Source: Rhizobacter sp. AJA081-3 (lineage in GTDB: Bacteria; Pseudomonadota; Gammaproteobacteria; Burkholderiales; Burkholderiaceae_C). Taken from it: DNA of 64,000 bases. The DNA lies in the NCBI RefSeq assembly GCF_017795745.1, contig NZ_CP059067.1, positions 682,001 through 746,000 on the forward strand, in the 5' to 3' direction. A model generated the notes under the pieces. It had not been told where the DNA came from and made no database searches. It saw only the letters and a program-made list of their open reading frames with translations. Each line of letters opens with the position of its first letter. Position 1 is the first letter of the stretch. This document shows positions 1 to 64,000 of this stretch, one piece after another. A program made the position numbers and the translations under genes.

Positions 1-2
1 AC

Positions 3-434
3 GAGATCGAGAGTCTGATGGACAGCGAGATCGAGACGCACCACCACGAGGCGCATGCGCCGGTGGCGGCGATCGCCCGCCTGGCCGGTGCGCTGCCGGC
101 CTTCGGCATCGTGGCCGCGGTGCTCGGCGTGGTCAACACCATGGGCTCGGTCGGCCAGCCGCCGGCGGTGCTGGGCGGCATGATCGGCTCGGCACTGGTC
201 GGCACCTTCCTGGGCATCCTGCTCGCCTACGGCGTGGTCGAGCCCCTGGGCGGCCTGCTCGAGCAGAAGATCGACGAGAACGGCAAGGAACTGCAGTGCA
301 TCAAGACCACGCTGCTGGCCAGCATGCAGGGCTATGCGCCGCAAGTGGCGGTGGAGTTCGGCCGCAAGGTGCTGTACTCCGGTGACCGCCCGACCTTCGC
401 CGAGCTCGAAGGCCACGTCAAAGGAAAGAAGTAA
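3..434 (+). CDS. motA: Flagellar motor stator protein MotA (3' part only)
   Basis: This is the C-terminal half (about 143 residues) of MotA; the start lies before the window. MotA and MotB form the proton-conducting stator in the inner membrane that drives flagellar rotation. Visible are the last two membrane helices, including the conserved stretch ALPAFGIVAAVLGVVNTMGS and a second Gly/Ala-rich helix ending in LLAYGVVEPLGG, followed by the cytoplasmic tail. The His-rich HHHEAHAP segment before the third helix is typical of proteobacterial MotA. The stop codon directly abuts the motB start, so the two are co-translated. Identification is firm; only the 5' end is missing. Confidence 0.95.
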   Translation, partial: EIESLMDSEIETHHHEAHAPVAAIARLAGALPAFGIVAAVLGVVNTMGSVGQPPAVLGGMIGSALVGTFLGILLAYGVVEPLGGLLEQKIDENGKELQCIKTTLLASMQGYAPQVAVEFGRKVLYSGDRPTFAELEGHVKGKK

Positions 435-1397
435 ATGGCCGGCGACTCCAAGAAGCTCCAGCCGATCATCGTCAAGAAGATCAAAAAGGGTGGCCATGGC
501 CACCACGGCGGCGCGTGGAAGATCGCCTATGCCGACTTCGTGACGGCCATGATGGCGTTCTTCCTGCTGATGTGGCTGCTCGGCTCCACCACCGAGGGCG
601 ACAAGAAGGGCATCGCCGACTACTTCAACTCGCCCTTGAAGATCTCGATGATGGGCGGCAGCGGCTCGGGCGACTCCTCGTCGATCATCAAGGGCGGCGG
701 CTCCGACCTGTCGCGCAGCGGCGGCCAGGTCAAGAACGGCGAGGTCGAGGCCAAGAAGCGCAGCATCAACCTGCAGGCCCTGAAGGCCGAGCAGAAGCGC
801 GCCGAACTGGCCAAGCTGCAGGCCATCAAGGAGAAGGTCGAGGACGTGCTCGCCTCCAACCCCAAGCTGGCGGCGATGAAGTCGCAGATCCAGCTGGACA
901 TGACGGCCGACGGTCTGCGCATCCAGATCGTCGACGAGCTCAACCGCGCCATGTTCGACAGCGGCAGCGCCTACGTGAAACCCTACATGCGCGACCTGCT
1001 TCGCGAGATCGGCCTGGTGCTCGCCGAGGTGCCCAACCGGCTCACGCTGGAAGGCCACACCGACGCACAGGCGTTTGCCGGCGGCGACCGCGGCTACAGC
1101 AACTGGGAGCTGTCCAGCGACCGGGCGAACTCCTCGCGGCGCGAGCTGGTGGCCGGTGGCCTGCCCGACGAGCATGTTCTGCGCGTGCAGGGGCTGGCCT
1201 CCAGCCAGCTCTTCGATCCTGCCGACCCGGCCAGCCCGGCCAACCGCCGCATCAGCATCATCGTGATGAACCGCGAGGCCGAGGAGCGCGTGTTGCGCCC
1301 GGCCGCAACCGAAGAGCCCGAGAAGGCCGAGCCGCCCGAGAAGCACGCCACGCCGGTGATCGAGCCGATCTCAACTTTCGTGCCGCCCGCCCGATAA
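435..1397 (+). CDS. motB: Flagellar motor stator protein MotB
   Basis: MotB anchors the stator to peptidoglycan and supplies the proton-binding aspartate. The 320-residue protein has a basic N-terminus, one membrane helix at about residues 31-50 starting [13 protein letters not shown] with the essential Asp at position 34, a Gly/Ser-rich and then charged linker, and an OmpA-like peptidoglycan-binding domain at about 160-280 ([18 protein letters not shown]). The C-terminal 40 residues are Pro/Glu-rich. The ATG follows the motA stop with no gap and the AAAGGAAAG ribosome site lies inside motA. Length and motifs are normal for the family. Confidence 0.97.
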
Positions 1398-1428
1398 ACA
1401 CACGAACCTGGCCCCCACGAGGACCGAC

Positions 1429-1827
1429 ATGAGCACCCCCAGCGACCTGAAATTCCTGATCGTCGACGACTTCTCCACCATGCGGCGCATCGTGCGCGGC
1501 CTGCTCAAGGAGATGGGCTGCAACAACGCCGAGGAGGCCGAGGACGGCGCCGTGGCCTTGAACATGCTGAAGAGCTCGAAGTTCGACTTCGTCGTCAGCG
1601 ACATCAACATGCCCAACATGAACGGCTTCGAGCTGCTCGGCGCCATCAAGAAGGACGAGTCGCTCAAGCACCTGCCGGTGCTGATGGTCACCGCCGAGGC
1701 GCGCAAGGAAGACATCGTGCGCGCCGCCCAGGACGGTGCCGCCGGCTACATCGTGAAGCCTTTCACGAAGGCCACGCTGGAAGAGAAGGTGCAGAAGATC
1801 ATGCAGAAGCTCGCTGCCACCGCCTGA
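1429..1827 (+). CDS. cheY: Chemotaxis response regulator CheY
   Basis: Single-domain receiver of 132 residues that, once phosphorylated by CheA, binds the flagellar switch and changes rotation. The acidic pair D13-D14, phospho-acceptor D58 ([11 protein letters not shown]), switch Thr88 (MVTAEA) and Lys110 (IVKPF) are all present. The close match to the enterobacterial CheY pattern and the cheZ gene 23 bases downstream identify it as the motor-controlling CheY rather than a generic receiver. A GAGGA ribosome site precedes the ATG. It sits 31 bases after motB and is probably in the same transcript. No cheA or cheW is present in the window. Confidence 0.96.
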
Positions 1828-1850
1828 ACCGGCGCACAAGGGACAAGAAC

Positions 1851-2483
1851 ATGAAAATGGACGACCTTTCCACCCTGGCGCCGCAGATGGCGGCGGGCGC
1901 CTCGCCCGAAGTGTTCCACCAGCTCGGGCTGATCACGCGGCAACTGCACGACACGCTGACGCAGCTCGGCGTGATGCCCAAGCTGCAGGTGGCCGCCGAC
2001 GGCCTGCCCGACGCGCGCAGCCGGCTGACCTACATCGCCAAGAAGACCGGCGAAGCCGCAGACAAGGTGCTCAACTCGGTCGACCAGGCCAAGGCCGACC
2101 ACGCCCACATCGCCAGCGAGACGCGGCGGATTGCCGAAGCGATCGTCAAGGACCCGGTCAAGGCCGTCGCCTCGGGCGCGGTGATGAACTTCGTCGGCGA
2201 CGTCGAGGCTGCCACGCAGCGCATCGACCAGCACCTGACCGACATCATGATGGCGCAGGACTTCCACGACCTGACCGGACAGGTGGTGGCCAAGGTGGTG
2301 TCGCTCGCCGCCGACCTGGAAGACAGCCTGGTGAAGCTGCTCGTGCAGGCCGCGCCGCCCGAGCAGGCGCAGAAGGTCGAGTCGGCCATCCTCAACGGCC
2401 CGGTGGTCAATCCGGAAGGCCGCTCCGACGTGGTCGCCAACCAGGGCGAAGTCGACGACCTGCTGGCCAGCCTGGGCTTCTAG
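1851..2483 (+). CDS. cheZ: Protein phosphatase CheZ
   Basis: CheZ dephosphorylates CheY-P and so ends the tumble/reversal signal. The 210-residue protein is mostly helical. The signature AQDFHDLTGQVV carries the catalytic Gln at about residue 136, and the C-terminus (VDDLLASLGF) is the amphipathic CheY-binding helix typical of the family. It lies 23 bases after cheY. A perfect 12-bp hairpin begins 27 bases after its stop, suggesting that the mot-che transcript ends here, before flhB. Function follows directly from motif and context. Confidence 0.95.
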   Translation: MKMDDLSTLAPQMAAGASPEVFHQLGLITRQLHDTLTQLGVMPKLQVAADGLPDARSRLTYIAKKTGEAADKVLNSVDQAKADHAHIASETRRIAEAIVKDPVKAVASGAVMNFVGDVEAATQRIDQHLTDIMMAQDFHDLTGQVVAKVVSLAADLEDSLVKLLVQAAPPEQAQKVESAILNGPVVNPEGRSDVVANQGEVDDLLASLGF

Positions 2484-2509
2484 GGCGCCGACGCTTCCGA
2501 CTCTCCCGC

Positions 2510-2538
2510 CGAAAGGGCCGCGATAAGCGGCCCTTTCG
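2510..2538 (+). terminator. Hairpin between cheZ and flhB, likely terminator
   Basis: A perfect 12-bp stem (CGAAAGGGCCGC, loop GATAA, then the complement) lies 27 bases after the cheZ stop. The following tract (CCCTTCTG) is only weakly T-rich, so it may be a partial or Rho-assisted terminator, or it may stabilise the 3' end of the mot-che mRNA. Confidence 0.6.
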
Positions 2539-2553
2539 CCCTTCTGATCCGGC

Positions 2554-2578
2554 TCAAGTTTCCGGCCCCGGCCGGAAC
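2554..2578 (+). promoter_or_regulatory. Possible sigma-28 (FliA) promoter of flhB
   Basis: TCAAGTTT (2554-2561) followed by GCCGGAAC (2571-2578) resembles the flagellar sigma-28 pattern TAAAGTTT-N11-GCCGATAA. The spacer is only 9 bases, two shorter than usual, so this is a weak call. It lies 36 bases upstream of the flhB start, just after the cheZ hairpin. Confidence 0.25.
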
Positions 2579-2614
2579 AATGGCAAGGCACCCGAACAAC
2601 GGGGTGCATTCGCC

Positions 2615-3778
2615 ATGGCCGACCAGGACGCACAAGACCGCAACCTTCCCGCATCAGCGCGCAAGCTGAGCAAAGCCCGAGAGCAGGGCCAGATCGCGCG
2701 TTCGCGTGATCTGGGCCACTTCGCGGCCATCGCGGTCGGCGGTGCGGTGCTGGTCGCGGCCGCGCCGGCGGCCAGCGGCTGGCTCAAACAAAGCCTGGCG
2801 CGCGCGCTGCAGTTCGACCACCGCGCAGTGCAGAACCCGGGCTTCATGGTCGAGCGCCTGGCCGAACTGGCCGCCACCATGATGTGGATGGTGCTGCCGC
2901 TGGGCTTGCTGATGTCGATCGTGGCGGTGGCCGTCGGCGTGATCTCCGGCGGCTGGAACTTCACGCTCAAGCCTCTGCAGCCGAAGTTCCACTTCCTCGA
3001 TCCGATCGGCGGGGTGATGCGGCTGTTCTCCAAGCAGCAGGCCATCGATGCGCTGAAGGCCTGCGGCCTGGCGCTGGTGCTGGGCACGATCGGCGCGCTG
3101 TACCTGAAGGCCCACGTCGGCGAGTTCGCCTCGGTGCTGGGCATGGATCTGCCCGCCGCGGTGAGCAGCGCTGCGGGCACCGTGCTCGGCGGCCTGGCGC
3201 TGCTGGTGCTGGCACTGGCGGTGTTCGCCGCCATTGACGTGCCGCTGCAGCGCAAGCTGCACGCCGACAAGCTGAAGATGAGCGTGCAGGAGCTCAAGCA
3301 GGAGCACAAGGAATCCGAGGGCAACCAGGAGGTCAAGGGCAAGCAGAAGGCACGCATGCGCGAGATGACCAAGCGCCGCATGCTGGCTGCCGTGCCCAAG
3401 GCCGACCTGGTGGTGATGAACCCGACCCACTACGCGGTGGCGCTGAAGTACGAGGACGGCAAGATGTCCGCGCCGCGCGTCGTCGCCAAGGGCGCCGACC
3501 TGCTGGCGCTGAAGATCCGCGACATCGCCAAGACCTCGAAGGTGCCGGTGCTGCAGGCCCCGGTGCTGGCGCGCGCGCTGTACGCCCACACCAAGCTCGA
3601 CCACGAGATCCCGACGGCGCTGTTCGCCGCGGTGGCGCAGGTGCTGGCCTACGTCTACCAGCTTCGCGCCGCGATGGCCGGGCAGGCGCCGCAGCCGGGC
3701 GATCTGCCCGAGCTGCCGGTGCCGGCCGAGCTCGACCCGCACCACACGCCCGCCCCTGACATGGAGCACTTCGAATGA
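2615..3778 (+). CDS. flhB: Flagellar export apparatus switch protein FlhB
   Basis: FlhB is the export-gate component that switches substrate specificity of the flagellar type III apparatus from rod/hook to filament proteins. The 387-residue protein has four hydrophobic helices in roughly the first 210 residues, a charged linker (KQEHKESEGNQEVK) and the C-terminal domain with the self-cleaving NPTH motif at residues 269-272, the same numbering as in enterobacteria. The tail after about residue 350 is Pro-rich. The stop overlaps the flhA start by 4 bases (ATGA), showing coupling. The identity is certain; the start has only a weak ribosome site. Confidence 0.97.
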   Translation: MADQDAQDRNLPASARKLSKAREQGQIARSRDLGHFAAIAVGGAVLVAAAPAASGWLKQSLARALQFDHRAVQNPGFMVERLAELAATMMWMVLPLGLLMSIVAVAVGVISGGWNFTLKPLQPKFHFLDPIGGVMRLFSKQQAIDALKACGLALVLGTIGALYLKAHVGEFASVLGMDLPAAVSSAAGTVLGGLALLVLALAVFAAIDVPLQRKLHADKLKMSVQELKQEHKESEGNQEVKGKQKARMREMTKRRMLAAVPKADLVVMNPTHYAVALKYEDGKMSAPRVVAKGADLLALKIRDIAKTSKVPVLQAPVLARALYAHTKLDHEIPTALFAAVAQVLAYVYQLRAAMAGQAPQPGDLPELPVPAELDPHHTPAPDMEHFE

Positions 3779-5862
3779 ACCCCTTGCTGCAGCAGATGCA
3801 ATCCCTGTTCGGGACCGACGGCAAGGCGCTGCGCGCGCTGATGGCGCCGCTGGCGGTGATCATGATCCTGGCGATGATGGTGCTGCCGCTGCCGGCCTTC
3901 GCGCTGGACCTGCTGTTCACCTTCAACATCGCGATGGCGCTGATGGTGATGATGGTGGCGGCCTACATGATCCGGCCGCTGGACTTCGCCGCCTTCCCCA
4001 CCGTCATCCTGCTGACCACGCTGCTGCGCCTGTCGCTCAACGTGGCCTCGACGCGCGTCGTGCTGATGGAGGGCCACACCGGTGCCGGCGCGGCGGGCAA
4101 GGTGATCGAGTCCTTCGGCCACTTCCTGATCGGCGGCAACTTCGCCGTCGGCCTGATCGTCTTCGCGGTGCTGGTGGTGATCAACTTCATCGTCGTCACC
4201 AAGGGCGCCGAGCGCATTGCCGAAGTCGGCGCGCGCTTCACCCTGGACGCGATGCCCGGCAAGCAGATGGCCATCGACGCCGACCTGAACGCCGGCCTGA
4301 TCGACGAGAAGGAGGCCAAGCGCCGCCGCCAGGAAGTCGGCGACGAGGCGGAGTTCTTCGGCTCGATGGACGGTGCCAGCAAGTTCGTGCGCGGCGATGC
4401 GATCGCCGGGCTGCTGATCCTGTTCATCAACATCATCGGCGGCTTCGTCATCGGCGTGGCGCAGCACGACCTGTCGGCCAGCGAGGCGGCCAACAGCTAC
4501 ATCCTGCTGGCCGTGGGCGACGCGCTGGTGGCACAGATTCCGGCGCTGCTGATCTCGGTGGCCGCGGCGATGGTGGTGTCGCGCGTCGGCAAGGAGCAGG
4601 ACGTCGGCAGCCAGATTGCCGCGCAGGTGTTCAACTCGCCGCGCTCGCTGGCCATCACGGCCGGCGTGATCGGCTCGCTCGGCCTGATTCCGGGCATGCC
4701 CAACCTGGTGTTCCTCAGCATCGCCTCGGCCCTGGGCTACGCGGCCTGGTGGATGAAGGAACGCGACCGCAAGGCCAAGGAACAGGATCCGGTGCGCCCG
4801 GCCGAGGCCGCGCAGGCCAACCCCGAGGCCACCTGGGACGACCTGCAGCCGGTCGACACGCTCGGCCTGGAAGTCGGCTACCGCCTCATCACGCTGGTCG
4901 ACAAGGCGCGTCAGGGCGACCTGCTCGGCCGCATCAAGGGCGTTCGCAAGAAGTTCGCGCAGGACGTCGGCTTCCTGCCGCCGCCGGTGCACATCCGCGA
5001 CAACCTCGAGCTCAAGCCCAGCGCCTACCGCATCACGCTGCGCGGCGCGGTGGTGGGCGAGGGCGAGGCCTACCCCGGCATGCTGCTGGCCATCAACCCC
5101 GGCGGAGCGAGCACCAACCTCATCGGCACGCGCACCGTCGACCCGGCCTTCGGGCTGCCCGCGGTGTGGATCGAGGAGCGCCAGCGGGAGGCTGCACAGA
5201 TGGGCGGATTTACGGTGGTTGATTGCTCGACCGTCGTGGCGACCCATCTCTCACACTTGATGCAACTCCACGCGGCCAAGTTGCTCGGTCGTGTCGAGAC
5301 GCAACAGCTGGTCGAACACGTGACCAAGCTGGCCCCGAAGCTGATCGAGGACGTCGTGCCCAAGATGGTCGGAATCGCCACACTGCAGAAGGTGCTCCAG
5401 CTCTTGCTGGAAGAGGGCGTGCACATCCGCGACATGCGCTCGATCGTCGAGTGCCTGGCCGAGCACAGCGCCACCGTCACCGACCCGTCGGAGCTGGCCC
5501 GCCGCATCCGCATCCACCTGGCGCCGTCGATCGTGCAGCAGATCTACGGGCCCACCAAGGAACTCGACGTGATCGCCCTCGAACCCGACCTCGAGCGCCT
5601 GGTGACCCAGGCGCTGAACTCGCCGCATGGCGCGGTGCTCGACCCCGGCGTGGCCGACACGCTGGCGCGCAGCGCCGCCGAATCCGCCAAGCGCCAGGAA
5701 GACCTCGGCGTGCCGGCCTGCCTGCTGGTGCCCGACATGATCCGCGCCCCGATGGCGCGGCTGCTCAAGCGCGCCGCGCCCCGGCTGCGCGTGCTCGGGC
5801 ACAGCGAGATCCCTGAAACGCATTCGATCCGTATCGGCTCGGTGATAGGAGCACAGGCATGA
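3775..5862 (+). CDS. flhA: Flagellar export gate protein FlhA
   Basis: FlhA forms the nonameric ring of the flagellar export gate and docks chaperone-substrate complexes. The 695-residue length is standard. The N-terminal 320 residues hold about eight membrane helices with the conserved RPLDFAAFPTVILLTTLLRLSLNVASTR region (given here as landmarks: RPLDFAAFPT and LRLSLNVAST) and the FHIPEP-type cytoplasmic loop (GKQMAIDADLNAG). The large cytoplasmic domain follows from about residue 360. It overlaps flhB upstream and flhF downstream, each by ATGA, so flhB-flhA-flhF are one translational unit. Confidence 0.97.
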   Translation: MNPLLQQMQSLFGTDGKALRALMAPLAVIMILAMMVLPLPAFALDLLFTFNIAMALMVMMVAAYMIRPLDFAAFPTVILLTTLLRLSLNVASTRVVLMEGHTGAGAAGKVIESFGHFLIGGNFAVGLIVFAVLVVINFIVVTKGAERIAEVGARFTLDAMPGKQMAIDADLNAGLIDEKEAKRRRQEVGDEAEFFGSMDGASKFVRGDAIAGLLILFINIIGGFVIGVAQHDLSASEAANSYILLAVGDALVAQIPALLISVAAAMVVSRVGKEQDVGSQIAAQVFNSPRSLAITAGVIGSLGLIPGMPNLVFLSIASALGYAAWWMKERDRKAKEQDPVRPAEAAQANPEATWDDLQPVDTLGLEVGYRLITLVDKARQGDLLGRIKGVRKKFAQDVGFLPPPVHIRDNLELKPSAYRITLRGAVVGEGEAYPGMLLAINPGGASTNLIGTRTVDPAFGLPAVWIEERQREAAQMGGFTVVDCSTVVATHLSHLMQLHAAKLLGRVETQQLVEHVTKLAPKLIEDVVPKMVGIATLQKVLQLLLEEGVHIRDMRSIVECLAEHSATVTDPSELARRIRIHLAPSIVQQIYGPTKELDVIALEPDLERLVTQALNSPHGAVLDPGVADTLARSAAESAKRQEDLGVPACLLVPDMIRAPMARLLKRAAPRLRVLGHSEIPETHSIRIGSVIGAQA

Positions 5863-7478
5863 ACTGCAAACGCTTCACGGCCCGCAATTCGCGCGAGGCG
5901 CTGACCCTGGTGCGCCAGGCCTTCGGCGAAGACGCCGTCGTGCTGTCCACCAAGCCCTGCCCCGAAGGCGTGGAGGTGCTGGCGATGCCGCCGGAGAGCA
6001 TGGCCCACATCGAGGCGCTGTCGAACACGGCGCCGAAGGTGTCGGCCCCGGCCGCGCGCCCTGCAGCGGCACAGCCGGCTGCGCCCGCCGTGCGCAAGGG
6101 CAAGGGCCTGGCCGAGCGCATCGAACCCAGCGCCGCCTCGCCGGTCGAGGACGACGTGAAGCGCCTGTCGATGAGCACGCTGTCGTTCCAGGACTTCGTA
6201 CGCGAGCGCATGCTCAAGCGCCGCCAGGAGGCGATGAGCGAGGCCTCGCGCTTCCCCGACGACGCGGTGGACATGCCCTTCATCGGCTCGTACCAGGAAG
6301 TGCCCCACGCAAATTCAGCGCCGGCCGCCGCCGCGCCGGCTCGCCCGGCCGCCCGTGCCGCCGAACCGGTGGCCGAGCGCAGCGGTGCGCTCGGCGCCCG
6401 CATGGCCACGGCAGCCCCGGTGGTGCATGCGCAGCCGGCCCGCGCCGCCGTGCCCCCCATGCCGGTGCCCATGCTGCACGACACCGTGCCGGCCGCACCC
6501 GCCGCCGACATGCAGACCGCCGCCGCGGCACGCCGCGACCAGGAAGACATGATGAAGGAGCTGCGCCTCGTGAAGGGCCTGATCGAGGAGCGCTTCGGCG
6601 CCCTGGCCTTCATGGAGAAGCTGCAGCGCCAGCCGGCACAGGCGCGCCTGACGCAGAAGCTGCTCGACTGCGGCTTCTCGCCGGCGCTGATCCGCAAGCT
6701 CGCCGACGCCATGCCGCACGAGGTGAACGACGAGAGCAGCTGGGCCGCCTCGGTGCTCGAGCGCAACCTCGTCACCGGCGAGGCCGACGGCGCACTCGAA
6801 GACCAGGGCGGCGTGTACGCGCTGGTCGGCGCCACCGGCGTGGGCAAGACCACCACGACGGCGAAGATCGCCGCCGCCTTCGCCGCCAAGTACGGCGCCG
6901 GCAACCTCGGCCTGATCACGCTGGACGCCTACCGCGTCGGCGCCCACGAGCAGCTGCGCGCCTACGGCCGCATCCTCGGCGTGCCGGTGCACACCGCGCA
7001 CGACCGCGCCTCGCTGGAAGACCTGCTCGAGCTGCTGGCCGCCAAGAAGATGGTGCTGATCGACACGGCCGGCATGGCGCAGCGCGACAGCCGCACCCGC
7101 GAGCTGCTCGACATGCTGCAGCACCGCGCCATCAAGCGCCTGCTGGTGGTCAACGCCGCCTCGCAGGGCGAGACCATCGAGGACGTGATGATTTCCTACC
7201 GTGCCGCCAGCTGCTGCGGCGTGGTGCTGTCCAAGCTCGACGAGGCCGTCAAGCTCGGGCCCGCGCTCGACGCGCTGATCCGCCACAAGCTGAAGGTGAT
7301 CGGCGTGGCCAACGGCCAGCGCGTGCCGGAAGACTGGCACCGCCTGTCGGCCAACGCCCTGGTGCACCGCGCGCTGCGCGGCGGCGGCAGCAGCGCCTAC
7401 AAGCTCGACTCCGGCGACGTGAACCTGATCTTCGCGGCGCCGCGCAGCGGCCTGATGCACGCCGCGGCGGCGCACTGA
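5859..7478 (+). CDS. flhF: Flagellar signal-recognition-like GTPase FlhF
   Basis: FlhF is an SRP-family GTPase that sets where the flagellum is built, usually the cell pole. Residues 1-80 form the B domain (MNCKRFTARNSREALTLVRQ). An Ala/Pro-rich low-complexity segment of about 150 residues follows. The NG domain has the P-loop GATGVGKTT at 324-332, the LITLDAYRVGAHEQL region and the DTAGM motif. At 539 residues it is longer than many homologues because of the low-complexity part. The start overlaps flhA by 4 bases. Presence of flhF plus flhG predicts polar flagellation. Confidence 0.96.
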   Translation: MNCKRFTARNSREALTLVRQAFGEDAVVLSTKPCPEGVEVLAMPPESMAHIEALSNTAPKVSAPAARPAAAQPAAPAVRKGKGLAERIEPSAASPVEDDVKRLSMSTLSFQDFVRERMLKRRQEAMSEASRFPDDAVDMPFIGSYQEVPHANSAPAAAAPARPAARAAEPVAERSGALGARMATAAPVVHAQPARAAVPPMPVPMLHDTVPAAPAADMQTAAAARRDQEDMMKELRLVKGLIEERFGALAFMEKLQRQPAQARLTQKLLDCGFSPALIRKLADAMPHEVNDESSWAASVLERNLVTGEADGALEDQGGVYALVGATGVGKTTTTAKIAAAFAAKYGAGNLGLITLDAYRVGAHEQLRAYGRILGVPVHTAHDRASLEDLLELLAAKKMVLIDTAGMAQRDSRTRELLDMLQHRAIKRLLVVNAASQGETIEDVMISYRAASCCGVVLSKLDEAVKLGPALDALIRHKLKVIGVANGQRVPEDWHRLSANALVHRALRGGGSSAYKLDSGDVNLIFAAPRSGLMHAAAAH

Positions 7479-7536
7479 CGCCGCACTGACACCGCTTCGC
7501 ACCCACCCCGACACGATCCCCGAGCCCCTGCCGACG

Positions 7537-8364
7537 ATGCGCGACTTCGACTCCAAGCCCATGCCGCTGGACCAGGCCGATGGCCTGCGGCGGCTGTTCG
7601 CCCGCCACCGCGTGAAGTTCATTCCCGTGGTGTCCAATCCGCATGTCGCCTTCGGCGGCATGATGCTCGAGCGCCTGTGCGCGGGCTTCGCCGAACACGG
7701 CCTGCACGTGCTGGTGGCCGACGCCTCCGAGCGCGCCAGCGCGGCCTCCGAACTCGCCATGATGGACCTGGCCGATGCGATCGAGCCGCTGTCCGCGCAG
7801 GTCAGCTACCTCGCGGCGCGCGGCCTGCCGATCCGACATGTCGACGCGAGCGGCTCGACCGCACCCTTCCTGCAGGCCCTGGCCGACGCCGTGCCGCAGG
7901 CCGACGTGGTGCTGGTGCATGCGCCGGCCACCGAGCTGTGCCGCCTGTTCGCGCGCAGTGCCGAACTGGCGCGCCGCAGCGGCGACGACAGCGCGCTGGT
8001 GCGGCCGCTGCTGCTCGCCGACGATAGGCCGGCCAGCGTGACCCATGCGTACGCGGCGATCAAGCTGCTGACGCAGCGCGCCGGCCTGGTGGTGCACGAC
8101 CTGCTGCTGGGCGCCGCGCCGAACTCGCCGCGTGCCGAGCGCATCGCCATGCAGCTGGCCACCTGTGCCGACGATTTCCTCGGCGCCGTGCTGCGCGACT
8201 GGGTGCGGCTCGACCCGGCAGCGCTGGCCGACGAAGCGCCCAGCGAAGACCTGCGCCGCCTGGTGCGCGAGACGCTGCGCCTGGACGCCGTGCCGGCCTC
8301 GATGGCCGCACCCTATTACGTCGACCGACCGCAGCACAGCGCGGCCGGCCGGGCGATGAACTGA
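7537..8364 (+). CDS. FlhG/MinD-like protein without a Walker A motif
   Basis: The 275-residue protein occupies the place where flhG normally stands, between flhF and fliA. It retains MinD/ParA-like features: an N-terminal strand (KFIPVVSNPH), a LHVLVADAS segment where the ATPases have VLVLDAD, PQADVVLVHAP at the switch II position, and VTHAYAAIKLL, which matches the SLTDAYATIKVL of genuine FlhG. The nucleotide-binding loop (GKGGVGKT in FlhG) is replaced by HVAFGGMMLERL, with no Lys-Thr, so it probably does not bind ATP in the usual way. A complete FlhG is encoded at 61897. Role unknown: a partner or regulator of FlhF or FliA is plausible. Confidence 0.75.
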   Translation: MRDFDSKPMPLDQADGLRRLFARHRVKFIPVVSNPHVAFGGMMLERLCAGFAEHGLHVLVADASERASAASELAMMDLADAIEPLSAQVSYLAARGLPIRHVDASGSTAPFLQALADAVPQADVVLVHAPATELCRLFARSAELARRSGDDSALVRPLLLADDRPASVTHAYAAIKLLTQRAGLVVHDLLLGAAPNSPRAERIAMQLATCADDFLGAVLRDWVRLDPAALADEAPSEDLRRLVRETLRLDAVPASMAAPYYVDRPQHSAAGRAMN

Positions 8365-8380
8365 CCACGGGAGCCACGCG

Positions 8381-9094
8381 ATGTACACCGCCAAGGGTCG
8401 CCTCGACCTCGACTCGATGCTCAAGCAGTACAGCCCGCTGGTGCGGCGGCTGGCGCATCAGATGATTGCCAAGCTGCCCGCCAACGTGGAGCTCGACGAC
8501 CTGATCCAGGTCGGCATGATCGGCCTGGCCGATGCGCTGTCGCGCTTCGACGAGTCGCAGGGCGTGCAGTTCGAGACCTTCGCCACGCAGCGCATCCGCG
8601 GCGCCATGCTCGACGAGCTGCGCGGCAACGACTACCTGTCGCGCGGCACGCGCAAGCAGCAGCGCACCATCGAATCGGCCGTGCACAAGCTCGAGCAGAA
8701 GCTCGGCCGCGCGCCGGCCGAGAGCGAGATCGCCCGCGAGATGGGCCTGAGCCTGGTCGAGTACCAGGAGCTGCTCGGCAAGGTTCGCGGCACCCAGCTC
8801 GTGTACCTGGAAGACATGTCGGGCGACGAGGGCGACAACGACTTCCTCGACCGCCACGTCGCCGACGAGCAGGCCAACCCGCTCGCGCAGCTGCAGGACC
8901 ACCGCATGCGCGAGGCGCTGGTCGAGGCCATCAAGCACCTGCCCGAGCGCGAGCAGTACGTGATGTCGATGTACTACGAACACGACATGAACCTGAAGGA
9001 GATCGCGGCGGTGCTGAAGGTCACCGAATCGCGGGTGTGCCAGCTGCACAGCCAGTCGATCGCGCGGCTGCGCGTGAAGCTGCGCGAATACTGA
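8381..9094 (+). CDS. fliA: RNA polymerase sigma factor for flagellar operon (sigma-28)
   Basis: FliA directs RNA polymerase to late flagellar and chemotaxis promoters. The 237-residue protein shows region 2 (DDLIQVGMIGLADALSRFD and a following FETFATQRIRGAMLDELR), region 3, and the region 4 helix-turn-helix (LKEIAAVLKVTESRVCQLHSQ). A GGAG ribosome site precedes the ATG. It lies 16 bases after the FlhG-like gene, in the usual flhF-flhG-fliA order. It presumably drives the candidate sigma-28 promoter upstream of cheR at the other end of the window. No anti-sigma factor flgM is seen here. Confidence 0.97.
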   Translation: MYTAKGRLDLDSMLKQYSPLVRRLAHQMIAKLPANVELDDLIQVGMIGLADALSRFDESQGVQFETFATQRIRGAMLDELRGNDYLSRGTRKQQRTIESAVHKLEQKLGRAPAESEIAREMGLSLVEYQELLGKVRGTQLVYLEDMSGDEGDNDFLDRHVADEQANPLAQLQDHRMREALVEAIKHLPEREQYVMSMYYEHDMNLKEIAAVLKVTESRVCQLHSQSIARLRVKLREY

Positions 9095-9110
9095 AGACCG
9101 GAGGAGCGTC

Positions 9111-10481
9111 ATGTTGAGTCTGCTTCGTCGGCGCCCGGGCGCCCAGGAGCCGGCAGCAGTTTCGCCGGTCGAGAACCCCCACGACAGCCAGGGCGACAGC
9201 GCCACGCTGCGCGAGGCCGTGCGTTCGATCTCCGGCCGCGCCAGCTCGATGGGCCGCGAGGCCGCCGAGGTGCGTGGCGTCATCGACGACACCACGCAGT
9301 CCGCACAGCGCAGCGCGGAGGCGGTCTTGGCACTGGCGCGCCGGGTGCAGGAGATCACCGAATCGCAACAGGCCATCGGCCAGGTCACGCAGGAGAGCCT
9401 GGGTGCGGTCGAACGTGCGCGCGGCGCCGTCGAAGGCGTGGGCCAGGAGGTGGTGGCCATCGTCTCCACGCTGCGCCAGGTGGCCGACGCTGCCGGCGGC
9501 ATCACGCAGATCGCGCTGCAGACGCGGCTGGTGGCCTTCAATGCCTCGGTCGAGGCCAAGCGGGCCGGCGAGGCCGGCCGCGGCTTCGGCGTGGTGGCCG
9601 ACGCAGTGAAGGACCTGGCCGGCAAGGTCGAGGCCAGCTCCAAGCAGATCATGAGCACGGTGGCCGAGCTCAATGCACGCATCGAGTCGCTGGCCGCCGA
9701 GATTCGCGCCGAGCCGGGCCAGGCGGCGCAGGGCGCCTTCCACCGCGCGCTCGGCGAGGTGCAGGCCGGCGTGGCACGCATCAACACGGCGGCCGACGGC
9801 AGCCGTGCGATCTGCGGCGACCTCGGCGAGCGCATGGCCGGCATCGAGCGCGAAATCGCCGGCACCGGCGCCGCGCTGGACGTGGCGATGAAGCGCAGCG
9901 AGTCTTTCCTGCGCGTGTCGGAGCAGCTTATCGAGACGGTGTCGCAGTGCGGCATCGAGACCGAGGACACGCCCTACATCCAGGCCGCGCAACACGCCGC
10001 CGCGCAGATCTCGCAACTGCTCGAGAACGCGCTGCGTACCGGTGTGGCGACGGCGGCCGACCTGTTCGACGAGGCCTATCAGCCGATCAGCGGCAGCAAC
10101 CCCGCCCAGCACACGACGCGTTTCGTCGGCCTGGCCGATCGGCTGTTTCCGCAGGTGCAGGAGCACGCGCTGACGATCAGCCCGAAGGTCGTCTACTGCA
10201 TCGCGGTGGATCGCAACGGCTACGTTGCCACGCACAACCAGAAGTACTGCCAGCCACAGCGCGCGGGTGACGTGGTGTGGAACACCGCCAACAGCCGCTG
10301 GCGGCGCATCTTCAACGACCGCACCGGCCTCGCGTCGGCGCGCAACGAGCGGCCCTTCCTGCTGCAGACCTACCGCCGCGACATGGGTGGCGGCAACTTC
10401 ATCATCATGAAAGAAGCCGCGGCGCCGATCGTCGTGAACGGCCGCCACTGGGGCGGGCTGCGGCTGGCTTTCCAGTTCTGA
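9111..10481 (+). CDS. Soluble methyl-accepting chemotaxis protein with C-terminal sensory domain
   Basis: The 456-residue protein contains a receptor signalling hairpin at about residues 60-200. The tip-like core ITQIALQTRLVAFNASVEAK and the following RAGEAGRGFGVVADAVKDLA are recognisable but divergent from the usual QTNLLALNAAIEAARAGE. There is no membrane helix, so it is cytoplasmic. Residues about 300-456 form a separate domain (VVYCIAVDRNGYVATHNQKY, RRIFNDRTGLASARN, GGGNFIIMKEAAAPI) that looks like a Cache/PAS-type ligand sensor. It follows fliA by 16 bases behind a strong GGAGGAG site. It probably feeds a cytoplasmic cue to CheA; the ligand is unknown. Confidence 0.85.
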   Translation: MLSLLRRRPGAQEPAAVSPVENPHDSQGDSATLREAVRSISGRASSMGREAAEVRGVIDDTTQSAQRSAEAVLALARRVQEITESQQAIGQVTQESLGAVERARGAVEGVGQEVVAIVSTLRQVADAAGGITQIALQTRLVAFNASVEAKRAGEAGRGFGVVADAVKDLAGKVEASSKQIMSTVAELNARIESLAAEIRAEPGQAAQGAFHRALGEVQAGVARINTAADGSRAICGDLGERMAGIEREIAGTGAALDVAMKRSESFLRVSEQLIETVSQCGIETEDTPYIQAAQHAAAQISQLLENALRTGVATAADLFDEAYQPISGSNPAQHTTRFVGLADRLFPQVQEHALTISPKVVYCIAVDRNGYVATHNQKYCQPQRAGDVVWNTANSRWRRIFNDRTGLASARNERPFLLQTYRRDMGGGNFIIMKEAAAPIVVNGRHWGGLRLAFQF

Positions 10482-10496
10482 CGTGTCGGTCACGCC

Positions 10497-11219
10497 GTGA
10501 TCTGGCCGCTGCCGGCACTGCTGGCCTGGGCGGCGTCCTGGGGCTTGTTCATCGGGTTGACGCGGGCCGACACGCCGGTCGCACCGGCACTGGGGCTGGC
10601 CGCGGCGCTCGGGCTCGTGCTCGCGGTGACAGCCGCCACGCCGTGGCGGCGCATCTTCGTCGCGGCCGGCTTTCCTCTCTCACTCGCCGCCTCGGGATGG
10701 GCCGGCAGCCTGCCGGCCTGGGCCTGGCTGCTGCCGCTCGTGCTGCTCGTGCTGCTCTACCCCGTGAACAGCTGGCGCGACGCGCCGATGTTCCCCACGC
10801 CGGCCGGTGCCTTGCAGGGGCTGGCCGGACTCGCTCCCCTGCCCGAAGGCGCGAAGCTGCTCGACGCCGGCTGCGGCCTGGGAGACGGGCTGCGCGAGCT
10901 CCGGCGCGAGTACCCGCTCGCCCAACTGGCCGGCGTCGAATGGAGCTGGCCGCTGCGCATCGCCTGCGCCTGGCGCTGCCGCTTCGCTCACGTGCGGCGC
11001 GGCGACCTGTGGGCCAGCGACTGGGCGCAGCAGGACCTGGTCTACCTCTTTCAGCGGCCGGAGAGCATGCCGCGGGCGGTCGACAAGGCGCGGCGCGAGC
11101 TGCGCCCCGGTGCCTGGCTGGCCAGCCTGGAGTTCGAGGCGCCCGGCGTGCGGCCGACGGCGGTGCTGCGGGCCCCCGGGCGCAAGCCGCTGTGGCTGTA
11201 TCGCGCGCCGCTGGCCTGA
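10497..11219 (+). CDS. Membrane-anchored class I SAM-dependent methyltransferase
   Basis: The 240-residue protein starts at a GTG 15 bases after the chemoreceptor gene. The first about 85 residues are strongly hydrophobic and form three likely membrane helices. The rest is a Rossmann-type methyltransferase with SAM motif I LLDAGCGLGDGL at about residue 120, an acidic strand end (LAGVEWS) and LVYLFQRPESM at the motif IV position. The substrate cannot be told from sequence. An ACCCGC/GCGGGT hairpin 18 bases after the stop may end the flagellar transcript. Confidence 0.75.
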   Translation: MIWPLPALLAWAASWGLFIGLTRADTPVAPALGLAAALGLVLAVTAATPWRRIFVAAGFPLSLAASGWAGSLPAWAWLLPLVLLVLLYPVNSWRDAPMFPTPAGALQGLAGLAPLPEGAKLLDAGCGLGDGLRELRREYPLAQLAGVEWSWPLRIACAWRCRFAHVRRGDLWASDWAQQDLVYLFQRPESMPRAVDKARRELRPGAWLASLEFEAPGVRPTAVLRAPGRKPLWLYRAPLA

Positions 11220-11237
11220 GCGTGGGCGCCAGACCAC

Positions 11238-11263
11238 ACCCGCCCCTCGTTCGCGCGGGTTTT
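11238..11263 (+). terminator. Weak rho-independent-like terminator after the methyltransferase gene
   Basis: ACCCGC (11238-11243) pairs with GCGGGT (11255-11260) around an 11-base loop, and the stem runs into TTTT. The stem is short, but the position, just after the last gene of the flagellar block, suits a terminator. Confidence 0.4.
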
Positions 11264-11357
11264 GCATGGGCCAATAGCACTTTCACACATCTGCGCGTGA
11301 TGAAGTGCCAGCGAGGGCCCCGGACGACGGCACATCGCCCGGTACCATTGGATCCCT

Positions 11358-12275
11358 GTGACCGAACCTCAGCCTGACACTGCCACTCCCCCGGGCGAAC
11401 AGCCTGCCCTGCTCGAGGCCGTGCGCCAGTTGCTGGTGCCGCTGGCTCGCCTGGCCGTGGCGCGTGGCCTGACCCACGCCACCGTCGATGAGATGCTGCG
11501 CGCGGCCTTCGTCGAGGAGGCCTACGCGGCCTACCCGAACCTGCTGGAGCACCGGCGCGTCAGCCGCATCAGCGCAGCCACCGGCATCAATCGCCGCGAG
11601 GTGACGCGGCTGACCGCCGCACGGCAGCAGCGTCCTGAACCCGATCGCTCCTACCCCAGCGAAGCCTTCGCCCGCTGGACCACGCACCCGGAATACCTCG
11701 ACCAGGACGGCCGGCCGCGCGTGCTGCCGCGGCTGGGCGCCTTGCCCAGCTTCGAGACGCTCGCCCAGTCGGTGACGCGCGACATGCACCCGCGCAGCTT
11801 GCTCGAGGAACTGCTGCGCCTCGGCCTGGCCCAGCACGATGCCGCCGCCGACCTCGTGTCGCTGCGCCGCGAGGCCTTCGTGCCGCGGGGCGACCAGGTG
11901 CGCATGGACACCTTCCTCGGCGCCAACGTGGGCGACCACTTCAGCGCCGCTGTCGCCAACGTGCTGGCCGGCGGCAGCGAGCATTTCGAGCAGGCGCTGT
12001 ATGCCGACGGCCTGTCGGAGAAGTCGCTGGCCACTCTGCGCGAATTGGTCGCGCATCACTGGCGCTCGATCACTGGCGACCTCGTCCCGCGTGTGGAAAA
12101 GATGATTGCCGACGACGACGCTGCCGGCATCGGCAGCACGCTCGGCGCAGGGAACCGATTGCGTATCGGGCTGTTCAGCTATCAAGTGCCGGTGGATCCG
12201 CCGGTGCCCGTGGCGCCGGTGGCCAAGTCGGCCGCCAGGAAGTCGGCGCGCCGCTCCGAAGGAGAGTCCTCATGA
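11358..12275 (+). CDS. DUF6502 family protein
   Basis: A conserved protein of unknown function, 305 residues, starting at a GTG. The N-terminal part has an HTH-like pattern (ARGLTHATVDEMLRAAFVEEA and SRISAATGINRREVTRL), suggesting a DNA-binding fold. The middle is helical with no catalytic motif I recognise, and the tail is Ala/Lys/Arg-rich. The stop overlaps the start of the DUF5666 lipoprotein gene (ATGA), so the two are made together; this pairing is common in Burkholderiales as far as I recall. It may regulate or assist its partner. Function is not known. Confidence 0.8.
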   Translation: MTEPQPDTATPPGEQPALLEAVRQLLVPLARLAVARGLTHATVDEMLRAAFVEEAYAAYPNLLEHRRVSRISAATGINRREVTRLTAARQQRPEPDRSYPSEAFARWTTHPEYLDQDGRPRVLPRLGALPSFETLAQSVTRDMHPRSLLEELLRLGLAQHDAAADLVSLRREAFVPRGDQVRMDTFLGANVGDHFSAAVANVLAGGSEHFEQALYADGLSEKSLATLRELVAHHWRSITGDLVPRVEKMIADDDAAGIGSTLGAGNRLRIGLFSYQVPVDPPVPVAPVAKSAARKSARRSEGESS

Positions 12276-13456
12276 ATCCCAACCACCTGCCGGCCGTCGC
12301 GTCGTGGCTGCGCTGGGGCAGTGCGGTGCTGATGTTCGCCGCGGCCGTGACGGCGGGGTGCGGTGGCAGCGTCGGTGTCGGCGGCACCGGGGCCTATTCC
12401 TCCGGGCCGGTCGAAGGCTTCGGATCGATCTTCGTCGGCGGCATCGAGTTCGAAGACACCACCGCCTCGGTGTTCGACGACGACGGTGCGCCGAGCACGC
12501 GTTCCGCGCTGCGGTTGGGCATGGGCACGGAGGTCGACAGCGGTGCGATCGGTGGCACCGCCGACGCCCCCACGGCAACGGCGACGACCATCCGCGTGGT
12601 GGCCGACGTGGTCGGCCTGGCCCACGCCATCGATGCGGCGAACGGCACGCTGACGGTCTTCGACCAGGCCGTCAAGGTGGATTCCCTGACGGTGTTCGAT
12701 GCCGCATTGCCGAACGGCTTGAACAGCGTGGCCGATGGCGCCGCGTTGCGTGTGCACGGTGCGCTGGACGCGGCGGCCGGGGTCTACAAGGCCACCCGCA
12801 TCGAGCCGGTGGCCGCACCGCTGATGGCCTACAAGGTGCGCGGGACGGTGAAGGATCTCGACACCGCCGCGCGGACCTTCCGCATCGGCGGGGCCCTGTT
12901 CAGCTACACGGGCACACAGCCGCTGCTGGTGCCTGATGCCTTCGTCCGGGTCAATGCCTCCACCACGCCGGTCGCAGGGCGCTGGGTCGTTGTCGGCGTG
13001 GTTGCGGGCGCACGCACGCTGCCGGATGTCGACCAGGCCCGCCTGCGCGGCCCGGTCACTGCGTATACCTCGGGCACCAGCTTCAGCGTGAACGGCCAAC
13101 CAGTCGATGCGCGCAACGCCAACTTCACCGGCCCGCCGGGATCGGTGCTGCTGGGGGTGTCGGTGGTGGTCGATGGCGCCGTCCAGTCCGGCGTGCTGGT
13201 GGCCCGTACCGTGCGCCTGGATGACCAGGGCGGCGTGCAGGGCAACTTCAAGCTCAAGGGCGCGATCGAGTCGGTCGACCCGGCGACCCAGACGCTGGTG
13301 CTCAAGGGCCTGAGCGTCTACTACGGCAGCAACGGCGTGCAGTACTCGGGTGGCAGCGCGGCCCAGCTCGCCGTGAACCGGAACATCGAGGTCGTCGGGC
13401 AGTTGCGCGCCAACGGCACGCAGCTCGACGCGCGGAAGATCAGCTTCCTGAACTGA
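12272..13456 (+). CDS. DUF5666 domain lipoprotein
   Basis: The 394-residue exported protein has a signal peptide ending in a lipobox-like AAAVTAGC at about residue 27, so it is likely a lipoprotein. The mature part repeats a beta-rich DUF5666-type unit several times; landmarks are [15 protein letters not shown] near the N-terminus and recurring phrases such as [30 protein letters not shown] and [14 protein letters not shown]. The unit resembles small OB-like beta barrels. The gene is coupled to the DUF6502 gene upstream and overlaps argH by 17 bases at the 3' end on the opposite strand. Envelope-located, role unknown. Confidence 0.8.
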
Positions 13457-14846
13457 GCCGTGCGCGGTGCCGCGCCACCTGGGCGCGCACTTGCGCCGGC
13501 GCGGTGCCGCCGAGCACGTTGCGGGCATTCAGCGAGCCGCGCAGCGTGAGCACCGCGAAGACGTCCTCGCCGATGGCCGGGTGGAAGGTCTGCAGCGTCG
13601 CCAGCGGCAGCCCGGCCAGGTCCACGCCTTGCTGGATCGCCACCTTCACCGCATGGGCCACCGCCTCGTGCGCATCGCGGAAGGGCAGGCCCTTCTTCAC
13701 CAGGTAGTCGGCCAGGTCGGTGGCGGTGGCGTAGCCGCGCAGCGCGGCGCGCTCCATCGCCTCGGGCTTGACGACGATGCCGCCGACCAGCTCGCAGAAG
13801 ATGCGCAGCGTGTCCTTCAAGGTGTCCACTGTGTCGAACAGCGGCTCCTTGTCTTCCTGGTTGTCCTTGTTGTAGGCCAGCGGCTGGCCCTTCATCAGCG
13901 TGAGCAGGCCCATCAGGTGGCCGACCACGCGGCCGGTCTTGCCGCGTGCGAGCTCGGGCACGTCGGGGTTCTTCTTCTGCGGCATGATCGACGAGCCGGT
14001 GCAGAAACGGTCCGCCAGGTCGATGAAACCGAAGTTCTGGCTCATCCACAGCACCAGCTCTTCGGAGAAGCGCGAGACGTGGATCATCGCCAGGCTCGCC
14101 GCCGCGCTGAACTCGATGGCGAAGTCGCGGTCGCTCACCGCGTCCAGGCTGTTCTGGCAGACCCCCTCCATGCCCAGCGTGCGGGCGACACGCTCGCGGT
14201 CCAGCGGGTAGCTGGTGCCGGCCAGCGCGGCACTGCCCAGCGGCAGGCGGTTGGTGCGCCGGCGCACGTCGGCCAGGCGCTCGGCGTCGCGGGAAAACAT
14301 CTCCACGTAGGCCAGCAGGTGGTGGCCGAAGCTCACCGGCTGAGCCACCTGCAGGTGCGTGAAGCCGGGCAGGATCACCTCGGCGTTCTTCTCAGCCACC
14401 TCGACGAGCGCGCGCTGCAGCTCGATCAGCAGCAGCACGATCGCGTCGATCTCGTCGCGCAGCCACAGGCGCACGTCGGTGGCGACCTGGTCGTTGCGCG
14501 AGCGGCCGGTGTGCAGCCGCTTGCCGGCGTCGCCGACGAGCTGGGTCAGGCGCGCCTCGATGTTCAGGTGCACGTCTTCCAGGGCGAGCTTCCAGTCGAA
14601 CGCGCCGGACTCGATCTCGGCGCGGATCTGCGCCATGCCGCGCTGGATGGCCGCATGGTCGTCGGCGCCGATGATCCCCTGCGCCGCGAGCATCTCCGCG
14701 TGCGCCAGGCTGCCGTCGATGTCGGCCCGCCACAGTCGCTGGTCGAAGCCCACGCTGGCGGTGTAGCGCTGCACGAGCTCGCTCATCGGCTCGGAGAACA
14801 GCGCGGACCAGGCCTGGGACTTCTTGTCGAGTTGGTTGGAGGACAT
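13440..14846 (-). CDS. argH: Argininosuccinate lyase
   Basis: ArgH cleaves argininosuccinate to arginine and fumarate, the last step of arginine synthesis. The protein is 468 residues from the chosen ATG ([13 protein letters not shown]), close to family length. An upstream in-frame ATG would add 16 residues without similarity. The fumarase/ASL superfamily signature [12 protein letters not shown] is present at about residue 285, as are the [16 protein letters not shown] and [13 protein letters not shown] active-site segments. It is transcribed away from algZ across a 115-base gap and ends against the DUF5666 gene. Confidence 0.97.
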
Positions 14847-14961
14847 GTCGGGTGGGGTGGGCGCAACAAGGCGTGAACGGAGCTGCGTGCGCATGGACGT
14901 GGCGCCGGGTTTGGAGACAATGCGCGCAGTGCGCCGATTCTATCGGCGAGCCCCGCCCCCG

Positions 14962-16068
14962 ATGACCGCCAAGCCCAGCGCCAACACCGCCTCCGCCCCC
15001 GCTCCCAGCCGCAGCAGCGACGGGCGCAGCACCGGCTTCGGCTCGACGCTGCTGGACACGCTGATCCCCAACGACACGCTGGTGGCGAAGGCGCCGGCCT
15101 CGCCGTTCGACGTCTGTCACGCCGGCGTGGTGCTGCGCACGGTGCTGTTCACCGCCGGCGTGCTGGGCGTGGGCGCCTTGTTCGTGGCGGCGGATTTCCC
15201 GTCCTGGCTGACCCGTTTCGCCTCGGGCTCGGCGGTGGCCGTGCCGGGTGCGCTGCTGTGGCTCAGTGCGGCGTGCCTGCTCAAGCGGCCGCTGGGTGCG
15301 CTGTCGCCAGCCGTGCGCTGGGTGGCGGCGGTCGGGCTCGGCGCGCTGGCAGCCGCCGTGCCGGCGCTGCTGGTGCTGCCGCTGGGCTTCGACCTGCTGG
15401 GCAGCCATCCGGTGATGGCGCCCATGCTCGCCGGCGCCGGCATTGCCGGTGTCGTCTACGCCTGGCTGCAGCTGCGCGCGCGGGCGCTGCTGCCGGCCGA
15501 CACGACGGCACGGCTGGCGGAACTGCAGTCGCGCATTCGCCCGCATTTCCTGTTCAACACGCTGAACACGGCGCTCGCGCTGGTGCGGGTCGATCCGGCG
15601 CGGGCCGAGGGCGTGCTGGAAGACCTGGCGGAACTGTTCCGCGTGGCGCTCACCGACATCGGCGAATCGGTCACGCTGGCCGAGGAGGTGGAGCTGGCAC
15701 GCCGCTACCTCGCCATCGAGCAGGTGCGTTTCGGCCAGCGCCTGAAGATCAGCTGGGAGCTCGACGAAGCCGCCGGCACGGCGCGCGTGCCGCCGCTGAT
15801 CCTGCAGCCGCTGGTGGAGAACGCGGTGCGCCACGGCGTCGAGCCCTCGGCCGAAGGCGGCACGCTGCGCATCCGCACGCGGGCGAAGTTGGGCCGCGCG
15901 ATGGTGACGATCGCCAACACGGTGCCCGCCGAGCCCTCGCGGCCGGGCAGCGGCATGGCGCTGAAGAACGTGCGCGAGCGGCTGCACCTGATGCACGACA
16001 TGACCGCGCAGTTCGAGACGCGCCGTGCCGAAGGCGTATTTCGAGTGGAACTGGTGGTGCCCCTGTGA
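14962..16068 (+). CDS. algZ: Sensor histidine kinase AlgZ/FimS (LytS-type)
   Basis: A 368-residue membrane kinase with four helices at about residues 50-180 and no large periplasmic domain. Its His-kinase domain is of the unusual LytS/FimS type: phospho-acceptor His195 in RIRPHFLFNTLN and the N-box LQPLVENAVRHG with Asn287, followed by a GSGMALKNVRERL glycine box. The ATG at MTAKPSAN is preferred over earlier in-frame starts because they lie inside the argH promoter region. It overlaps the regulator gene by 4 bases (GTGA). In Pseudomonas this pair controls alginate, pili and virulence; targets here are unknown. Confidence 0.85.
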   Translation: MTAKPSANTASAPAPSRSSDGRSTGFGSTLLDTLIPNDTLVAKAPASPFDVCHAGVVLRTVLFTAGVLGVGALFVAADFPSWLTRFASGSAVAVPGALLWLSAACLLKRPLGALSPAVRWVAAVGLGALAAAVPALLVLPLGFDLLGSHPVMAPMLAGAGIAGVVYAWLQLRARALLPADTTARLAELQSRIRPHFLFNTLNTALALVRVDPARAEGVLEDLAELFRVALTDIGESVTLAEEVELARRYLAIEQVRFGQRLKISWELDEAAGTARVPPLILQPLVENAVRHGVEPSAEGGTLRIRTRAKLGRAMVTIANTVPAEPSRPGSGMALKNVRERLHLMHDMTAQFETRRAEGVFRVELVVPL

Positions 16069-16844
16069 CCGGCCCGCTGAAAGTCCTGCTGGTCGACGAC
16101 GAGGAGCTCGCCCGTCTGCGGCTGCGCTCGCTGGTGGCCGATTGCATCGAGGTGCCGTCCGTCGTTGTCGGCGAGGCCGCCAATGCAGCGCAGGCGGTGG
16201 ACTTCCTGATGGCGCGCGAATGCGACCTGCTGCTGCTGGACATCCACATGCCCGGGCTGGACGGCATGCAGTTCGCCGCCCGGCTGCGCAGCCAGCCGAA
16301 GGCGCCGGCGGTGGTGTTCGTCACCGCGCATGCCGAGCATGCGCTGCAGGCCTTCGAGCTGGAGGCCGTCGACTACCTCACCAAGCCGGTCAAGCGTGAC
16401 CGGCTGCAGGCGGCACTGCAGCGTGTCGCGCAGCGCCTCGCGCTGCAGGGCGAGCGGGCCAGCGAGCCGGTACCCGAGGACGAAGGCATGCTCGTCGTCA
16501 GCGACCGCGGGCGCGTGCTGCGCGTGCCGGTGGCCGAGGTGCTCTACCTCAAGGCCGAGCTCAAGTACGTGACGCTGCGCACGGCGCAGCACACCTTCGT
16601 GCTCGACGATTCGCTGGCCGAGCTGGAGACGCGCCTGGGCGAACGCTTCCTGCGTGTGCACCGCAATGCGCTGGTGGCGCGCCCGGCGGTGCGTGCCCTC
16701 GAGCGCCGCACGCTCGCGGGCGAGGGCGACGACGAGGGCGGCGAGGCCTGGGCGGTGCGCGTGGCGCCGGTCGACGAATGGCTCGCGGTGTCGCGCCGCC
16801 AGTTGGCGGCCGTGCGCGAGGCGCTGGTGGCGGTCGGCCGCTGA
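16065..16844 (+). CDS. algR: LytTR-family response regulator AlgR
   Basis: A 259-residue regulator starting at the GTG that overlaps the algZ stop. The receiver domain has DDEE at residues 10-13, phospho-acceptor D59 (LLLDIHMPGLDGMQF), Thr in VFVTAHAEHAL and Lys in YLTKPVK. The C-terminal half, from about residue 145, is a LytTR DNA-binding domain (VLYLKAELKYVTLRT, FLRVHRNALVAR). An acidic Gly/Glu insert (GEGDDEGGE) interrupts the last third. Position next to argH and near hemCD matches the Pseudomonas algZR neighbourhood, supporting the name. Confidence 0.87.
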   Translation: MTGPLKVLLVDDEELARLRLRSLVADCIEVPSVVVGEAANAAQAVDFLMARECDLLLLDIHMPGLDGMQFAARLRSQPKAPAVVFVTAHAEHALQAFELEAVDYLTKPVKRDRLQAALQRVAQRLALQGERASEPVPEDEGMLVVSDRGRVLRVPVAEVLYLKAELKYVTLRTAQHTFVLDDSLAELETRLGERFLRVHRNALVARPAVRALERRTLAGEGDDEGGEAWAVRVAPVDEWLAVSRRQLAAVREALVAVGR

Positions 16845-16859
16845 CGGGGCACCGCGAGC

Positions 16860-18125
16860 ATGCGCATCAACCGCATCTGGTTCGACCGCCCCGGCGTGCG
16901 CTGGGGGCGAGCGATCGTCATCGCTGCCGTGGCCACCATCGGCGTGGCACTGTGGATCGCCGATGAACGCGGCCTGTGGGACGAAGCGCCGACCATCGCG
17001 GCCGACACGGTGGGGGCATCGGCTCCCGCCGCCAGCGCGGCGTCGTCGAGGCCGTTGTCGACGGTCGCAGTGGTCGCCTCTTCGCAAACCCTGCTTCGAT
17101 CACCTGCCGAAGCATCCGCCACGGCCACCGAGCTGCGTGTGTGCGGCCTGGGCAGCGTGCCGATCGGCGCCGACGGCCCGGACCTGGCGGCTCGACGGCT
17201 GCGTGCCGAGCGCACGCGGCCGGTGATGGCGCGTTGGCTCGAGGCGCTTCAGGCCAGTGCCGAGCCGCGCGGCAAGGCCGCAGCGCTAGTGCTCACGCCG
17301 GTACTGGCCGCACCTCCGTCGGCCATGCCTCGCGCGGCCTGCGGTGCCGACGCCGATTGCGCGCCGTCGCCGTCGGTGACCGGGGTGCTGGCCTGGGCGG
17401 CGCAGCGCGAGCGGCTCGCCGAACTGGCCGCGGCCAGCCGCGACCCCGGCGTGCTGGGCATGGCGATGCAGGCCTGCGCCACAGGCTCGCCGCCCGCCGA
17501 AGGCAGTGCCTGCCAGCGCCTCGCAGCGGAAGACTGGATCGCCGCCGACCCGGCGCACGCCGAACCCTGGTTCCGCATGGCCGAGCAGGAGCAGGAGCAG
17601 ACCGAGGCCGAGCTGGCCGACGAAGCCTTCCGGCGCGCGCTGGCTCTGCCGTTCGGCCGCCTGGCCGAGCAGTCGCTGCTCGGCGCGGCGCTGGCGACCC
17701 AGCCTGCCGACGCCGGCGTTCAGGAGAAGCTGCAGATGGGCGAGGCGCTGGCCACGCTGCGCAGTGGCTGGCGCGAACCCGGTGGCTCGGCGGTGTCGGC
17801 CCACTGCACGTCAGCGCAGCTCAAGCTGCCCGGCCGCCGCGAGCTGTGCCAGCAGCTGGCGGAACACCTGGTACTGCGCGGTGCGACGCTGCAGGACGTG
17901 GCCAGCGGCCGCGCCGTTGGCCGCCGCCTGGGCTGGTACCCGGAGCGCATGGCCGCGGCGGGCAAGGACCTCGAAGCCGCCGCGCGCCTGGCCACCGGCT
18001 TCAGCGGCGCCGAGGCGCACGACTGCCCGGCGGCGCAGCGCCAGATCGACTACTACGCGGCGCTGGCCGCGCAGGGCGAGCTGGCGGCGGTGCGGCGGTT
18101 CGCAGCCACCCTGCCCAAGCCCTGA
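16860..18125 (+). CDS. Cys-rich, membrane-anchored protein of unknown function
   Basis: I do not recognise this 421-residue protein. It has a short basic N-terminus, one membrane helix at about residues 19-36 (AIVIAAVATIGVALWIA) and a long periplasmic part. That part contains several spaced cysteines (LRVCGLG, RAACGADADCAP, MQACATG, GSACQRL, AHCTSAQ, ELCQQL, HDCPAA), which suggests disulfide bonds. The section around DPAHAEPWFRMAEQEQEQTEAE is helical and TPR/Sel1-like in feel. It follows algR by 15 bases and probably belongs to the algZR transcript. It abuts ppc end to end. Confidence 0.6.
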   Translation: MRINRIWFDRPGVRWGRAIVIAAVATIGVALWIADERGLWDEAPTIAADTVGASAPAASAASSRPLSTVAVVASSQTLLRSPAEASATATELRVCGLGSVPIGADGPDLAARRLRAERTRPVMARWLEALQASAEPRGKAAALVLTPVLAAPPSAMPRAACGADADCAPSPSVTGVLAWAAQRERLAELAAASRDPGVLGMAMQACATGSPPAEGSACQRLAAEDWIAADPAHAEPWFRMAEQEQEQTEAELADEAFRRALALPFGRLAEQSLLGAALATQPADAGVQEKLQMGEALATLRSGWREPGGSAVSAHCTSAQLKLPGRRELCQQLAEHLVLRGATLQDVASGRAVGRRLGWYPERMAAAGKDLEAAARLATGFSGAEAHDCPAAQRQIDYYAALAAQGELAAVRRFAATLPKP

Positions 18126-20927
18126 TCAACCGGTATTGCGCAGGCCGGCTGCCACGCCGTTGATCGAGATGTGGATGCCGCGCTTCACGCGGTCCATGCC
18201 CGGGTCGCCGTCGCGGCCGTTGCGGTAGCGGCGCATCAGCTCGACCTGCAGGTGGTTCAGCGGGTCGAGGTAGGGGAAGCGGTGCTCGATCGAGCGCGCC
18301 AGCGTCGGGTTCGACTCGAGCCGGCGCTTCTCGCCGGTGATCAGCGTCAGAGCGTCGTGTGTGCGCTGCCACTCGGCCTGCACCAGCCCGAAGATGCGCT
18401 TGCCCAGCTTGCGGTCTTCCACCAGCTCGACGTAGCGTGCCGCGATACCCAGGTCGCTCTTGGCCAGCACCATGTCGAGATTGGACATCAGCGTGCGGAA
18501 GAACGGCCACTGCCTGTGCATCTTCTGCAGCAGCGCCAGGCGTTCCTTGCGCTGCTTCGCCTCCTTGCCCAGGAACTGCTCGATCGCCGAGCCGAAGCCG
18601 CACCAGCCCGGCAGCGCGACGCGGCACTGGCCCCAGCTGAAGCCCCAGGGGATGGCGCGCAGGTCCTCGATCGCTCGCGTGGCCTTGCGCGAGGCCGGGC
18701 GCGAGCCGATGTTGAGCTCGGCGATCTCGCGGATCGGCGTGGCGCTGAAGAAGTAGTCGGTGAATCCCGGCGTCTCGTAGACCAGCTTGCGGTACGCGGC
18801 GTAGCTCGCGTCGCTGATCGCGTCGGCGGCGTCGAGAAAGGCCTTGGGCGCGCCCATCTTCGGCTGCTTCGCCGGGTGCAGCAGCGTGGCCTCCAGCGTG
18901 GCGGCCACCAGGGTCTCGAGGTTGCGCCGGCCGATCTCGGGGTGGGCGTACTTCGAGGCGATCACCTCGCCCTGCTCGGTCAGGCGGATCTGGCCGTTCA
19001 CGGTGCCGGGCGGCTGCGCCAGGATGGCCTGGTAGCTCGGGCCGCCGCCGCGGCCCACCGTGCCGCCGCGGCCGTGGAACAGGCGCAGCGTCAGGCCGTG
19101 GTCGCGGCGCAGGCCGTCGAACAGCTCGACCAACGCGATCTCGGCGCGGTACAGCTCCCAGTTGCTGGTGAAGGTGCCGCCGTCCTTGTTGCTGTCGCTG
19201 TAGCCGAGCATGATGTCCTGCTCGGCGCCGGAGGCCTTCATCATCGCTGCCACGCCGGGCAGCGCGTAGAACTCGCGCATGATCGGCGCGGCATTGCGCA
19301 GGTCGCCGATGGTCTCGAACAGCGGCACGACGATCAGGTCGGTCACCGCATGCTCGTGCAGCTCGCCGCGCATCAGCCCGGTCTCCTTGAGCAGCAGCAG
19401 CACCTCGAGCAGATCGCTCACCGCCTCGGTGTGCGAAATGATGTAGTGGCGCAGCGATTCGCGGCCGAAACGCTGCAGCATGCGCCCGGCGGTCTCGAAG
19501 ATCGCCAGCTCGCCCACGCTGTGTTCGCTGTACTGCGCAGCGCGCACGCGCAGCGGCCGCGCGTCGTCGAGCAGTCGCTGCAGCAGCGTGCGCTTGTCGG
19601 CCTCGGACAGCGCGCTGTAGTCGGCCTCGATGCGAGCCGCCTTCAGCAGCTCGGCGACCACCGCCTCGTGCTTGTCGGAGCTCTGCCGCAGGTCCACCGT
19701 GGCGAGGTGGAAGCCGAACACCTGCACCGCGCGCATCAGCGGGCGCAGCCGCGGGCCGACCAGCGCGCCGGCGTGGTGCGAGTGCAGCGAGGCCTCGATG
19801 ACGCGCAGGTCGGCGAGGAACTCCTCGGCGTTCAGGTACGGGCTCTCCGGCGCCACCGCGTGGCGCAGCGCTTCGGTGCCCGTGAGGTCGTGCAGCGTGG
19901 CGGCCAGCCGCGCGTACATGCCGATGAGCGCGCGGCGGTAGGGCTCGTCCTGGCGATGCTCGTTGTGGTCGGGCGAGCGCTCGGCCAGCGCCTGCATCTG
20001 CGCCGTCACCGGCGCCAGCATGGCCGACATCGACAGCTCGCTGCCCAGCGAGTGCACCTCGGTCAGGTAGAAGCGCAGCACCGTCTCGCTCTGCCGGCGC
20101 AGCGCCATCTGCAGCGTGGCCTCGGTGACGAAGGGGTTGCCGTCGCGGTCACCGCCGATCCAGTTGCCCATGCGGAAGAAGCTGGCGATCTCGTGGCCGG
20201 GCAGCGCCTCCTCGATCTCGCGGTACATGCGCGGGATCTGCCGCAGGAAGGTCGCGTGGTAGTAGGACAGCGCGTTCTCGATCTCGTCGGACACGGTGAG
20301 CTTGGCGGTGCGCAGCATGCGCGTCTGCCAGAGCTGCGTGACGCGGGCACGGATCAAGGCGACGTTTTCGTCGCGGTCGCGCTCGGTGCGCAGCTCGTCG
20401 CGCTCGCCGATCAGCTCGGCGATGGCGCGTTCGGCGTCGAGGATGCTCTTGCGCTGCACTTCGGTGGGGTGCGCCGTCAGCACCGGGCTGATGTAGGCGT
20501 GCTTGAGAGTGCGTGCGATCTCGGTGGCGCGGATGTCGGCCTCGGCCAGGCGCTCGAAGGTCATCGCCAGCGAGCCTTCCTGCAGGTGGCCCTGGCCCTC
20601 GTGGTGCATGCGCCGGCGCACGTGATGCCGGTCTTCGGCGATGTTGGCCAGGTGCGAGAAGTAGCTGAAGGCGCGGATCACGCTGACGGTCTGGTCGCCC
20701 GACAGGTTCTTCAGCAGCCGGTCGAGGGCGCGGCCGGCCTGCGCGTCGCTCTTCAGCCGGTAGCCCACCGACAGCTTGCGCACCCGCTCGATGAGTTCGA
20801 AAGCGTCCTTGCCTTCCTGCTCGCGGATCACGTCGCCGAGGATGCGGCCGAGCAGCCGGATGTCCTCCACCAGCGGGCGGTTCTTCTCGGCGGCGTCGCT
20901 CGCGCTGCGGCGGGGGGCGGTGGGCAT
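18126..20927 (-). CDS. ppc: Phosphoenolpyruvate carboxylase
   Basis: PPC adds bicarbonate to phosphoenolpyruvate to give oxaloacetate, refilling the TCA cycle. The 933-residue length fits. The catalytic His signature [15 protein letters not shown] is present near residue 155, as are the [11 protein letters not shown] motif, the [14 protein letters not shown] glycine loop and the family C-terminus ending in RNTG. The N-terminal Ser/Arg-rich leader up to about residue 15 may be shorter in the real protein. The gene is convergent with the preceding Cys-rich gene with no gap between stops, and divergent from hemC. Confidence 0.97.
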
Positions 20928-21086
20928 GGGTTTCCTCTGCGGCTGTAACTCGGTTACGTCGCCGGCATCCTAGCAGCGGGATCCCGCGAAAGCGCCTCGA
21001 TGGCGGCGCTCGCGGTTACCAACCGGTTTCGAGATGACGGGCCGGCTGCAGGAGGAGCAAGGAGCGCGCCTGCTAGCATCCAGACC

Positions 21087-22016
21087 ATGGCTGAATCCAT
21101 CGTCATCGCCACCCGTGAAAGCCGCTTGGCCCTGTGGCAGGCCGAACATGTGCGCGACCTGCTCACGCAGCGTTTCGGGGCACGGGTCGATCTGCTGGGC
21201 ATGACCACCCGCGGCGACCAGATCCTCGACCGCACGCTGTCCAAGGTCGGCGGCAAGGGCCTGTTCGTCAAGGAACTCGAGACGGCGCTCGAGGAAGGGC
21301 GTGCGCACCTCGCGGTGCACTCGCTGAAGGACGTGCCCATGGACCTGCCCGAGGGCTTCGCGCTGGCCGCGGTGCTCGACCGCGAGGATCCGCGCGACGC
21401 CTTCGTCTCGCCGCGCTACGAACGTCTTTCCGATCTGCCGCAAGGTGCCAAGGTCGGGACCTCGTCGCTGCGCCGCTGGGTACAACTCGGTGCACTGCGC
21501 CCCGACCGGTGGTCGGAGCCGCTGCGCGGCAACCTCGACACGCGGCTGCGCAAGCTCGACGAAGGCCAGTACGACGCCATCGTGCTGGCCGCTGCCGGAC
21601 TGAAGCGCCTGGGCCTGGGCGAGCGCATCCGCAGCGTTTTCGAACCCGGCGACATGCTGCCCTGCGCAGGGCAGGGCGCGCTGGGCATCGAGGTGCGCGC
21701 CGACAACCGGTCGCTGCTCGACCAGCTGGGTACCATGACGCACCGCCCCACCTGGCTGGCGGTGCAGGCCGAACGTGCGGTGTCGCGCGCGCTCGGCGGC
21801 AGCTGCAGCATGCCGCTGGCCGTGCACGGCAGCTGGCGCGGCGACAAGCTCTGGCTGCGTGCCGTGCTCGGCCATCCGACGCAGCCGCTGGCCGCGCTGC
21901 TGCGCACCGAAGTCGAAGAGGCAGTGCAGACCGACGCCCAGGCCCGCGCGCTGGGCGAGCGCGCCGCGCAGGCGCTGCGCTCGCACGGCGCGGCGGGTTA
22001 CCTCGCCGAATCCTGA
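21087..22016 (+). CDS. hemC: Porphobilinogen deaminase (hydroxymethylbilane synthase)
   Basis: HemC joins four porphobilinogens into hydroxymethylbilane in the heme pathway. The protein is 309 residues from the ATG at [12 protein letters not shown], where homologues begin; an earlier in-frame ATG at 21000 only adds unrelated residues. The dipyrromethane-cofactor Cys is C240 in [12 protein letters not shown], and the substrate-binding [11 protein letters not shown] and [11 protein letters not shown] segments are intact. It is the first gene of a hemC-hemD-hemX-hemY run, 10 bases before hemD. The distance from algR is larger than in Pseudomonas because two genes intervene. Confidence 0.97.
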
Positions 22017-22026
22017 TCGACCGGGC

Positions 22027-22803
22027 ATGAAGCTGCTCGTCACCCGTCCCGCCGCGCAGGCGGTCGAGTGGGTGGGCTGGCTTCGTGAACGTGGCGTCGA
22101 GGCGCAGCCACTGCCGCTGATCGGCATCTTCGCGCCGCCGGACGAAGCCCCGGTGCACGAAGCCTGGGCCGCATTGGCCACACGCCGCCTCGTCGTCTTC
22201 GTCAGCCCGAACGCCGCCGAACAGTTCTTCGCGCTGCGGCCCGCGGGCAGCGCCTGGCCGGACGGGACGCTGGCCGGATCACCCGGACCGGGCACCAGCC
22301 GGGTGCTGCAGGCCTTGGGCGTGCCGGCCAGTTGCATCGTGGAGCCGGCGGCCGACGCGGCACAGTTCGACTCCGAGTCCCTCTGGCGGGAACTGGCACC
22401 TCGCGACTGGCATGGGACCCGCGTGTTGATCGTGCGCGGCGAGAGCGGCCGCGACTGGCTGGCCGACACCTTGCGCGAGCACGGTGCGGCCATCGACTTC
22501 GTCACCGCCTACCAGCGCGGTGCGCCCTCGCTGGACGAGGCCGAACGAGCCCTGCTGCGCGAGGCCGTGGCGCACCCGCAGACGCAGGCCTGGCTGTTCA
22601 GCAGCTCCGAGTCCATCGCGCACCTCGAGGCGCTGGCCCCGCACGCGGACTGGCAGGCTGCGCAGGCGCTGGCCACGCATCCGCGTATCGCGCAGCGGGC
22701 GCGCGAGGCCGGCTTCGGCCAGGTGCACGAATGCCGCCCATCCGTCGACGCCGTGGTGGCCTGCCTACAATCGATCGAGAATCCACCGGCCCCCACGACG
22801 TGA
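22027..22803 (+). CDS. hemD: Uroporphyrinogen-III synthase
   Basis: HemD closes and flips ring D of hydroxymethylbilane to give uroporphyrinogen III. The sequence of this family is poorly conserved; support comes from length (258 residues), the N-terminal LLVTRPAAQA, the VVFVSPNAAEQFF strand-loop, the VLIVRGESGRDWLADTLREHGA segment and position between hemC and hemX. It starts 10 bases after hemC. Its TGA overlaps the GTG start proposed for hemX (GTGA at 22800-22803). Confidence 0.92.
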   Translation: MKLLVTRPAAQAVEWVGWLRERGVEAQPLPLIGIFAPPDEAPVHEAWAALATRRLVVFVSPNAAEQFFALRPAGSAWPDGTLAGSPGPGTSRVLQALGVPASCIVEPAADAAQFDSESLWRELAPRDWHGTRVLIVRGESGRDWLADTLREHGAAIDFVTAYQRGAPSLDEAERALLREAVAHPQTQAWLFSSSESIAHLEALAPHADWQAAQALATHPRIAQRAREAGFGQVHECRPSVDAVVACLQSIENPPAPTT

Positions 22804-23921
22804 GCGACGTTGCCCCCACCCCCGAACCGCGCGACGAGATCCCGCCGCCGGTTGCTGCCGCGCCCGCCGCGGCGGCCGTGGCGCCGCCGGCGACCCGCTG
22901 GTGGGCCGCCATCGCGGCGCTGCTGCTGGTGCTCGGCGTGCTGGCCCTGGCGCTGGCCTGGAAGACCGACCAGCGTGTCGCGAGCCTCGAGCAGGAGCTC
23001 GTCAAGCGCCAGCAGGACAGCGCCCGCCAGGCTGTCGAGGCGCAGATGCTGGCCAAGCAGGCCCACGAGGGCATGGGCGCCGCAGCGGCCAAGGTGGCGC
23101 TGCTCGAGGCGCGCGTCGCCGAGGTGGCGCTGCAGCGCACGCAGCTCGAGGACCTGATCCAGTCGCTCTCGCGTTCGCGCGACGAAAACCTGCTCGTCGA
23201 CATCGAAGCGGCCATCCGCATGGCCCAGCAGCAGGGTGCCATCACCGGCAGCACCGAGCCGCTGGTGCTGGTGCTGCGGCAAAGCGACGAACGCCTGGCG
23301 CGCTACAGCCAGCCCCGGCTGGAAGGCGTGCGACGCGCGATCGCACGCGACCTGGACCGCGTCAGGTCGATCGGCGCCACCGACGTGGCCAGCCTGACCA
23401 TCAAGCTCGACGAAGCCATGCGCATGGTCGATGATCTGCCGATGCTCGCGATGGCCGAGCCGCGGCGCGAATCGCAGCGCCCCGCCGCGGCGGCCAGTGC
23501 AGCGCGTGCTGCGGCGGCTGCGTCAGCCCAGGCTTGGTCCTTGCCCGCGGCCTGGGGTGAGGCGTGGAACGGCGTGTCCTCGCGCGTGTGGGCCGAGATC
23601 CGCTCGCTGGTGCGCGTGACGCCGGTTGACCATCCCGAGGCCGCGCTGCTGGCTCCCGAGCAGGCCTTCTTCGTGCGCGAGAACCTGAAGCTTCGGCTGC
23701 TCAACGCACGGCTGGCACTGCTCAGCCGGCAGTTCGCCACCGCGCAAGCCGATCTGCTGAACGCCCAGGCCATGATCGACCGCTACTTCGATCGCAGCTC
23801 CCGCCGCGCCACCTCGGCCAGCGAGCTGATGAAGCAGGTGGCACAGCAGTCTCGCCAGATCGTGCTGCCGCGGCCGGACGACACGCTCGCTGCGCTGACG
23901 GCCGCCGCCGCTGGCCGCTGA
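22800..23921 (+). CDS. hemX: HemX-like membrane protein (uroporphyrinogen-III C-methyltransferase-like)
   Basis: The 373-residue protein starts at a GTG overlapping the hemD stop. It has a Pro/Ala-rich cytoplasmic leader, one membrane helix at about residues 38-57 (AAIAALLLVLGVLALALAW), then a long coiled-coil and helical periplasmic domain (DQRVASLEQELVKRQQ, VRRAIARDLDRVRS). Although databases often label the family as a methyltransferase, no SAM-binding motif is visible. It is a conserved companion of hemD in proteobacteria and its exact role in heme synthesis is unproven. An Ala-rich low-complexity stretch separates two helical halves. Confidence 0.88.
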   Translation: MSDVAPTPEPRDEIPPPVAAAPAAAAVAPPATRWWAAIAALLLVLGVLALALAWKTDQRVASLEQELVKRQQDSARQAVEAQMLAKQAHEGMGAAAAKVALLEARVAEVALQRTQLEDLIQSLSRSRDENLLVDIEAAIRMAQQQGAITGSTEPLVLVLRQSDERLARYSQPRLEGVRRAIARDLDRVRSIGATDVASLTIKLDEAMRMVDDLPMLAMAEPRRESQRPAAAASAARAAAAASAQAWSLPAAWGEAWNGVSSRVWAEIRSLVRVTPVDHPEAALLAPEQAFFVRENLKLRLLNARLALLSRQFATAQADLLNAQAMIDRYFDRSSRRATSASELMKQVAQQSRQIVLPRPDDTLAALTAAAAGR

Positions 23922-23939
23922 ACGAGCCCCGCACCGTCC

Positions 23940-25187
23940 ATGCGCGCGGTCATCTGGTTCGTCCTGCTCTTCGTCGTGGCGGTGGTCGCCGCGACGACGC
24001 TGGGCACCAACGACGGGCTGGTCAGCTTCTACTGGGCCGGCCAGCGGCTGGACCTGTCGCTCAACCTGTTCCTGATCCTGCTGGCGGGTACCTGCTTCGT
24101 TCTGATCACGGTCTTCAACGCGATCAGCGCGTTGATCGGCTTGCCCCAACGGGCGCGCGAATGGCGCGTGGCGCGGCGCGACCGCACGGCGCAGGCTTCG
24201 CTGCGCGAAGCGCTGGCGCAGTACTTCGGAGGCCGCTACAGCCGGGCGCAGAAGGCGGCCTTGCGCGCGCTGGCGATCCAGGGCGACACGCCCGAGCTCG
24301 CGCAGGACAACGAATTCACCGTGCTCGGCCACTTGCTGGCCGCGGGCAGCGCACATCGCCTGCAAGACCGTGCCGGCCGCGACCGCGCCATCCAGCGCGC
24401 ACTGGAACTGGCCAGCCACAGTGCCGCGGCGCGTTCGGCCGAAGAGGGCGCCCGGCTGCTGGCGGCCGAGTGGGCGCTCGACGACCGCGACGCGGCGCGT
24501 GCGCTCGAATTGCTCGGCGAGCTGCCGACCGGCGTCGCCAGGCGCACCCAGGCGTTGCGGCTGCGCCTGCAGGCCACGCGCCTGGGTCGGCAACCGCAAG
24601 AGGCCTTGAAGACGGCTCGGCTGCTGGCCAAGCACCAGGGCTTCTCCAAATCGGCGGCTCAGGGCCTGCTGCGCTCGCTGGCCTTCGAGTCCCTCGACAC
24701 GGCGCGTGATGCCGACCAGCTGCGCCGCGTCTGGATGCAGCTCGATGCGCTCGACCGGCGTGATGCCTTCGTGGCCGCGCGCGCCGCCAGTCGTGCCGCC
24801 GGTTTCGGCGCGAGCGACGAGGCGCGCGGCTGGCTGCGACCCTTCTGGGATCGATTGAACGAGTTGTCGCCCGAGGAACGTTCGGCAGTCTCGCTTGCGT
24901 TGGTGGAAGCCGTATCTGGCCTCGGCGTCGACTGGCTGCCGCGCCTGGAGTCCGCGGCACGGGCCTATGCGCGCGAAGGGGCGATGGCCTTCGCGGTGGG
25001 CATGGCATTGGCCGAGCGCCAGCTTTGGGGCAAGGCCGCTCGCCTGCTCGAAGAGTCGGCCGCCGACACCGGTTTGCCCGCGCCGGCGCGCCGCCAGGCC
25101 TGGCTCAAGCTGGCACGCATTGCGGCCGAGCAGGACGATGGCGCGCGCGCAGCCCGCGCTTACGAGGCGGCAGCCACGCTGGGCTGA
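23940..25187 (+). CDS. hemY: HemY N-terminal-type membrane protein with TPR-like repeats
   Basis: The 415-residue protein is of the gammaproteobacterial/betaproteobacterial HemY family, unrelated to protoporphyrinogen oxidase HemY of Gram-positives. Two N-terminal membrane helices (residues about 4-22 and 40-63) are followed by a helical, TPR-like domain rich in Ala, Leu and Arg, with landmarks LREALAQYFGGRYSRAQKAAL. It follows hemX by 18 bases and is the last gene of the hem cluster. Family knowledge links it to late heme synthesis, but the mechanism is not established. Confidence 0.9.
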   Translation: MRAVIWFVLLFVVAVVAATTLGTNDGLVSFYWAGQRLDLSLNLFLILLAGTCFVLITVFNAISALIGLPQRAREWRVARRDRTAQASLREALAQYFGGRYSRAQKAALRALAIQGDTPELAQDNEFTVLGHLLAAGSAHRLQDRAGRDRAIQRALELASHSAAARSAEEGARLLAAEWALDDRDAARALELLGELPTGVARRTQALRLRLQATRLGRQPQEALKTARLLAKHQGFSKSAAQGLLRSLAFESLDTARDADQLRRVWMQLDALDRRDAFVAARAASRAAGFGASDEARGWLRPFWDRLNELSPEERSAVSLALVEAVSGLGVDWLPRLESAARAYAREGAMAFAVGMALAERQLWGKAARLLEESAADTGLPAPARRQAWLKLARIAAEQDDGARAARAYEAAATLG

Positions 25188-25211
25188 ACCGGTCTGGAAC
25201 ACTGCTATACT
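25182..25211 (+). promoter_or_regulatory. Promoter of the tRNA-Arg gene
   Basis: CTGAAC (25182-25187) and TATACT (25206-25211), spaced 18 bases and with TGC ahead of the -10, resemble a sigma-70 promoter. The predicted start falls a few bases before the mature tRNA at 25222. The -35 overlaps the end of hemY. Confidence 0.5.
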
Positions 25212-25221
25212 GCGCGGCTAC

Positions 25222-25298
25222 GCGGCTGTAGCTCAGCTGGATAGAGTACTTGGCTACGAACCAAGGGGTCGTGGGTTCGATTCCTGCCAGCCGCACCA
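25222..25298 (+). tRNA. tRNA-Arg (anticodon ACG)
   Basis: A 77-base cloverleaf. The 7-bp acceptor stem is GCGGCTG/CAGCCGC with encoded ACCA; the D-stem is GCTC/GAGT; the anticodon stem CTTGG/CCAAG frames loop CTACGAA with anticodon ACG; the T-arm contains TTCGATT with two G-U pairs in its stem. The first anticodon base would be modified to inosine to read CGU, CGC and CGA. It has its own promoter and a downstream terminator. Confidence 0.96.
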
Positions 25299-25317
25299 GA
25301 ACTTTCGTTCTAGATCA

Positions 25318-25354
25318 ACGGGTCAGCTCCACAAGGGCTGGCCCGTTTTTCTTT
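25318..25354 (+). terminator. Terminator after tRNA-Arg
   Basis: ACGGGTCAGC (25318-25327) pairs with GCTGGCCCGT (25337-25346) with a single G-U pair and a 9-base loop, and is followed by TTTTCTTT. This is a classical rho-independent terminator located 20 bases after the tRNA. Confidence 0.85.
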
Positions 25355-25482
25355 GCCCAGCCACGAGTAGCCGCATGGGGCGCGGCGATCCGCTCCGCGG
25401 ACATCGCGACAGCAAATGGACGCGAGTCCTGCCTGCGCGAGGCGTAGAGTGCGGGCACCACGCGTGTCATCCAGAAGGCCCC

Positions 25483-26112
25483 ATGTCCGAACTGACCGTC
25501 CATGCCATCGAAACGCAACGCCTGTCCGATCTTCGCAAGCGGGCTGCGTCCCGGCTGACGGGAACAGCCGCTACCAAGGGCTCCGTGGCCAGGGCCGCCG
25601 ATGCGCTGAGCGTGCTGCATGCCTTGGCATCTTCCCCCGTGACGGCAGCGGATGCGCTGACGCTGCTGCACGAGCTGCAGGTGCATCAGGTCGAGCTCGA
25701 TCTTCAGGCGCAGGAACTGCGGGAATCCCGCGCCGAGCTGGAGTCGGCCTTGCGCCGACAGATCGAGCTCCACGACCACCAGCCGGCGGGCTGCTTCACC
25801 ATCGATGCCCGGCTGGTCATGCACGAACTGAATCAGACCGGAGCCGACATGCTGGGTATCGGCCGCGCTGCTGCCCCTGGACTGACCTTCGACGCCTTTC
25901 TCGACCCCGAAAGCGCCCGCCAGTTCAGATCGGCAGTCTCGCGCGTCGGTGCCGGCGCACGACGACCGTCGTGCCGTCTCAGTCTGTGCCCCAAGGACGG
26001 TCCTGCGCGGCCGGTGCTGGCCAGCTTCGCCGCGGACCCCGCGGCGAGCAGGTTCCTGGTGAGCGTGACGGAAGCCGGGGACGAACAGGAGCACCGCCGC
26101 GTGGCGCCCTGA
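25483..26112 (+). CDS. PAS-domain-like protein without an output domain
   Basis: A 209-residue protein. The first about 85 residues are helical, ending in LHELQVHQVELDLQAQELRE, a segment seen before PAS domains in many sensory proteins. Residues about 95-205 look like a PAS fold (AGCFTIDARLVMHELNQTGADMLGI, LTFDAFLDPESARQF). There is no kinase, GGDEF, EAL or DNA-binding domain after it, so it would have to act through a partner. It stands alone between the tRNA terminator and the dehydrogenase gene. The ATG at MSELTVHA is preferred because the sequence before it lies in the tRNA gene. Confidence 0.6.
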   Translation: MSELTVHAIETQRLSDLRKRAASRLTGTAATKGSVARAADALSVLHALASSPVTAADALTLLHELQVHQVELDLQAQELRESRAELESALRRQIELHDHQPAGCFTIDARLVMHELNQTGADMLGIGRAAAPGLTFDAFLDPESARQFRSAVSRVGAGARRPSCRLSLCPKDGPARPVLASFAADPAASRFLVSVTEAGDEQEHRRVAP

Positions 26113-26274
26113 GCGCGAAGGCGGGCGCGATCAGGCGCATCGTCGGATCGCGGGCAGCGGCATGCGTTGGCCTGCAGGCGCCACTCGCCCAAGGACGGCG
26201 ATCCGTGTCAGCGAGATGCCAAGATTGCGGGTTTATGCTGACGGCCTTTGCGCCGACCCACGGAAGAACCGACC

Positions 26275-27306
26275 ATGTCCAACCGCATCCCCGCCACCCT
26301 GATCGCCGGCGACGGCATCGGCCCCGAAATCGTCGAGGCCACGCTGGCTGCGCTCGACGCGCTGGGCGCACCCTTCGACTGGGAGCCCCAGGTGGCCGGC
26401 CTGGCGGGCGTGACGTCCAGCGGCGATCCGCTGCCGAAGGCCACGCTGGACAGCATCCGCCGCACCCGTCTGGCGCTCAAAGGCCCGCTGGAAACACCCT
26501 CGGGCGGCGGCTACCGCAGCTCGAACGTGCGGCTGCGCGAGGAGTTCAAGCTGTTCGCCAACCTGCGCCCCGCGCTGACCATCGTGCCCGGCGGCCGCTT
26601 CGACAAGATCGACCTGGTGGTGGTGCGCGAGAACCTCGAAGGGCTGTACATCGGCCACGAGCACTACGTGCAGATCGACGACGACCCGCACGCCGTGGCC
26701 ATGGCCACCGGCATCAACACCCGGGCCGGCTGCCGCCACATCCTCGAGTTCGCCTTCGAGCATGCCATCGCCACCGGCCGCAAGAAGGTGACGATCGTTC
26801 ACAAGGCCAACATCATGAAGGCGCTCACCGGCATCTTCAAGGAGACGGCCGAGCAGATGTACGAGGCAAAGTACAAGGGCCGCTTCGAGATGGACACGGT
26901 GATCGTCGACGCCTGCGCGATGAAGCTGGTGCTCAACCCGTGGCAGTTCGACATGCTGGTCACGACCAACCTGTTCGGCGACATCCTGTCGGATTTGGTC
27001 GCCGGCCTGGTCGGCGGCCTGGGCATGGCCCCGGGCGCCAACATCGGTGCCGACGCAGCGATCTTCGAGGCCGTGCACGGCTCGGCACCCGACATCGCCG
27101 GCCAGGGAAAGGCGAACCCGATCGCCTTGATGCTCGCCGCGGCGATGATGCTCGACCACGTCAAGCGCAAGGACCTCGCCGACCGCCTGCGCCGTGCCAT
27201 CGACGCCACCCTGAACATCGACATGGTGCGCACTGGCGACCTCGGCGGCAAGGCGAGCACCTCGGAGTTCACTCGTGCCCTGGTGAGCCGCATCAAGAAC
27301 GGCTGA
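26275..27306 (+). CDS. NAD-type isocitrate dehydrogenase (isopropylmalate dehydrogenase family)
   Basis: The 343-residue enzyme belongs to the beta-decarboxylating dehydrogenase family. GDGIGPEIVEATLAAL at the N-terminus, the substrate-arginine region RLREEFKLFANLRPALT, the catalytic Lys in TIVHKANIMK and the metal-binding DILSDLVAGLVGG are intact. The PSGGGYRSSNVRLR segment resembles isocitrate dehydrogenase rather than isopropylmalate dehydrogenase. It is of the short, IDH3-like type, suggesting NAD use. The start at MSNRIPATLI fits homologues. It stands alone. A homoisocitrate or isopropylmalate activity cannot be excluded. Confidence 0.8.
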   Translation: MSNRIPATLIAGDGIGPEIVEATLAALDALGAPFDWEPQVAGLAGVTSSGDPLPKATLDSIRRTRLALKGPLETPSGGGYRSSNVRLREEFKLFANLRPALTIVPGGRFDKIDLVVVRENLEGLYIGHEHYVQIDDDPHAVAMATGINTRAGCRHILEFAFEHAIATGRKKVTIVHKANIMKALTGIFKETAEQMYEAKYKGRFEMDTVIVDACAMKLVLNPWQFDMLVTTNLFGDILSDLVAGLVGGLGMAPGANIGADAAIFEAVHGSAPDIAGQGKANPIALMLAAAMMLDHVKRKDLADRLRRAIDATLNIDMVRTGDLGGKASTSEFTRALVSRIKNG

Positions 27307-27318
27307 GCCAGGTTCAGA

Positions 27319-27364
27319 TCAGGCCGAGGCTGGCCAACTGCGCACGGCCTTCGCTCTGGCCTGA
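27319..27364 (+). terminator. Nested hairpin after the dehydrogenase gene
   Basis: TCAGGCC (27319-27325) pairs with GGCCTGA (27358-27364), with TGGCC/GGCC pairing inside. It begins 12 bases after the stop but lacks a T tract, so it may be a 3'-end stabiliser rather than an intrinsic terminator. Confidence 0.3.
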
Positions 27365-27435
27365 GCTTGAAGCGCGGCGCGGTGGCCGCATGTGAGCTTC
27401 ATGCCGTCGCGGATCGACGGCGCAAGGAAGCTACC

Positions 27436-27768
27436 ATGTCCGCCCAAAGCTTCGCGCTGCAACGCAGCAACCTGGAAAACCTGGCCATGCTGGCCGGGCT
27501 GTTCGAGCGCGTCGAGCGCAGCGGCACCTCGGTCGATGCCCAGCAGTACCTCGTGCTGGTCGACCGCCTGAAGGATGCGCTGGGCGCCGACTTGCCGACC
27601 CAGGGGCTGAACGCCGTGCTGGCCGCCCATCCGGCCGCCGCCGAACTGTACGAGAACCAGCACTACGCCCATGCCGGGCTGTGCCGCTCGCCGCTGGAGA
27701 TCGCCGTGGCAGCCGAGTCGGCCGCCCGGGAACTGCTGTCGCGGCTGGCGGGCGCTTCGCGCGCCTGA
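27436..27768 (+). CDS. Conserved hypothetical protein, 110 residues
   Basis: I do not recognise this small, soluble, largely helical protein. It has no signal peptide, no membrane helix and no cysteine motif (one Cys in HAGLCRSPLE). It begins MSAQSFALQRSNLENLAMLAG and contains an acidic/hydrophobic central region (VDRLKDALGADLP). The ATG at 27436 has a GGAAG ribosome site 6 bases upstream and follows a spacer of 129 bases after the dehydrogenase. Its stop lies 10 bases from the stop of the convergent carbamoyltransferase-like gene. Codon use looks normal, so it is probably real. Confidence 0.6.
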   Translation: MSAQSFALQRSNLENLAMLAGLFERVERSGTSVDAQQYLVLVDRLKDALGADLPTQGLNAVLAAHPAAAELYENQHYAHAGLCRSPLEIAVAAESAARELLSRLAGASRA

Positions 27769-27778
27769 GCCTCCTGGT

Positions 27779-28585
27779 TCAGGAGATCGTCGACACCAGC
27801 AAGGCCTGCAGCGTGAACTGCCGGTAGTCGCCACGGTCGGCGCCGACCTGGCCGCCCATGGGCCAGGGCGGGTCGGCCTGGGCATCGACGACGATGTCGG
27901 TGTCCGTGCCGGCCTGTGCGGTGCTCTCGTACAGCTTCAAGCGCTCGCCGCGGGCGACGGCCCGCGCGCGCAGGCGTTCCAGCAGTTCCGGCGGCGGCCA
28001 GCGGTGGCGGGGTGCGGCGATGCGCAACTCCATGCCGGTGGCCGCGGCGGCGTGCAACAGCGCATCGCCGCAGGGCGTGCGTGGGTCGCCGACGAAGCAC
28101 ACGCTCAGGCTGTCGAGCGGCTTGCCGCCACACTGGTCCTGCATGTTCAGGAGTTCGGCGAGCACACGCGTCGGGTGACCGTGCGAACCCAGGCCGTTGA
28201 ACACCGGGACGCCGGCGCTGCGGGCGACCCGCGCCACCAGTTCCGGTGCCATGGACTCGCAGTCGATGGCGTCGTAAAGCCGCCCCAGCATGCGTGCCGT
28301 GGCCTCGTCGGCGGTGTCGGGGGCGATGCGGGCGTCGCTGGGGCGAAGGTGAGACACCTGGGCGCCCAGGCCGAGTGCGGCATGGCGGAGGCTGCCGGTG
28401 CCTTCGGCCGGCGGTGAGTCGTTGAGCAGGGCCAGGTTGCAGCCCCGCAGCGGCGCGACCGCCTGCCCGCTCAGGCGGGCCTGCTTGAGGCGGCGCGCCG
28501 TCTCGAGCACGTCGAGCACGTCGGAACGCGACAGGGTGCCCACCGACCAGAGGTTGCGGTGGTGGATGCTGGGGCGAGGGTACAT
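27779..28585 (-). CDS. Ornithine carbamoyltransferase-like protein lacking catalytic motifs
   Basis: A 268-residue protein clearly of the OTCase/ATCase fold: it aligns with OTCase through LKQARLSGQ, ARMLGRLYDAIDC, GVPVFNGLGSHGHPTRVLAELLNMQD and VCFVGDPRTPCGDALLHAAAATGMELRI. However, the carbamoyl-phosphate loop STRTR is replaced by DSPPAEGTGS, HPTQ has become HPTR, and the protein ends before the ornithine-binding HCLP region; family members are about 300-335 residues. It is thus probably a non-catalytic paralogue. It is divergent from an FNR-type regulator, with an FNR-like box 38 bases upstream of its ATG. An in-frame TTG further upstream is a less likely start. Confidence 0.75.
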   Translation of the reverse strand: MYPRPSIHHRNLWSVGTLSRSDVLDVLETARRLKQARLSGQAVAPLRGCNLALLNDSPPAEGTGSLRHAALGLGAQVSHLRPSDARIAPDTADEATARMLGRLYDAIDCESMAPELVARVARSAGVPVFNGLGSHGHPTRVLAELLNMQDQCGGKPLDSLSVCFVGDPRTPCGDALLHAAAATGMELRIAAPRHRWPPPELLERLRARAVARGERLKLYESTAQAGTDTDIVVDAQADPPWPMGGQVGADRGDYRQFTLQALLVSTIS

Positions 28586-28622
28586 CTCAGGCTGGAAGCT
28601 ACCCACATTGGGCGCCGGAGCC

Positions 28623-28636
28623 TTGATCGGCGTCAA
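28623..28636. promoter_or_regulatory. FNR/DNR-type binding site in the divergent promoter region
   Basis: TTGAT-CGGC-GTCAA matches the FNR consensus TTGAT-N4-ATCAA at nine of ten positions. It lies 38 bases upstream of the carbamoyltransferase-like start and 136 bases upstream of the regulator start, so it could control either gene. The regulator encoded next to it carries the ExxSR recognition pattern expected to bind this sequence. Confidence 0.6.
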
Positions 28637-28771
28637 ATGTGAGCGGCGTTCGGACGCGTGATACCTCGCAGAGACAGACCGTTTACGCAGCGTTACCCAG
28701 CGTGCCGCACTGTTCTCACGGTGTTTTCGCTCGGCCCCGAGACTCGCTTTCATTGACAAGGAGCAAGTCAC

Positions 28772-29506
28772 ATGAATGCCACCACCCCCCAAGGCGCCCA
28801 GACCAACAGCCAGCGCATTGCCGCCTGCCTCGACCTGCTGCGCGAGGCGCTGCCCATTCAGCGCCGCGTGGTGCATGCCGGTGACGCGCTCTACCAGTCC
28901 GGCGAACGGTTCACCAACCTGCACGTGCTGAACTCGGGCATGGTGAAGATCGTCAATCTCTCCCCCGATGGCCGTGAGCAGGTTGTGGGCCTTCACTTCC
29001 GAGGCGACTGGCTCGGATTCGACGGCATCGCCACCGGCAGCTACGGCTGCGACGCGATCGCGATGGACACCGGCGAGGTCTGGACCTTCCGCTACGACGC
29101 GCTGCTCGAGGCCTGCATCGCCCGGCCGGCACTGCTGTCGGTGCTGCACGAGGCGATGAGCCGCGAGATCGGCCGCGACCGCGACTCGATGATGTCGCTG
29201 TGCACGCTGCCCGCCGACGCGCGCGTGGCCGATTTCCTGCGCAACTGGGCCGAGGCATTGTCCGACCGCGGCTTGCGCACCGACCAGATCACGCTGCGCA
29301 TGACCCGAGCCGAGATCGGCAATTATCTGGGCATGACGCTGGAGACGGTGAGCCGCGCGCTGTCGCGCCTGGCGCGCACCGACGTGATCCGCTTCGCCGA
29401 GAAGGGCCGCCGCGAGATCCAGATCCCGCAGGTCGAGGCGCTCAGCGAATTCATCCAGCGTTGCGTCACGCCCGCTGCCGCCAGCAGCGCCGCGGTGATT
29501 CACTGA
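28772..29506 (+). CDS. Crp/Fnr-family regulator without the N-terminal iron-sulfur cysteines
   Basis: The 244-residue protein has a cyclic-nucleotide-binding-type beta roll (ALYQSGERFTNLHVLNSGMVKI, GREQVVGLHFRGDWLGFDGI) and a C-terminal helix-turn-helix. The recognition helix LGMTLETVSRALSRL carries E-x-x-S-R, the FNR-type DNA-contact set. The cysteine cluster that holds the 4Fe-4S centre of FNR is absent; only one Cys (residue 19) lies in the N-terminal region. It may therefore sense something other than oxygen directly, as DNR- or FixK-type proteins do. An AAGGAG site precedes the ATG. A matching DNA box is found 136 bases upstream. Confidence 0.85.
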   Translation: MNATTPQGAQTNSQRIAACLDLLREALPIQRRVVHAGDALYQSGERFTNLHVLNSGMVKIVNLSPDGREQVVGLHFRGDWLGFDGIATGSYGCDAIAMDTGEVWTFRYDALLEACIARPALLSVLHEAMSREIGRDRDSMMSLCTLPADARVADFLRNWAEALSDRGLRTDQITLRMTRAEIGNYLGMTLETVSRALSRLARTDVIRFAEKGRREIQIPQVEALSEFIQRCVTPAAASSAAVIH

Positions 29507-29537
29507 AGTCTTCGAGCCCCGGAACCCGAACGGGCGC

Positions 29538-31607
29538 TCACGCGCCCGCGCCCAGCACGCGTGCCATCGCACGGCCCAGCTCGGCCCGGGTGTAGGGCTT
29601 GCGCAGCAGGTCCCAGCCGGGCGGCGCCTCGAGCAGGGCGCTGGCGTACCCGCTCATCAGCAGCACGGGCAGGCCCGGCAGGCGCTGGCGCACCTGCTCG
29701 GCAAGTTCGGTGCCGCGAATGCCGGTGCCCAGGGCGATGTCGGTGAGCAGCAGGTCGAAGTCGCCGGGCTTTCCCAATTCCTCCAGAGCCTTCTCTCCGT
29801 TGGCGCAGGCCGTCACGCTGCAGCCCAGCGCGGCGAGGAAGCGCTGGGCCACGCTGCGCACCTCCGCATCGTCTTCCACCAGCAACACGTGCAAGCCCGG
29901 CGGCACCGTGCCCACCGCGGCGTCGGCTTCGCCGTCGAGGCTGGCTGCACCCTTCTCGCCGGGCAGGAACAGCGTGATCGTGGTGCCGGTCCCGAGTGTG
30001 CTGTCCAGGCGCAGCGCACCCTGCGACTGCTTGGCGAAGCCGTACACCGTCGACAGGCCCAGCCCGGTGCCGCGGCCGGCTTCCTTGGTGGTGAAGAAAG
30101 GCTCGAAGGCGCGCTCCTTCACCGCGTCGGACATGCCTGCGCCGTTGTCGCCGACGGCGATGGCGACGTAGGAGACGCCGTCGTGCTCCGCCAGCTCGGC
30201 GGGCAGGTCCGGCGAACGCGCCGGCACCTCGCGGCAGGCGAACCAGAGCAGCCCGCCGTCGGGCATCGCGTCGCGTGCGTTGATGGCGATGTTCAGCAGC
30301 GCCGACTCGAGTTGGCCGGCATCGGCCAGCACCGGCGGGCACTCCGGGGGCGTGTCGACTTCGATGCGGATGCGCTGGTCGAGCGTTCGCCGCAGCATGT
30401 CGGCCAGCGATTGCAGCAGCGCACCCGCATCCAGCGCGGTGGGCTGCAGCACCTGGCGGCGCGAGAAGGCGAGCAGCTTGCCTGTCAGCTCGGCGCCGCG
30501 GCGGCTGGCACGCGAGGCCGCGCCCACGAGCTGCTGCGCGAAGGGGTCACCGGCCACGGCCGGCAGGTCTTCCAGCACCTGCAGGTTGCCGGAGATCACC
30601 GTCAGCAGGTTGTTGAAGTCGTGCGCGATGCCGCCGGTGAGCTGGCCCACGCTCTCCAGGCGCTGCGAATGGTTCAGTGCCTCTTCGGTCTGCGCTCGCT
30701 GCAAGCTGGTGGCCAGCAGGCTGGTCAGCGCGTCGAGGAAGCGAAGCTCGTCGTCGCCGAAGCGGCCGGGCCGGTGTGCGCGCACTGACAGCGCGCCGAC
30801 GATCCGGCCTCGATCGGACAAGGGGACGGCCAGCGCACTGGCCAGCCCGGCGCGTCGGTGGCTCTCCGGGACGGCGAAGCGATGCTCCGCGGCGCAGTCG
30901 TCGACGCGCACCGGTCGGCCCTGCGCGAGCACGAAGCCGGGCAAGGTGTCGGGCCGGTTCGGCACGTGGTCGCCGCGCGCTTCGCCGGGGAAGTCGCCGT
31001 GGCAGGAGGCGACGCGGAAGTCCAGCCGGTTCGGCTCGAGCAGGTACACCGCGGCCGATTCCACCTGCAGGGCCTCGGCGGCCACTCGCGGCACCTGTTC
31101 GAGCAACTGGTGCGGGTCGCGAGCGTCGACGGCCACGCGGCCGAACTGCGCCACCTGCTCGGCGTAGTGAGCGCGTTGAAGCGCCTGGCGCACACGCGGG
31201 TAGGCGCCGATGCCGCGGATGGCCGCCACGACGAAAGGCAGGCCGTGCTGCTGCAGCGGGCTCAGCGCGATCTCGACCATCACCTCGGTGCCGTCGCGGC
31301 GGCGCGCCACGAGCTCCATCTGCGTGCCCATGGGCCGAGGGCGGGGCGATTTCAGGTAGTCGCCGCGAAAGCTGGCGTGTCGCGGGCGGATGGCGTCGGG
31401 CACCAGTGCGTCGACGCCCAGGCCGACCAGCTCGCCGACGCCGTAGCCGAGCAGCTGCGCCGCGCCGTCGTTGGCCAGCACGATGCGGCCCTCGGTGTCA
31501 ACGACCAGCAAGGCATCGGGATAGGCGGCGAACAGCGAGCGGAAGACGCCCTGGACGTCGAACCCGTCCGGCAGCGCCTGGCCGATGGGGGGCGGGGCGG
31601 GGTTCAC
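29538..31607 (-). CDS. Hybrid sensor histidine kinase (PAS-GAF-HisKA-HATPase-REC)
   Basis: A 689-residue soluble kinase. Order: PAS domain at about 25-135 (FRSLFAAYPDALLVVDTEGRI), GAF domain at about 160-305, HisKA with phospho-acceptor His329 (GGIAHDFNNLL), HATPase with N-box NIAINARDAM and GRGTGLGLSTVYGF, and a C-terminal receiver with D623 (LLLTDIALG). The GGIAHDFNNLL type usually goes with internal receivers. No membrane helix is seen, so it senses cytoplasmic or diffusible signals. An OmpR-type regulator gene lies 10 bases upstream on the same strand and is its likely partner. Confidence 0.88.
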   Translation of the reverse strand: MNPAPPPIGQALPDGFDVQGVFRSLFAAYPDALLVVDTEGRIVLANDGAAQLLGYGVGELVGLGVDALVPDAIRPRHASFRGDYLKSPRPRPMGTQMELVARRRDGTEVMVEIALSPLQQHGLPFVVAAIRGIGAYPRVRQALQRAHYAEQVAQFGRVAVDARDPHQLLEQVPRVAAEALQVESAAVYLLEPNRLDFRVASCHGDFPGEARGDHVPNRPDTLPGFVLAQGRPVRVDDCAAEHRFAVPESHRRAGLASALAVPLSDRGRIVGALSVRAHRPGRFGDDELRFLDALTSLLATSLQRAQTEEALNHSQRLESVGQLTGGIAHDFNNLLTVISGNLQVLEDLPAVAGDPFAQQLVGAASRASRRGAELTGKLLAFSRRQVLQPTALDAGALLQSLADMLRRTLDQRIRIEVDTPPECPPVLADAGQLESALLNIAINARDAMPDGGLLWFACREVPARSPDLPAELAEHDGVSYVAIAVGDNGAGMSDAVKERAFEPFFTTKEAGRGTGLGLSTVYGFAKQSQGALRLDSTLGTGTTITLFLPGEKGAASLDGEADAAVGTVPPGLHVLLVEDDAEVRSVAQRFLAALGCSVTACANGEKALEELGKPGDFDLLLTDIALGTGIRGTELAEQVRQRLPGLPVLLMSGYASALLEAPPGWDLLRKPYTRAELGRAMARVLGAGA

Positions 31608-31617
31608 GGCGACAGGG

Positions 31618-32364
31618 TCATTCCGCAGCCACCGGCGGCACGAGGATGTAGCCCGCGCCGCGCACCGACTTGATGATCTGCGGATCCTCCGGGTCGACCT
31701 CGAGCTTGCGTCGCAGACGGCCGACCTGCACGTCGATCGTCCGGTCGAAGGGGCCGGCGCTGCGGCCGCGTGTCTGCTCGAGCAGGAAATCGCGTGACAG
31801 CACGCGGCCCGGCGTGCGCGCGAACACGCTGAGCAGGTCGAACTCGCCCGAGGTCAACGGCATGTCGCGGCCCTGCGTGTCGCACAGGCGGCGTGCGGCG
31901 GTGTCCAGCTCCCACTGGGCAAAGCGCAAGCGCGTCTTCTCGCCCAGCGCGGCGGCCGGCGCCAGGGGCAGCGGCGCCGGGCGGGTGGTCACCGGTTCCA
32001 GCCGCCGCAGCACTGCCTTGATGCGGGCCACCAGCTCGCGCAGGTCGAAGGGCTTGGTGACATAGTCGTCGGCGCCGACCTCCAGCCCGACGACCTTGTC
32101 GATCGCGTCGCCGCGACCGGTGACGATGACCAGACCGCAGTGCCAGTGCTCGCGCAGTTGCCGCGCGATGGCAAAGCCGTCTTCGCCGGGCAGGCCGAGG
32201 TCGAGCAGCACCAGCGTCGGCGGGTCGCGGCCCATCAGGTCGATCAGCGCCGCGCCGGTGTGCAGCTGGGTGACCCGGAAGCCCTGGCTCTCCAGGTACA
32301 GGCCCAGCAAGCGCGTGATGTCGACTTCATCGTCGAGAACGGCAAGGTGGGTCGGGTTCGTCAC
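31618..32364 (-). CDS. OmpR-family response regulator
   Basis: A 248-residue regulator with receiver domain (DDE at 11-13, phospho-acceptor D55 in LLDLGLPGEDG, VTGRGD with the switch Thr, YVTKPFDLREL) and a winged-helix output domain (LTSGEFDLLSVFARTPGRVLSR, IDVQVGRLRRKLE, IKSVRGAGYIL). The GTG at 32364 is chosen because homologues start just before the receiver; a TTG at 32424 would add 20 residues. Upstream of the hybrid kinase in the same transcript. Target genes are unknown; the divergent adenylating-enzyme gene is one candidate. Confidence 0.88.
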   Translation of the reverse strand: MTNPTHLAVLDDEVDITRLLGLYLESQGFRVTQLHTGAALIDLMGRDPPTLVLLDLGLPGEDGFAIARQLREHWHCGLVIVTGRGDAIDKVVGLEVGADDYVTKPFDLRELVARIKAVLRRLEPVTTRPAPLPLAPAAALGEKTRLRFAQWELDTAARRLCDTQGRDMPLTSGEFDLLSVFARTPGRVLSRDFLLEQTRGRSAGPFDRTIDVQVGRLRRKLEVDPEDPQIIKSVRGAGYILVPPVAAE

Positions 32365-32526
32365 GTGGCGGTGATTCTCGAAAGCGGGATGGGCGACATT
32401 AGACACCGTCTTGCCTTGCGTCAATCAAGACATCGGCCCCGCAGGTTTCCCGCTTGACGTTTCCGGCCGGCGGCGCTTGAGCCGGCGCAATCCCGGTGGC
32501 GGCCGTCGCGCCTAGCGTCGGGAGCC

Positions 32527-33903
32527 ATGCACCACGACCACGACCCCTGGCAGACCGGCCTGGCCGCCATCGACGTGCTGGCCGTGTCCGCCGGCGGACC
32601 GCGCATGCTGGCCGGCCGCCGGCAGGCCCGTCTGGCGGCGCTGCTGGAGGCAGCAAGCGCTTCGCCGGTCTATCGCCGGCGGCTCGCCGGGCGGCGCGGC
32701 GAGGGCTCTCTCGAAGGTATCGCGCCGATCGCCAAGCCGGAACTGATGCAGCACTTCGAGGCCTGGGTGACCGACCCGGCCCTGCGCCTGCCGGCGCTGC
32801 AGGCGTTCGTGGCCGACCCCGCGCGCATCGGCGAGGCCTTCGACGGCCGCTTCGTGGTGTGGGAAAGCTCCGGGAGCTCCGGTGAACCAGGCCTGTTCGT
32901 GCAGGACGCCCGGGCGATGGCGGTCTACGACGCGCTCGAGGGGCTGCGCCGTCCACCGCTGAACCCGTTGCGGCGCTGGCTCGATCCCTGGTGCCTGGGC
33001 GAGCGCATCGCCTTCGTCGGCGCCATCACAGGGCACTTTGCCAGCACGGTGTCGATGCAGCGCTTGCGCCGCCTGCAGCCGGGCCTGGCGCATCGCCTGC
33101 AGGGCTTCGACTTTCTGCAGCCCTTGCCCGAGCTGATCGAACAGTTGCACCGGCATGCGCCGACCGTGCTGGCCACCTACCCCAGTGCTGCGCTGCTGCT
33201 CGCCGAGGAAGCCCGTGCCGGCCGGCTGCAACTGTCGCTCTCCGAGGTCTGGACCGGTGGCGAATCCCTCAGTACGGCGATGCGCGTCGAGATCGAGGCC
33301 GCGTTCGGCTGCCCGGCGGCGAACAGCTACGGTGCCTCCGAGTTCCTTGCCATCGCCGCACCCTGCCGGCTGGGCGTGCTGCACCTGAATGCCGATTGGG
33401 TGCTGCTCGAGCCGGTGGACCAGCGCGGCAGTGCGGTGCCGGCCGGCGTGTGCGGCGCGACCACCTGGCTGACCAACTTGGCCAACCACGTGCAGCCGCT
33501 GATCCGCTACGACATCGGTGACCGCGTGACGCTGCACGCACAGCCTTGCGCCTGCGGCTCGCCGCTGCCGGCGATGGATGTGCTCGGGCGCACCGACGAC
33601 ATGCTGCGCCTGCGCGATGCACGAGGCCGCAGCGTCATGCTCCCTCCGCTGGCCCTGGTCAGCGTGCTGGAGGAGGCCGGCGTGCTGGACTTCCAGCTGG
33701 TCCAGACCGGGGCGCGCCACCTGCAACTGGACGTCGGCGCCTGCCATGGCGAGCCCGATGCCCGCCGCGCGAAGCTCGCGCTGCACGAGCATCTGGCCCG
33801 GCAGGGGCTCGCGGGTGTGCGGGTGGCCCTGCGTCGCGGCACCTCGCGGCACGCCGGCCGCAGCGGCAAGCTGCAGCGGGTCGTGGCAGAGTCCGCGCGA
33901 TGA
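32527..33903 (+). CDS. PaaK/CapK-like adenylate-forming enzyme
   Basis: The 458-residue protein resembles phenylacetate-CoA ligase and related adenylating enzymes. The nucleotide-binding Ser/Gly loop WESSGSSGEPGLF is at about residue 117, followed by YPSAALLLAEEAR, WTGGESLS, NSYGASEFLAIA (adenine-binding region) and YDIGDRVTLH. A C-terminal Cys pair (QPCACGSPLP) is typical of PaaK-like proteins. The first 40 residues are variable. The substrate acid is not identifiable. It overlaps the protease gene by 4 bases (ATGA), an unexpected pairing. Divergent from the OmpR-type regulator. Confidence 0.75.
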   Translation: MHHDHDPWQTGLAAIDVLAVSAGGPRMLAGRRQARLAALLEAASASPVYRRRLAGRRGEGSLEGIAPIAKPELMQHFEAWVTDPALRLPALQAFVADPARIGEAFDGRFVVWESSGSSGEPGLFVQDARAMAVYDALEGLRRPPLNPLRRWLDPWCLGERIAFVGAITGHFASTVSMQRLRRLQPGLAHRLQGFDFLQPLPELIEQLHRHAPTVLATYPSAALLLAEEARAGRLQLSLSEVWTGGESLSTAMRVEIEAAFGCPAANSYGASEFLAIAAPCRLGVLHLNADWVLLEPVDQRGSAVPAGVCGATTWLTNLANHVQPLIRYDIGDRVTLHAQPCACGSPLPAMDVLGRTDDMLRLRDARGRSVMLPPLALVSVLEEAGVLDFQLVQTGARHLQLDVGACHGEPDARRAKLALHEHLARQGLAGVRVALRRGTSRHAGRSGKLQRVVAESAR

Positions 33904-34937
33904 CTTCGTTCTTCACGGGGCTGGCCGGGGCTGCTCGCGCCGCCACGCTGGCGGCCACCTGCCTGCTCGCCGCCTGCAGCACCCCGCCGGCCGATCCGCG
34001 CGGCGGCTTTGCGACGGCGCTGGCCCGCGCGCTGCCGTTCGCTGTCGGCGTGTATGGGGTGGCGCGCAGCGAGCCGGCCGCGATCGGCGGCCTGCCGCCC
34101 AACTCGGACGAGCGTGGCGTCTCCACCTTGCCTTACGCACGCATCGGTGGGGGCTTCCTGATCGACGCGGCGGGCCATATCGTGACGGCCGCCCACGTGG
34201 TCAGCGAGAGCGACGAGGTGATCGTCAAGCTGGCCGACCAGCGGGTGCTGCGTGCCACCGTGATCGGCACCGACCTCGACACCGACATCGCGCTGCTGCG
34301 CATCGACAGCGCCGGCCCGGTGGCGCCGCCGCTGGGCCGCAGCACCACGCTGCGCCCGGGCCACTGGGTGCTGTCGGTGGGCGAGCCCTATGGGCTGAAC
34401 CGCTCGGTGGCTGCCGGCATCGTCGGCGGCATGGACCGCCACTTCGGCGACGAACCCGAACTGCTGTTCGTGCAGACCGACCTGGCCTTGAACCCCGGCA
34501 ACTCCGGCGGGCCGCTGCTCGACGCGGCCGGCGACATCGTCGGCATGAACCTGCGCACGGTGGTGGGCGCCTACGGCGCGCCCGGCGTCAGCCTGTCCAT
34601 CCCGATCGAGATCGTCCTGGCCATCGTCAGCGAGCTGCGCGCCAGCGGCAGCATCGTGCGGCCGCGGCTGGGCGCCGAGTTCGACGACGTGAGTGCGCCG
34701 GTGGCCGTGGCGCGCGGGCGCAGCACGGTGCAGGGCGCAATGGTCGCCACGGTGCGCCGTGGCAGCCTGGCCGAGCGCATGGGCCTGAAGGTCGACGACA
34801 TCGTGCTGGCGCTCAACGACCGCCCGATCGCGCACAGTGCCGATCTGGCACGGGCGCTGCTCGCGTGGCGGCAGCAAGCCGGCACGCGCATGGTGGTGAT
34901 GCGGGGCGAGACGCTGCTGACGCTGCGTCTGGATTGA
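33900..34937 (+). CDS. Trypsin-like serine protease of the DegP/HtrA family (lipoprotein)
   Basis: A 345-residue exported protease with a signal peptide and lipobox-like TCLLAAC at about residue 24, so likely anchored in the envelope. Catalytic triad: His99 (TAAHVVSES), Asp129 (DTDIALLRI) and Ser202 (NPGNSGGPLL). One PDZ domain occupies about residues 250-345 (GAMVATVRRGSLAERMGLKV). With only one PDZ it is DegS-like in layout. The start overlaps the upstream adenylating-enzyme gene. Likely role: regulated cleavage or quality control of envelope proteins. A PDZ-less alternative function is not indicated. Confidence 0.87.
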   Translation: MTSFFTGLAGAARAATLAATCLLAACSTPPADPRGGFATALARALPFAVGVYGVARSEPAAIGGLPPNSDERGVSTLPYARIGGGFLIDAAGHIVTAAHVVSESDEVIVKLADQRVLRATVIGTDLDTDIALLRIDSAGPVAPPLGRSTTLRPGHWVLSVGEPYGLNRSVAAGIVGGMDRHFGDEPELLFVQTDLALNPGNSGGPLLDAAGDIVGMNLRTVVGAYGAPGVSLSIPIEIVLAIVSELRASGSIVRPRLGAEFDDVSAPVAVARGRSTVQGAMVATVRRGSLAERMGLKVDDIVLALNDRPIAHSADLARALLAWRQQAGTRMVVMRGETLLTLRLD

Positions 34938-34945
34938 GCGGCTGG

Positions 34946-35338
34946 CTAGATGCGGCGCTGCGCCTGCTCGCGCACGCCCTGGCAACGCGTGCAACGCACC
35001 GCGAAGGGCTCGGCCGCCAGCCGGCGCGGGTCGATGAGCTCGTCGCAATCCTTGCACTGGCCGTAGCGGCCGGCATCCAGGCGCTGCAGCGCCTCGCCGA
35101 TCTCGCGCAACTCGCCCACGTCTCGACCGATCTCGGCGTCGTTGATGCCGGTGCTCACCTGTGCCTCGGCCTCTTCCTCGCGGTCACGCACTTCGCGCGC
35201 CACGGCGGAAGGGTCGGTCCGGCCCACCTGCCGCGCGGCCTCCACCTCGGCGCGCAGGGCGCGTTCGCGCTCCTGCAGCGTGGCGCGCACCTGTGCCGCA
35301 GCGGCACTGCGCGGGTCGAGCGGAAAGGTCGGGCTCAT
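34946..35338 (-). CDS. DksA/TraR-type zinc-finger protein
   Basis: A 130-residue protein with a coiled-coil N-terminal half (QVRATLQERERALRAEVEAARQ) and a C-terminal four-cysteine zinc finger (YGQCKDCDELIDP and VRCTRCQGVRE), the DksA/TraR layout. Such proteins bind the RNA polymerase secondary channel and modify transcription, often together with ppGpp; the coiled-coil tip lacks a clear DksA DxxDxA motif, so it is a DksA-like paralogue. ATG at 35338 is preferred: it sits 6 bases after a GAGGAG ribosome site; an ATG 3 bases and a TTG 6 bases upstream are too close. Convergent with the protease gene. Confidence 0.85.
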   Translation of the reverse strand: MSPTFPLDPRSAAAAQVRATLQERERALRAEVEAARQVGRTDPSAVAREVRDREEEAEAQVSTGINDAEIGRDVGELREIGEALQRLDAGRYGQCKDCDELIDPRRLAAEPFAVRCTRCQGVREQAQRRI

Positions 35339-35428
35339 CATCAACTCCTCGGGATCTCGACTTCATTGTGGGCGCGGTGCTCTGTGCATCGCTTGACGAA
35401 TCACAAGCACACTGCCCGCGGGGCCCGC

Positions 35429-36121
35429 TCAGAACAGCGTGCGCGCGAAGTGCGCCAGCGTGCGCGCATGCGCCAGCGCGGCCGAGGGCGCGTGGTAGCT
35501 CGCGCGCTCCCAGCAGTTGAAGCCATGCTCGGCGTCGTAGAGGTGGATCTCGACGTCGCGGCCGCTGAACGCTGCCTTGACCCGGTCGACGGCGGGCAGC
35601 GGAATGTGCGAGTCGCGCGTCCCGTAGTGGAACTGGATCGGACAGCGCACGCCGCTGGCGATGCCGAGCTGGTCGTGGATGCCGCCGCCGTAGTAGCACG
35701 AGGCTGCGTCGACATCGGCGGTGGCCGCGGCCACGTAGGCCAGGCGCCCGCCCAGGCAGAAGCCGAAGGCGCCGACGCGACCATCGCGCTCGGGCCGCGC
35801 GCGCAGCGCGGCGAGGCTGGTCTGGATGTCGGCGGCCAGGTCGGCCGGGTCGGCGGCTTTCAGCAGGGCCATCGCGCGCTCGCGCTCCGCACCGGCGTAG
35901 CCGAGTTCGACGCGCGGCGCGTCGCGCCAGAACAGGTCCGGCGCCAGCACCACGAAGCCGTCGAGCGCGTACTGGTCGGCCACCGCGCGGATGTGGCGGT
36001 TGACGCCGAAGATCTCCTGGAACAGCAGCAGGCCCGGGCCGTGCCCGGCCGGCGGCAGCGACAGGTAGGCGTCGTAGCGGCCGCCTCCGCTGGCCTCGAT
36101 CGAAATCCACTCGCTGCGCAT
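35429..36121 (-). CDS. Dienelactone hydrolase family protein
   Basis: A 230-residue alpha/beta hydrolase. The nucleophile is Cys122 in FGFCLGG, with Asp170 (YGTRDSHIP) and His199 (DAEHGFNC) completing the Cys-Asp-His triad of dienelactone hydrolases. LLLFQEIFGVNRHIRAVAD near the N-terminus carries the conserved Glu that interacts with the nucleophile. No signal peptide. The family opens dienelactones in chloroaromatic breakdown, but many members act on other esters, and no aromatic-degradation genes are adjacent. Divergent from the PLP-lyase gene across 69 bases. Confidence 0.9.
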   Translation of the reverse strand: MRSEWISIEASGGGRYDAYLSLPPAGHGPGLLLFQEIFGVNRHIRAVADQYALDGFVVLAPDLFWRDAPRVELGYAGAERERAMALLKAADPADLAADIQTSLAALRARPERDGRVGAFGFCLGGRLAYVAAATADVDAASCYYGGGIHDQLGIASGVRCPIQFHYGTRDSHIPLPAVDRVKAAFSGRDVEIHLYDAEHGFNCWERASYHAPSAALAHARTLAHFARTLF

Positions 36122-36190
36122 GGGCGGCTCTCCGGAATAATGCGTCGGCCGCACTATAGGCGCGCCGCGCCAGCCTCCGGAGCCCGCTGC

Positions 36191-37393
36191 ATGAACGACG
36201 ACCCCCACGACTGGCACGCCGACACCCGCGTGCTGCACGGCGACAGTGGCCTGTCCGACGACACGTCGGTGGTCGCGCCGATCCACTACAGCGCCACCTT
36301 CCGCGCCCGCGATGCCGGTGAGTTCGCCGACATGGCCACGCGTGCGCGCCACCCGGCCTACTACACGCGCTACGGCAACCCGGTGCACGAACGGGTGGCG
36401 GCGATCATCGCCGGCCTCGAGGGCACCGAGACCGCATTGCTCACCGCCTCTGGCATGGGCGCGATCAGCACCACCGTGCTGGCGCTCGTCTCGGCCGGCG
36501 ATCACGTGGTGGCGCAGACGCGCCACTACATGAGCACGGCCAAGCTGTTCGACGAGGTGCTGCCGCGTTTCGGCGTGCAGGCGACGCTGGTCGAGCAGAG
36601 CGACGTCGAGGCCCTGCGCGCCGCGATCCGACCGAACACGAAGCTGATCATGCTGGAGACGCCGGCCAACCCGACGCTGGTGCTGACCGACCTGCAGGCG
36701 GTGGCGGCGATGGCACGCGAGCGCGGCATCCTCACCATCGTCGACAACACCTTCGCCTCGCCGCTGAACCAGCAGCCTCATGCGCTGGGCATCGACATCG
36801 TGGTGCACAGCGCCACCAAGCTGCTCGGCGGCCACCACGACATCACCGCCGGCGCGGTGTGCTGCTCGAACGCATTGGCCGAGAAGATCTGGCGCATGCA
36901 CATCACGCTGGGCGCCGTGCTCTCGCCGATGGATGCCTGGCTGCTGCTGCGCGGGCTGCGCACGCTGGCCGTGCGCATCGAGCGCATCAACGCCAGTGCG
37001 CTGGCGCTGGCGCGCTGGCTGGAGCAGCAGCCGCAGGTCGAGCGCGTGCACTACCCCGGCCTGGAAAGCCACCCGCAGCACGCGCTCGCCCAGCGCCAGA
37101 TGAAGGGCGGCGGGCCGGTGATCGCCTTCGCGGTGAGGGGTGGCTTCGAGGCGACCAGCCGCTTCGTCGGTGCGCTCCACCTCGCCACGCATGCAGTGAG
37201 CCTGGGCGGTGTGGAGTCGCTGATCGTGCACACCGCGGCGATGTGGTCGGGCACCATGAACGAAGCACAGATGAAGGCCGCGGGCATCCCGCCGAACTTC
37301 GTGCGCTACTCGGTCGGGCTGGAGCATCCCGATGACCTGAAGAAGGACCTCGCCCGCGCGCTCGCGCAGGCCTTGCCGGAGCACACACGATGA
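36191..37393 (+). CDS. Cys/Met-metabolism PLP-dependent enzyme (cystathionine gamma-lyase/synthase-like)
   Basis: A 400-residue PLP enzyme of the trans-sulfuration family. The cofactor lysine is K210 in HSATKLLGGHHD; other signatures are YYTRYGNPVHERV, LTASGMGAISTT, LETPANPTL and IVDNTFASP. It could act as cystathionine gamma-synthase, gamma-lyase, methionine gamma-lyase or O-succinylhomoserine sulfhydrylase; sequence alone does not decide. The start at MNDDPHDW gives the family length. It overlaps the downstream SDR gene by 4 bases, so the two are made together. Confidence 0.85.
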   Translation: MNDDPHDWHADTRVLHGDSGLSDDTSVVAPIHYSATFRARDAGEFADMATRARHPAYYTRYGNPVHERVAAIIAGLEGTETALLTASGMGAISTTVLALVSAGDHVVAQTRHYMSTAKLFDEVLPRFGVQATLVEQSDVEALRAAIRPNTKLIMLETPANPTLVLTDLQAVAAMARERGILTIVDNTFASPLNQQPHALGIDIVVHSATKLLGGHHDITAGAVCCSNALAEKIWRMHITLGAVLSPMDAWLLLRGLRTLAVRIERINASALALARWLEQQPQVERVHYPGLESHPQHALAQRQMKGGGPVIAFAVRGGFEATSRFVGALHLATHAVSLGGVESLIVHTAAMWSGTMNEAQMKAAGIPPNFVRYSVGLEHPDDLKKDLARALAQALPEHTR

Positions 37394-38079
37394 ACACGAA
37401 GGACCCCGTGGTGATCGTCACCGGCGCCGCCGGCGCGCTGGGCCGCGCCGTCGTGCAGCGCTTCCAGGCCGACGGCGCGCGGCTGGCGCTGTTCGACCGT
37501 GACGCGGCGGTGCTGAAGCAGATGTTCCCGGGTGCCGCGTTTGCCGAGGCGGTCGATATCGCCGACGAGGCCGCCGTGGCCGCTGCCGTCGGCCGCATCG
37601 TGCAAGCGCTCGGCCGCATCGACACGCTGGTGCACGTGGCTGGTGGCTTCGAGATGGGGGAGGGCGTGGCGCAGATGACGCGCGCCTCGTGGGAGCGCAT
37701 GTTCGGCCTGAACGCCTGGTCTTTCGTCGCGCTGGCCAAGCCGGTGGTGGCGCAGATGCGCGTGCAGGGCAGCGGCAGCATCGTCGCTGTGACCGCGGCG
37801 GCGGCCGGCGGAGGGCAGGCGCTCAAGGGCGCCTACATCGCCTCGAAGAGCGCGCTGCAGCGCCTGGTCGAATCGCTTGCCGCCGAACTGGCCGGCAGCG
37901 GCATCCGCGTCAACAGCGTGGCGCCGACCACGCTGGACACGCCGGCCAACCGCGCCGCGATGCCCGATGCCGATCGGTCGGCCTGGGTGAGCACCGCGGC
38001 GGCGGCCGACGCCATTGCCTTCCTCGCCACGCGCGGTGGCGAGGCGGTGCAGGGCCAGCACTTGCGGCTGGGTGCTTGA
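37390..38079 (+). CDS. Short-chain dehydrogenase/reductase (catalytic Ser position altered)
   Basis: A 229-residue SDR with the dinucleotide motif TGAAGALG at 11-18, the NAG-type loop present as HVAGG, and the catalytic Tyr149/Lys153 (AYIASKSAL). The position 13 residues before the Tyr, normally Ser, is Ala136 with Thr135 beside it, so activity may be altered or Thr may substitute. It is coupled to the PLP-enzyme gene by an ATGA overlap, suggesting a shared pathway. Substrate unknown. After its stop comes the longest non-coding stretch of the window. Confidence 0.85.
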   Translation: MNTKDPVVIVTGAAGALGRAVVQRFQADGARLALFDRDAAVLKQMFPGAAFAEAVDIADEAAVAAAVGRIVQALGRIDTLVHVAGGFEMGEGVAQMTRASWERMFGLNAWSFVALAKPVVAQMRVQGSGSIVAVTAAAAGGGQALKGAYIASKSALQRLVESLAAELAGSGIRVNSVAPTTLDTPANRAAMPDADRSAWVSTAAAADAIAFLATRGGEAVQGQHLRLGA

Positions 38080-38141
38080 CACGGGTGCGGAGTCAAAGTC
38101 CCAGGAGCGGATCTTTCCGAAGCAACCGCTTGCGGCCCGTT

Positions 38142-38165
38142 GCAGACATTCACGAAGGTCCGCAA
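38142..38165 (+). repeat. Left copy of imperfect direct repeat
   Basis: GCAGACATTCACGAAGGTCC followed by GCAA. The right copy at 38549-38569 reads GCAGAC, CCACGAAGG, CCGCAA, differing by a 2-base gap, a T/C change and one missing T. The two copies lie outside the inverted repeat on either side and in the same orientation. Confidence 0.5.
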
Positions 38166-38200
38166 TGATGGGCGCGCGGGCAGGCGGTCCGGGTATGCGC

Positions 38201-38304
38201 TCTCCGGCCCACGCTCGCGGGCGACCACCGAGACTCGCCTCGCATGCCTCCTCAACACCAACTTCGTCCTGCCACCGCCTGGGCGACCGCGAATGGGGCC
38301 TGCG
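38201..38304 (+). repeat. Left arm (104 bases) of large inverted repeat
   Basis: The outer 32 bases (38201-38232, starting TCTCCGGCCCACGC) are perfectly complementary to 38471-38502. The inner 24 bases (38281-38304, starting GGGCGACCGCGAATGG) are perfectly complementary to 38399-38422. The 48 bases between are the same length in both arms but only about 60 percent identical by my count. Confidence 0.9.
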
Positions 38305-38398
38305 ATCGCACACCCGAACCACCTGCCCCACAAGCACTGAGGCCCTCATGACGGCAGGCCACCGCTGATGCCGGCAGGGCGGCGGTGGTGCCCGCGGG

Positions 38399-38502
38399 CG
38401 CAGGCCCCATTCGCGGTCGCCCTGGCGAGGGCATGGCACACCCGGTGTTGATGAGGAAGCCGCCGCGTCCCTCGGTGGTCGCCCGCGAGCGTGGGCCGGA
38501 GA
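38399..38502 (-). repeat. Right arm (104 bases) of large inverted repeat
   Basis: Reverse-complement partner of 38201-38304, separated from it by a 94-base spacer (38305-38398). Conserved blocks of 24 and 32 bases flank a diverged 48-base middle. A transcript across the region could fold into a long imperfect hairpin. Confidence 0.9.
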
Positions 38503-38548
38503 ACGCGGGTGCCGCCGTCGCCCTGCGACCATGCCCGTCGCACGCAAA

Positions 38549-38569
38549 GCAGACCCACGAAGGCCGCAA
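38549..38569 (+). repeat. Right copy of imperfect direct repeat
   Basis: GCAGAC-CCACGAAGG-CCGCAA, matching 38142-38165 as described there. It lies 46 bases after the right arm of the inverted repeat. Confidence 0.5.
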
Positions 38570-38633
38570 AGGGCCGAGAACTGCCGGTCAATCGCCCAAC
38601 TTGCTGATCCATCGAATGCGAAAGAGCAGAGGC

Positions 38634-39629
38634 TCAGGTCGCGCCCGGTGCTTCAGGGTAGAGCCCGTGCACGCTGCCGAACAGCCGGGTCAGGCCGAGC
38701 AGCGCGTCGATGTTCGGAGTTGCGATGCTCAGCCGGGTGGCGAGCTCGTGCACCACGCCGACGATGGCGTCGAGCTCGATGGCGCGGCCGGCCTGCACGT
38801 CCTGCAGCATCGAGGTACGGAATGCGCCGAGCTTGCGGGTGATGGCGTGGCGGTCTTCCGGGCTCTGCGCGATCGCGCAGCCCAGTCGCTCGCCGATGGC
38901 CGAGGCCTCGCGCATTGCCGCCGAGCAGAAGGCCCGCACCAGCGGATCATCGAGCACGCGATCGCTGGTGGCGCCGGTGATCGCACTCACCGGGTTGATC
39001 GTCATGTTGCCCCACAACTTGTACCAGATGTCCTGGCGGATGTTGGCCGACGCCGTGGCGTCGAAGCCTGCATTCACGAGCAAGGCGACGATGCGTTGCA
39101 CCCGTTCGCTGAGGCCACCCAGCGGTTCGCCGACGATCAGCCCCTGGCCCATGCGATGCTCGACCAGGCCGGGCTCCGAAGTCGCGGTGCTGGCATGCAC
39201 CACGCAGCCGAGCACGCGCTCGAAGGGGATGGCGAGGCCGATCACGCCACCCGGGTCGACGCTCTGCAGCGGCGAGTCGCCGAGCGCCGCCACGCCCCGC
39301 CCGAACCACCAGGGCACGCCGTTCATTGCCGGCAGCACGACAGTTTCCCGACCGATCAGCGGCGCCAGGCGCGGCGCCAGCTCGGGCAGGGCCTGGCCCT
39401 TGAGTGCGACGACGACGAGGTCCTGCAAGCCCAGTACGGCCGGGTCGTCGCTCGCCGAGGCCGGTGCCTGAAGCAGCTCGCCACCCTGGCGCAGCCGCCA
39501 GCCCTGCGTGCGCAGCGCCTGCAGCGTGGCCCCGCGTGCCAGGGCGCTGACCTGCGATCCGCCGGCGCGCGCCAGCCGCGTGCCGATGAAGCCGCCGATC
39601 GCGCCGGCGCCGACGATGCAGACCTTCAT
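38634..39629 (-). CDS. 2-dehydropantoate 2-reductase family protein
   Basis: A 331-residue enzyme with N-terminal NADP-binding GAGAIGGFIG (residues 7-16), the conserved Lys in IRQDIWYKLWGNMTINP and a Glu in AIELDAIVG, all features of ketopantoate reductase. It is somewhat longer than PanE and its neighbour is a tartrate/malate-type dehydrogenase rather than pantothenate genes, so it may reduce another 2-keto acid. The start overlaps the upstream dehydrogenase by 4 bases on the - strand. The non-coding repeat region follows its stop. Confidence 0.85.
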   Translation of the reverse strand: MKVCIVGAGAIGGFIGTRLARAGGSQVSALARGATLQALRTQGWRLRQGGELLQAPASASDDPAVLGLQDLVVVALKGQALPELAPRLAPLIGRETVVLPAMNGVPWWFGRGVAALGDSPLQSVDPGGVIGLAIPFERVLGCVVHASTATSEPGLVEHRMGQGLIVGEPLGGLSERVQRIVALLVNAGFDATASANIRQDIWYKLWGNMTINPVSAITGATSDRVLDDPLVRAFCSAAMREASAIGERLGCAIAQSPEDRHAITRKLGAFRTSMLQDVQAGRAIELDAIVGVVHELATRLSIATPNIDALLGLTRLFGSVHGLYPEAPGAT

Positions 39630-40714
39630 GCCAGCAGCGCCGCGAGCGCGCGCCCCACGTCCTGCGTGCCGGCGGTGCCGCCGATGTCGCGCGTCTTCGG
39701 CGCGTGCGGGTCGGCCAGCAGCTTCTCGATCGCCGCCAGCACCTCGGCGCCAGCCTGCGCGTGACCCAGGTGCTCGAGCATCAGCGCGCCCGACCAGATC
39801 ATGCCGATCGGGTTGGCCAGGCCCTTGCCGGCGATGTCGGGTGCCGATCCGTGCACCGGCTCGAACAGCGACGGGAACTTGCGGTCCGGGTTGATGTTGG
39901 CGCTCGGCGCGATGCCGATCGTGCCGGTGCAGGCCGGCCCGAGGTCGGACAGGATGTCGCCGAAAAGATTGCTCGCCACCACCACGTCGAACCAGTCCGG
40001 GTGCAGCACGAAGTTCGCGGTGAGGATGTCGATGTGGTACTTGTCGACCTTCACGTCCGGAAAGCTCTTCGCCATCGCCGCGACGCGCTCGTCCCAGTAG
40101 GGCATGGTGATGGCGATGCCGTTGCTCTTGGTGGCCGAGGTGAGATGCTTCTTCGGCCGCCGGTTCGCCAGCTCGAACGCGTAGCGCAGCACGCGGTCGA
40201 CGCCCACGCGCGTCATCACCGTCTCCTGGATCACCACCTCGCGATCCGTGCCCTCGAACATGCGGCCACCGACGCTGGAGTACTCGCCCTCGGTGTTCTC
40301 GCGCACCACGTAGAAGTCGATCTCGCCGGGCTGCCGCGCGCGGCCCGTGCGATCCACCAGCGGCGACGGAATGCCGGGCATCAGCCGGCAGGGGCGCAGG
40401 TTCACGTACTGGTCGAAGTCGCGGCGGAACTTCAGCAGCGATCCCCACAGCGAGATGTGGTCGGGCACGGTGTCGGGCCAGCCGACGGCACCGAAGTAGA
40501 TCGCGTCGAGGCCGGCGAGCTGATCGAACCAGTCGGCCGGCATCATCGTGCCGTGTTTCGCGTACCAGTCGCAGCTGGCCCAATCGATGTGCTTCCACTC
40601 GAAGCGGATGCCGTGGCGTGCGCCGATGGCCTCGAGCGCGCGAAGGCCTTCGGGCATCACTTCCTTGCCGATGCCGTCGCCGGGGATCACGGCGATGCGG
40701 TGGGTTTGGCTCAT
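39626..40714 (-). CDS. Tartrate/D-malate dehydrogenase family protein
   Basis: A 362-residue beta-decarboxylating dehydrogenase. IAVIPGDGIGKEVMPEGLRAL, the LWGSLLKFRRDFDQYVNLRP segment, the catalytic ATKSNGI (Lys) and SNLFGDILSDLGPACTG metal site are present. LWGSLLKFRR is characteristic of the tartrate dehydrogenase/D-malate dehydrogenase branch (TtuC/DmlA type) and distinguishes it from the isocitrate-type paralogue at 26275. It is first in a two-gene unit with the ketopantoate-reductase-like gene; a shared keto-acid route is an inference. Confidence 0.87.
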   Translation of the reverse strand: MSQTHRIAVIPGDGIGKEVMPEGLRALEAIGARHGIRFEWKHIDWASCDWYAKHGTMMPADWFDQLAGLDAIYFGAVGWPDTVPDHISLWGSLLKFRRDFDQYVNLRPCRLMPGIPSPLVDRTGRARQPGEIDFYVVRENTEGEYSSVGGRMFEGTDREVVIQETVMTRVGVDRVLRYAFELANRRPKKHLTSATKSNGIAITMPYWDERVAAMAKSFPDVKVDKYHIDILTANFVLHPDWFDVVVASNLFGDILSDLGPACTGTIGIAPSANINPDRKFPSLFEPVHGSAPDIAGKGLANPIGMIWSGALMLEHLGHAQAGAEVLAAIEKLLADPHAPKTRDIGGTAGTQDVGRALAALLA

Positions 40715-40727
40715 GCAGGTTCTCCGG

Positions 40728-41870
40728 TCATGAATCGGATTGTCGGCGCAGGCGATCGACGTGCAGGTACGCAGCTTCCACACCCGCGGCGGCGATGGGC
40801 GCAGGCGTGGCCTCGCCGCGCACCCAGGCGGCGCACAGCTCGCCCATCGCCGGCGCGGTCTGGATGCCATAGCCACCCTGTGCAGCAAGCCAGAAGAAGC
40901 CGGGTGCCGACGGGTCGAAGCCGGCCACCAGGTCGCCGTCGGCCACGAAGGAGCGCAGGCCGGCCCAGGTGTGGCTGGGGCGGCGGATCTGCAGCGTGGT
41001 CATCTCCTCGATGCGGGCGATGCCGGTGGCGACGTCGAGTTCTTCCGGCCGCACGTCGTGAGGCTCGACCGGGTCAGCGTTGGCCGGCGAGCCGAGCAGC
41101 ACGCCAGCATCGGGCTTGAAGTACCAACCCTCGTCGACGCCGCAGACGCAGGGCCAGGTGGCGCTCGCCATGCCTGCGGGCGGCGCGAACAGGAAGGCGG
41201 CACGGCGCTTCGGTTGCAGGCCGATCGGCGCGATGCCGGCGAGTTGCGCCAGCACATCGGCCCAGGCGCCGGCGGCATTCACGACCGTGGCTGCGCGCCA
41301 GTCACCCGCGGCGCTGCGGACGTGCCACCGGCCTTCCTGTCGCCGCAGTCCGCTGACCCGTCCATCGGTGGCGATGAGCGCACCATTCGCCTTGGCGCGG
41401 CGCAGGAAGCCCTGGTGCAGCGCGTGCACGTCGATGTCCGCCGCATCCGGATCGAGCAGCGCGCCGCCGACCTGATCGGAGCGCAGCACCGGAACGCGAG
41501 CGATGGCCTCGGCGGCACTGAGCTGCTGCAAGTTCGGCGTGTGCGGCCGCAGTTCGGCCTCGCTCTGGTCGAGCAGATCGTGCTGTGCCGGTGTGCCGAC
41601 GTACATCGCCCCGCGCGGCGAGATCAATGGCGTGGCGCAAAAGCCCGCCGGCGGCGCGGTGTAGAAGGCGCGACTCGCGCGCGTGAGCGCCCGGATCGTC
41701 GGGGTGCCGTAACTCTCCATGAACATCGCCGCCGAGCGGCCGGTGCTGTGGTAGCCCGGCTGCGACTCGGCCTCGAGCAGCAGCACGCGGTGCGACTCGG
41801 ACAGAAAGGCGGCGAGCGAGGCCCCGGCGATGCCGGCGCCGACGACGATCACGTCGGTCTCGTGTGTCAT
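40728..41870 (-). CDS. FAD-dependent amine/D-amino-acid oxidase (DadA-like)
   Basis: A 380-residue flavoenzyme of the DAO family: N-terminal FAD-binding VIVVGAGIAGASLAAFL, the acidic strand end LLLEAESQPGYHSTGRSAA, a second nucleotide segment (VVNAAGAWADVLAQL) and the C-terminal GFFWLAAQGGYGIQTAP. No signal peptide. The family oxidises D-amino acids, sarcosine, glycine or similar amines; the substrate is not clear. It precedes the dehydrogenase gene on the same strand with a 13-base gap, so the three - strand genes may be one operon. Divergent from greB across 38 bases. Confidence 0.87.
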   Translation of the reverse strand: MTHETDVIVVGAGIAGASLAAFLSESHRVLLLEAESQPGYHSTGRSAAMFMESYGTPTIRALTRASRAFYTAPPAGFCATPLISPRGAMYVGTPAQHDLLDQSEAELRPHTPNLQQLSAAEAIARVPVLRSDQVGGALLDPDAADIDVHALHQGFLRRAKANGALIATDGRVSGLRRQEGRWHVRSAAGDWRAATVVNAAGAWADVLAQLAGIAPIGLQPKRRAAFLFAPPAGMASATWPCVCGVDEGWYFKPDAGVLLGSPANADPVEPHDVRPEELDVATGIARIEEMTTLQIRRPSHTWAGLRSFVADGDLVAGFDPSAPGFFWLAAQGGYGIQTAPAMGELCAAWVRGEATPAPIAAAGVEAAYLHVDRLRRQSDS

Positions 41871-41908
41871 GCCGCCATCGTAGCGGCGGCTGGCAGAATC
41901 GAGACGCG

Positions 41909-42469
41909 ATGAACAAGGCCTTCACCAAGGAATCCGACGGCGACGACGAAGAAGAACTCGCGCTGCCGGCGATGCCGCAAGGCACGAAGAACTACGTCAC
42001 CCCGCAGGGTTACGCGCGCTTGCGCGCCGAGCTGATGAGCCTGCTCGACGACGAACGGCCGAAGATCGTCGAGGTGGTTTCGTGGGCGGCGAAGAACGGC
42101 GACCGCTCCGAGAACGGCGACTACCTCTACGGCAAGAAGCGCCTGCGCGAGATCGACCGGCGCATCCGCTTCCTGACCAAGCGGCTGGACATCGCCGAGG
42201 TGGTCGACCCGTCGCTGCACCATGGCCACGACCAGGTCTTCTTCGGCGCCACGGTGACCTACGCCAACCAGAAGGGCGACGAGCGCACCATCACCATCAA
42301 GGGCATCGACGAGTCCGACAGCACGCAGGGCGAGGTGAGCTGGATCGCGCCGATCGCCCGCGCGCTGCTCAAGGCGCGGGTCGGCGACGAGGTGATGCTG
42401 CAGACGCCGGGCGGCGTCGAGCGCATCGAGGTCGTCGAAGTGAACTATCCGGCGCCGGGTGCTGCCTGA
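41909..42469 (+). CDS. greB: Transcription elongation factor GreB
   Basis: GreB stimulates cleavage of backtracked RNA in stalled RNA polymerase. The 186-residue protein has an acidic 25-residue leader (ESDGDDEEELALP), the N-terminal coiled coil (YVTPQGYARLRAELMSLL, GDRSENGDYLYGKKRLREIDRRIRFL) with the acidic tip, and the C-terminal FKBP-like domain (FFGATVTYANQKGDE, EVSWIAPIARALLKA). The long basic stretch in the coiled coil favours GreB over GreA. The ATG at MNKAFTKE is chosen; upstream sequence overlaps the divergent oxidase start. Confidence 0.93.
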   Translation: MNKAFTKESDGDDEEELALPAMPQGTKNYVTPQGYARLRAELMSLLDDERPKIVEVVSWAAKNGDRSENGDYLYGKKRLREIDRRIRFLTKRLDIAEVVDPSLHHGHDQVFFGATVTYANQKGDERTITIKGIDESDSTQGEVSWIAPIARALLKARVGDEVMLQTPGGVERIEVVEVNYPAPGAA

Positions 42470-42478
42470 GGCCGGCGA

Positions 42479-43288
42479 TCAGTCGGCAACGATGCCGCGT
42501 TCGTCGATGCGGATGCGCGCCATCGGCCGGCCGAGCAGCTTCTCGACGCCGGTGCGGGCCGCGTCGCGGGCCTGCTGCGCCAGGGCGTCGTCGCGGCGCG
42601 CGAGCCCGGCGAGGTAGCCGTCGAAGTTGACGCCGTAGGCGATTGCCAGGGTCTCGGCAGCCTCCTGCTTCTGTGCATCGTTCATCTTCTGCACATCGGC
42701 GCTGGCAGCGAGCTGTGCACGGAACTGCTGGTAGACCTTGCGCTCGGCCAACGGCGAGACCTGCAGCTGCCGCTTGCGCGCCGCCGCCTCGATGCGGGCA
42801 AAGCCGTCCACGGCGCCGCGCAGCCGCGGGTCCTGTTCGGGCGGCACGTCGACCAGGTCGTTGTGGATCTGGTAGTTGTTGACGACGAAGTACTGGTACG
42901 CATAGGCCAGGTCGTCGGCCGGGAAGCCGTCCTTGCGCGCCGTGCTTCGATACAGCTCGACATAGCGCAGGTAGCGCGCCTGCGCGTCGCGCCGGGCGGA
43001 CGCGCTCGCGGCTTCGCGCTCGGCGATGCGGCCGGGCAGCAGCGGTGCAGGCGTCATCGCGAAACGGGTCGTGTCGCGCGGGGGTGCAGCCGGCGCGGCC
43101 GCTGGCTTCGACGCTGCGCTGCCGGTGGTCATGGCTGTGCCGACGGTGGCGTTGAAGACGCGCGTCGAATAGATCTGGTTGTTGATGTACCACTGCCCGG
43201 GGTTGGACATGATCTGCGCCGACGCCAGCCCGCTGCCAGCCAGAGCGGCCGCCAGGCCGAGGCCGCGCAGGCAGCCGGCGGCGTTCAC
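42479..43288 (-). CDS. Exported protein of unknown function (DUF6683-like)
   Basis: A 269-residue protein with a signal peptide (LGLAAALAGSGLASAQ) and a mature part starting IMSNPGQWYINNQIYSTRVFN. The rest is helical (ARYLRYVELYRSTARKDGFPADDLAYAYQYFVV) and ends with a domain around LAIAYGVNFDGYLAGL. It resembles a DUF6683-type family; no catalytic motif is seen. The GTG start overlaps the spoT stop (GTGA), so it is the last gene of the gmk-rpoZ-spoT unit. Why an exported protein is coupled to spoT is not known. Confidence 0.65.
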   Translation of the reverse strand: MNAAGCLRGLGLAAALAGSGLASAQIMSNPGQWYINNQIYSTRVFNATVGTAMTTGSAASKPAAAPAAPPRDTTRFAMTPAPLLPGRIAEREAASASARRDAQARYLRYVELYRSTARKDGFPADDLAYAYQYFVVNNYQIHNDLVDVPPEQDPRLRGAVDGFARIEAAARKRQLQVSPLAERKVYQQFRAQLAASADVQKMNDAQKQEAAETLAIAYGVNFDGYLAGLARRDDALAQQARDAARTGVEKLLGRPMARIRIDERGIVAD

Positions 43289-45561
43289 GGCTTGACGCGC
43301 GCCACGCGCAGCACCGAGGCAGAGCGCTTGAGCACGCGCATCACCTCGGCCAGGTGCAGCCGGTCGCGCACGCTCAGCAGCAGGCGCAGCTCGCTGGTCT
43401 GCGCGGCGCGTTCGTCGCCCATGTCGATGTGGGTGATGTCGGCCTCGGCCGAAGCCACCGCCGAGGCCACCTCGGCCAGCACGCCCTTGCCGTTCTTGAG
43501 CAGCACGGCGATCGCGGTCTCGAAGGCGCGGGTGGGCTGCTCGGCCCATTCGACCGTCATCCAGCGTTCGCTGTCACGCTCGAAAAGGCGCTTGCCGACG
43601 CTGCAGTCGGCGGTGTGCACCGTCAGGCCCTCGCCGCGGCCGAGGTAGCCGACGATCGAATCCCCCGGGATCGGCCGGCAACACGGCGCCAGCTGCACGG
43701 AGGCGCCTTCGCTGCCGTCGATCAGCACCATGCCCTGCAGCGGCGCGTTGTCGTCGCTGGCGTAGCGGCCCATGGTCAGCGTCAGCGCGTCGGGGCGCTG
43801 GCCTTCCTCGGCCATCAGCCGCGCCACGCGCTTGGCCACGATGCTGGCGATCTTGCGGCCCAGGCCGATGTCGGTCAGCAGCTCGGCGCGGTTGCGGTTG
43901 CCGCTCCAGCGCGTCACCTGCTGCCACAGCGGCGCGTGTTCCTCGCGCTCGTCGGGCAGCTGCAGGCCTTCGGCGCGCAGGGCCTGCGCGAGCATCTTCT
44001 CGCCCAGGTCCTGCGACTCTTCCTGCTCCATCGTCTTCAGGTAATGGCGGATCTTCGAGCGCGCCCGGCCGGTGCGCACGAAGTTCAGCCAGGCCGGGTT
44101 CGGCCGCGCGTTGGGGGCGCTGACGATCTCGACCACGTCGCCGCTGCGCAGCTCGGTGCGCAGCGCCACCGGCTCGCCGTTGACCTTGGCGGCCACGCAG
44201 TGATCGCCGACGTCGGAGTGGATCGCATAGGCGAAGTCCACCGGCGTGGCGCCCTTGGGCAGCGCGAGGATCTTCGACTTCGGCGTGAACACGTAGATCG
44301 CGTCGGGGAACAGGTCGATCTTGACGTGCTCGAGGAATTCGCTGGCGTCGCGCGTTTCGTCCTGGATATCCAGCAGCGACTGCAGCCACATCGCACCCAG
44401 GCGCTGCGCGTCCTGTGCGTGGTTGCCGCCGGCGCCCTTGGACTTGTACATCCAGTGCGCGGCGATGCCCTTCTCGGCCACGGCGTGCATCTGCTCGGTG
44501 CGGATCTGGAACTCCACCGCCGTGCCCAGCGGGCTGACCAGCGTGGTGTGCAGCGACTGGTAGCCGTTCGCCTTCGGGATCGCGATGTAATCCTTGAAGC
44601 GCCCGGGCATCGGCTTGTAGAGCTGGTGCAGCACGCCCATCGCCATGTAGCACTCGGGCAAGGTGCTCACGACGATGCGAAAGCCGAAGATGTCGTTCAC
44701 CTGCGCGAAGCTCAGGTGCTTCTCGCTCATCTTCTTGTAGATCGAGAACAGCGTCTTCTCGCGGCCGAACACCTGCACCGGCAGCTTGGAGTGCGTGAAG
44801 GCCTTCTCCACCTCGCGCTGGATGCGTTCGACCACGTCGCGCCGGTAGCCGCGGGCCTTCTGCACGGCCTTGAACAGCGCCGCGTGGCGCCACGGCCGCA
44901 GGTGCTGGAACGACAGCTCCTGCAGTTCGCGGTAAGTCTGGTTCAGGCCCAGGCGGTGGGCGATGGGGGCATAGATGTCCAGCGTCTCGCCGGCGATGCG
45001 CACGCGCTTGGAGGGCGCCATGGCCTCCATCGTGCGCATGTTGTGCAGCCGGTCTGCCAGCTTGATGAGGATGACGCGCACGTCGCGCGCCATCGCCAGC
45101 AGCATCTTGCGGAAGGATTCGGCCTGCGACTCCTCGCGCGTCGAGAAGCGCAGCTTGTCGAGCTTGGTGAGGCCGTCGACCAGGTCGGCGGTGGGCGCGC
45201 CGAAACGCTCGATCAGCTCGGACTTCGGGATGCCGCAGTCCTCCATCGCGTCGTGCATCAGCGCGGCCATGATGGCCTGGGCGTCGAGCTTCCACTCGGC
45301 GCACAGGCCGGCCACCGCGATCGGGTGAGTGATGTAGGGCTCGCCGCTGGCGCGGAACTGGCCGAGGTGCGCCTCGTCGGCGAAGCGGTAGGCGTCGCGC
45401 ACGCGCTTGATGTCGGCGGCGTCGAGGTAGTCGAGCTTGGAGGTCAGCGCCGCGAAGGAGGCGGCGGCGGCGTCGGCAGTGACCAGCTTCGCCGGGGCAG
45501 CGCTGCGCCGGCTCGACGAGGCGGTCGAGTCACGCAGTGCTTCGGGGGTACGGTCGCCCAT
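43285..45561 (-). CDS. spoT: Bifunctional (p)ppGpp synthetase/hydrolase
   Basis: The 758-residue protein makes and degrades ppGpp, the stringent-response alarmone. Domain order: HD hydrolase (His103-Asp104 in ALMHDAMEDCG), synthetase at about 240-370 (GREKTLFSIYKKM, IPKANGYQSLHTTL, EFQIRTEQMHAVAEKGIAAHW), TGS at about 410-475 (IYVFTPKSKILALPKGATPVDFAYAIH) and ACT at about 680-758. Both catalytic halves look intact, so it is SpoT/Rsh rather than RelA. It lies downstream of gmk and rpoZ, the classical order, with a 78-base gap holding a hairpin. Confidence 0.96.
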   Translation of the reverse strand: MGDRTPEALRDSTASSSRRSAAPAKLVTADAAAASFAALTSKLDYLDAADIKRVRDAYRFADEAHLGQFRASGEPYITHPIAVAGLCAEWKLDAQAIMAALMHDAMEDCGIPKSELIERFGAPTADLVDGLTKLDKLRFSTREESQAESFRKMLLAMARDVRVILIKLADRLHNMRTMEAMAPSKRVRIAGETLDIYAPIAHRLGLNQTYRELQELSFQHLRPWRHAALFKAVQKARGYRRDVVERIQREVEKAFTHSKLPVQVFGREKTLFSIYKKMSEKHLSFAQVNDIFGFRIVVSTLPECYMAMGVLHQLYKPMPGRFKDYIAIPKANGYQSLHTTLVSPLGTAVEFQIRTEQMHAVAEKGIAAHWMYKSKGAGGNHAQDAQRLGAMWLQSLLDIQDETRDASEFLEHVKIDLFPDAIYVFTPKSKILALPKGATPVDFAYAIHSDVGDHCVAAKVNGEPVALRTELRSGDVVEIVSAPNARPNPAWLNFVRTGRARSKIRHYLKTMEQEESQDLGEKMLAQALRAEGLQLPDEREEHAPLWQQVTRWSGNRNRAELLTDIGLGRKIASIVAKRVARLMAEEGQRPDALTLTMGRYASDDNAPLQGMVLIDGSEGASVQLAPCCRPIPGDSIVGYLGRGEGLTVHTADCSVGKRLFERDSERWMTVEWAEQPTRAFETAIAVLLKNGKGVLAEVASAVASAEADITHIDMGDERAAQTSELRLLLSVRDRLHLAEVMRVLKRSASVLRVARVKP

Positions 45562-45601
45562 GTCCGGAATTTAGCAGGCCGACACCGGGCCCGCAGGGCG
45601 A

Positions 45602-45622
45602 GGCGGCCGAAGGAGGGCCGCC
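45602..45622 (-). other. Hairpin between rpoZ and spoT
   Basis: GGCGGCC (45602-45608) pairs with GGCCGCC (45616-45622) around a 7-base loop, in the 78-base gap between two co-directional genes. There is no T tract, so it is more likely an mRNA-processing or stability element than a terminator. Confidence 0.35.
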
Positions 45623-45639
45623 ATGGGGTCAATGGCGCG

Positions 45640-45843
45640 TCAGACGGGGACTTTGCGGAGCATCTCGATGCCCACTTCGCCGGCGGCGATCTCGCGCAGC
45701 GCGGTCACGCCGGGCTTGTTCTTGGTTTCGATCTTCGGCGCGTGGCCCTGGCTGAGCATGCGCGCACGGTAGGTCGCGGCCAGCACGAGCTGGAAGCGGT
45801 TCGGGATCTTGACGAGACAGTCTTCGACGGTGATGCGGGCCAT
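45640..45843 (-). CDS. rpoZ: RNA polymerase omega subunit
   Basis: Omega (67 residues) helps assemble RNA polymerase and forms part of a ppGpp-binding site. It begins [20 protein letters not shown] and continues with the AATYRARML segment, as in all betaproteobacterial RpoZ, and carries the [13 protein letters not shown] stretch near the C-terminus. A GGAG ribosome site precedes the ATG. It lies 19 bases after gmk and upstream of spoT on the - strand, so the omega and alarmone genes are expressed together. Confidence 0.96.
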
Positions 45844-45862
45844 GCGGATGCTCCGGGGGAGA

Positions 45863-46483
45863 TCAGATCAGATCGAGCGCAGCAAAAACCTGGGACTTGT
45901 TGCGGCGCTGGGCAGCGTACTTCAGACGCTGGGAGTGGACGACGGTCTTCAAGTCGAAGAGGGCCGTCTCGAACAGGGCGTTGATTATAACGAAGTCGAA
46001 ATGCCGGGCCTGGGCCACCTCGATGCGCGCGTTGTCCATGCGCCTGGCGATCACGTCCACGCCGTCCTCGCCGCGGCGCATCAGGCGCTGGCGAAGCTCC
46101 TCCCAGCTCGGTGGCAGGATGAAGATCAGCACGGCATGCTGGAACAACTGCTTGATCTGCAGCGCGCCCTGCCAGTCGATCTCGAGCACCACGTCCTGGC
46201 CGCCGGCGATGCGCGCCTCGATGGCTTCGCGCGAGGTGCCATAGAGGTTGCCGTGCACCTCGGCCCACTCGAAGAAGTCGCCATGGGCGATCTTGGCGCG
46301 GAACTCGGGCTCGCCGATGAAGTGGTACTCGCGGTCCTGCTGCTCCTGGCCGCGCGGCGCGCGCGTGGTGTGCGACACCGACACCGCCAGGTGCGAGTCG
46401 AGTTCGAGCAGTGCCTTGACCAGGCTCGACTTGCCGGCCCCGCTGGGGGCGGCGACGACGAAGAGGTTGCCGGGGTAGTCCAT
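45863..46483 (-). CDS. gmk: Guanylate kinase
   Basis: Gmk phosphorylates GMP to GDP, essential for GTP and hence ppGpp supply. The 206-residue protein has the P-loop [14 protein letters not shown] at 12-25, the GMP-binding [13 protein letters not shown] segment, the YHFIGEPEF and [13 protein letters not shown] motifs and the lid region RLMRRGEDG. Length is normal. It is the first gene of the gmk-rpoZ-spoT unit. The start at [10 protein letters not shown] is the only sensible one. Confidence 0.96.
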
Positions 46484-46523
46484 GAGCGCGTCGGTGTGCC
46501 GGGCCAGAGCGAAGTATCGCCGC

Positions 46524-47009
46524 TCAGCGCGATGCCGGTTCGGGGCGGTTGAGCGCGTCGTGCCGGGTTTGCACGCTCGGCGGCCATTGCGACTTGATCC
46601 ACGAGAGCGCGGCGACGATCTCCGTGTCGCTGAGCACGCCTTCGAAGGCCGGCATCGCCGAGGCGTGGTTGGTCAGCCTGGCGGCCCGGGCCACGCCGTA
46701 CTTGGTGATGCGGAACAGCATCTCGTCCGGGTGGTGCCAGGTGTGGCCGCTGGCATCGTGCGGCGGTGCGGGCAGCAGGCCGTCGGCGCCGGGCTGGCGC
46801 CAGTTCGGCTGGCCTTCCAGGCGCGCGCCGTGGCAGGAGGCGCAGCGCGCCTCGTAGACCTGCCGCCCCAGCGCCACCAGTTTCGCGTCGTCGGGTTGCA
46901 GGCGCCAGGGCTCGCCCGGCGGCTGGGTCACGCCCCACAAAGCCATTGCCGCACCGCCCGCCGCGAACACGGCCAGTGCTCCCAGCCACAGTAGCTTGGG
47001 CGAGGCCAC
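46524..47009 (-). CDS. Class I cytochrome c of the copper operon
   Basis: A 161-residue c-type cytochrome. One membrane helix or signal segment at the N-terminus ([21 protein letters not shown]), heme-binding CASCH at about residue 56-60 and a likely axial Met in [10 protein letters not shown]. It starts at a GTG 2 bases after the stop of the CusF-like gene, so it is part of the copper operon as its last gene. It may pass electrons to or from the multicopper oxidase or accept periplasmic electrons; which is unknown. Confidence 0.85.
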
Positions 47010-47011
47010 GG

Positions 47012-47305
47012 TCAGTCCGCCTTGGGCTCGATGACCGTGACCACGTAGTCGGCACCCTGCTTTTCGGCCTGGAAGCGCACCTTGTCGCCGGCCTTGAGCT
47101 TGTCGAGCCAGGCCTTGTCCTTGACCTGGAAGACCATGGTCATCGGGGGCATGTCGAGGTTCTTCAACTCGCCGTGCTTGATGGTGAGCCTGGCGGCGCC
47201 CTTGTCGACCTTGCGGATCTCGCCTTCGCTCAGGTTGGCGGTGTCCGCGGCGATGGCGACGGCACAGGTGCTCGCGAGCAGCAGTGACAGCAAAGGGGTT
47301 CTCAT
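47012..47305 (-). CDS. CusF-like periplasmic copper-binding protein
   Basis: A 97-residue exported protein with a signal peptide ending AVAIAADTA. The mature part is a small OB-fold copper chaperone: IRKVDKGAARLTIKHGELKNLDMPPMTMVF contains the CusF-type His (KHGE) and two Met ligands (DMPPMTM), shown here only as landmarks. CusF delivers Cu(I)/Ag(I) to an efflux pump in E. coli; no such pump is in this window. It lies 33 bases after the cupredoxin gene. Confidence 0.88.
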   Translation of the reverse strand: MRTPLLSLLLASTCAVAIAADTANLSEGEIRKVDKGAARLTIKHGELKNLDMPPMTMVFQVKDKAWLDKLKAGDKVRFQAEKQGADYVVTVIEPKAD

Positions 47306-47338
47306 GTCGGATTCCTTTCGGGAGTGGTTGTTTGGGGG

Positions 47339-47839
47339 TCAGGCGGCCCGCACCGAGATGCGGCCGGCCATGCCGGCCTGGTAGTGGCCGGCGATGAGGC
47401 AGGCGAAGGCGAACTCGCCCGCGCGGTTGAAGGTCCAGACGATCTCGCCGGTCTTCCCCGGCGGCACGTGGGCCATCCAGGGCTCGTCATGCTGCATGTC
47501 GGGAAAGCGCAGCATCAGCGCGGCATGCTCGTCGAGCGCGGCCGGCGTGCCGATGACGAGCTCGTGCAGCACCGCGCCGGTGTTGCGGATGCGCAGGCGC
47601 AGCGTCTGGCCGAGCTTCACGGCGAGGCGATCCGGCACGAAACGCATCGAATCGAGCATTCGCAGATCGACCGTGCGCGTCGCGCGCCGCGCTTCGCCGG
47701 CGATGCCCCAGGGTTGCTGCTCCTTCGCCACCGGCGCGCCGGTGTTCGGGTGTTTCGGTTCGCCGTGCCCGTGCGCGGAGCCGACGCACGCCAGCGCGCC
47801 CGTGGCGATCAGCAGCGTGCGGCGATCAATGGTGCTCAT
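47339..47839 (-). CDS. Cupredoxin (plastocyanin/azurin-like copper protein)
   Basis: A 166-residue exported copper protein. The N-terminus has a twin-Arg-like DRRTLLIATGALACVGSA signal. The fold carries a type 1 copper set: His in GAVLHELVIG, Cys in FACLIAGHYQ with the following His, and Met in AGMAGR. A His-rich leader (HGHGEPKHPNTG) precedes it. It overlaps the multicopper oxidase gene by 14 bases and probably accepts or buffers copper in the periplasm, as CopI-type proteins do. Confidence 0.87.
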   Translation of the reverse strand: MSTIDRRTLLIATGALACVGSAHGHGEPKHPNTGAPVAKEQQPWGIAGEARRATRTVDLRMLDSMRFVPDRLAVKLGQTLRLRIRNTGAVLHELVIGTPAALDEHAALMLRFPDMQHDEPWMAHVPPGKTGEIVWTFNRAGEFAFACLIAGHYQAGMAGRISVRAA

Positions 47840-49205
47840 GGCTTGCTCCTGGTTTGCGGACCTTGACTTCGACGGCCTGCTTGTCAGGCACCGGCGGTAC
47901 GCCGCGTGGCGCCTCGGCCAGCGCGCCGGTCCATTCGTAGGCCACGGTGCCCGGCGGATGCTTGAACCAGCCGGGGTCGCGGTAGTCGCCCCGCGGCTGG
48001 TCGCGCCGCACCTTGAGCACGCTGAACATGCCGCCCATTCCCACCGCGCCGAACGGGCCGCTGCCGGTCATCATCGGCGCGGTGTTGTCGGGCAGCGGCA
48101 TCTGCATCTCGGTCATGTCGTGCATGCCGCGCTCGCCCATCACCATGTAGTCGGGCACCAGGCCGGTGATCTGGCGCACCACCTCGCGATGGTCCACGCC
48201 GATCATCGTCGGCACGTTGTGCCCCATCGCGTTCATCGTGTGGTGGCTCTTGTGGCAGTGCATCGCCCAGTCGCCCTCCTCGTCGGCGACGAAGTCGAGC
48301 TGGCGCATCTGGCCCACCGCGATGTCGGCGGTGATCTCCGGCCAGCGCGCGCTCTTCGGCGTCGGCCCGCCGTCGGTGCCGGTGATGAAGAACTCGTGGC
48401 CGTGCAGGTGGATCGGGTGGTTGGTCATCGTCAGGTTGCCGATGCGAAAGCGCACCTTGTCGTTCTTGCGCACGACGAGCGGGTCGATGCCGGGGAAGAT
48501 GCGGCTGTTCCAGGCCCACAGGTTGAAGTCGAGCATCGTCATCACCTTGGGCGTGGCGCTGCCGGGCTCGATGTCGAAGGCATTGAGCAGGAAGCAGAAG
48601 TCGCGGTCGACCTCGTCGATCAGCGGATGCTTGGCCTTCGGGTGCGTGACCCACATGCCGTACAGGCCCATCGCCATCTGCACCATCTCGTCGGCATGCG
48701 GGTGATACATGAAGTTGCCCGGCCGGCGCGCGACGAACTCGTAGACGAAGGTCTTGCCCGGTGGGATGCCCGGCTGGGTGAGCCCGGTGACGCCGTCCAT
48801 GCCGTTGGGCAGGCGCTGGCCGTGCCAGTGCACGCTGTGCACCTCGGGCAGCCGGTTGGTGACGAAGATGCGAACGCGGTCGCCTTCGACCACCTCGATG
48901 GTCGGCCCCGGGCTCTGGCCGTTGTAGCCCCACAGGTGGGCCTTGAATCCGGGCGTCATCTCGCGCACCACGGGTTCGGCGACGAGGTGGAACTCCTTCA
49001 CGCCGGCGTTCATTCGCCAGGGCAGCGTCCAGCCGTTGAGCGTGACGACCGGGTTGTAGGGTCGGCCGGTGGGCGGCACCAGCGGCGGCATCGTGTCGGG
49101 CCGGGTCTGCAGCACCGGCTCGGGCAGTGCGGCCATCGCCGCCTTGCCCACCGTGGCCGCGCTCACCGCGGCGGTGGCGCCGAGAAAATTGCGTCGGGAA
49201 ACCAT
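47826..49205 (-). CDS. Multicopper oxidase (CopA-type copper resistance)
   Basis: A 459-residue periplasmic oxidase with a Tat signal (SRRNFLGATAAVSAA). The four copper-binding blocks are HSVHWHG, FMYHPHADEM, HPIHLHGHEFF and WAMHCHKSHHTM, so type 1, 2 and 3 sites look complete. Between them is a Met-rich segment (MVMGERGMHDMTEMQMP) typical of copper-resistance CopA/CueO proteins, which oxidise Cu(I) to the less toxic Cu(II). It sits between the TolC-like and cupredoxin genes. It is shorter than the 600-residue CopA. Confidence 0.92.
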   Translation of the reverse strand: MVSRRNFLGATAAVSAATVGKAAMAALPEPVLQTRPDTMPPLVPPTGRPYNPVVTLNGWTLPWRMNAGVKEFHLVAEPVVREMTPGFKAHLWGYNGQSPGPTIEVVEGDRVRIFVTNRLPEVHSVHWHGQRLPNGMDGVTGLTQPGIPPGKTFVYEFVARRPGNFMYHPHADEMVQMAMGLYGMWVTHPKAKHPLIDEVDRDFCFLLNAFDIEPGSATPKVMTMLDFNLWAWNSRIFPGIDPLVVRKNDKVRFRIGNLTMTNHPIHLHGHEFFITGTDGGPTPKSARWPEITADIAVGQMRQLDFVADEEGDWAMHCHKSHHTMNAMGHNVPTMIGVDHREVVRQITGLVPDYMVMGERGMHDMTEMQMPLPDNTAPMMTGSGPFGAVGMGGMFSVLKVRRDQPRGDYRDPGWFKHPPGTVAYEWTGALAEAPRGVPPVPDKQAVEVKVRKPGASHEHH

Positions 49206-49221
49206 GGTGTGTCCTTCGGGT

Positions 49222-50631
49222 TCAGTGGCCGGCGCCGCCGCTGTCGGCAGGCGCAGGCGAGGGGCCGGCCATCGGCACGAACGTGGGCCGGCCGAGCATC
49301 GCCATGTCCAGGTCAGCCTGTGCGAGCCAGAAGTCGCGCAGCGCGTCGATCGAGGCGTTCACCCCGGCGATCTGCGCGCGCGCATCGGCGAGCAGTTCGA
49401 ACACGCCGATCAGCATGCCGTTGTAGCGAAGCAGGTTCTCCTCGGCGATGCGCTGGCGCAGCGGCACGATCTCGTCGCGCTGGTGCTTCGCGATGTCCCA
49501 GGCCGTGCGATAGGCGCCGTAGGCTTCGCGCACTTCGGATCGCGCATTGATCGCCGTCTCGGCGGCGCGCTGCAGGGACTGCCGGTAGACGCTTTCGGCC
49601 CGTGCCACACGCGAGCTGCCCCAGTCGAACAGCGGCAACTCGAAGGAAACCTCCCAGCCGCGCTGCGTCGGTGCCTCGTTGGAGCTGTTGCGCACGGCGC
49701 CGAGCTCGAGCACGTTGACGAATCGGGTCGTCTTCGTCAGGCCCAGGTTGCGGGCGGTCTGCTCTGCGGCGAGCTTCGCGGCCTGCAGGTCCAGGCGCTG
49801 TGCGAGCGCCGTGCGCTCGATGTCGGGCAGGTCGGCCGGTTGCGGCGGTAGGTCAGGCAGGCGTTCGGGCAGCGTGAATTGCGTCTGCGTGCCCCACAGG
49901 CCGAGCAGGCGGATCAGCCGCTCGCGGGCGGCCAGCCGGGCCTGCTGCGCGCGCGCCAGGTTGAGCGCCGCGTCCGCATAGAAGCCCTGCTCGCGGGCCT
50001 GCTGCAGCTTGTTGAAGTTGCCCACCTGCGCCATGCGGCGCGCGAGCTCCGCGCCGGCCTCGGCGGCCTGCATCACCTGGCGCGTGTAGCGCAAGGTCTC
50101 CTCGGTGGCCACGGCCTGCACCCAGGCCTTGCGCGTGTCGGCCGCGAGGGCGAGCACGCTCGACGCCGCAGCACCCTGGGTCTGCGCGAAGCGGCGCGAT
50201 TCAAGGCCGCGCCGCATCGGCATCGCGATCAACGCCGCGAGGTCGAAGTGCAGCCCGCGCTCCAGCTCGATCTCGTCGCCACGCGTGACCCGCCCGAAGC
50301 TGAAGCCCGGATTGGGCAGCCGGCCGGCCTGCACGAGATCGGCCTCGCCGATGCCCAGCTCGAAGAAGGCCGCCTGCAGGCCGCGGTTATTCAGCAGCGC
50401 GAGTTGCACCGCGTCGTCGGCCGACAACGGGCGGCTCAGTAACTCGGCCACGCGCTGGTCGATGCGCGATTGCTGCTCCTCGGTGCGTGCCCAGTACAGG
50501 TCCTTGCCGAGCCTGTCCTTCGCGACCTGCTCGACCTGTCCGAAACCACCGTCCGCGCTGAACGACGCGCAGCCGGCCAGCAGCGCGGCCAGCGCGAGCG
50601 GCGCGGCCAGCCGGATGCAGCGGGCGCTCAT
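49222..50631 (-). CDS. TolC-family outer membrane factor (CusC/CzcC-like lipoprotein)
   Basis: A 469-residue outer membrane efflux protein with a lipoprotein signal (LALAALLAGCAS) and two long helical repeats typical of TolC/CusC (ALLNNRGLQAAFFELGIGEADLVQAGRLPNPG; a second around RALAQRLDLQAAKLAAEQTARNLGL; these are landmarks, with shorter motifs such as GRLPNPG and QRLDLQAAK). It would form the exit channel of a tripartite pump. No RND pump or membrane-fusion gene lies beside it. It overlaps the small exported protein gene by 4 bases. Confidence 0.88.
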   Translation of the reverse strand: MSARCIRLAAPLALAALLAGCASFSADGGFGQVEQVAKDRLGKDLYWARTEEQQSRIDQRVAELLSRPLSADDAVQLALLNNRGLQAAFFELGIGEADLVQAGRLPNPGFSFGRVTRGDEIELERGLHFDLAALIAMPMRRGLESRRFAQTQGAAASSVLALAADTRKAWVQAVATEETLRYTRQVMQAAEAGAELARRMAQVGNFNKLQQAREQGFYADAALNLARAQQARLAARERLIRLLGLWGTQTQFTLPERLPDLPPQPADLPDIERTALAQRLDLQAAKLAAEQTARNLGLTKTTRFVNVLELGAVRNSSNEAPTQRGWEVSFELPLFDWGSSRVARAESVYRQSLQRAAETAINARSEVREAYGAYRTAWDIAKHQRDEIVPLRQRIAEENLLRYNGMLIGVFELLADARAQIAGVNASIDALRDFWLAQADLDMAMLGRPTFVPMAGPSPAPADSGGAGH

Positions 50632-50945
50632 CGTGCGCCCCCGCCGGGCGGCGTCGGCGGGGCGGACGCCGCGGGCGCAGCCGCCTCGCGCGCATACGCG
50701 CGCCAGCCGCCGATGCGCGCTGCCGTGTCATTCGCCTCCTTCCAGCCAAGAGGAAGGGGCTCGCCGATCCGTCGGTAGGTCGCCAGCGCCGAGTCGTGCC
50801 GGAGTGCCGGCACCGCGGTCTGCGGATTCAGCGGATCGGCTTTGGCGCCGCCGCCTGGCGTTTGGGCCGGGGCCATTGCAGTGGCCAGCAGCAAGGCGGC
50901 TGCCAGCAGGGCGGGCGTGCGCCCGCGCCAAGTGATGGGGACCAT
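50628..50945 (-). CDS. Small exported protein of the copper operon
   Basis: A 105-residue protein with a signal peptide (TPALLAAALLLATAMAPAQ). The mature part includes DPLNPQTAVPALRHDSALATYRRIGEPLPLGWKEAND and IGGWRAYAREA, a pattern that I associate with small proteins next to heavy-metal efflux genes, without an assigned function. It is Pro/Gly/Ala-rich at the C-terminus. The ATG at MVPITWRG is chosen; it overlaps the TolC-like gene by 4 bases and lies behind a pair of hairpins. Confidence 0.65.
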   Translation of the reverse strand: MVPITWRGRTPALLAAALLLATAMAPAQTPGGGAKADPLNPQTAVPALRHDSALATYRRIGEPLPLGWKEANDTAARIGGWRAYAREAAAPAASAPPTPPGGGAR

Positions 50946-50973
50946 GTCGTCCTCGCGTGAACTGGGGCATCGT

Positions 50974-51017
50974 CCGGCCGCGGGCGCGGCCGGTCCCGGC
51001 ACTCGCCGTGGCGAGTG
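50974..51017 (-). other. Two tandem hairpins between copper-operon genes
   Basis: CCGGCCGC-GGGC-GCGGCCGG (50974-50993) and CACTCGCC-GT-GGCGAGTG (51000-51017) are both perfect palindromic hairpins, only 6 bases apart, just after the stop of the His-rich gene. They lack a T tract. They may attenuate or process the transcript, or set the relative level of the first and later copper genes. Confidence 0.45.
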
Positions 51018-51021
51018 CGGC

Positions 51022-51438
51022 TCAGGCGCGGGGCGATCGAGGCGGGCGTTCGAGTCCGCTGGTCAGGAAGACCGGATCGGCGGCGCCGCGGGCCGCGACG
51101 TGGAGCGTAGCCTCCGATGGCGCGACCACGACCGGTGAGCTGCTTGGCAGCGCCAAGCCCACGCAACAGGAGACGCAGGCGCTGCAGTGGTGCTTGGCCG
51201 CAGGCGTGGAGCCGTCGTTCGACGCGTCGTCGGCATGCGATGCCGCGTGCTGATGATGCTCTTGCGCAAGCTGCTCATGCATGTGCCGGGATTCGACATC
51301 GCCGTGACCGCCGACCGAGGCGTGCTGCATGGGCCCATGGCTTGGGCCGCACTGCGTCATCTGCGCCGCGGCAAACCCTTGCACCGGCAGCGCCAGCAGC
51401 AAGAGGCAGATCCACAGAGTACGCATGGCAGTCTTCAC
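51022..51438 (-). CDS. His/Cys-rich exported protein of the copper operon (DUF2946/CopL-like, tentative)
   Basis: A 138-residue protein with a signal peptide (LWICLLLLALPVQGFAAA). The mature part is rich in His and Met (HGPMQHASVGGHGDVESRHMHEQ, EHHQHAASHADD; landmarks) and holds HHCSACVSCC, a cluster of four cysteines. These are typical metal-binding features. It is the first gene of the copper operon. The GTG at 51438 and an ATG at 51426 are both possible starts. Homology to DUF2946 or CopL is a guess from composition. Confidence 0.6.
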   Translation of the reverse strand: MKTAMRTLWICLLLLALPVQGFAAAQMTQCGPSHGPMQHASVGGHGDVESRHMHEQLAQEHHQHAASHADDASNDGSTPAAKHHCSACVSCCVGLALPSSSPVVVAPSEATLHVAARGAADPVFLTSGLERPPRSPRA

Positions 51439-51444
51439 GCCGCC

Positions 51445-51472
51445 AGTCTAGTCGAGTCGACGAGCCCGTGAA
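51445..51472 (-). promoter_or_regulatory. Candidate promoter of the copper operon
   Basis: Read on the - strand, TTCACG (51472-51467) and TAGACT (51450-51445) are spaced 16 bases and resemble a sigma-70 promoter. Between them lies the palindrome GTCGA-C-TCGAC, a possible operator. The transcript would start close to the GTG at 51438, which would favour the ATG at 51426 as start. Confidence 0.35.
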
Positions 51473-51481
51473 GATCCAGGC

Positions 51482-52426
51482 TCATTCGATGTTTTGCACC
51501 TGCTCGCGCAGCTGCTCGATGGCCACCTTCATCTCCACCGAGATGTTGGTCAGCTCCAGCGAGGCGGCCTTCGAGGCCAGGGTGTTGGCTTCGCGCAGCA
51601 ACTCCTGCACGAGGAAATCAAGCCGCTTGCCGAGCTCGCCGCCGGCCTTGAGCAGGCGCTGGATCTCGTCGAGGTGGGCGCGCAGGCGCGCCAGTTCCTC
51701 GGCCACGTCGATGCGGATCGCGTAGGCCGCAGCCTCGTTGATGGCGCGCTCCTGCAGCGCCTCGCGCGGGATGGTCTGGCCCGCGCCGACGACCTCGAGC
51801 GCCTCCTGCCAGCGCTCGAGGAAACGCTGCTGCTGGCGCTGCACCACGGCCGGCACCAGCGGCTCGGCCTGCTTGGCCAGTTCGCGCAGGCGCTGCACGC
51901 GCTCCATCAGCACCGCCACCAGCTTGTCGCCTTCACGCGCACGCGCCTCGCGCAGGCCGTCGATGCAGCGCCTGGCCGCCTCGAGCGCCGCTTCGTCCAG
52001 TCGGGCCGGACTCGATCCGCTCTTGCACCACTGCAGGATCTCGTGCACCGACAGGCCCTGCGCCTTGGGCAGCCAGCCCTGGATCGTGCTTTCCAGCCGC
52101 GTCAGGCGGTTGAGTTGTTCGGGCTGCGGTTGCGGCCACGCGGAATCGGCCTCGGTGTGCGCATTGAGTCGCAGTTCGACCTTGCCGCGGCGCACGGCGG
52201 CACCGATCAGGTCGCGCAGGGCGGGTTCGAGCGAGCGGAACTCGTCGGGCAGGCGCAGTGCGAGGTCGAGGAAGCGGCCGTTGACGGATCGCATCTCCAC
52301 GGTCACCGAGCCTTGCGACGATGCGGGAGCGCGGTGCGTGCCAGTTTCCGCACTTCCGACCTCCTCGCCCTGGGCGGGAGCCCCCGCCGTGGCACTGGCG
52401 TAGCCGGTCATGCTGTAGACTGCCAT
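51482..52426 (-). CDS. yicC: YicC family protein (endoribonuclease-like)
   Basis: A 314-residue protein of the YicC/YloC family, reported to act as an endoribonuclease. It begins MAVYSMTGYASA, contains MRSVNGRFLDLALRLPDE, RRGKVELRLN and ends with the family C-terminus SVEMKVAIEQLREQVQNIE. Compared with the family length (about 290) it carries an extra segment of about 25 residues (Gly/Ala/Glu-rich, AGAPAQGEEVGSAETG) between SMTGYA and the conserved VEMRSVNGR. It is divergent from the kinase gene with only 29 bases between start codons. Confidence 0.9.
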   Translation of the reverse strand: MAVYSMTGYASATAGAPAQGEEVGSAETGTHRAPASSQGSVTVEMRSVNGRFLDLALRLPDEFRSLEPALRDLIGAAVRRGKVELRLNAHTEADSAWPQPQPEQLNRLTRLESTIQGWLPKAQGLSVHEILQWCKSGSSPARLDEAALEAARRCIDGLREARAREGDKLVAVLMERVQRLRELAKQAEPLVPAVVQRQQQRFLERWQEALEVVGAGQTIPREALQERAINEAAAYAIRIDVAEELARLRAHLDEIQRLLKAGGELGKRLDFLVQELLREANTLASKAASLELTNISVEMKVAIEQLREQVQNIE

Positions 52427-52455
52427 CAGGCCTTTTCCCCTCGAAAAACGCGATT

Positions 52456-53424
52456 ATGTCAAAGCCCAAACCAGCACCTTTGCCCTCCGGCACGGTGGTT
52501 GGCGGCTATCAGGTCATCAAGAAACTGGCGGCCGGTGGTTTCGGTGTCGTCTACCTCTGCGAAGACCCCGATCGACACCTCGTCGCGCTCAAGGAATACC
52601 TGCCCTCGTCGCTGGCCGAACGCTCGCCCGGCGAGCTCACGCCGCGCGTGAAGCCCGAGAAGCAGCCGCTGTACCGACTCGGCCTGAAGAGCTTCTTCGA
52701 AGAAGGCCGCTCGCTCGCGCAGATCAGCCATCCGAGCGTGGTCTCGGTGCTGAACTTCTTCCGCGAGAACGAGACCGTCTACATGGTGATGAACTACCTG
52801 CAGGGTGACACCCTGCAGGACTTCATCGTCACCGCCCGCGACCTCAAGCGTGACAAGGTGTTTCGCGAGTCGACCATCCGCTCGCTGTTCGACGAGATCC
52901 TGCGCGGCTTGCGCATCGTGCATCAGCACAAGATGCTGCACCTGGACATCAAGCCCGCGAACATCTTCATCACCAATGACAACAAGGCGGTGCTGCTGGA
53001 CTTCGGCGCGGCGCGCGAAGTGCTGAGCAAGGAAGGCAACTTCATCCGCCCGATGTACACGCCGGGATTCGCTGCGCCCGAGATGTACCGCCGCGACGGC
53101 ACGCTCGGCCCCTGGACCGACATCTACGCCATCGGCGCGTGCATCTACGCCTGCATGCAGGGCTACCCGCCCAACGACGCGCCGCAGCGCATCGAGAAGG
53201 ACCGCCTGGCGCTGTCGCTCTCGCGGCTGCGCAACGTCTACTCCGACAACCTGATCGAGGTGACGGAGTGGTGCATGTCTCTGGACCCGCTGTCGCGGCC
53301 GCAGAGCGTGTTCGCGCTGCAGAAGGAACTGGCGCGCGAGACCGAGCGCCGCTACACCAAGCTCAGCTTCAGCGAACGTCTGAAGCTGCAGATCGAGAAC
53401 CTGACCACCGGCGCCAAGGCCTGA
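52456..53424 (+). CDS. Serine/threonine protein kinase
   Basis: A 322-residue Hanks-type kinase without a membrane helix. Gly-rich loop LAAGGFGVVYL, Lys in VALKEYLP, catalytic loop HLDIKPANIF, DFG (LLDFGAAREVL), and APE in FAAPEMYRRDG are present. After the kinase fold come about 45 residues with no extra domain. It is followed 22 bases later by a PP2C phosphatase, its likely antagonist. No ribosome site is obvious before the ATG (MSKPKPAPLP), and its promoter must lie in or near yicC. Substrates unknown; the pair is conserved next to rph in Burkholderiales. Confidence 0.92.
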   Translation: MSKPKPAPLPSGTVVGGYQVIKKLAAGGFGVVYLCEDPDRHLVALKEYLPSSLAERSPGELTPRVKPEKQPLYRLGLKSFFEEGRSLAQISHPSVVSVLNFFRENETVYMVMNYLQGDTLQDFIVTARDLKRDKVFRESTIRSLFDEILRGLRIVHQHKMLHLDIKPANIFITNDNKAVLLDFGAAREVLSKEGNFIRPMYTPGFAAPEMYRRDGTLGPWTDIYAIGACIYACMQGYPPNDAPQRIEKDRLALSLSRLRNVYSDNLIEVTEWCMSLDPLSRPQSVFALQKELARETERRYTKLSFSERLKLQIENLTTGAKA

Positions 53425-53446
53425 GCGCCGGCAGGGAAGTACCTTC

Positions 53447-54361
53447 ATGCGTTTTTCTGTCTACCAGGTCAGCCGCAAGGGCGGGCGCGAAAAGAACGAA
53501 GACCGCATGGGCTATTGCTACACGCGGGATTCGGGCCTGTTCGCCCTGGCCGACGGCATGGGCGGCCACCCCGAGGGCGAGGTCGCCTCGCAGCTCGCGC
53601 TGCAGACGCTGGCCGCGATGTTCCAGCGCGACTCCAAGCCCACGCTGCCCGACCCGATGCGATTCCTCAACGAATCGATCATCGCCGGCCACCACCAGCT
53701 GCTGCGCTACGCCACGCAGAAGGCGCTGATCGACACGCCGCGCACCACCATCGTCGCCTGCCTGCTGCAGGGCAACGCGGCCTACTGGGCACACTGCGGC
53801 GACTCGCGGCTGTACATGGTGCGCGGCGACAAGCTGATCGCCCGCACGCGCGACCACTCGTATTCCGAGCTGCAGGAGACCATGAGCCAGGTCGTGCCCA
53901 TGGGCGAGCGCTTCAACCGCAACGTGCTGTTCACCTGCCTGGGCAGCCCGGGCAAGCCGGTGGTCGACACCGTCGGCCCGCTGCTGCTGCAATCCGGCGA
54001 CCGCCTGCTGCTGTGCAGCGACGGCCTGTGGAGCAGCGTCGCCGATGCCGAGATCACCAACCAGCTGTCGCGCAACGCGATCTCCGACGCCGTACCCGAG
54101 CTCGTCGAGCAGGCGCTGCGCAACGGCGGCCCGAAGAGCGACAACGTCTCGGTGCTGGCCGTCGAGTGGGAAGCCGCCGAGGACAGCGACAGCGGCATGG
54201 GCATCTCCACGCAGTCGCTCGGCGAGGAGGTCTTCGCCTCGACCATCCAGGCCAGCGTGATGGGCACCGACGCGCCGGACGAACTCGACGACGCCGAGAT
54301 CGAGCGCTCGATCCGCGAGATCAACGAAGCGATCCGCCGATCTTCCCAGAAGAAGAGCTGA
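53447..54361 (+). CDS. PP2C-family protein phosphatase
   Basis: A 304-residue serine/threonine phosphatase. Metal-binding residues appear in [24 protein letters not shown] and [24 protein letters not shown] and [12 protein letters not shown], the usual PP2C/Stp1 pattern. The C-terminal 50 residues are acidic and Ser-rich ([19 protein letters not shown]). No membrane helix. It is coupled to the kinase gene and likely reverses its phosphorylations. Confidence 0.93.
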
Positions 54362-54389
54362 TCTCGCAGCACGCTGCGACAATCGCAGC

Positions 54390-55118
54390 ATGACTACCTT
54401 CCATCGCACGCAAGGCCGTGCCGCTGACTCCCTGCGTCCGGTCACCATCACGCGCCACTACACACGCCACGCCGAAGGCTCGGTGCTCGTCGCTTTCGGC
54501 GACACCAAGGTGCTGTGCACCGCCTCCGTGGAGGAGAAGGTGCCGCCGCACAAGCGCGGCAGCGGCGAGGGCTGGGTGACGGCGGAGTACGGCATGCTGC
54601 CGCGCTCGACGCACACGCGCAGCGACCGCGAAGCGGCCAAGGGCAAGCAGAGCGGGCGAACGCAGGAGATCCAGCGCCTGATCGGCCGCTCGATGCGCTG
54701 CGTGTTCGACCTCAAGGCGCTGGGCGAGCGCACCATCTCGCTGGACTGCGACGTCATCCAGGCTGACGGCGGCACGCGCACCGCGGCGATCACCGGCGCC
54801 TTCGTCGCTGCGCACGACGCGGTGAGCTGGCTGCAATCGCAGGGCAAGCTGCAGGCCTCGCCGATCCGCGAGTTCGTCGCCGCGGTGTCGGTGGGCATCG
54901 TCGAAGGCACGCCACTGCTCGACCTCGAATACGTCGAGGACTCGGCCTGCGACACCGACATGAACGTGGTGATGACTGCCGCGGGCGGCTACGTCGAGGT
55001 GCAGGGCACCGCCGAGGGCGCCGCCTTTTCGCACGCCGAGATGGCCACGCTGCTGGCGCTGGCCGACAAGGGCATCCGCGAGCTGGTGCTGGCGCAGAAG
55101 GCCGCGCTCGCCGTCTGA
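54390..55118 (+). CDS. rph: Ribonuclease PH
   Basis: RNase PH trims tRNA 3' ends using phosphate. The 242-residue protein has the family landmarks [73 protein letters not shown] and the acidic metal site [13 protein letters not shown]. Length is standard. It lies 28 bases after the PP2C gene and 2 bases before rdgB, so kinase-phosphatase-rph-rdgB-hemW read as one run. Confidence 0.97.
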
Positions 55119-55120
55119 AC

Positions 55121-55750
55121 ATGCGGCTGGTACTCGCCTCCAACAACGCGAAGAAGCTCGCCGAGCTGAAGGCGCTGTTCGATGCGCTGCCGCTGGACAT
55201 CGTCACGCAGGGCTCGCTCGGCGTGGCAGAGGCCGAGGAGCCGCACCACACCTTCATCGAGAACGCGCTGGCCAAGGCGCGGCATGCCGCGCAGGCGATC
55301 GGCGGCGCGGCGATCGCCGACGACTCGGGCCTGTGCGTCGATGCGCTGGGCGGTTTGCCTGGCGTGGCTTCAGCGCACTTCGCGAGCGTCGAGCTGCCGG
55401 CGGCCGAGCGCGAGGTGCAGCGCAGCGTGCAGGACGCGGCCAACAACGCGCTGCTGCTGCAGCGCCTGCAGGGTGCGACTGACCGCCGCGCGAAGTTCGT
55501 CAGCACCCTGGTCGCGCTGCGCTCGGCCGACGACCCCGAGCCGCTGGTCGCGGTGGGGCGCTGGCAAGGCGAGATCATCGAGGCGCCGCGCGGCGCCGGC
55601 GGCTTCGGCTATGACCCGCTGATGTTCATCCCGGCACTGGCCAGCAGCGTCGCCGAGCTCGATGCAGCCACCAAGAACGCGCACAGCCACCGCGCGCTGG
55701 CCGCGGCGCAGATGGTGGCGCTGATGCGCTCGGCCTGGCACCTTGGCTGA
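55121..55750 (+). CDS. rdgB: XTP/dITP diphosphatase (non-canonical purine NTPase)
   Basis: RdgB removes dITP, XTP and ITP from the nucleotide pool. The 209-residue protein begins RLVLASNNAKKLAELKAL, with EPHHTFIENALAKARHAA, IADDSGLCVDALGG and GFGYDPLMFIP (the metal/substrate sites), and ends with NAHSHRALA. It follows rph by 2 bases and overlaps the hemW TTG start by 8 bases. Confidence 0.96.
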   Translation: MRLVLASNNAKKLAELKALFDALPLDIVTQGSLGVAEAEEPHHTFIENALAKARHAAQAIGGAAIADDSGLCVDALGGLPGVASAHFASVELPAAEREVQRSVQDAANNALLLQRLQGATDRRAKFVSTLVALRSADDPEPLVAVGRWQGEIIEAPRGAGGFGYDPLMFIPALASSVAELDAATKNAHSHRALAAAQMVALMRSAWHLG

Positions 55751-56987
55751 AGGCATTCCGATCCGGCCGGCGGAGCCGCCGCCGGAATCGACCGCCGAGC
55801 GCCTGGCGCGCTACATGCGGTTGGGCACGCTGTCGATGCCGGCCCTGCCGCCGCTGTCGCTGTACGTGCACCTGCCCTGGTGCCTGAAGAAGTGCCCCTA
55901 CTGCGACTTCAACAGCCACGAGTGGCGCGATGGCGGTGGGCCGCCCGAGGCGCGCTATCTCGACGCGCTGCGCGCCGACCTCGAGGCCGCGCTGCCCTTC
56001 GTGTGGGGCCGGCGCGTGGTCAGCGTCTTCATCGGCGGCGGCACGCCCAGCCTGTTCTCGCCCGACGCCATCGGCACGCTGATCGCCGACATCCGCGCAC
56101 GCCTGCCGCTGGAGCCCAGCTGCGAGATCACGCTGGAGGCCAACCCCGGCACCTTCGAGCGCAACCGCTTCCGCGCCTTTCGCGAGGCCGGCGTGACGCG
56201 CCTGTCGATCGGCGTGCAGAGCTTCGACGATGCGCGCCTGCAGTCGCTCGGACGGGTGCACGACGCGGCGCAGGCGCGCGCCGCGATCGAGGAGGCGGCG
56301 CGTTGCTTCGACACCTTCAACATCGACCTGATGTACGCGCTGCCGGGTCAGACGACGGCCGACCTGGCACGCGAGCTCGACACCGCGCTTGCTTTCGCGC
56401 CGCCCCATCTATCGATCTACCACCTGACGATCGAGCCGAACACCGTGTTCGCGAACGCGCCTCCGCCGGGTTTGCCCGACGACGACCTGTCGTCCGACAT
56501 GCTGGACCTGATCACCGAGCGCACCGCGGCCACCGGGCTGCAGCGCTACGAGGTCTCGGCCTTCGCGCAGCCGGGGCATCGCTGCGTGCACAACCTGAAC
56601 TACTGGAACTTCGGCGACTACCTGGGCATCGGCGCCGGTGCGCACGGAAAGCTGAGCTTCCCGCACCGCGTGGTGCGCCAGGTGCGCTGGCGGGATCCGG
56701 CCACCTACATGGCGCGTGCGCTGGCTGGTCAGGCGGTGTCGAACGACGAGGAGGTGTCGCGCCGCGCGTTGCCCTTCGAGTACATGCTCAACGCGCTGCG
56801 CCTGCGCGAGGGGTTCGAGCTTGCGCGCTTCACCGAACGCACGGGCTTGCCGCAATCGGCCATCGACGCGTCGTTGAACGAGGCCGTGCAGCGCGGCCTC
56901 ATCGAGCGCGACGGCGCCTGGCTGCGGCCGACGCCGCGGGGCTTCGACTTCCTGTCGGACCTGCAGGCGCTGTTTCTGGAGGACTGA
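55743..56987 (+). CDS. hemW: Heme chaperone HemW
   Basis: HemW is a radical-SAM-related protein that inserts heme; it is often misnamed coproporphyrinogen oxidase. The cluster-binding CLKKCPYC (C-x3-C-x2-C) is at about residue 45, followed by VFIGGGTPSLFSP, LEANPGTFE and SIGVQSFDD. VHNLNYWNFGD contains the HNxxYW motif of HemW and absent from HemN. The 414-residue reading starts at a TTG overlapping rdgB; an ATG at 55815 would remove 24 residues that look unconserved. The C-terminal end is overlapped by the LysR gene on the other strand. Confidence 0.94.
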   Translation: MAEGIPIRPAEPPPESTAERLARYMRLGTLSMPALPPLSLYVHLPWCLKKCPYCDFNSHEWRDGGGPPEARYLDALRADLEAALPFVWGRRVVSVFIGGGTPSLFSPDAIGTLIADIRARLPLEPSCEITLEANPGTFERNRFRAFREAGVTRLSIGVQSFDDARLQSLGRVHDAAQARAAIEEAARCFDTFNIDLMYALPGQTTADLARELDTALAFAPPHLSIYHLTIEPNTVFANAPPPGLPDDDLSSDMLDLITERTAATGLQRYEVSAFAQPGHRCVHNLNYWNFGDYLGIGAGAHGKLSFPHRVVRQVRWRDPATYMARALAGQAVSNDEEVSRRALPFEYMLNALRLREGFELARFTERTGLPQSAIDASLNEAVQRGLIERDGAWLRPTPRGFDFLSDLQALFLED

Positions 56988-57879
56988 GCGGGGCCGCGGC
57001 GCGGTCGAGTTCTTCGCGCAGCCACGCCCGCAGGGCCACCAGCGGTGGCCAGTTGGCCAGCGCTGGTGGGTAGACCAGCCAGTAGGGGTAGGCGTCGGGG
57101 TCATCCAGCGCCACCGTCGACAGGCGCACCAGCCGGCCGCGTTGCAGCGCGTCGGCCGCCAGGACCTCGCGCGCCAGCGCCAGGCCGAGGTCCTGCTCGG
57201 CGGCCTGCAGCATCATGCCGGCGTCGTTGAACTCGGCCACCGGCTTGATGCGGACCCGGTGGCCGGACAACGCGAACCAGCGCTGCCACATCGGCCCGTC
57301 GCCCAGCAGGGGTTCGTGCGCGAGCGATTCCGCCGGCGAACCGAGCAGCCGGCGTGCCGCCTGCGGCGAGCCCACCACGATCCAGGGCGAATCGAGCAGT
57401 TGTTCGGCCACCAGGCCACGCCACGGGCCGCTGCCGGTGCGCAGCGCCGCGTGGTAGCCGTCCCGCTCCAGGTCCACGATCTGCTGCGAGGCGTGCAGTT
57501 CCAGCGCGATCTGCGGATGGCGATCGCGCCAGGCGCCCATGCGCGGCAGCAACCAGCGTTGCGCGAAGGAGGGCAGCGAGGTGACGCGCAGTGTCTCGTC
57601 GTCGGAACCGCTGGCCGCAGCCGAAGCGATCCGCAGGCCTTCGTCGAGTTGCGCGAGCGCCGGCTCCACGGCGCGCAGGAAGGCGCTGCCGGCCGCGTTC
57701 AGCACGATGCGCCGGCCGTTCCGATCGAACAGCTGGAAGCCGATCTGCTCCTCCAGCAGCCGCAGCTGCTGGCTCACCGCACTGTGCGTGAGGTGCAACT
57801 GCTCCGCCGCGGCGCGCAGGTTCTGCAGGCGGGCAAGGGTGCGGAAGGCGGGCAGCGTGTGCAGCGGCAGGCGGGCCAT
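56899..57879 (-). CDS. LysR-family transcriptional regulator (GcvA-like)
   Basis: A 326-residue regulator with an N-terminal helix-turn-helix (LPAFRTLARLQNLRAAAEQLHLTHSAVSQQLRLLE; only landmark blocks such as LTHSAVSQQLRLLE matter) and an effector domain of the GcvA/AmpR-like branch. The last about 30 residues are Pro/Ser/Arg-rich and are read antisense to the end of hemW (89 bases). The start MARLPLHTLP at 57879 is preferred over two further-up ATGs. It is divergent from the DUF1127 gene, and a T-N11-A palindrome lies 6 bases upstream of its start. Confidence 0.88.
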   Translation of the reverse strand: MARLPLHTLPAFRTLARLQNLRAAAEQLHLTHSAVSQQLRLLEEQIGFQLFDRNGRRIVLNAAGSAFLRAVEPALAQLDEGLRIASAAASGSDDETLRVTSLPSFAQRWLLPRMGAWRDRHPQIALELHASQQIVDLERDGYHAALRTGSGPWRGLVAEQLLDSPWIVVGSPQAARRLLGSPAESLAHEPLLGDGPMWQRWFALSGHRVRIKPVAEFNDAGMMLQAAEQDLGLALAREVLAADALQRGRLVRLSTVALDDPDAYPYWLVYPPALANWPPLVALRAWLREELDRAAAPLSPPETAPAGPTGSRSPAASAAARRRRAR

Positions 57880-57884
57880 GCTGT

Positions 57885-57897
57885 TCAGCATAGCTGA
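57885..57897. promoter_or_regulatory. LysR-type T-N11-A palindrome
   Basis: TCAGC-ATA-GCTGA is a perfect palindrome with the T-N11-A spacing of LysR binding sites. It lies just upstream of the lysR-type start and 80 bases before the DUF1127 start, so it may mediate autoregulation and control of the divergent gene. Confidence 0.45.
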
Positions 57898-57976
57898 CCA
57901 AGCTGGGCGGAACAAGTCAATTCCATCGCGCCAGCTGGGCTCCTATGCTTACCAGCACGAACCCAAGGAGCACGCC

Positions 57977-58240
57977 ATGACGTCCACCACCATCCACCTT
58001 CGCCGTTCCTGGATCGCCCGCGCTGCCGAGGCCGTCAGCGACGCCTGGGCCACGCTGCAGCGCCGCTGGCGCGAGCGCCGCGAGATGCAGGACCTGAACG
58101 AACTCGACGAGGCCACCCTGCGCGACATGGGCATGCCGCTGTGGATGCAGGAAGAGGCCCGCGCCCGGCGCGACCAGCGCGACATGCGCAACGCCATCGA
58201 CAGCCTGCGAGACCGTTCCGGCCCCGGCCGCTTCTACTGA
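57977..58240 (+). CDS. DUF1127 protein
   Basis: A small (87 residues) basic, Arg-rich protein. The C-terminal half WRERREMQDLNELDEATLRDMGMP is the DUF1127 signature; the LDEATLRDMG part is typical. Small DUF1127 proteins in other proteobacteria influence RNA turnover and phosphate or carbon metabolism, but function here is unknown. A GGAG ribosome site precedes the ATG. The gene is divergent from the LysR regulator and convergent with cheB, 13 bases away. Confidence 0.85.
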   Translation: MTSTTIHLRRSWIARAAEAVSDAWATLQRRWRERREMQDLNELDEATLRDMGMPLWMQEEARARRDQRDMRNAIDSLRDRSGPGRFY

Positions 58241-58253
58241 GACCGGGTCGGGA

Positions 58254-59360
58254 TCAGACCCGGTTCAGCGACATGCCCGAGGTGCTGCGCAAGCGCTCGA
58301 TGAGCTTGGGCGCGATCTGCGTCAGCGGCAGCACCTCGTGCGAGGCGCCGTGCGCGATGGCCTCGCGCGGCATGCCGAAGACGACGCAGCTCGCCTCGTC
58401 CTGCACGAGGTTGTAGCTGCCGGCGTCGCGCATCTCGCGCATCGCCTTGGCACCGTCGGCGCCCATGCCGGTGAGCATGATGCCCAACGCATTCGGCCCG
58501 ACCACGCGGGCGGCGGACTTGAACAGCACCTCGACCGAGGGCATGTGGCGGTTCACCGGCTCGCCGGCCTGCACGCGGGCGATGTAGTTGGCGCCGCTGC
58601 GCTCCACGCTCAGGTGCTGGCCGCCGGGGGCGATGTAGGCATGGCCGGGCAGCACGCGCTCGCCGTCGCGCGCCTCCGCCACGCGGATGCGGCACAGCCC
58701 GTCCAGGCGGGCGGCATAACTCTTCGTGAATCCGGGCGGCATGTGCTGCGTGATCATCACCGCCGGCGAATCCGGCGGCAGCTGCATGAGCACTTCCTTG
58801 GTGGCCTCGGTGCCGCCGGTGGAGGCGCCGATGAAGATGATCTTCTCGGTCGACAGGCGGCCGATGCCGGCCACCGGCGCCGGCCGGGCCGGCGCGCCGT
58901 CCAGAGCGCCGGGCGCGGTGGGATGCGCCGCGGGCGGCGGCGTGGTCAGCCGCCGCAGGTGGGCCTTCGATGCGATGCGCACCTTGTCGGTGATGTCTTC
59001 GGCGAGCAAACGCAGGCCGTCGGCCACGCCGATCTTCGGCTTGGCGACGAAGTCCACCGCACCAAGCTCCAGCGCGCGCAGCGTGACGTCGGCGCCGCGC
59101 TCGGTCAGCGTCGACACCATCACCACCGGGGTGGGCCGCAGGCGCATCAGCTTGCCGAGGAAGTCGATGCCGTCCATGCGCGGCATCTCCACGTCCAGCG
59201 TGATCACATCCGGATTGGTGTTGCGGATCATCTCGCGGGCGATGAACGGATCCGCCGCCGCACCCACGCATTCCATGTCCGGCTGGCGGTTGATGATCTC
59301 CGTCAGCAGGCTGCGCACCAGGGCCGAATCGTCGACCACCACCACGCGCGTCTTGGCCAT
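58254..59360 (-). CDS. cheB: Chemotaxis response regulator methylesterase CheB
   Basis: CheB removes methyl groups from chemoreceptors after phosphorylation by CheA. The 368-residue protein has a receiver with DD at 10-11, D56 ([11 protein letters not shown]), [10 protein letters not shown] and AKPK, a Pro/Ala-rich linker (about 140-175) and the esterase domain with Ser in [10 protein letters not shown], His in [10 protein letters not shown] and Asp in TGMGADGAK. The start at [11 protein letters not shown] is chosen. Last of three genes cheR-cheD-cheB on the - strand, 28 bases after cheD. Confidence 0.96.
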
Positions 59361-59388
59361 GTTCGCTGCCTCCTCGCGTACTTCGTTG

Positions 59389-60045
59389 TCAGAACAGGTC
59401 GACCGAGCCGGCGCCACTGGCCGCCGGCGTCGTCTTCTGCGCCGCGGCGCGCTCCTGTGCCACCAGCGCTTCCGGGTTGGTCGGCGACAGCCGCTTGACC
59501 ATCGCCTTGCCGCTGTGCGGCAGGAAGCACACCTTGCGCGGGTAGACGTCCATCACGTCCTTCGACACGACGGGGATGCGTTCGGTCTTCAGGTAGTCGA
59601 GCACGAAGCTGGTGTTGCGCTCGCCCACGTTCATCGTGCTCATGCCGGCAATCACCTGGCCGCCGCCGAAGACCTTCGCCTCCAGCGTGGAGCGCGTCGC
59701 GCCGCGCTTCATCAGCTCGTTGATGAGCAGTTCCATCGCGTAGGAGCCATAGCGGCCGCTGTCCATGCCGCCGCCGCTGGCGCCGTCGGGCAGCATGAAG
59801 TGGTTCATGCCACCGACATGGGCGTTGCGGTCCCACAGGCAGGCGGCAATGCACGAGCCCAGCGTGGTCATGATCAGCATGTCCTCGTCGTGCACGAAGT
59901 ACTCGCCGGGGAGGATCTTCACGGCGTCGTTCTTGAAGTGCGCGTCGTAGAAGAAGAACGAGGCCTCGCCGGGCTTGCGGGACTGCGCCTTGAGCTGGGC
60001 GAGTCGCGAGCCGGGTGCAGCGTTGATGCTCTGGGGCAGGGCCAT
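59389..60045 (-). CDS. cheD: Chemoreceptor glutamine deamidase CheD
   Basis: CheD deamidates specific Gln residues of chemoreceptors and helps tune the adaptation system. The 218-residue protein has the active-site Cys in [13 protein letters not shown] and the conserved His in [10 protein letters not shown], followed by [19 protein letters not shown] and the FGGGQVI segment. The C-terminal 30 residues are Ala/Gln-rich. It lies between cheR (48 bases upstream) and cheB (28 bases downstream). Confidence 0.95.
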
Positions 60046-60092
60046 GGTGAATCCGATATCGGCGTTGCGTGTGCGTGGCTGAAGCGCGTGCC

Positions 60093-60980
60093 TCAGACCC
60101 GCTCGTAGATCGTCTTGCCGCGCAGGCGGAACAACTCGCGCGAATCGGAGAAGTTCTCCGAGTGGCCGACGTAGAGCAGGCCCTTGGGCTTCATCACCGC
60201 ATGGATGCGCTCGAGCACACGCTTCTGCGTGGCCGCATCGAAGTAGATCATCACGTTGCGGCAGAAGACGATGTCGAACGGCTCGCCGAGCGACCACTGC
60301 GCCGCCATCAGGTTGTGCGTGCGGAATTCGATCAGCTTGGTCAGCTCCGGGCGGATGCGCATGAAGCCGGCGTTCGCGCCGGTGCCGCGCTGGCAATGGC
60401 GGCGCAGCCGTTCGGGCGACAGGCCGCGGGCATCGGCCGGGTAGACACCGCGGCTGGCGGTGGACAGGACCTTGGTGTCGATGTCGCTGGCGACGATGCG
60501 CGCACCGGTGTTGGCGCCCAGCGTCTCGACCACGGTCATCGCGATCGAGTAGGGCTCCTCGCCGGTGGAGGCGGCGTTGCACCAGATGCGCGGGCTGGCC
60601 ACGCCGCGCGACTTCAGGTCCTCGACCAGCGCATGGAAGTGGTGGTCTTCGCGGAAGAAGGCCGTCAGATTGGTGGTCAGGCAGTTGATGAACTCCTGCC
60701 ATTCCTGCTCGCCGCCCGGGCCGGAGTGCGTCTCCAGCCATTGCAGGTAGCTGCCGAAGCTGCGGTGCCCGGTCTCGCGCAGTCGGCGCGACAGTCTGCT
60801 GTAGACCATGGCCTGCTTGCCCGCGTGCAGGCTGATGCCGGCGCGCTGGTAGATGAGGGCGCGAACGCGCTCGAAGTCGGCCTGGCTGAAGCTGAACTCC
60901 TGGTCTGCGCCGTTCCCGGTCGCGGCAGGCGCACTGGGGGCGGCGGGCCTGGGCGTGGCGGTTGAGGCGAGGGCATTCAT
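60093..60980 (-). CDS. cheR: Chemotaxis protein methyltransferase CheR
   Basis: CheR methylates chemoreceptor glutamates using S-adenosylmethionine. The 295-residue protein has an Ala/Pro-rich leader, the N-terminal helical domain (FSQADFERVRALIYQRAGISLH) and the methyltransferase fold with IWCNAASTGEEPYSIAMTV (SAM motif), DIDTKVLSTAS and FDIVFCRNVMIYFD. It is first in cheR-cheD-cheB. A candidate sigma-28 promoter is 60 bases upstream. The methyl-accepting receptor in this window (9111) is 50 kb away. Confidence 0.96.
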   Translation of the reverse strand: MNALASTATPRPAAPSAPAATGNGADQEFSFSQADFERVRALIYQRAGISLHAGKQAMVYSRLSRRLRETGHRSFGSYLQWLETHSGPGGEQEWQEFINCLTTNLTAFFREDHHFHALVEDLKSRGVASPRIWCNAASTGEEPYSIAMTVVETLGANTGARIVASDIDTKVLSTASRGVYPADARGLSPERLRRHCQRGTGANAGFMRIRPELTKLIEFRTHNLMAAQWSLGEPFDIVFCRNVMIYFDAATQKRVLERIHAVMKPKGLLYVGHSENFSDSRELFRLRGKTIYERV

Positions 60981-61039
60981 GCGGACTCCCGGTATGAGGC
61001 GTCCAGGGCCAGGCGGCTCCGGCGACGCGGTCTGATGGG

Positions 61040-61066
61040 TTATCGACCCGCCCGGCCCCGCCTTGA
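61040..61066 (-). promoter_or_regulatory. Candidate sigma-28 (FliA) promoter of cheR-cheD-cheB
   Basis: On the - strand TCAAGGCG (61066-61059), an 11-base spacer and GTCGATAA (61047-61040) fit TAAAGTTT-N11-GCCGATAA, with 7 of 8 matches in the -10 element and the exact spacer. The -35 is weak. It is 60 bases upstream of the cheR start and would place the adaptation genes under FliA. Confidence 0.4.
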
Positions 61067-61171
61067 GCGCCGACCGTCACGAGAGATGAGGCGGGTCAAA
61101 ACCAATCACTTCCAGGCATGGCCGTGCAGGTCGGCTGCTAGACTGGGTCGAAAGCCGCTGTCGACCCTCAT

Positions 61172-61900
61172 TTGGACGCCCCCACGCCCCCCCTGACTGC
61201 CAAGAGCGCCTCGTTGCGCCTGGACGTGGCGCTGCAGTTGCTGCAGCAGTCGGGCGTGTCGCTGCCCGGCACCCGCGAGAGTGATCCGGCCGGCTGGTTG
61301 CAGGCCGTGATCGACGGCCTTTGCGAGCTGTCCAGCCGCGATGCCCTGACCGGGCTCGCCAATCGCCGCCAGTTCGAGCTGGCGATGGCCCGCGAGATCG
61401 ACCGCGTGGCGCGCGCCGGCGAGCCCGCGCTGGTGCTGATGATCGACATCGACCACTTCAAGAAGGTCAACGACACGCATGGCCACCCGGCCGGCGACCT
61501 GGTGCTGCGCGAGGTGGGCCGTGCGCTGCACGACTGCATCCGGCCGATGGACACGGTGGCGCGCTTCGGCGGCGAAGAGTTCGCGATGATCCTGCCCAAC
61601 TGCCCGCCGGCCTTCGGCCAGACGGTGGCCGAGCGGGTGCGCAGCCGCGTCGCCTCGCGGCCGGTGAGCGTGGCGCCGGGGCAGGAGGTGTCGATCACGG
61701 TGAGCATCGGCGGCGCCTTCGCGCCGCAGTGGGTGCGCTCCTCGGCGCCGCTGTGGATCGAGCGGGCCGACCAGCAGCTCTACCGTGCCAAGGCCGAAGG
61801 CCGCAATCGCACCTGCCTCGAGATGCCGCCGGTTTCCCATGTCAGCGCCGAAGAGAAGGGTCTGCTGTTCGGCACCTCCCAGTTCCAGGATCTCGAATGA
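61172..61900 (+). CDS. Diguanylate cyclase (GGDEF domain) with inhibitory site
   Basis: A 242-residue cyclase. Residues 1-55 carry no recognised sensor. The GGDEF domain spans about 55-215: active site RFGGEEFAMIL and the product-inhibition I-site RPMD five residues before it. LTGLANRRQFE and IDIDHFKKVND are intact. The start is a TTG (MDAPTPPL); no ATG gives a better one. The product cyclic-di-GMP usually suppresses motility. Its stop overlaps the flhG start by 4 bases, so the two are made together. Confidence 0.88.
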   Translation: MDAPTPPLTAKSASLRLDVALQLLQQSGVSLPGTRESDPAGWLQAVIDGLCELSSRDALTGLANRRQFELAMAREIDRVARAGEPALVLMIDIDHFKKVNDTHGHPAGDLVLREVGRALHDCIRPMDTVARFGGEEFAMILPNCPPAFGQTVAERVRSRVASRPVSVAPGQEVSITVSIGGAFAPQWVRSSAPLWIERADQQLYRAKAEGRNRTCLEMPPVSHVSAEEKGLLFGTSQFQDLE

Positions 61901-62715
61901 GCACCGACAGCGCCGCCACGCCGCCCGCCCCTGCCGCCGTCCGGCCCGCGGCCCGTGGCCGCATCATGGCCGTGACCAGCGGCAAGGGCGGGGTCGGCAA
62001 GACCTTCGTCTCCGCCAACCTGGCCGCCGCGCTGGCGCGCCGCGGCGAGCGCGTGCTCGTGCTCGACGCCGATCTGGGCCTGGCCAATCTGGATGTGGTG
62101 CTGAACCTGTTCCCCAAGATCACGCTGCACGACGTGTTCACCGGCAAGGCGCAGCTGGAGGACGCCATCCTGCCCGCGCCGGGCGGTTTCTCGGTGCTGC
62201 TGGCCGGCTCCGGCCTGGTCGAGTATTCGCGGCTGACCGTCGAGGTGCGCGAGAAGCTGCTCGAGGTGATCGACAAGGTGGCGCCGCGCTACGACCGCAT
62301 CATCCTGGACACCGGTGCCGGCATTTCCGACGTGGTGCTCTACGCTGTCTCGCTGGCCGACGATGTGCTGGTGGTGGCCACGCCCGAGCCGACCTCGCTG
62401 ACCGACGCCTACGCCACGATCAAGGTGCTGGCCACGCAGCAGCAACGTCATGCGGTTCGGCTGGTGGTCAACCAGACCAGCCGGCTGGGCGAGGGCCGCG
62501 TCATCCGCGGCCAGCTGCAGCAGGTCATCGACCGCTACGTGACGCCGCAGATGCAGGACCCGGGCGTGCCGTTCAAGCTCGAACTGCTCGGCGAGATCCC
62601 GACCGACACCGCGGTGCGCGAGGCGGTGCAGAAGCGCCGCCTGCTGCTCGAGTCGCTGCCTGGCTGCCCGGCTGCCAAGGGCATCTCGGCCGTTGCCGAC
62701 AAGCTGATGTCATGA
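61897..62715 (+). CDS. flhG: Flagellar number regulator FlhG (FleN/YlxH), MinD-like ATPase
   Basis: FlhG is the MinD-type ATPase that restricts flagellar number, working against FlhF. The 272-residue protein has the deviant Walker A TSGKGGVGKTFVSANL at about residues 27-42, VLVLDADLGLANLDV, DRIILDTGAGIS and the LTDAYATIKVL switch. The C-terminal KRRLLLESLPGCPAAKG matches FlhG. It is complete, unlike the P-loop-less homologue at 7537. It overlaps the cyclase gene upstream and the globin gene downstream, each by 4 bases. Confidence 0.92.
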   Translation: MSTDSAATPPAPAAVRPAARGRIMAVTSGKGGVGKTFVSANLAAALARRGERVLVLDADLGLANLDVVLNLFPKITLHDVFTGKAQLEDAILPAPGGFSVLLAGSGLVEYSRLTVEVREKLLEVIDKVAPRYDRIILDTGAGISDVVLYAVSLADDVLVVATPEPTSLTDAYATIKVLATQQQRHAVRLVVNQTSRLGEGRVIRGQLQQVIDRYVTPQMQDPGVPFKLELLGEIPTDTAVREAVQKRRLLLESLPGCPAAKGISAVADKLMS

Positions 62716-63110
62716 GCGAGGCGCCGCAGGAAGTCACCGCCTTCGAGCGGCTGGGCGGCGAGTCGCGCGTGCGCGCGTTGGTCGATCGATTCTATGACCT
62801 GATGGACCTGGAGCCCGGCTACGCAGAATTGCGCGCGGTGCATGGCCCCGCGTTGGACAACGCGCGCGACAAGCTGTTCTGGTTCCTGTGCGGCTGGCTG
62901 GGCGGGCCGCAGCACTATGTCGAGCGCTTCGGCCACCCTCGGCTGCGCGCCCGGCACCTGCCGTTCGCCATCGGCATCCGCGAGCGCGACCAGTGGCTGG
63001 CGTGCATGCGGCAGGCGATGATGGAGCAGGGCGTCGATACCGACCTGGCGCTGCGCCTGCAGGACGCCTTCTTCAACACCGCCGACTGGATGCGCAACAA
63101 GGGCGGCTAG
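62712..63110 (+). CDS. Group II truncated hemoglobin
   Basis: A 132-residue globin. The order of landmarks is RVRALVDRFYDLMD with the distal Tyr, LFWFLCGWLGGPQHYVERFGHPRLRARHLPF (proximal His in RARHLPF; only short parts quoted), and RERDQWLACM with the group-II Trp. Truncated hemoglobins bind O2 or NO and can detoxify it or sense it. The start overlaps flhG by 4 bases; it overlaps the Smr gene by 4 bases at the 3' end. Linking a gas-binding globin to flagellar control genes is unusual. Confidence 0.9.
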   Translation: MSEAPQEVTAFERLGGESRVRALVDRFYDLMDLEPGYAELRAVHGPALDNARDKLFWFLCGWLGGPQHYVERFGHPRLRARHLPFAIGIRERDQWLACMRQAMMEQGVDTDLALRLQDAFFNTADWMRNKGG

Positions 63111-63766
63111 CTCGTCGCGGCCTTCGAAGGCCGCAGCAGCACGATCAGCGCGCCATGCCCGCCATCCTGCGCCCGGGCCTGCGCGAAGGCGATCACCTCG
63201 TTCTTCTGCACCAGCCAGCTGCGCACCTTGCCCTTGAGCACCGGCTCGCGCCCGGGCGAGCCATTGCCCTTGCCGTGCACGACGCGCACGCAGCGCAGGC
63301 CGGCGCGCACCGCATCGCGCAGGAAGGCGGCGAGCTGCTCGCGCGCCTCGTCGCGGCGCGCGCCGTGCAGATCGAGCTGCGCCTGGATGGCCCAGACGCC
63401 GCGGCGCAGCTTGCGCACCACCTCCGGCCCGACGCCGCGGCGGCGAAACGACAGCGCCTCGTCGGTGTCGAGCAGCGATTCGACGTCGAACTCGTCGGAG
63501 ATCGATTCGGCCAGCACCGCGGCTTCGTCACGCTCGCGCTGGCGCGGCACCGGGTGCGGCCGCGCCCGGCTGGCCGGCGCGCGCGTCACCGGGCGCAGCG
63601 GCACCACCGCCCCGACGCTGATTGCGAACAGGTCGCGCTCGCGACGCAAGCGCGCCAGCTCGGCCTCGGCGCGCGCGGCCGCGGCGGCAGCCTCGCGCTC
63701 GGCGGCCTGCAGCGCTTGCCTGAGCGCGCCGAGCTCGGCCAACGATCGAACCTTGCCCGCGCTCAC
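63107..63766 (-). CDS. Smr-domain protein
   Basis: A 219-residue protein with a coiled-coil N-terminal half ([31 protein letters not shown], landmark only) and a C-terminal Smr domain: [11 protein letters not shown] and [11 protein letters not shown] carry the family motifs. Smr domains are nucleases or DNA/RNA-binding modules, found also in MutS2. The linker is Arg/Pro-rich. It is convergent with the globin gene (4-base overlap). Its start overlaps the radC stop, so the two are co-transcribed. Confidence 0.88.
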
Positions 63767-64000
63767 AGCAGCCCCCGCTCGGCGAACGACACCACCTGCG
63801 TGCGGCCGACGACCATGTGGTCGAGCACGCGCACGTCGACCAGCTGCAGCGCGCTCTTCAGCGACTGGGTGAGGAACTCGTCGGCGCGCGAGGGCTCGGC
63901 CAAGCCCGAGGGGTGGTTGTGCGCCAGGATCACCGCTGCGGCGTTCAGCGCCAGCGCGCGGCGCACCACCTCGCGCGGGTAGACGCTGGTCTGCGTCAGC
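63763..64000 (-). CDS. radC: RadC family JAB-domain protein (3' part only)
   Basis: The C-terminal about 78 residues of RadC; the gene continues beyond the window. The metal-binding HNHPSG of the JAB1/MPN-like domain is visible ([13 protein letters not shown]), followed by [19 protein letters not shown]. RadC was once thought a repair protein, but its function is unsettled. The stop overlaps the start of the Smr gene by 4 bases. Confidence 0.92.

Follow-up and report, generated by a model that had tools for sequence, protein, structure and literature searches.

A mirrored double-hairpin element of Rhizobacter and related Burkholderiales, apparently a small mobile repeat of a kind not yet described

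The hairpins of HUH elements lie on one strand, and the attC sites of integrons have R boxes, of consensus RYYYAAC / GTTRRRY, at the hairpin base. REP and REPIN units are, in the available part of PMC3733652, 20-40 nt in length and marked by a GTAG- or CGTC-type tag. MITEs such as Correia and ERIC are gene-less and hairpin-forming, with intergenic copies which differ between strains (PMC10969869, in its accessible portion). MRSC-65-2, as outlined in excerpts of PMC11109978, consists of one long stem bearing a UYCCGG repeat, occurs in diverse phyla and is sometimes found near a transposase.

The element considered here lies in a stretch of 64,000 nucleotides from Rhizobacter sp. AJA081-3 (NZ_CP059067.1, positions 682,001 to 746,000), referred to below as the window. 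Like REP, BIME and REPIN sequences it is built of inverted palindromic modules, is intergenic, carries no gene and occurs in many copies. The features given above for Correia and ERIC apply to it too, and it resembles integron attC sites in forming hairpins between genes. With MRSC-65-2 and the other mobile or repeat sequence candidates of PMC11109978, so far as the excerpts describe them, it shares multiple intergenic copies, a covarying stem and a possible relevance as DNA. It seems to be a small mobile repeat of a kind for which no description exists so far.

The repeat in the window and its copies

The earlier note had described a large inverted repeat with two perfect blocks in each arm around a diverged middle, a geometry that recomputation found to be right to the base. 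The arms cover 38201-38304 and 38399-38502, with 104 bases each. Their outer 32 bases, block A (38201-38232, +) and block A' (38471-38502, +), are perfect reverse complements, as are the inner 24 bases, block B (38281-38304, +) and block B' (38399-38422, +); the 48 bases between the blocks match at 29 of 48 positions (60%). Among exact inverted matches in the 64-kb window, the 32-base block ranks first in length and the 24-base block second, followed by one of 21. With three mismatches allowed, the two block patterns match only the repeat itself in the window, and each gave 0 matches in 100 dinucleotide shuffles. RNA folding of 38190-38515 gave z of -11.6 on the plus and -15.1 on the minus strand, and complementarity runs past the 104-base arms both outward and inward.

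The whole element, of about 446 bp, extends over approximately 38132-38577 and has the ends GCGGCCC...GGGCCG(A/C). This extent was set by aligning the full copies with their flanks (14 from the Rhizobacter sp. AJA081-3 genome and five from its sister genome, G002), so that the ends derive from the copy alignment rather than from a clean empty site. Between the GCGGCCC and GGGCCG motifs, 14 of these 19 copies measure 445-447 bp; the window copy was measured automatically at 436, with the right end placed one motif early, and the end at 38577 was read by eye. The element sits between convergent genes, a short-chain dehydrogenase gene on the plus strand which ends 5' of it (37390-38079; Pfam adh_short, 6e-39) and a PanE/ApbA-type ketopantoate reductase gene on the minus strand (38634-39629; ApbA_C, 3e-30; ApbA, 2e-21). 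In agreement with the earlier remark that no transposase is near, Pfam revealed no transposase gene inside the element or in these two flanking genes.

Searching the genome and its relatives for the blocks, as had been proposed, yielded copies, so it is not the case that the blocks occur nowhere else; the suggestion of a dispersed repeat is borne out by further copies in this and other genomes. BLAST with the core sequence or the whole element found 14 full copies of 85-100% identity in the Rhizobacter sp. AJA081-3 genome (5.40 Mb, one contig), together with eight incomplete ones, six partial and two short remnants. G002 has five full copies as well as partial ones.

Comparison of homologous loci, also suggested at the outset, found the window site empty in three relatives, G002, G006 and G007, in which only 23, 8 and 8 bp separate the matches to the flanking genes; the other same-genus genomes are uninformative at this site, the flanks lying apart in G001, G003 and G005 and only one being present in G004. 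Two G002 copies, in turn, have matching sites in the Rhizobacter sp. AJA081-3 genome which are empty. Copies thus come and go. Not all of them are recent, since four sites are common to the two genomes (11 G002 loci compared with 21 of the other genome), and gain and loss are not separable at every site.

The four shared sites differ in state. A full copy is present in both genomes at one (L002/L032), the copy is shortened in Rhizobacter sp. AJA081-3 at another (L016/L055), in G002 at a third (L004, C1:4700759-4701222; L078, G002 C5:117501-117756) and in both at the last (L076/L080). At L004 and L078 the element lies in opposite orientation relative to the flanks in the two species. The G002 copy at L078 has an internal deletion at TCGCGG, which is common to blocks A and B', and the same kind of TCGCGG-type junction was seen by eye at L075 in Rhizobacter sp. 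AJA081-3. A 1.7-kb stretch at L076/L080 is 98.5% identical between the genomes, the other shared sites showing approximately 86-95%; in sequence terms this suggests recent exchange.

No target-site duplication beyond chance was found in 17 of the 19 full copies at any of the lengths tried (3, 4, 5, 6, 8 and 9), no count exceeding the permuted maximum with which it was compared. Insertion into pre-existing palindromes was considered and rejected, as the two flanks of one copy are not more complementary to each other than flanks taken from different copies (24 copies, p 0.70). At L061, L062 and L069 in G008, the end of block A' is partially repeated beyond the element's outer end, where a GAGCCGGACGCCGACACCTGGCGCGAGGT-like stretch is also present.

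These observations bear on the possibility that the element is a MITE with ordinary terminal inverted repeats as its ends, mobilised in double-stranded form by a DDE transposase. Terminal GCGGCCC/GGGCCGC motifs, a high copy number and empty sites would all fit, and presence or absence at orthologous sites, as seen at the window site and at the two G002 sites, is a mark of MITEs and mobile repeats. Despite this, such an origin is unlikely: target-site duplication is absent, the most conserved parts begin about 70 bp inside the ends, and the strand-asymmetric wobble described below is not expected under double-strand recognition. No autonomous partner was seen at the loci examined.

Fold, covariation and strand of the hairpins

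Each arm is predicted to form its own hairpin of approximately 140 nt (RNAalifold, 52 arms). In the window the left hairpin occupies 38181-38320, its structure borne by the minus strand, and the right hairpin, its mirror image, occupies 38383-38524 with the structure on the plus strand. The covariance model R2, for which both are training rows, scores them at 125.2 and 113.2 bits respectively, the left hairpin reaching only 36.3 bits on the plus strand (38186-38325). The central spacer between them, 38321-38382 in the window, differs in length among copies elsewhere. Block A, which is near-invariant across genera, pairs with block B in the consensus structure to give the upper stem, and the sequences just outside block A and just past block B make up the lower stem. 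The loop of about 70 nt contains a TCAACACC-like motif, the best-conserved stretch of the diverged middle. It is present as TCAACACC at 38252-38259 (+) in the left arm and mirrored as GGTGTTGA at 38444-38451 (+) in the right.

The covariation analysis used alignments A1/A2, with 52 of 54 arms from 32 chosen loci, two L183 arms being left out. Both-side changes were found at all 11 pairs of the lower stem. Over the whole structure 143 cells had changed on both sides, compared with 52.6 in shuffles (143 being reached in 0 of 500) and 22-42 in slid-alignment controls, so that covariation exceeds the alignment controls in the manner of a structured nucleic acid. The 13 pairs of the upper stem hardly vary, five never changing and one having a both-side change; support for this stem therefore comes from conservation, not covariation. 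In 51 arms outside the alignment the lower stem is 83.4% paired as against 63.2% when shuffled (maximum of 500, 67.4%). Opposite-strand matches, training loci and the ten loci L252-L261 were left out of this set, in which at least one genome (G497) also supplied training rows.

The middles of the left and right arms are as alike across elements (identity 0.669) as within one (0.675; 19 copies, p 0.18). Pairing of the left with the right arm in one long-range hairpin was thus rejected, as the middles do not co-vary. One long inverted repeat with a drifting middle, the form first given to the repeat, is accordingly an incomplete description: the loops do drift, but the unit is two mirrored hairpins, since the middles do not co-vary while each arm has a covarying lower stem. 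A coding role was also dropped, as the A-B offsets, which range over 79-82, do not differ in steps of three and leave no shared frame.

Wobble pairs in the lower stem distinguish the strands. Read on the A-to-B strand, the 52 arms have 51 A.C and 7 G.U cells, which corresponds mostly to G.U on the reverse strand; by locus the asymmetry is 25 to 2 with five ties. It was not built in, because both the alignment and the folding of A1 used the A-to-B strand. On the reverse strand of the 51 arms outside the alignment there are 65 G.U and 7 A.C cells (22 loci versus 2), a count in which the model strand could lean slightly towards G.U. The upper stem is uninformative on strand, its 53 G.U and 4 A.C cells on the A-to-B strand including G.U cells nearly all from one conserved pair, present in 51 of 52 arms. 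According to R2, the structured strand of either hairpin points away from the centre, being minus on the left and plus on the right. Since wobble in the lower stem is G.U on one strand, the structure seems to be borne by one single strand that reads away from the centre. In all 19 of the 19 related copies, the minus strand has the greater stability.

Distribution, pairing and genomic context

Among the genomes of 84,980 species, block A followed by a gap of 48-78 and block B was found in 73 stretches. All their record titles name beta- or unspecified proteobacteria, including Hydrogenophaga, Rhodoferax, Ideonella, Rubrivivax, Piscinibacter, Pseudorhodoferax, Comamonas, Comamonadaceae and Burkholderiales; the rest are beta- or proteobacterial MAGs without closer resolution. 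In length the 83 matches are 96 (38), 95 (28), 94 (11) or 97 (6) bp, where 79-109 was allowed. A fuzzy search of the fetched loci, allowing 74-90, gave 108 arms with A-B offsets of 79 (12), 80 (37), 81 (52) and 82 (7). The A-B architecture is kept in other genera, where the loop sequences are unrelated except for the TCAACACC-like motif. The blocks are strongly constrained at fixed spacing, which upholds the earlier idea of selection on the ends. Because loci L120-L192 were gathered with the exact block pattern, part of the invariance they display at the pattern positions comes from this selection; the Rhizobacter sp. AJA081-3 copies, obtained by whole-element BLAST, and the 51 additional arms, obtained by model search, are free of this selection.

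R2 matched at least 27 of 200 family genomes (at least 22 of 141 genera) in a scan whose stricter filters lost weak matches. In 274 genomes of the class it made two matches only, both in the family of Rhizobacter sp. AJA081-3, and a similar exact block pattern matched Rhizobacter sp. AJA081-3 alone among 399 genomes of the order. Viral contigs gave 0 matches to the block pattern, and no match was made in plasmids and phages at the sensitivity used. In three Hydrogenophaga records (L133, L137 and L163) the element is at the same place upstream of a transporter gene, called LysE-like on visual inspection of the beginning of the frame; one arm has diverged there, yet is found by R2 at 45-62 bits.

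Near-invariant blocks at fixed spacing are also what a domesticated chromosomal site for a nucleoid or supercoiling protein might display, with the A and B blocks as putative binding sites. We regard this as highly improbable, given the patchy occurrence (at least 27 of 200 family genomes), the turnover of sites and the covarying lower stem.

The hairpins are usually paired. Among 150 matches listed in nine genomes, 47 of 48 neighbouring pairs up to 1.3 kb apart face outward (-,+). The centre of the listed pairs in nine other genomes ranges from about 50 to 400 bp, three pairs having centres of about 520, 935 and 980 bp. The sole exception in orientation is an array in G034 (C280, L219) with three hairpins in the same direction, between the first two of which lie HTH and PIN toxin-antitoxin-type genes. 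Of 20 loci with one strong listed hairpin, hand-chosen from the lists as were the loci for R2 arm scoring, four have a (-,+) partner of 36-42 bits; the rest have a weak partner, of 22-23 bits in two of them, or none.

Genes lie between the hairpins at a few loci only, and differ each time: a HARE-HTH protein (L209), ParDE (L210), Hypoth_Ymh and a pentapeptide protein (L136), a methyltransferase and DsrE (L168), and an ORF without a Pfam family (L178). Between its hairpins L136 also has a separate attC-like site, and the 3-kb 'centre' in G500 (L238), with an ORF named by eye as sensor histidine kinase-like, is probably two separate elements. Such genes, together with IntI over the cut-off in 8 of 11 chosen genomes, had suggested a cassette system with cargo. 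This was dropped because IntI is no commoner with the hairpins, resident attC sites are different, L136 has its separate attC-like site and L238 is probably a double element. Of the 200 family genomes 90 have IntI, and of the 27 with hairpins 14 have it, so that it does not co-occur with them; the nearest element copies in Rhizobacter sp. AJA081-3 are more than 170 kb from IntI. No attC R boxes were found in the window region or in 19 copies of that genome with flanks, by a scan that misses some attC, finding sites at two of four integrase loci (L237 and L241; not L239 and L240). An attC identity was rejected on the absence of R boxes and of linkage to IntI, and on the difference of resident attC sites. 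The chromosomal integron of this genome (L237, C1:3092000-3110000; integrase C1:3100321-3101304) has nine similar attC sites of 126-129 bp with GCCTAAC/GTTAGGC-type boxes.

Alternating inverted palindromic modules at intergenic sites recall REP, BIME or REPIN sequences spread by a RAYT, or Y1 tyrosine transposase, and a REP-like pair was among the first suggestions. In the strict sense this has not survived, as there is no Y1/RAYT match in the Rhizobacter sp. AJA081-3 genome. Y1_Tnp (PF01797), with 0 matches there, is present in two of seven element-bearing genomes (one in G008, five in G034); it has no match in G002 and G024, which like Rhizobacter sp. AJA081-3 have full copies, nor in G006 and G007, which have partial ones. 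Furthermore, the units are about 140 nt rather than 20-40 nt. A RAYT-driven origin, already disfavoured, is accordingly very unlikely; for REP/REPIN membership, both a cognate RAYT and the 20-40 nt size are lacking. By eye, no GTAG- or CGTC-type tag was noticed in the hairpin alignments.

The element has a marked preference for gene ends. In Rhizobacter sp. AJA081-3, 13 of the 20 classified copies (the two short remnants being left out) lie between convergent genes, seven between tandem and none between divergent genes, a convergent excess with p of 1e-6, 1e-7 and 8e-8 against three backgrounds and an absence from divergent sites with p of 0.03-0.07. All loci together, some counted twice, comprise 40 convergent, 46 tandem, 5 divergent and 22 at a contig edge. 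Gene orientation was taken from a home-made codon-bias caller. Of the 11 tandem cases in Rhizobacter sp. AJA081-3 and G002, 10 have the same end of the element towards the upstream gene (p 0.012), a polarity noticed after the fact with orientation read by eye from alignments.

Such a bias would be expected of a structured non-coding RNA or mRNA 3'-end element (a stabiliser, processing site or bidirectional terminator), mirrored so that both convergent transcripts carry it. The strand-specific excess of G.U, the conserved sequence of the internal loop, the tandem polarity and the greater stability of the minus strand in all 19 related copies speak for this. A sense-strand mRNA element holds only in Rhizobacter sp. 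AJA081-3, where all six of the full tandem copies have the sense strand as the more stable one: in tandem cases outside this genome and G002 the more stable strand is sense in four, antisense in eight and tied in one, and the idea was rejected. Tandem hairpins without a strong partner have no sense bias either, four being sense (L242, L247, L250 and L255) and four antisense (L245, L248, L249 and L251). No T-run was seen by eye after the window stems, copies vary at orthologous sites, and Rfam yields no match: in the window only a sub-threshold CRISPR-DR29 (E 0.72) outside the element, and at seven loci of other genera none at E up to 0.5. An RNA function of this kind is possible, though rather unlikely.

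Proposed nature and comparison with known systems

In the reading we prefer, and consider about equally likely to be right or wrong, the element is a non-autonomous, gene-less mobile repeat of Comamonadaceae-type genomes whose ends are hairpins recognised as single strands. Its conserved ends with a variable centre, many copies, presence or absence at sites and independence of orientation point to a mobile element, and the strand-specific wobble to recognition of a folded single strand. That partnerless hairpins face either way relative to tandem genes (4 versus 4) argues for a selfish repeat rather than an mRNA signal. The two hairpins would be the two ends of the element, recognised as single strands by a putative enzyme encoded elsewhere, which may copy the element into intergenic sites. 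With nothing but the ends required, the centre would be at liberty to change, and the 3'-end bias could mark sites that tolerate insertion or places where the ending of transcription exposes DNA. The original suggestions of a non-autonomous mobile element and of a structured molecule each hold in part.

Several observations count against a mobile repeat. There is no target-site duplication, no transposase in or beside the element and no Y1 match in the Rhizobacter sp. AJA081-3 genome; no plasmid, phage or viral contig matched at the sensitivity used; and no autonomous relative was found. Some hairpins are without the strong partner which ends of one element should have. As to single-stranded DNA, the G.U asymmetry fits RNA at least as well, and an RNA role would explain the strand asymmetry and the 3'-end bias equally well. 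Tentatively, and with the balance of probability against it, the mirrored hairpins may be the paired ends of a new Burkholderiales transposition or retro-copying system using folded single strands or, if transcribed, a new class of mobile structured RNA. Both ends of such a system would be in mirror orientation, in contrast to the one-strand hairpins of HUH elements.

The element adds a repeat family and a working covariance model to genomes such as those of Hydrogenophaga, Rhodoferax, Ideonella and Piscinibacter, for which the searches turned up no such family. Fixed geometry, an invariant core and strand-specific covariation make single-strand recognition a testable prediction, and the filled and empty sites in related genomes offer a direct route to the enzyme that would move the element. 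No description of it was found in the open-access literature, and no Burkholderiales names were found in the accessible parts of PMC3733652 and PMC8632094.

Compared with REP, BIME and REPIN sequences, the element is much longer and has a large loop, a fixed A-B geometry and no RAYT match in its own genome. It differs from the Correia and ERIC MITEs, as presented in the accessible portion of PMC10969869, in having two strand-specific hairpins and neither a target-site duplication nor a parent IS that could be found, and from integron attC sites in its lack of R boxes, its own genome's integron keeping canonical attC of about 127 bp. Set against MRSC-65-2, a comparison by description only from excerpts of PMC11109978, it differs in its conserved core and in being a mirrored pair, and in the genomes searched it was seen in one family only. 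It belongs to a known kind, the structured mobile or repeat motifs represented by the MRSC motifs in those excerpts; what is new is the mirrored double hairpin with an invariant core and strand-specific wobble.
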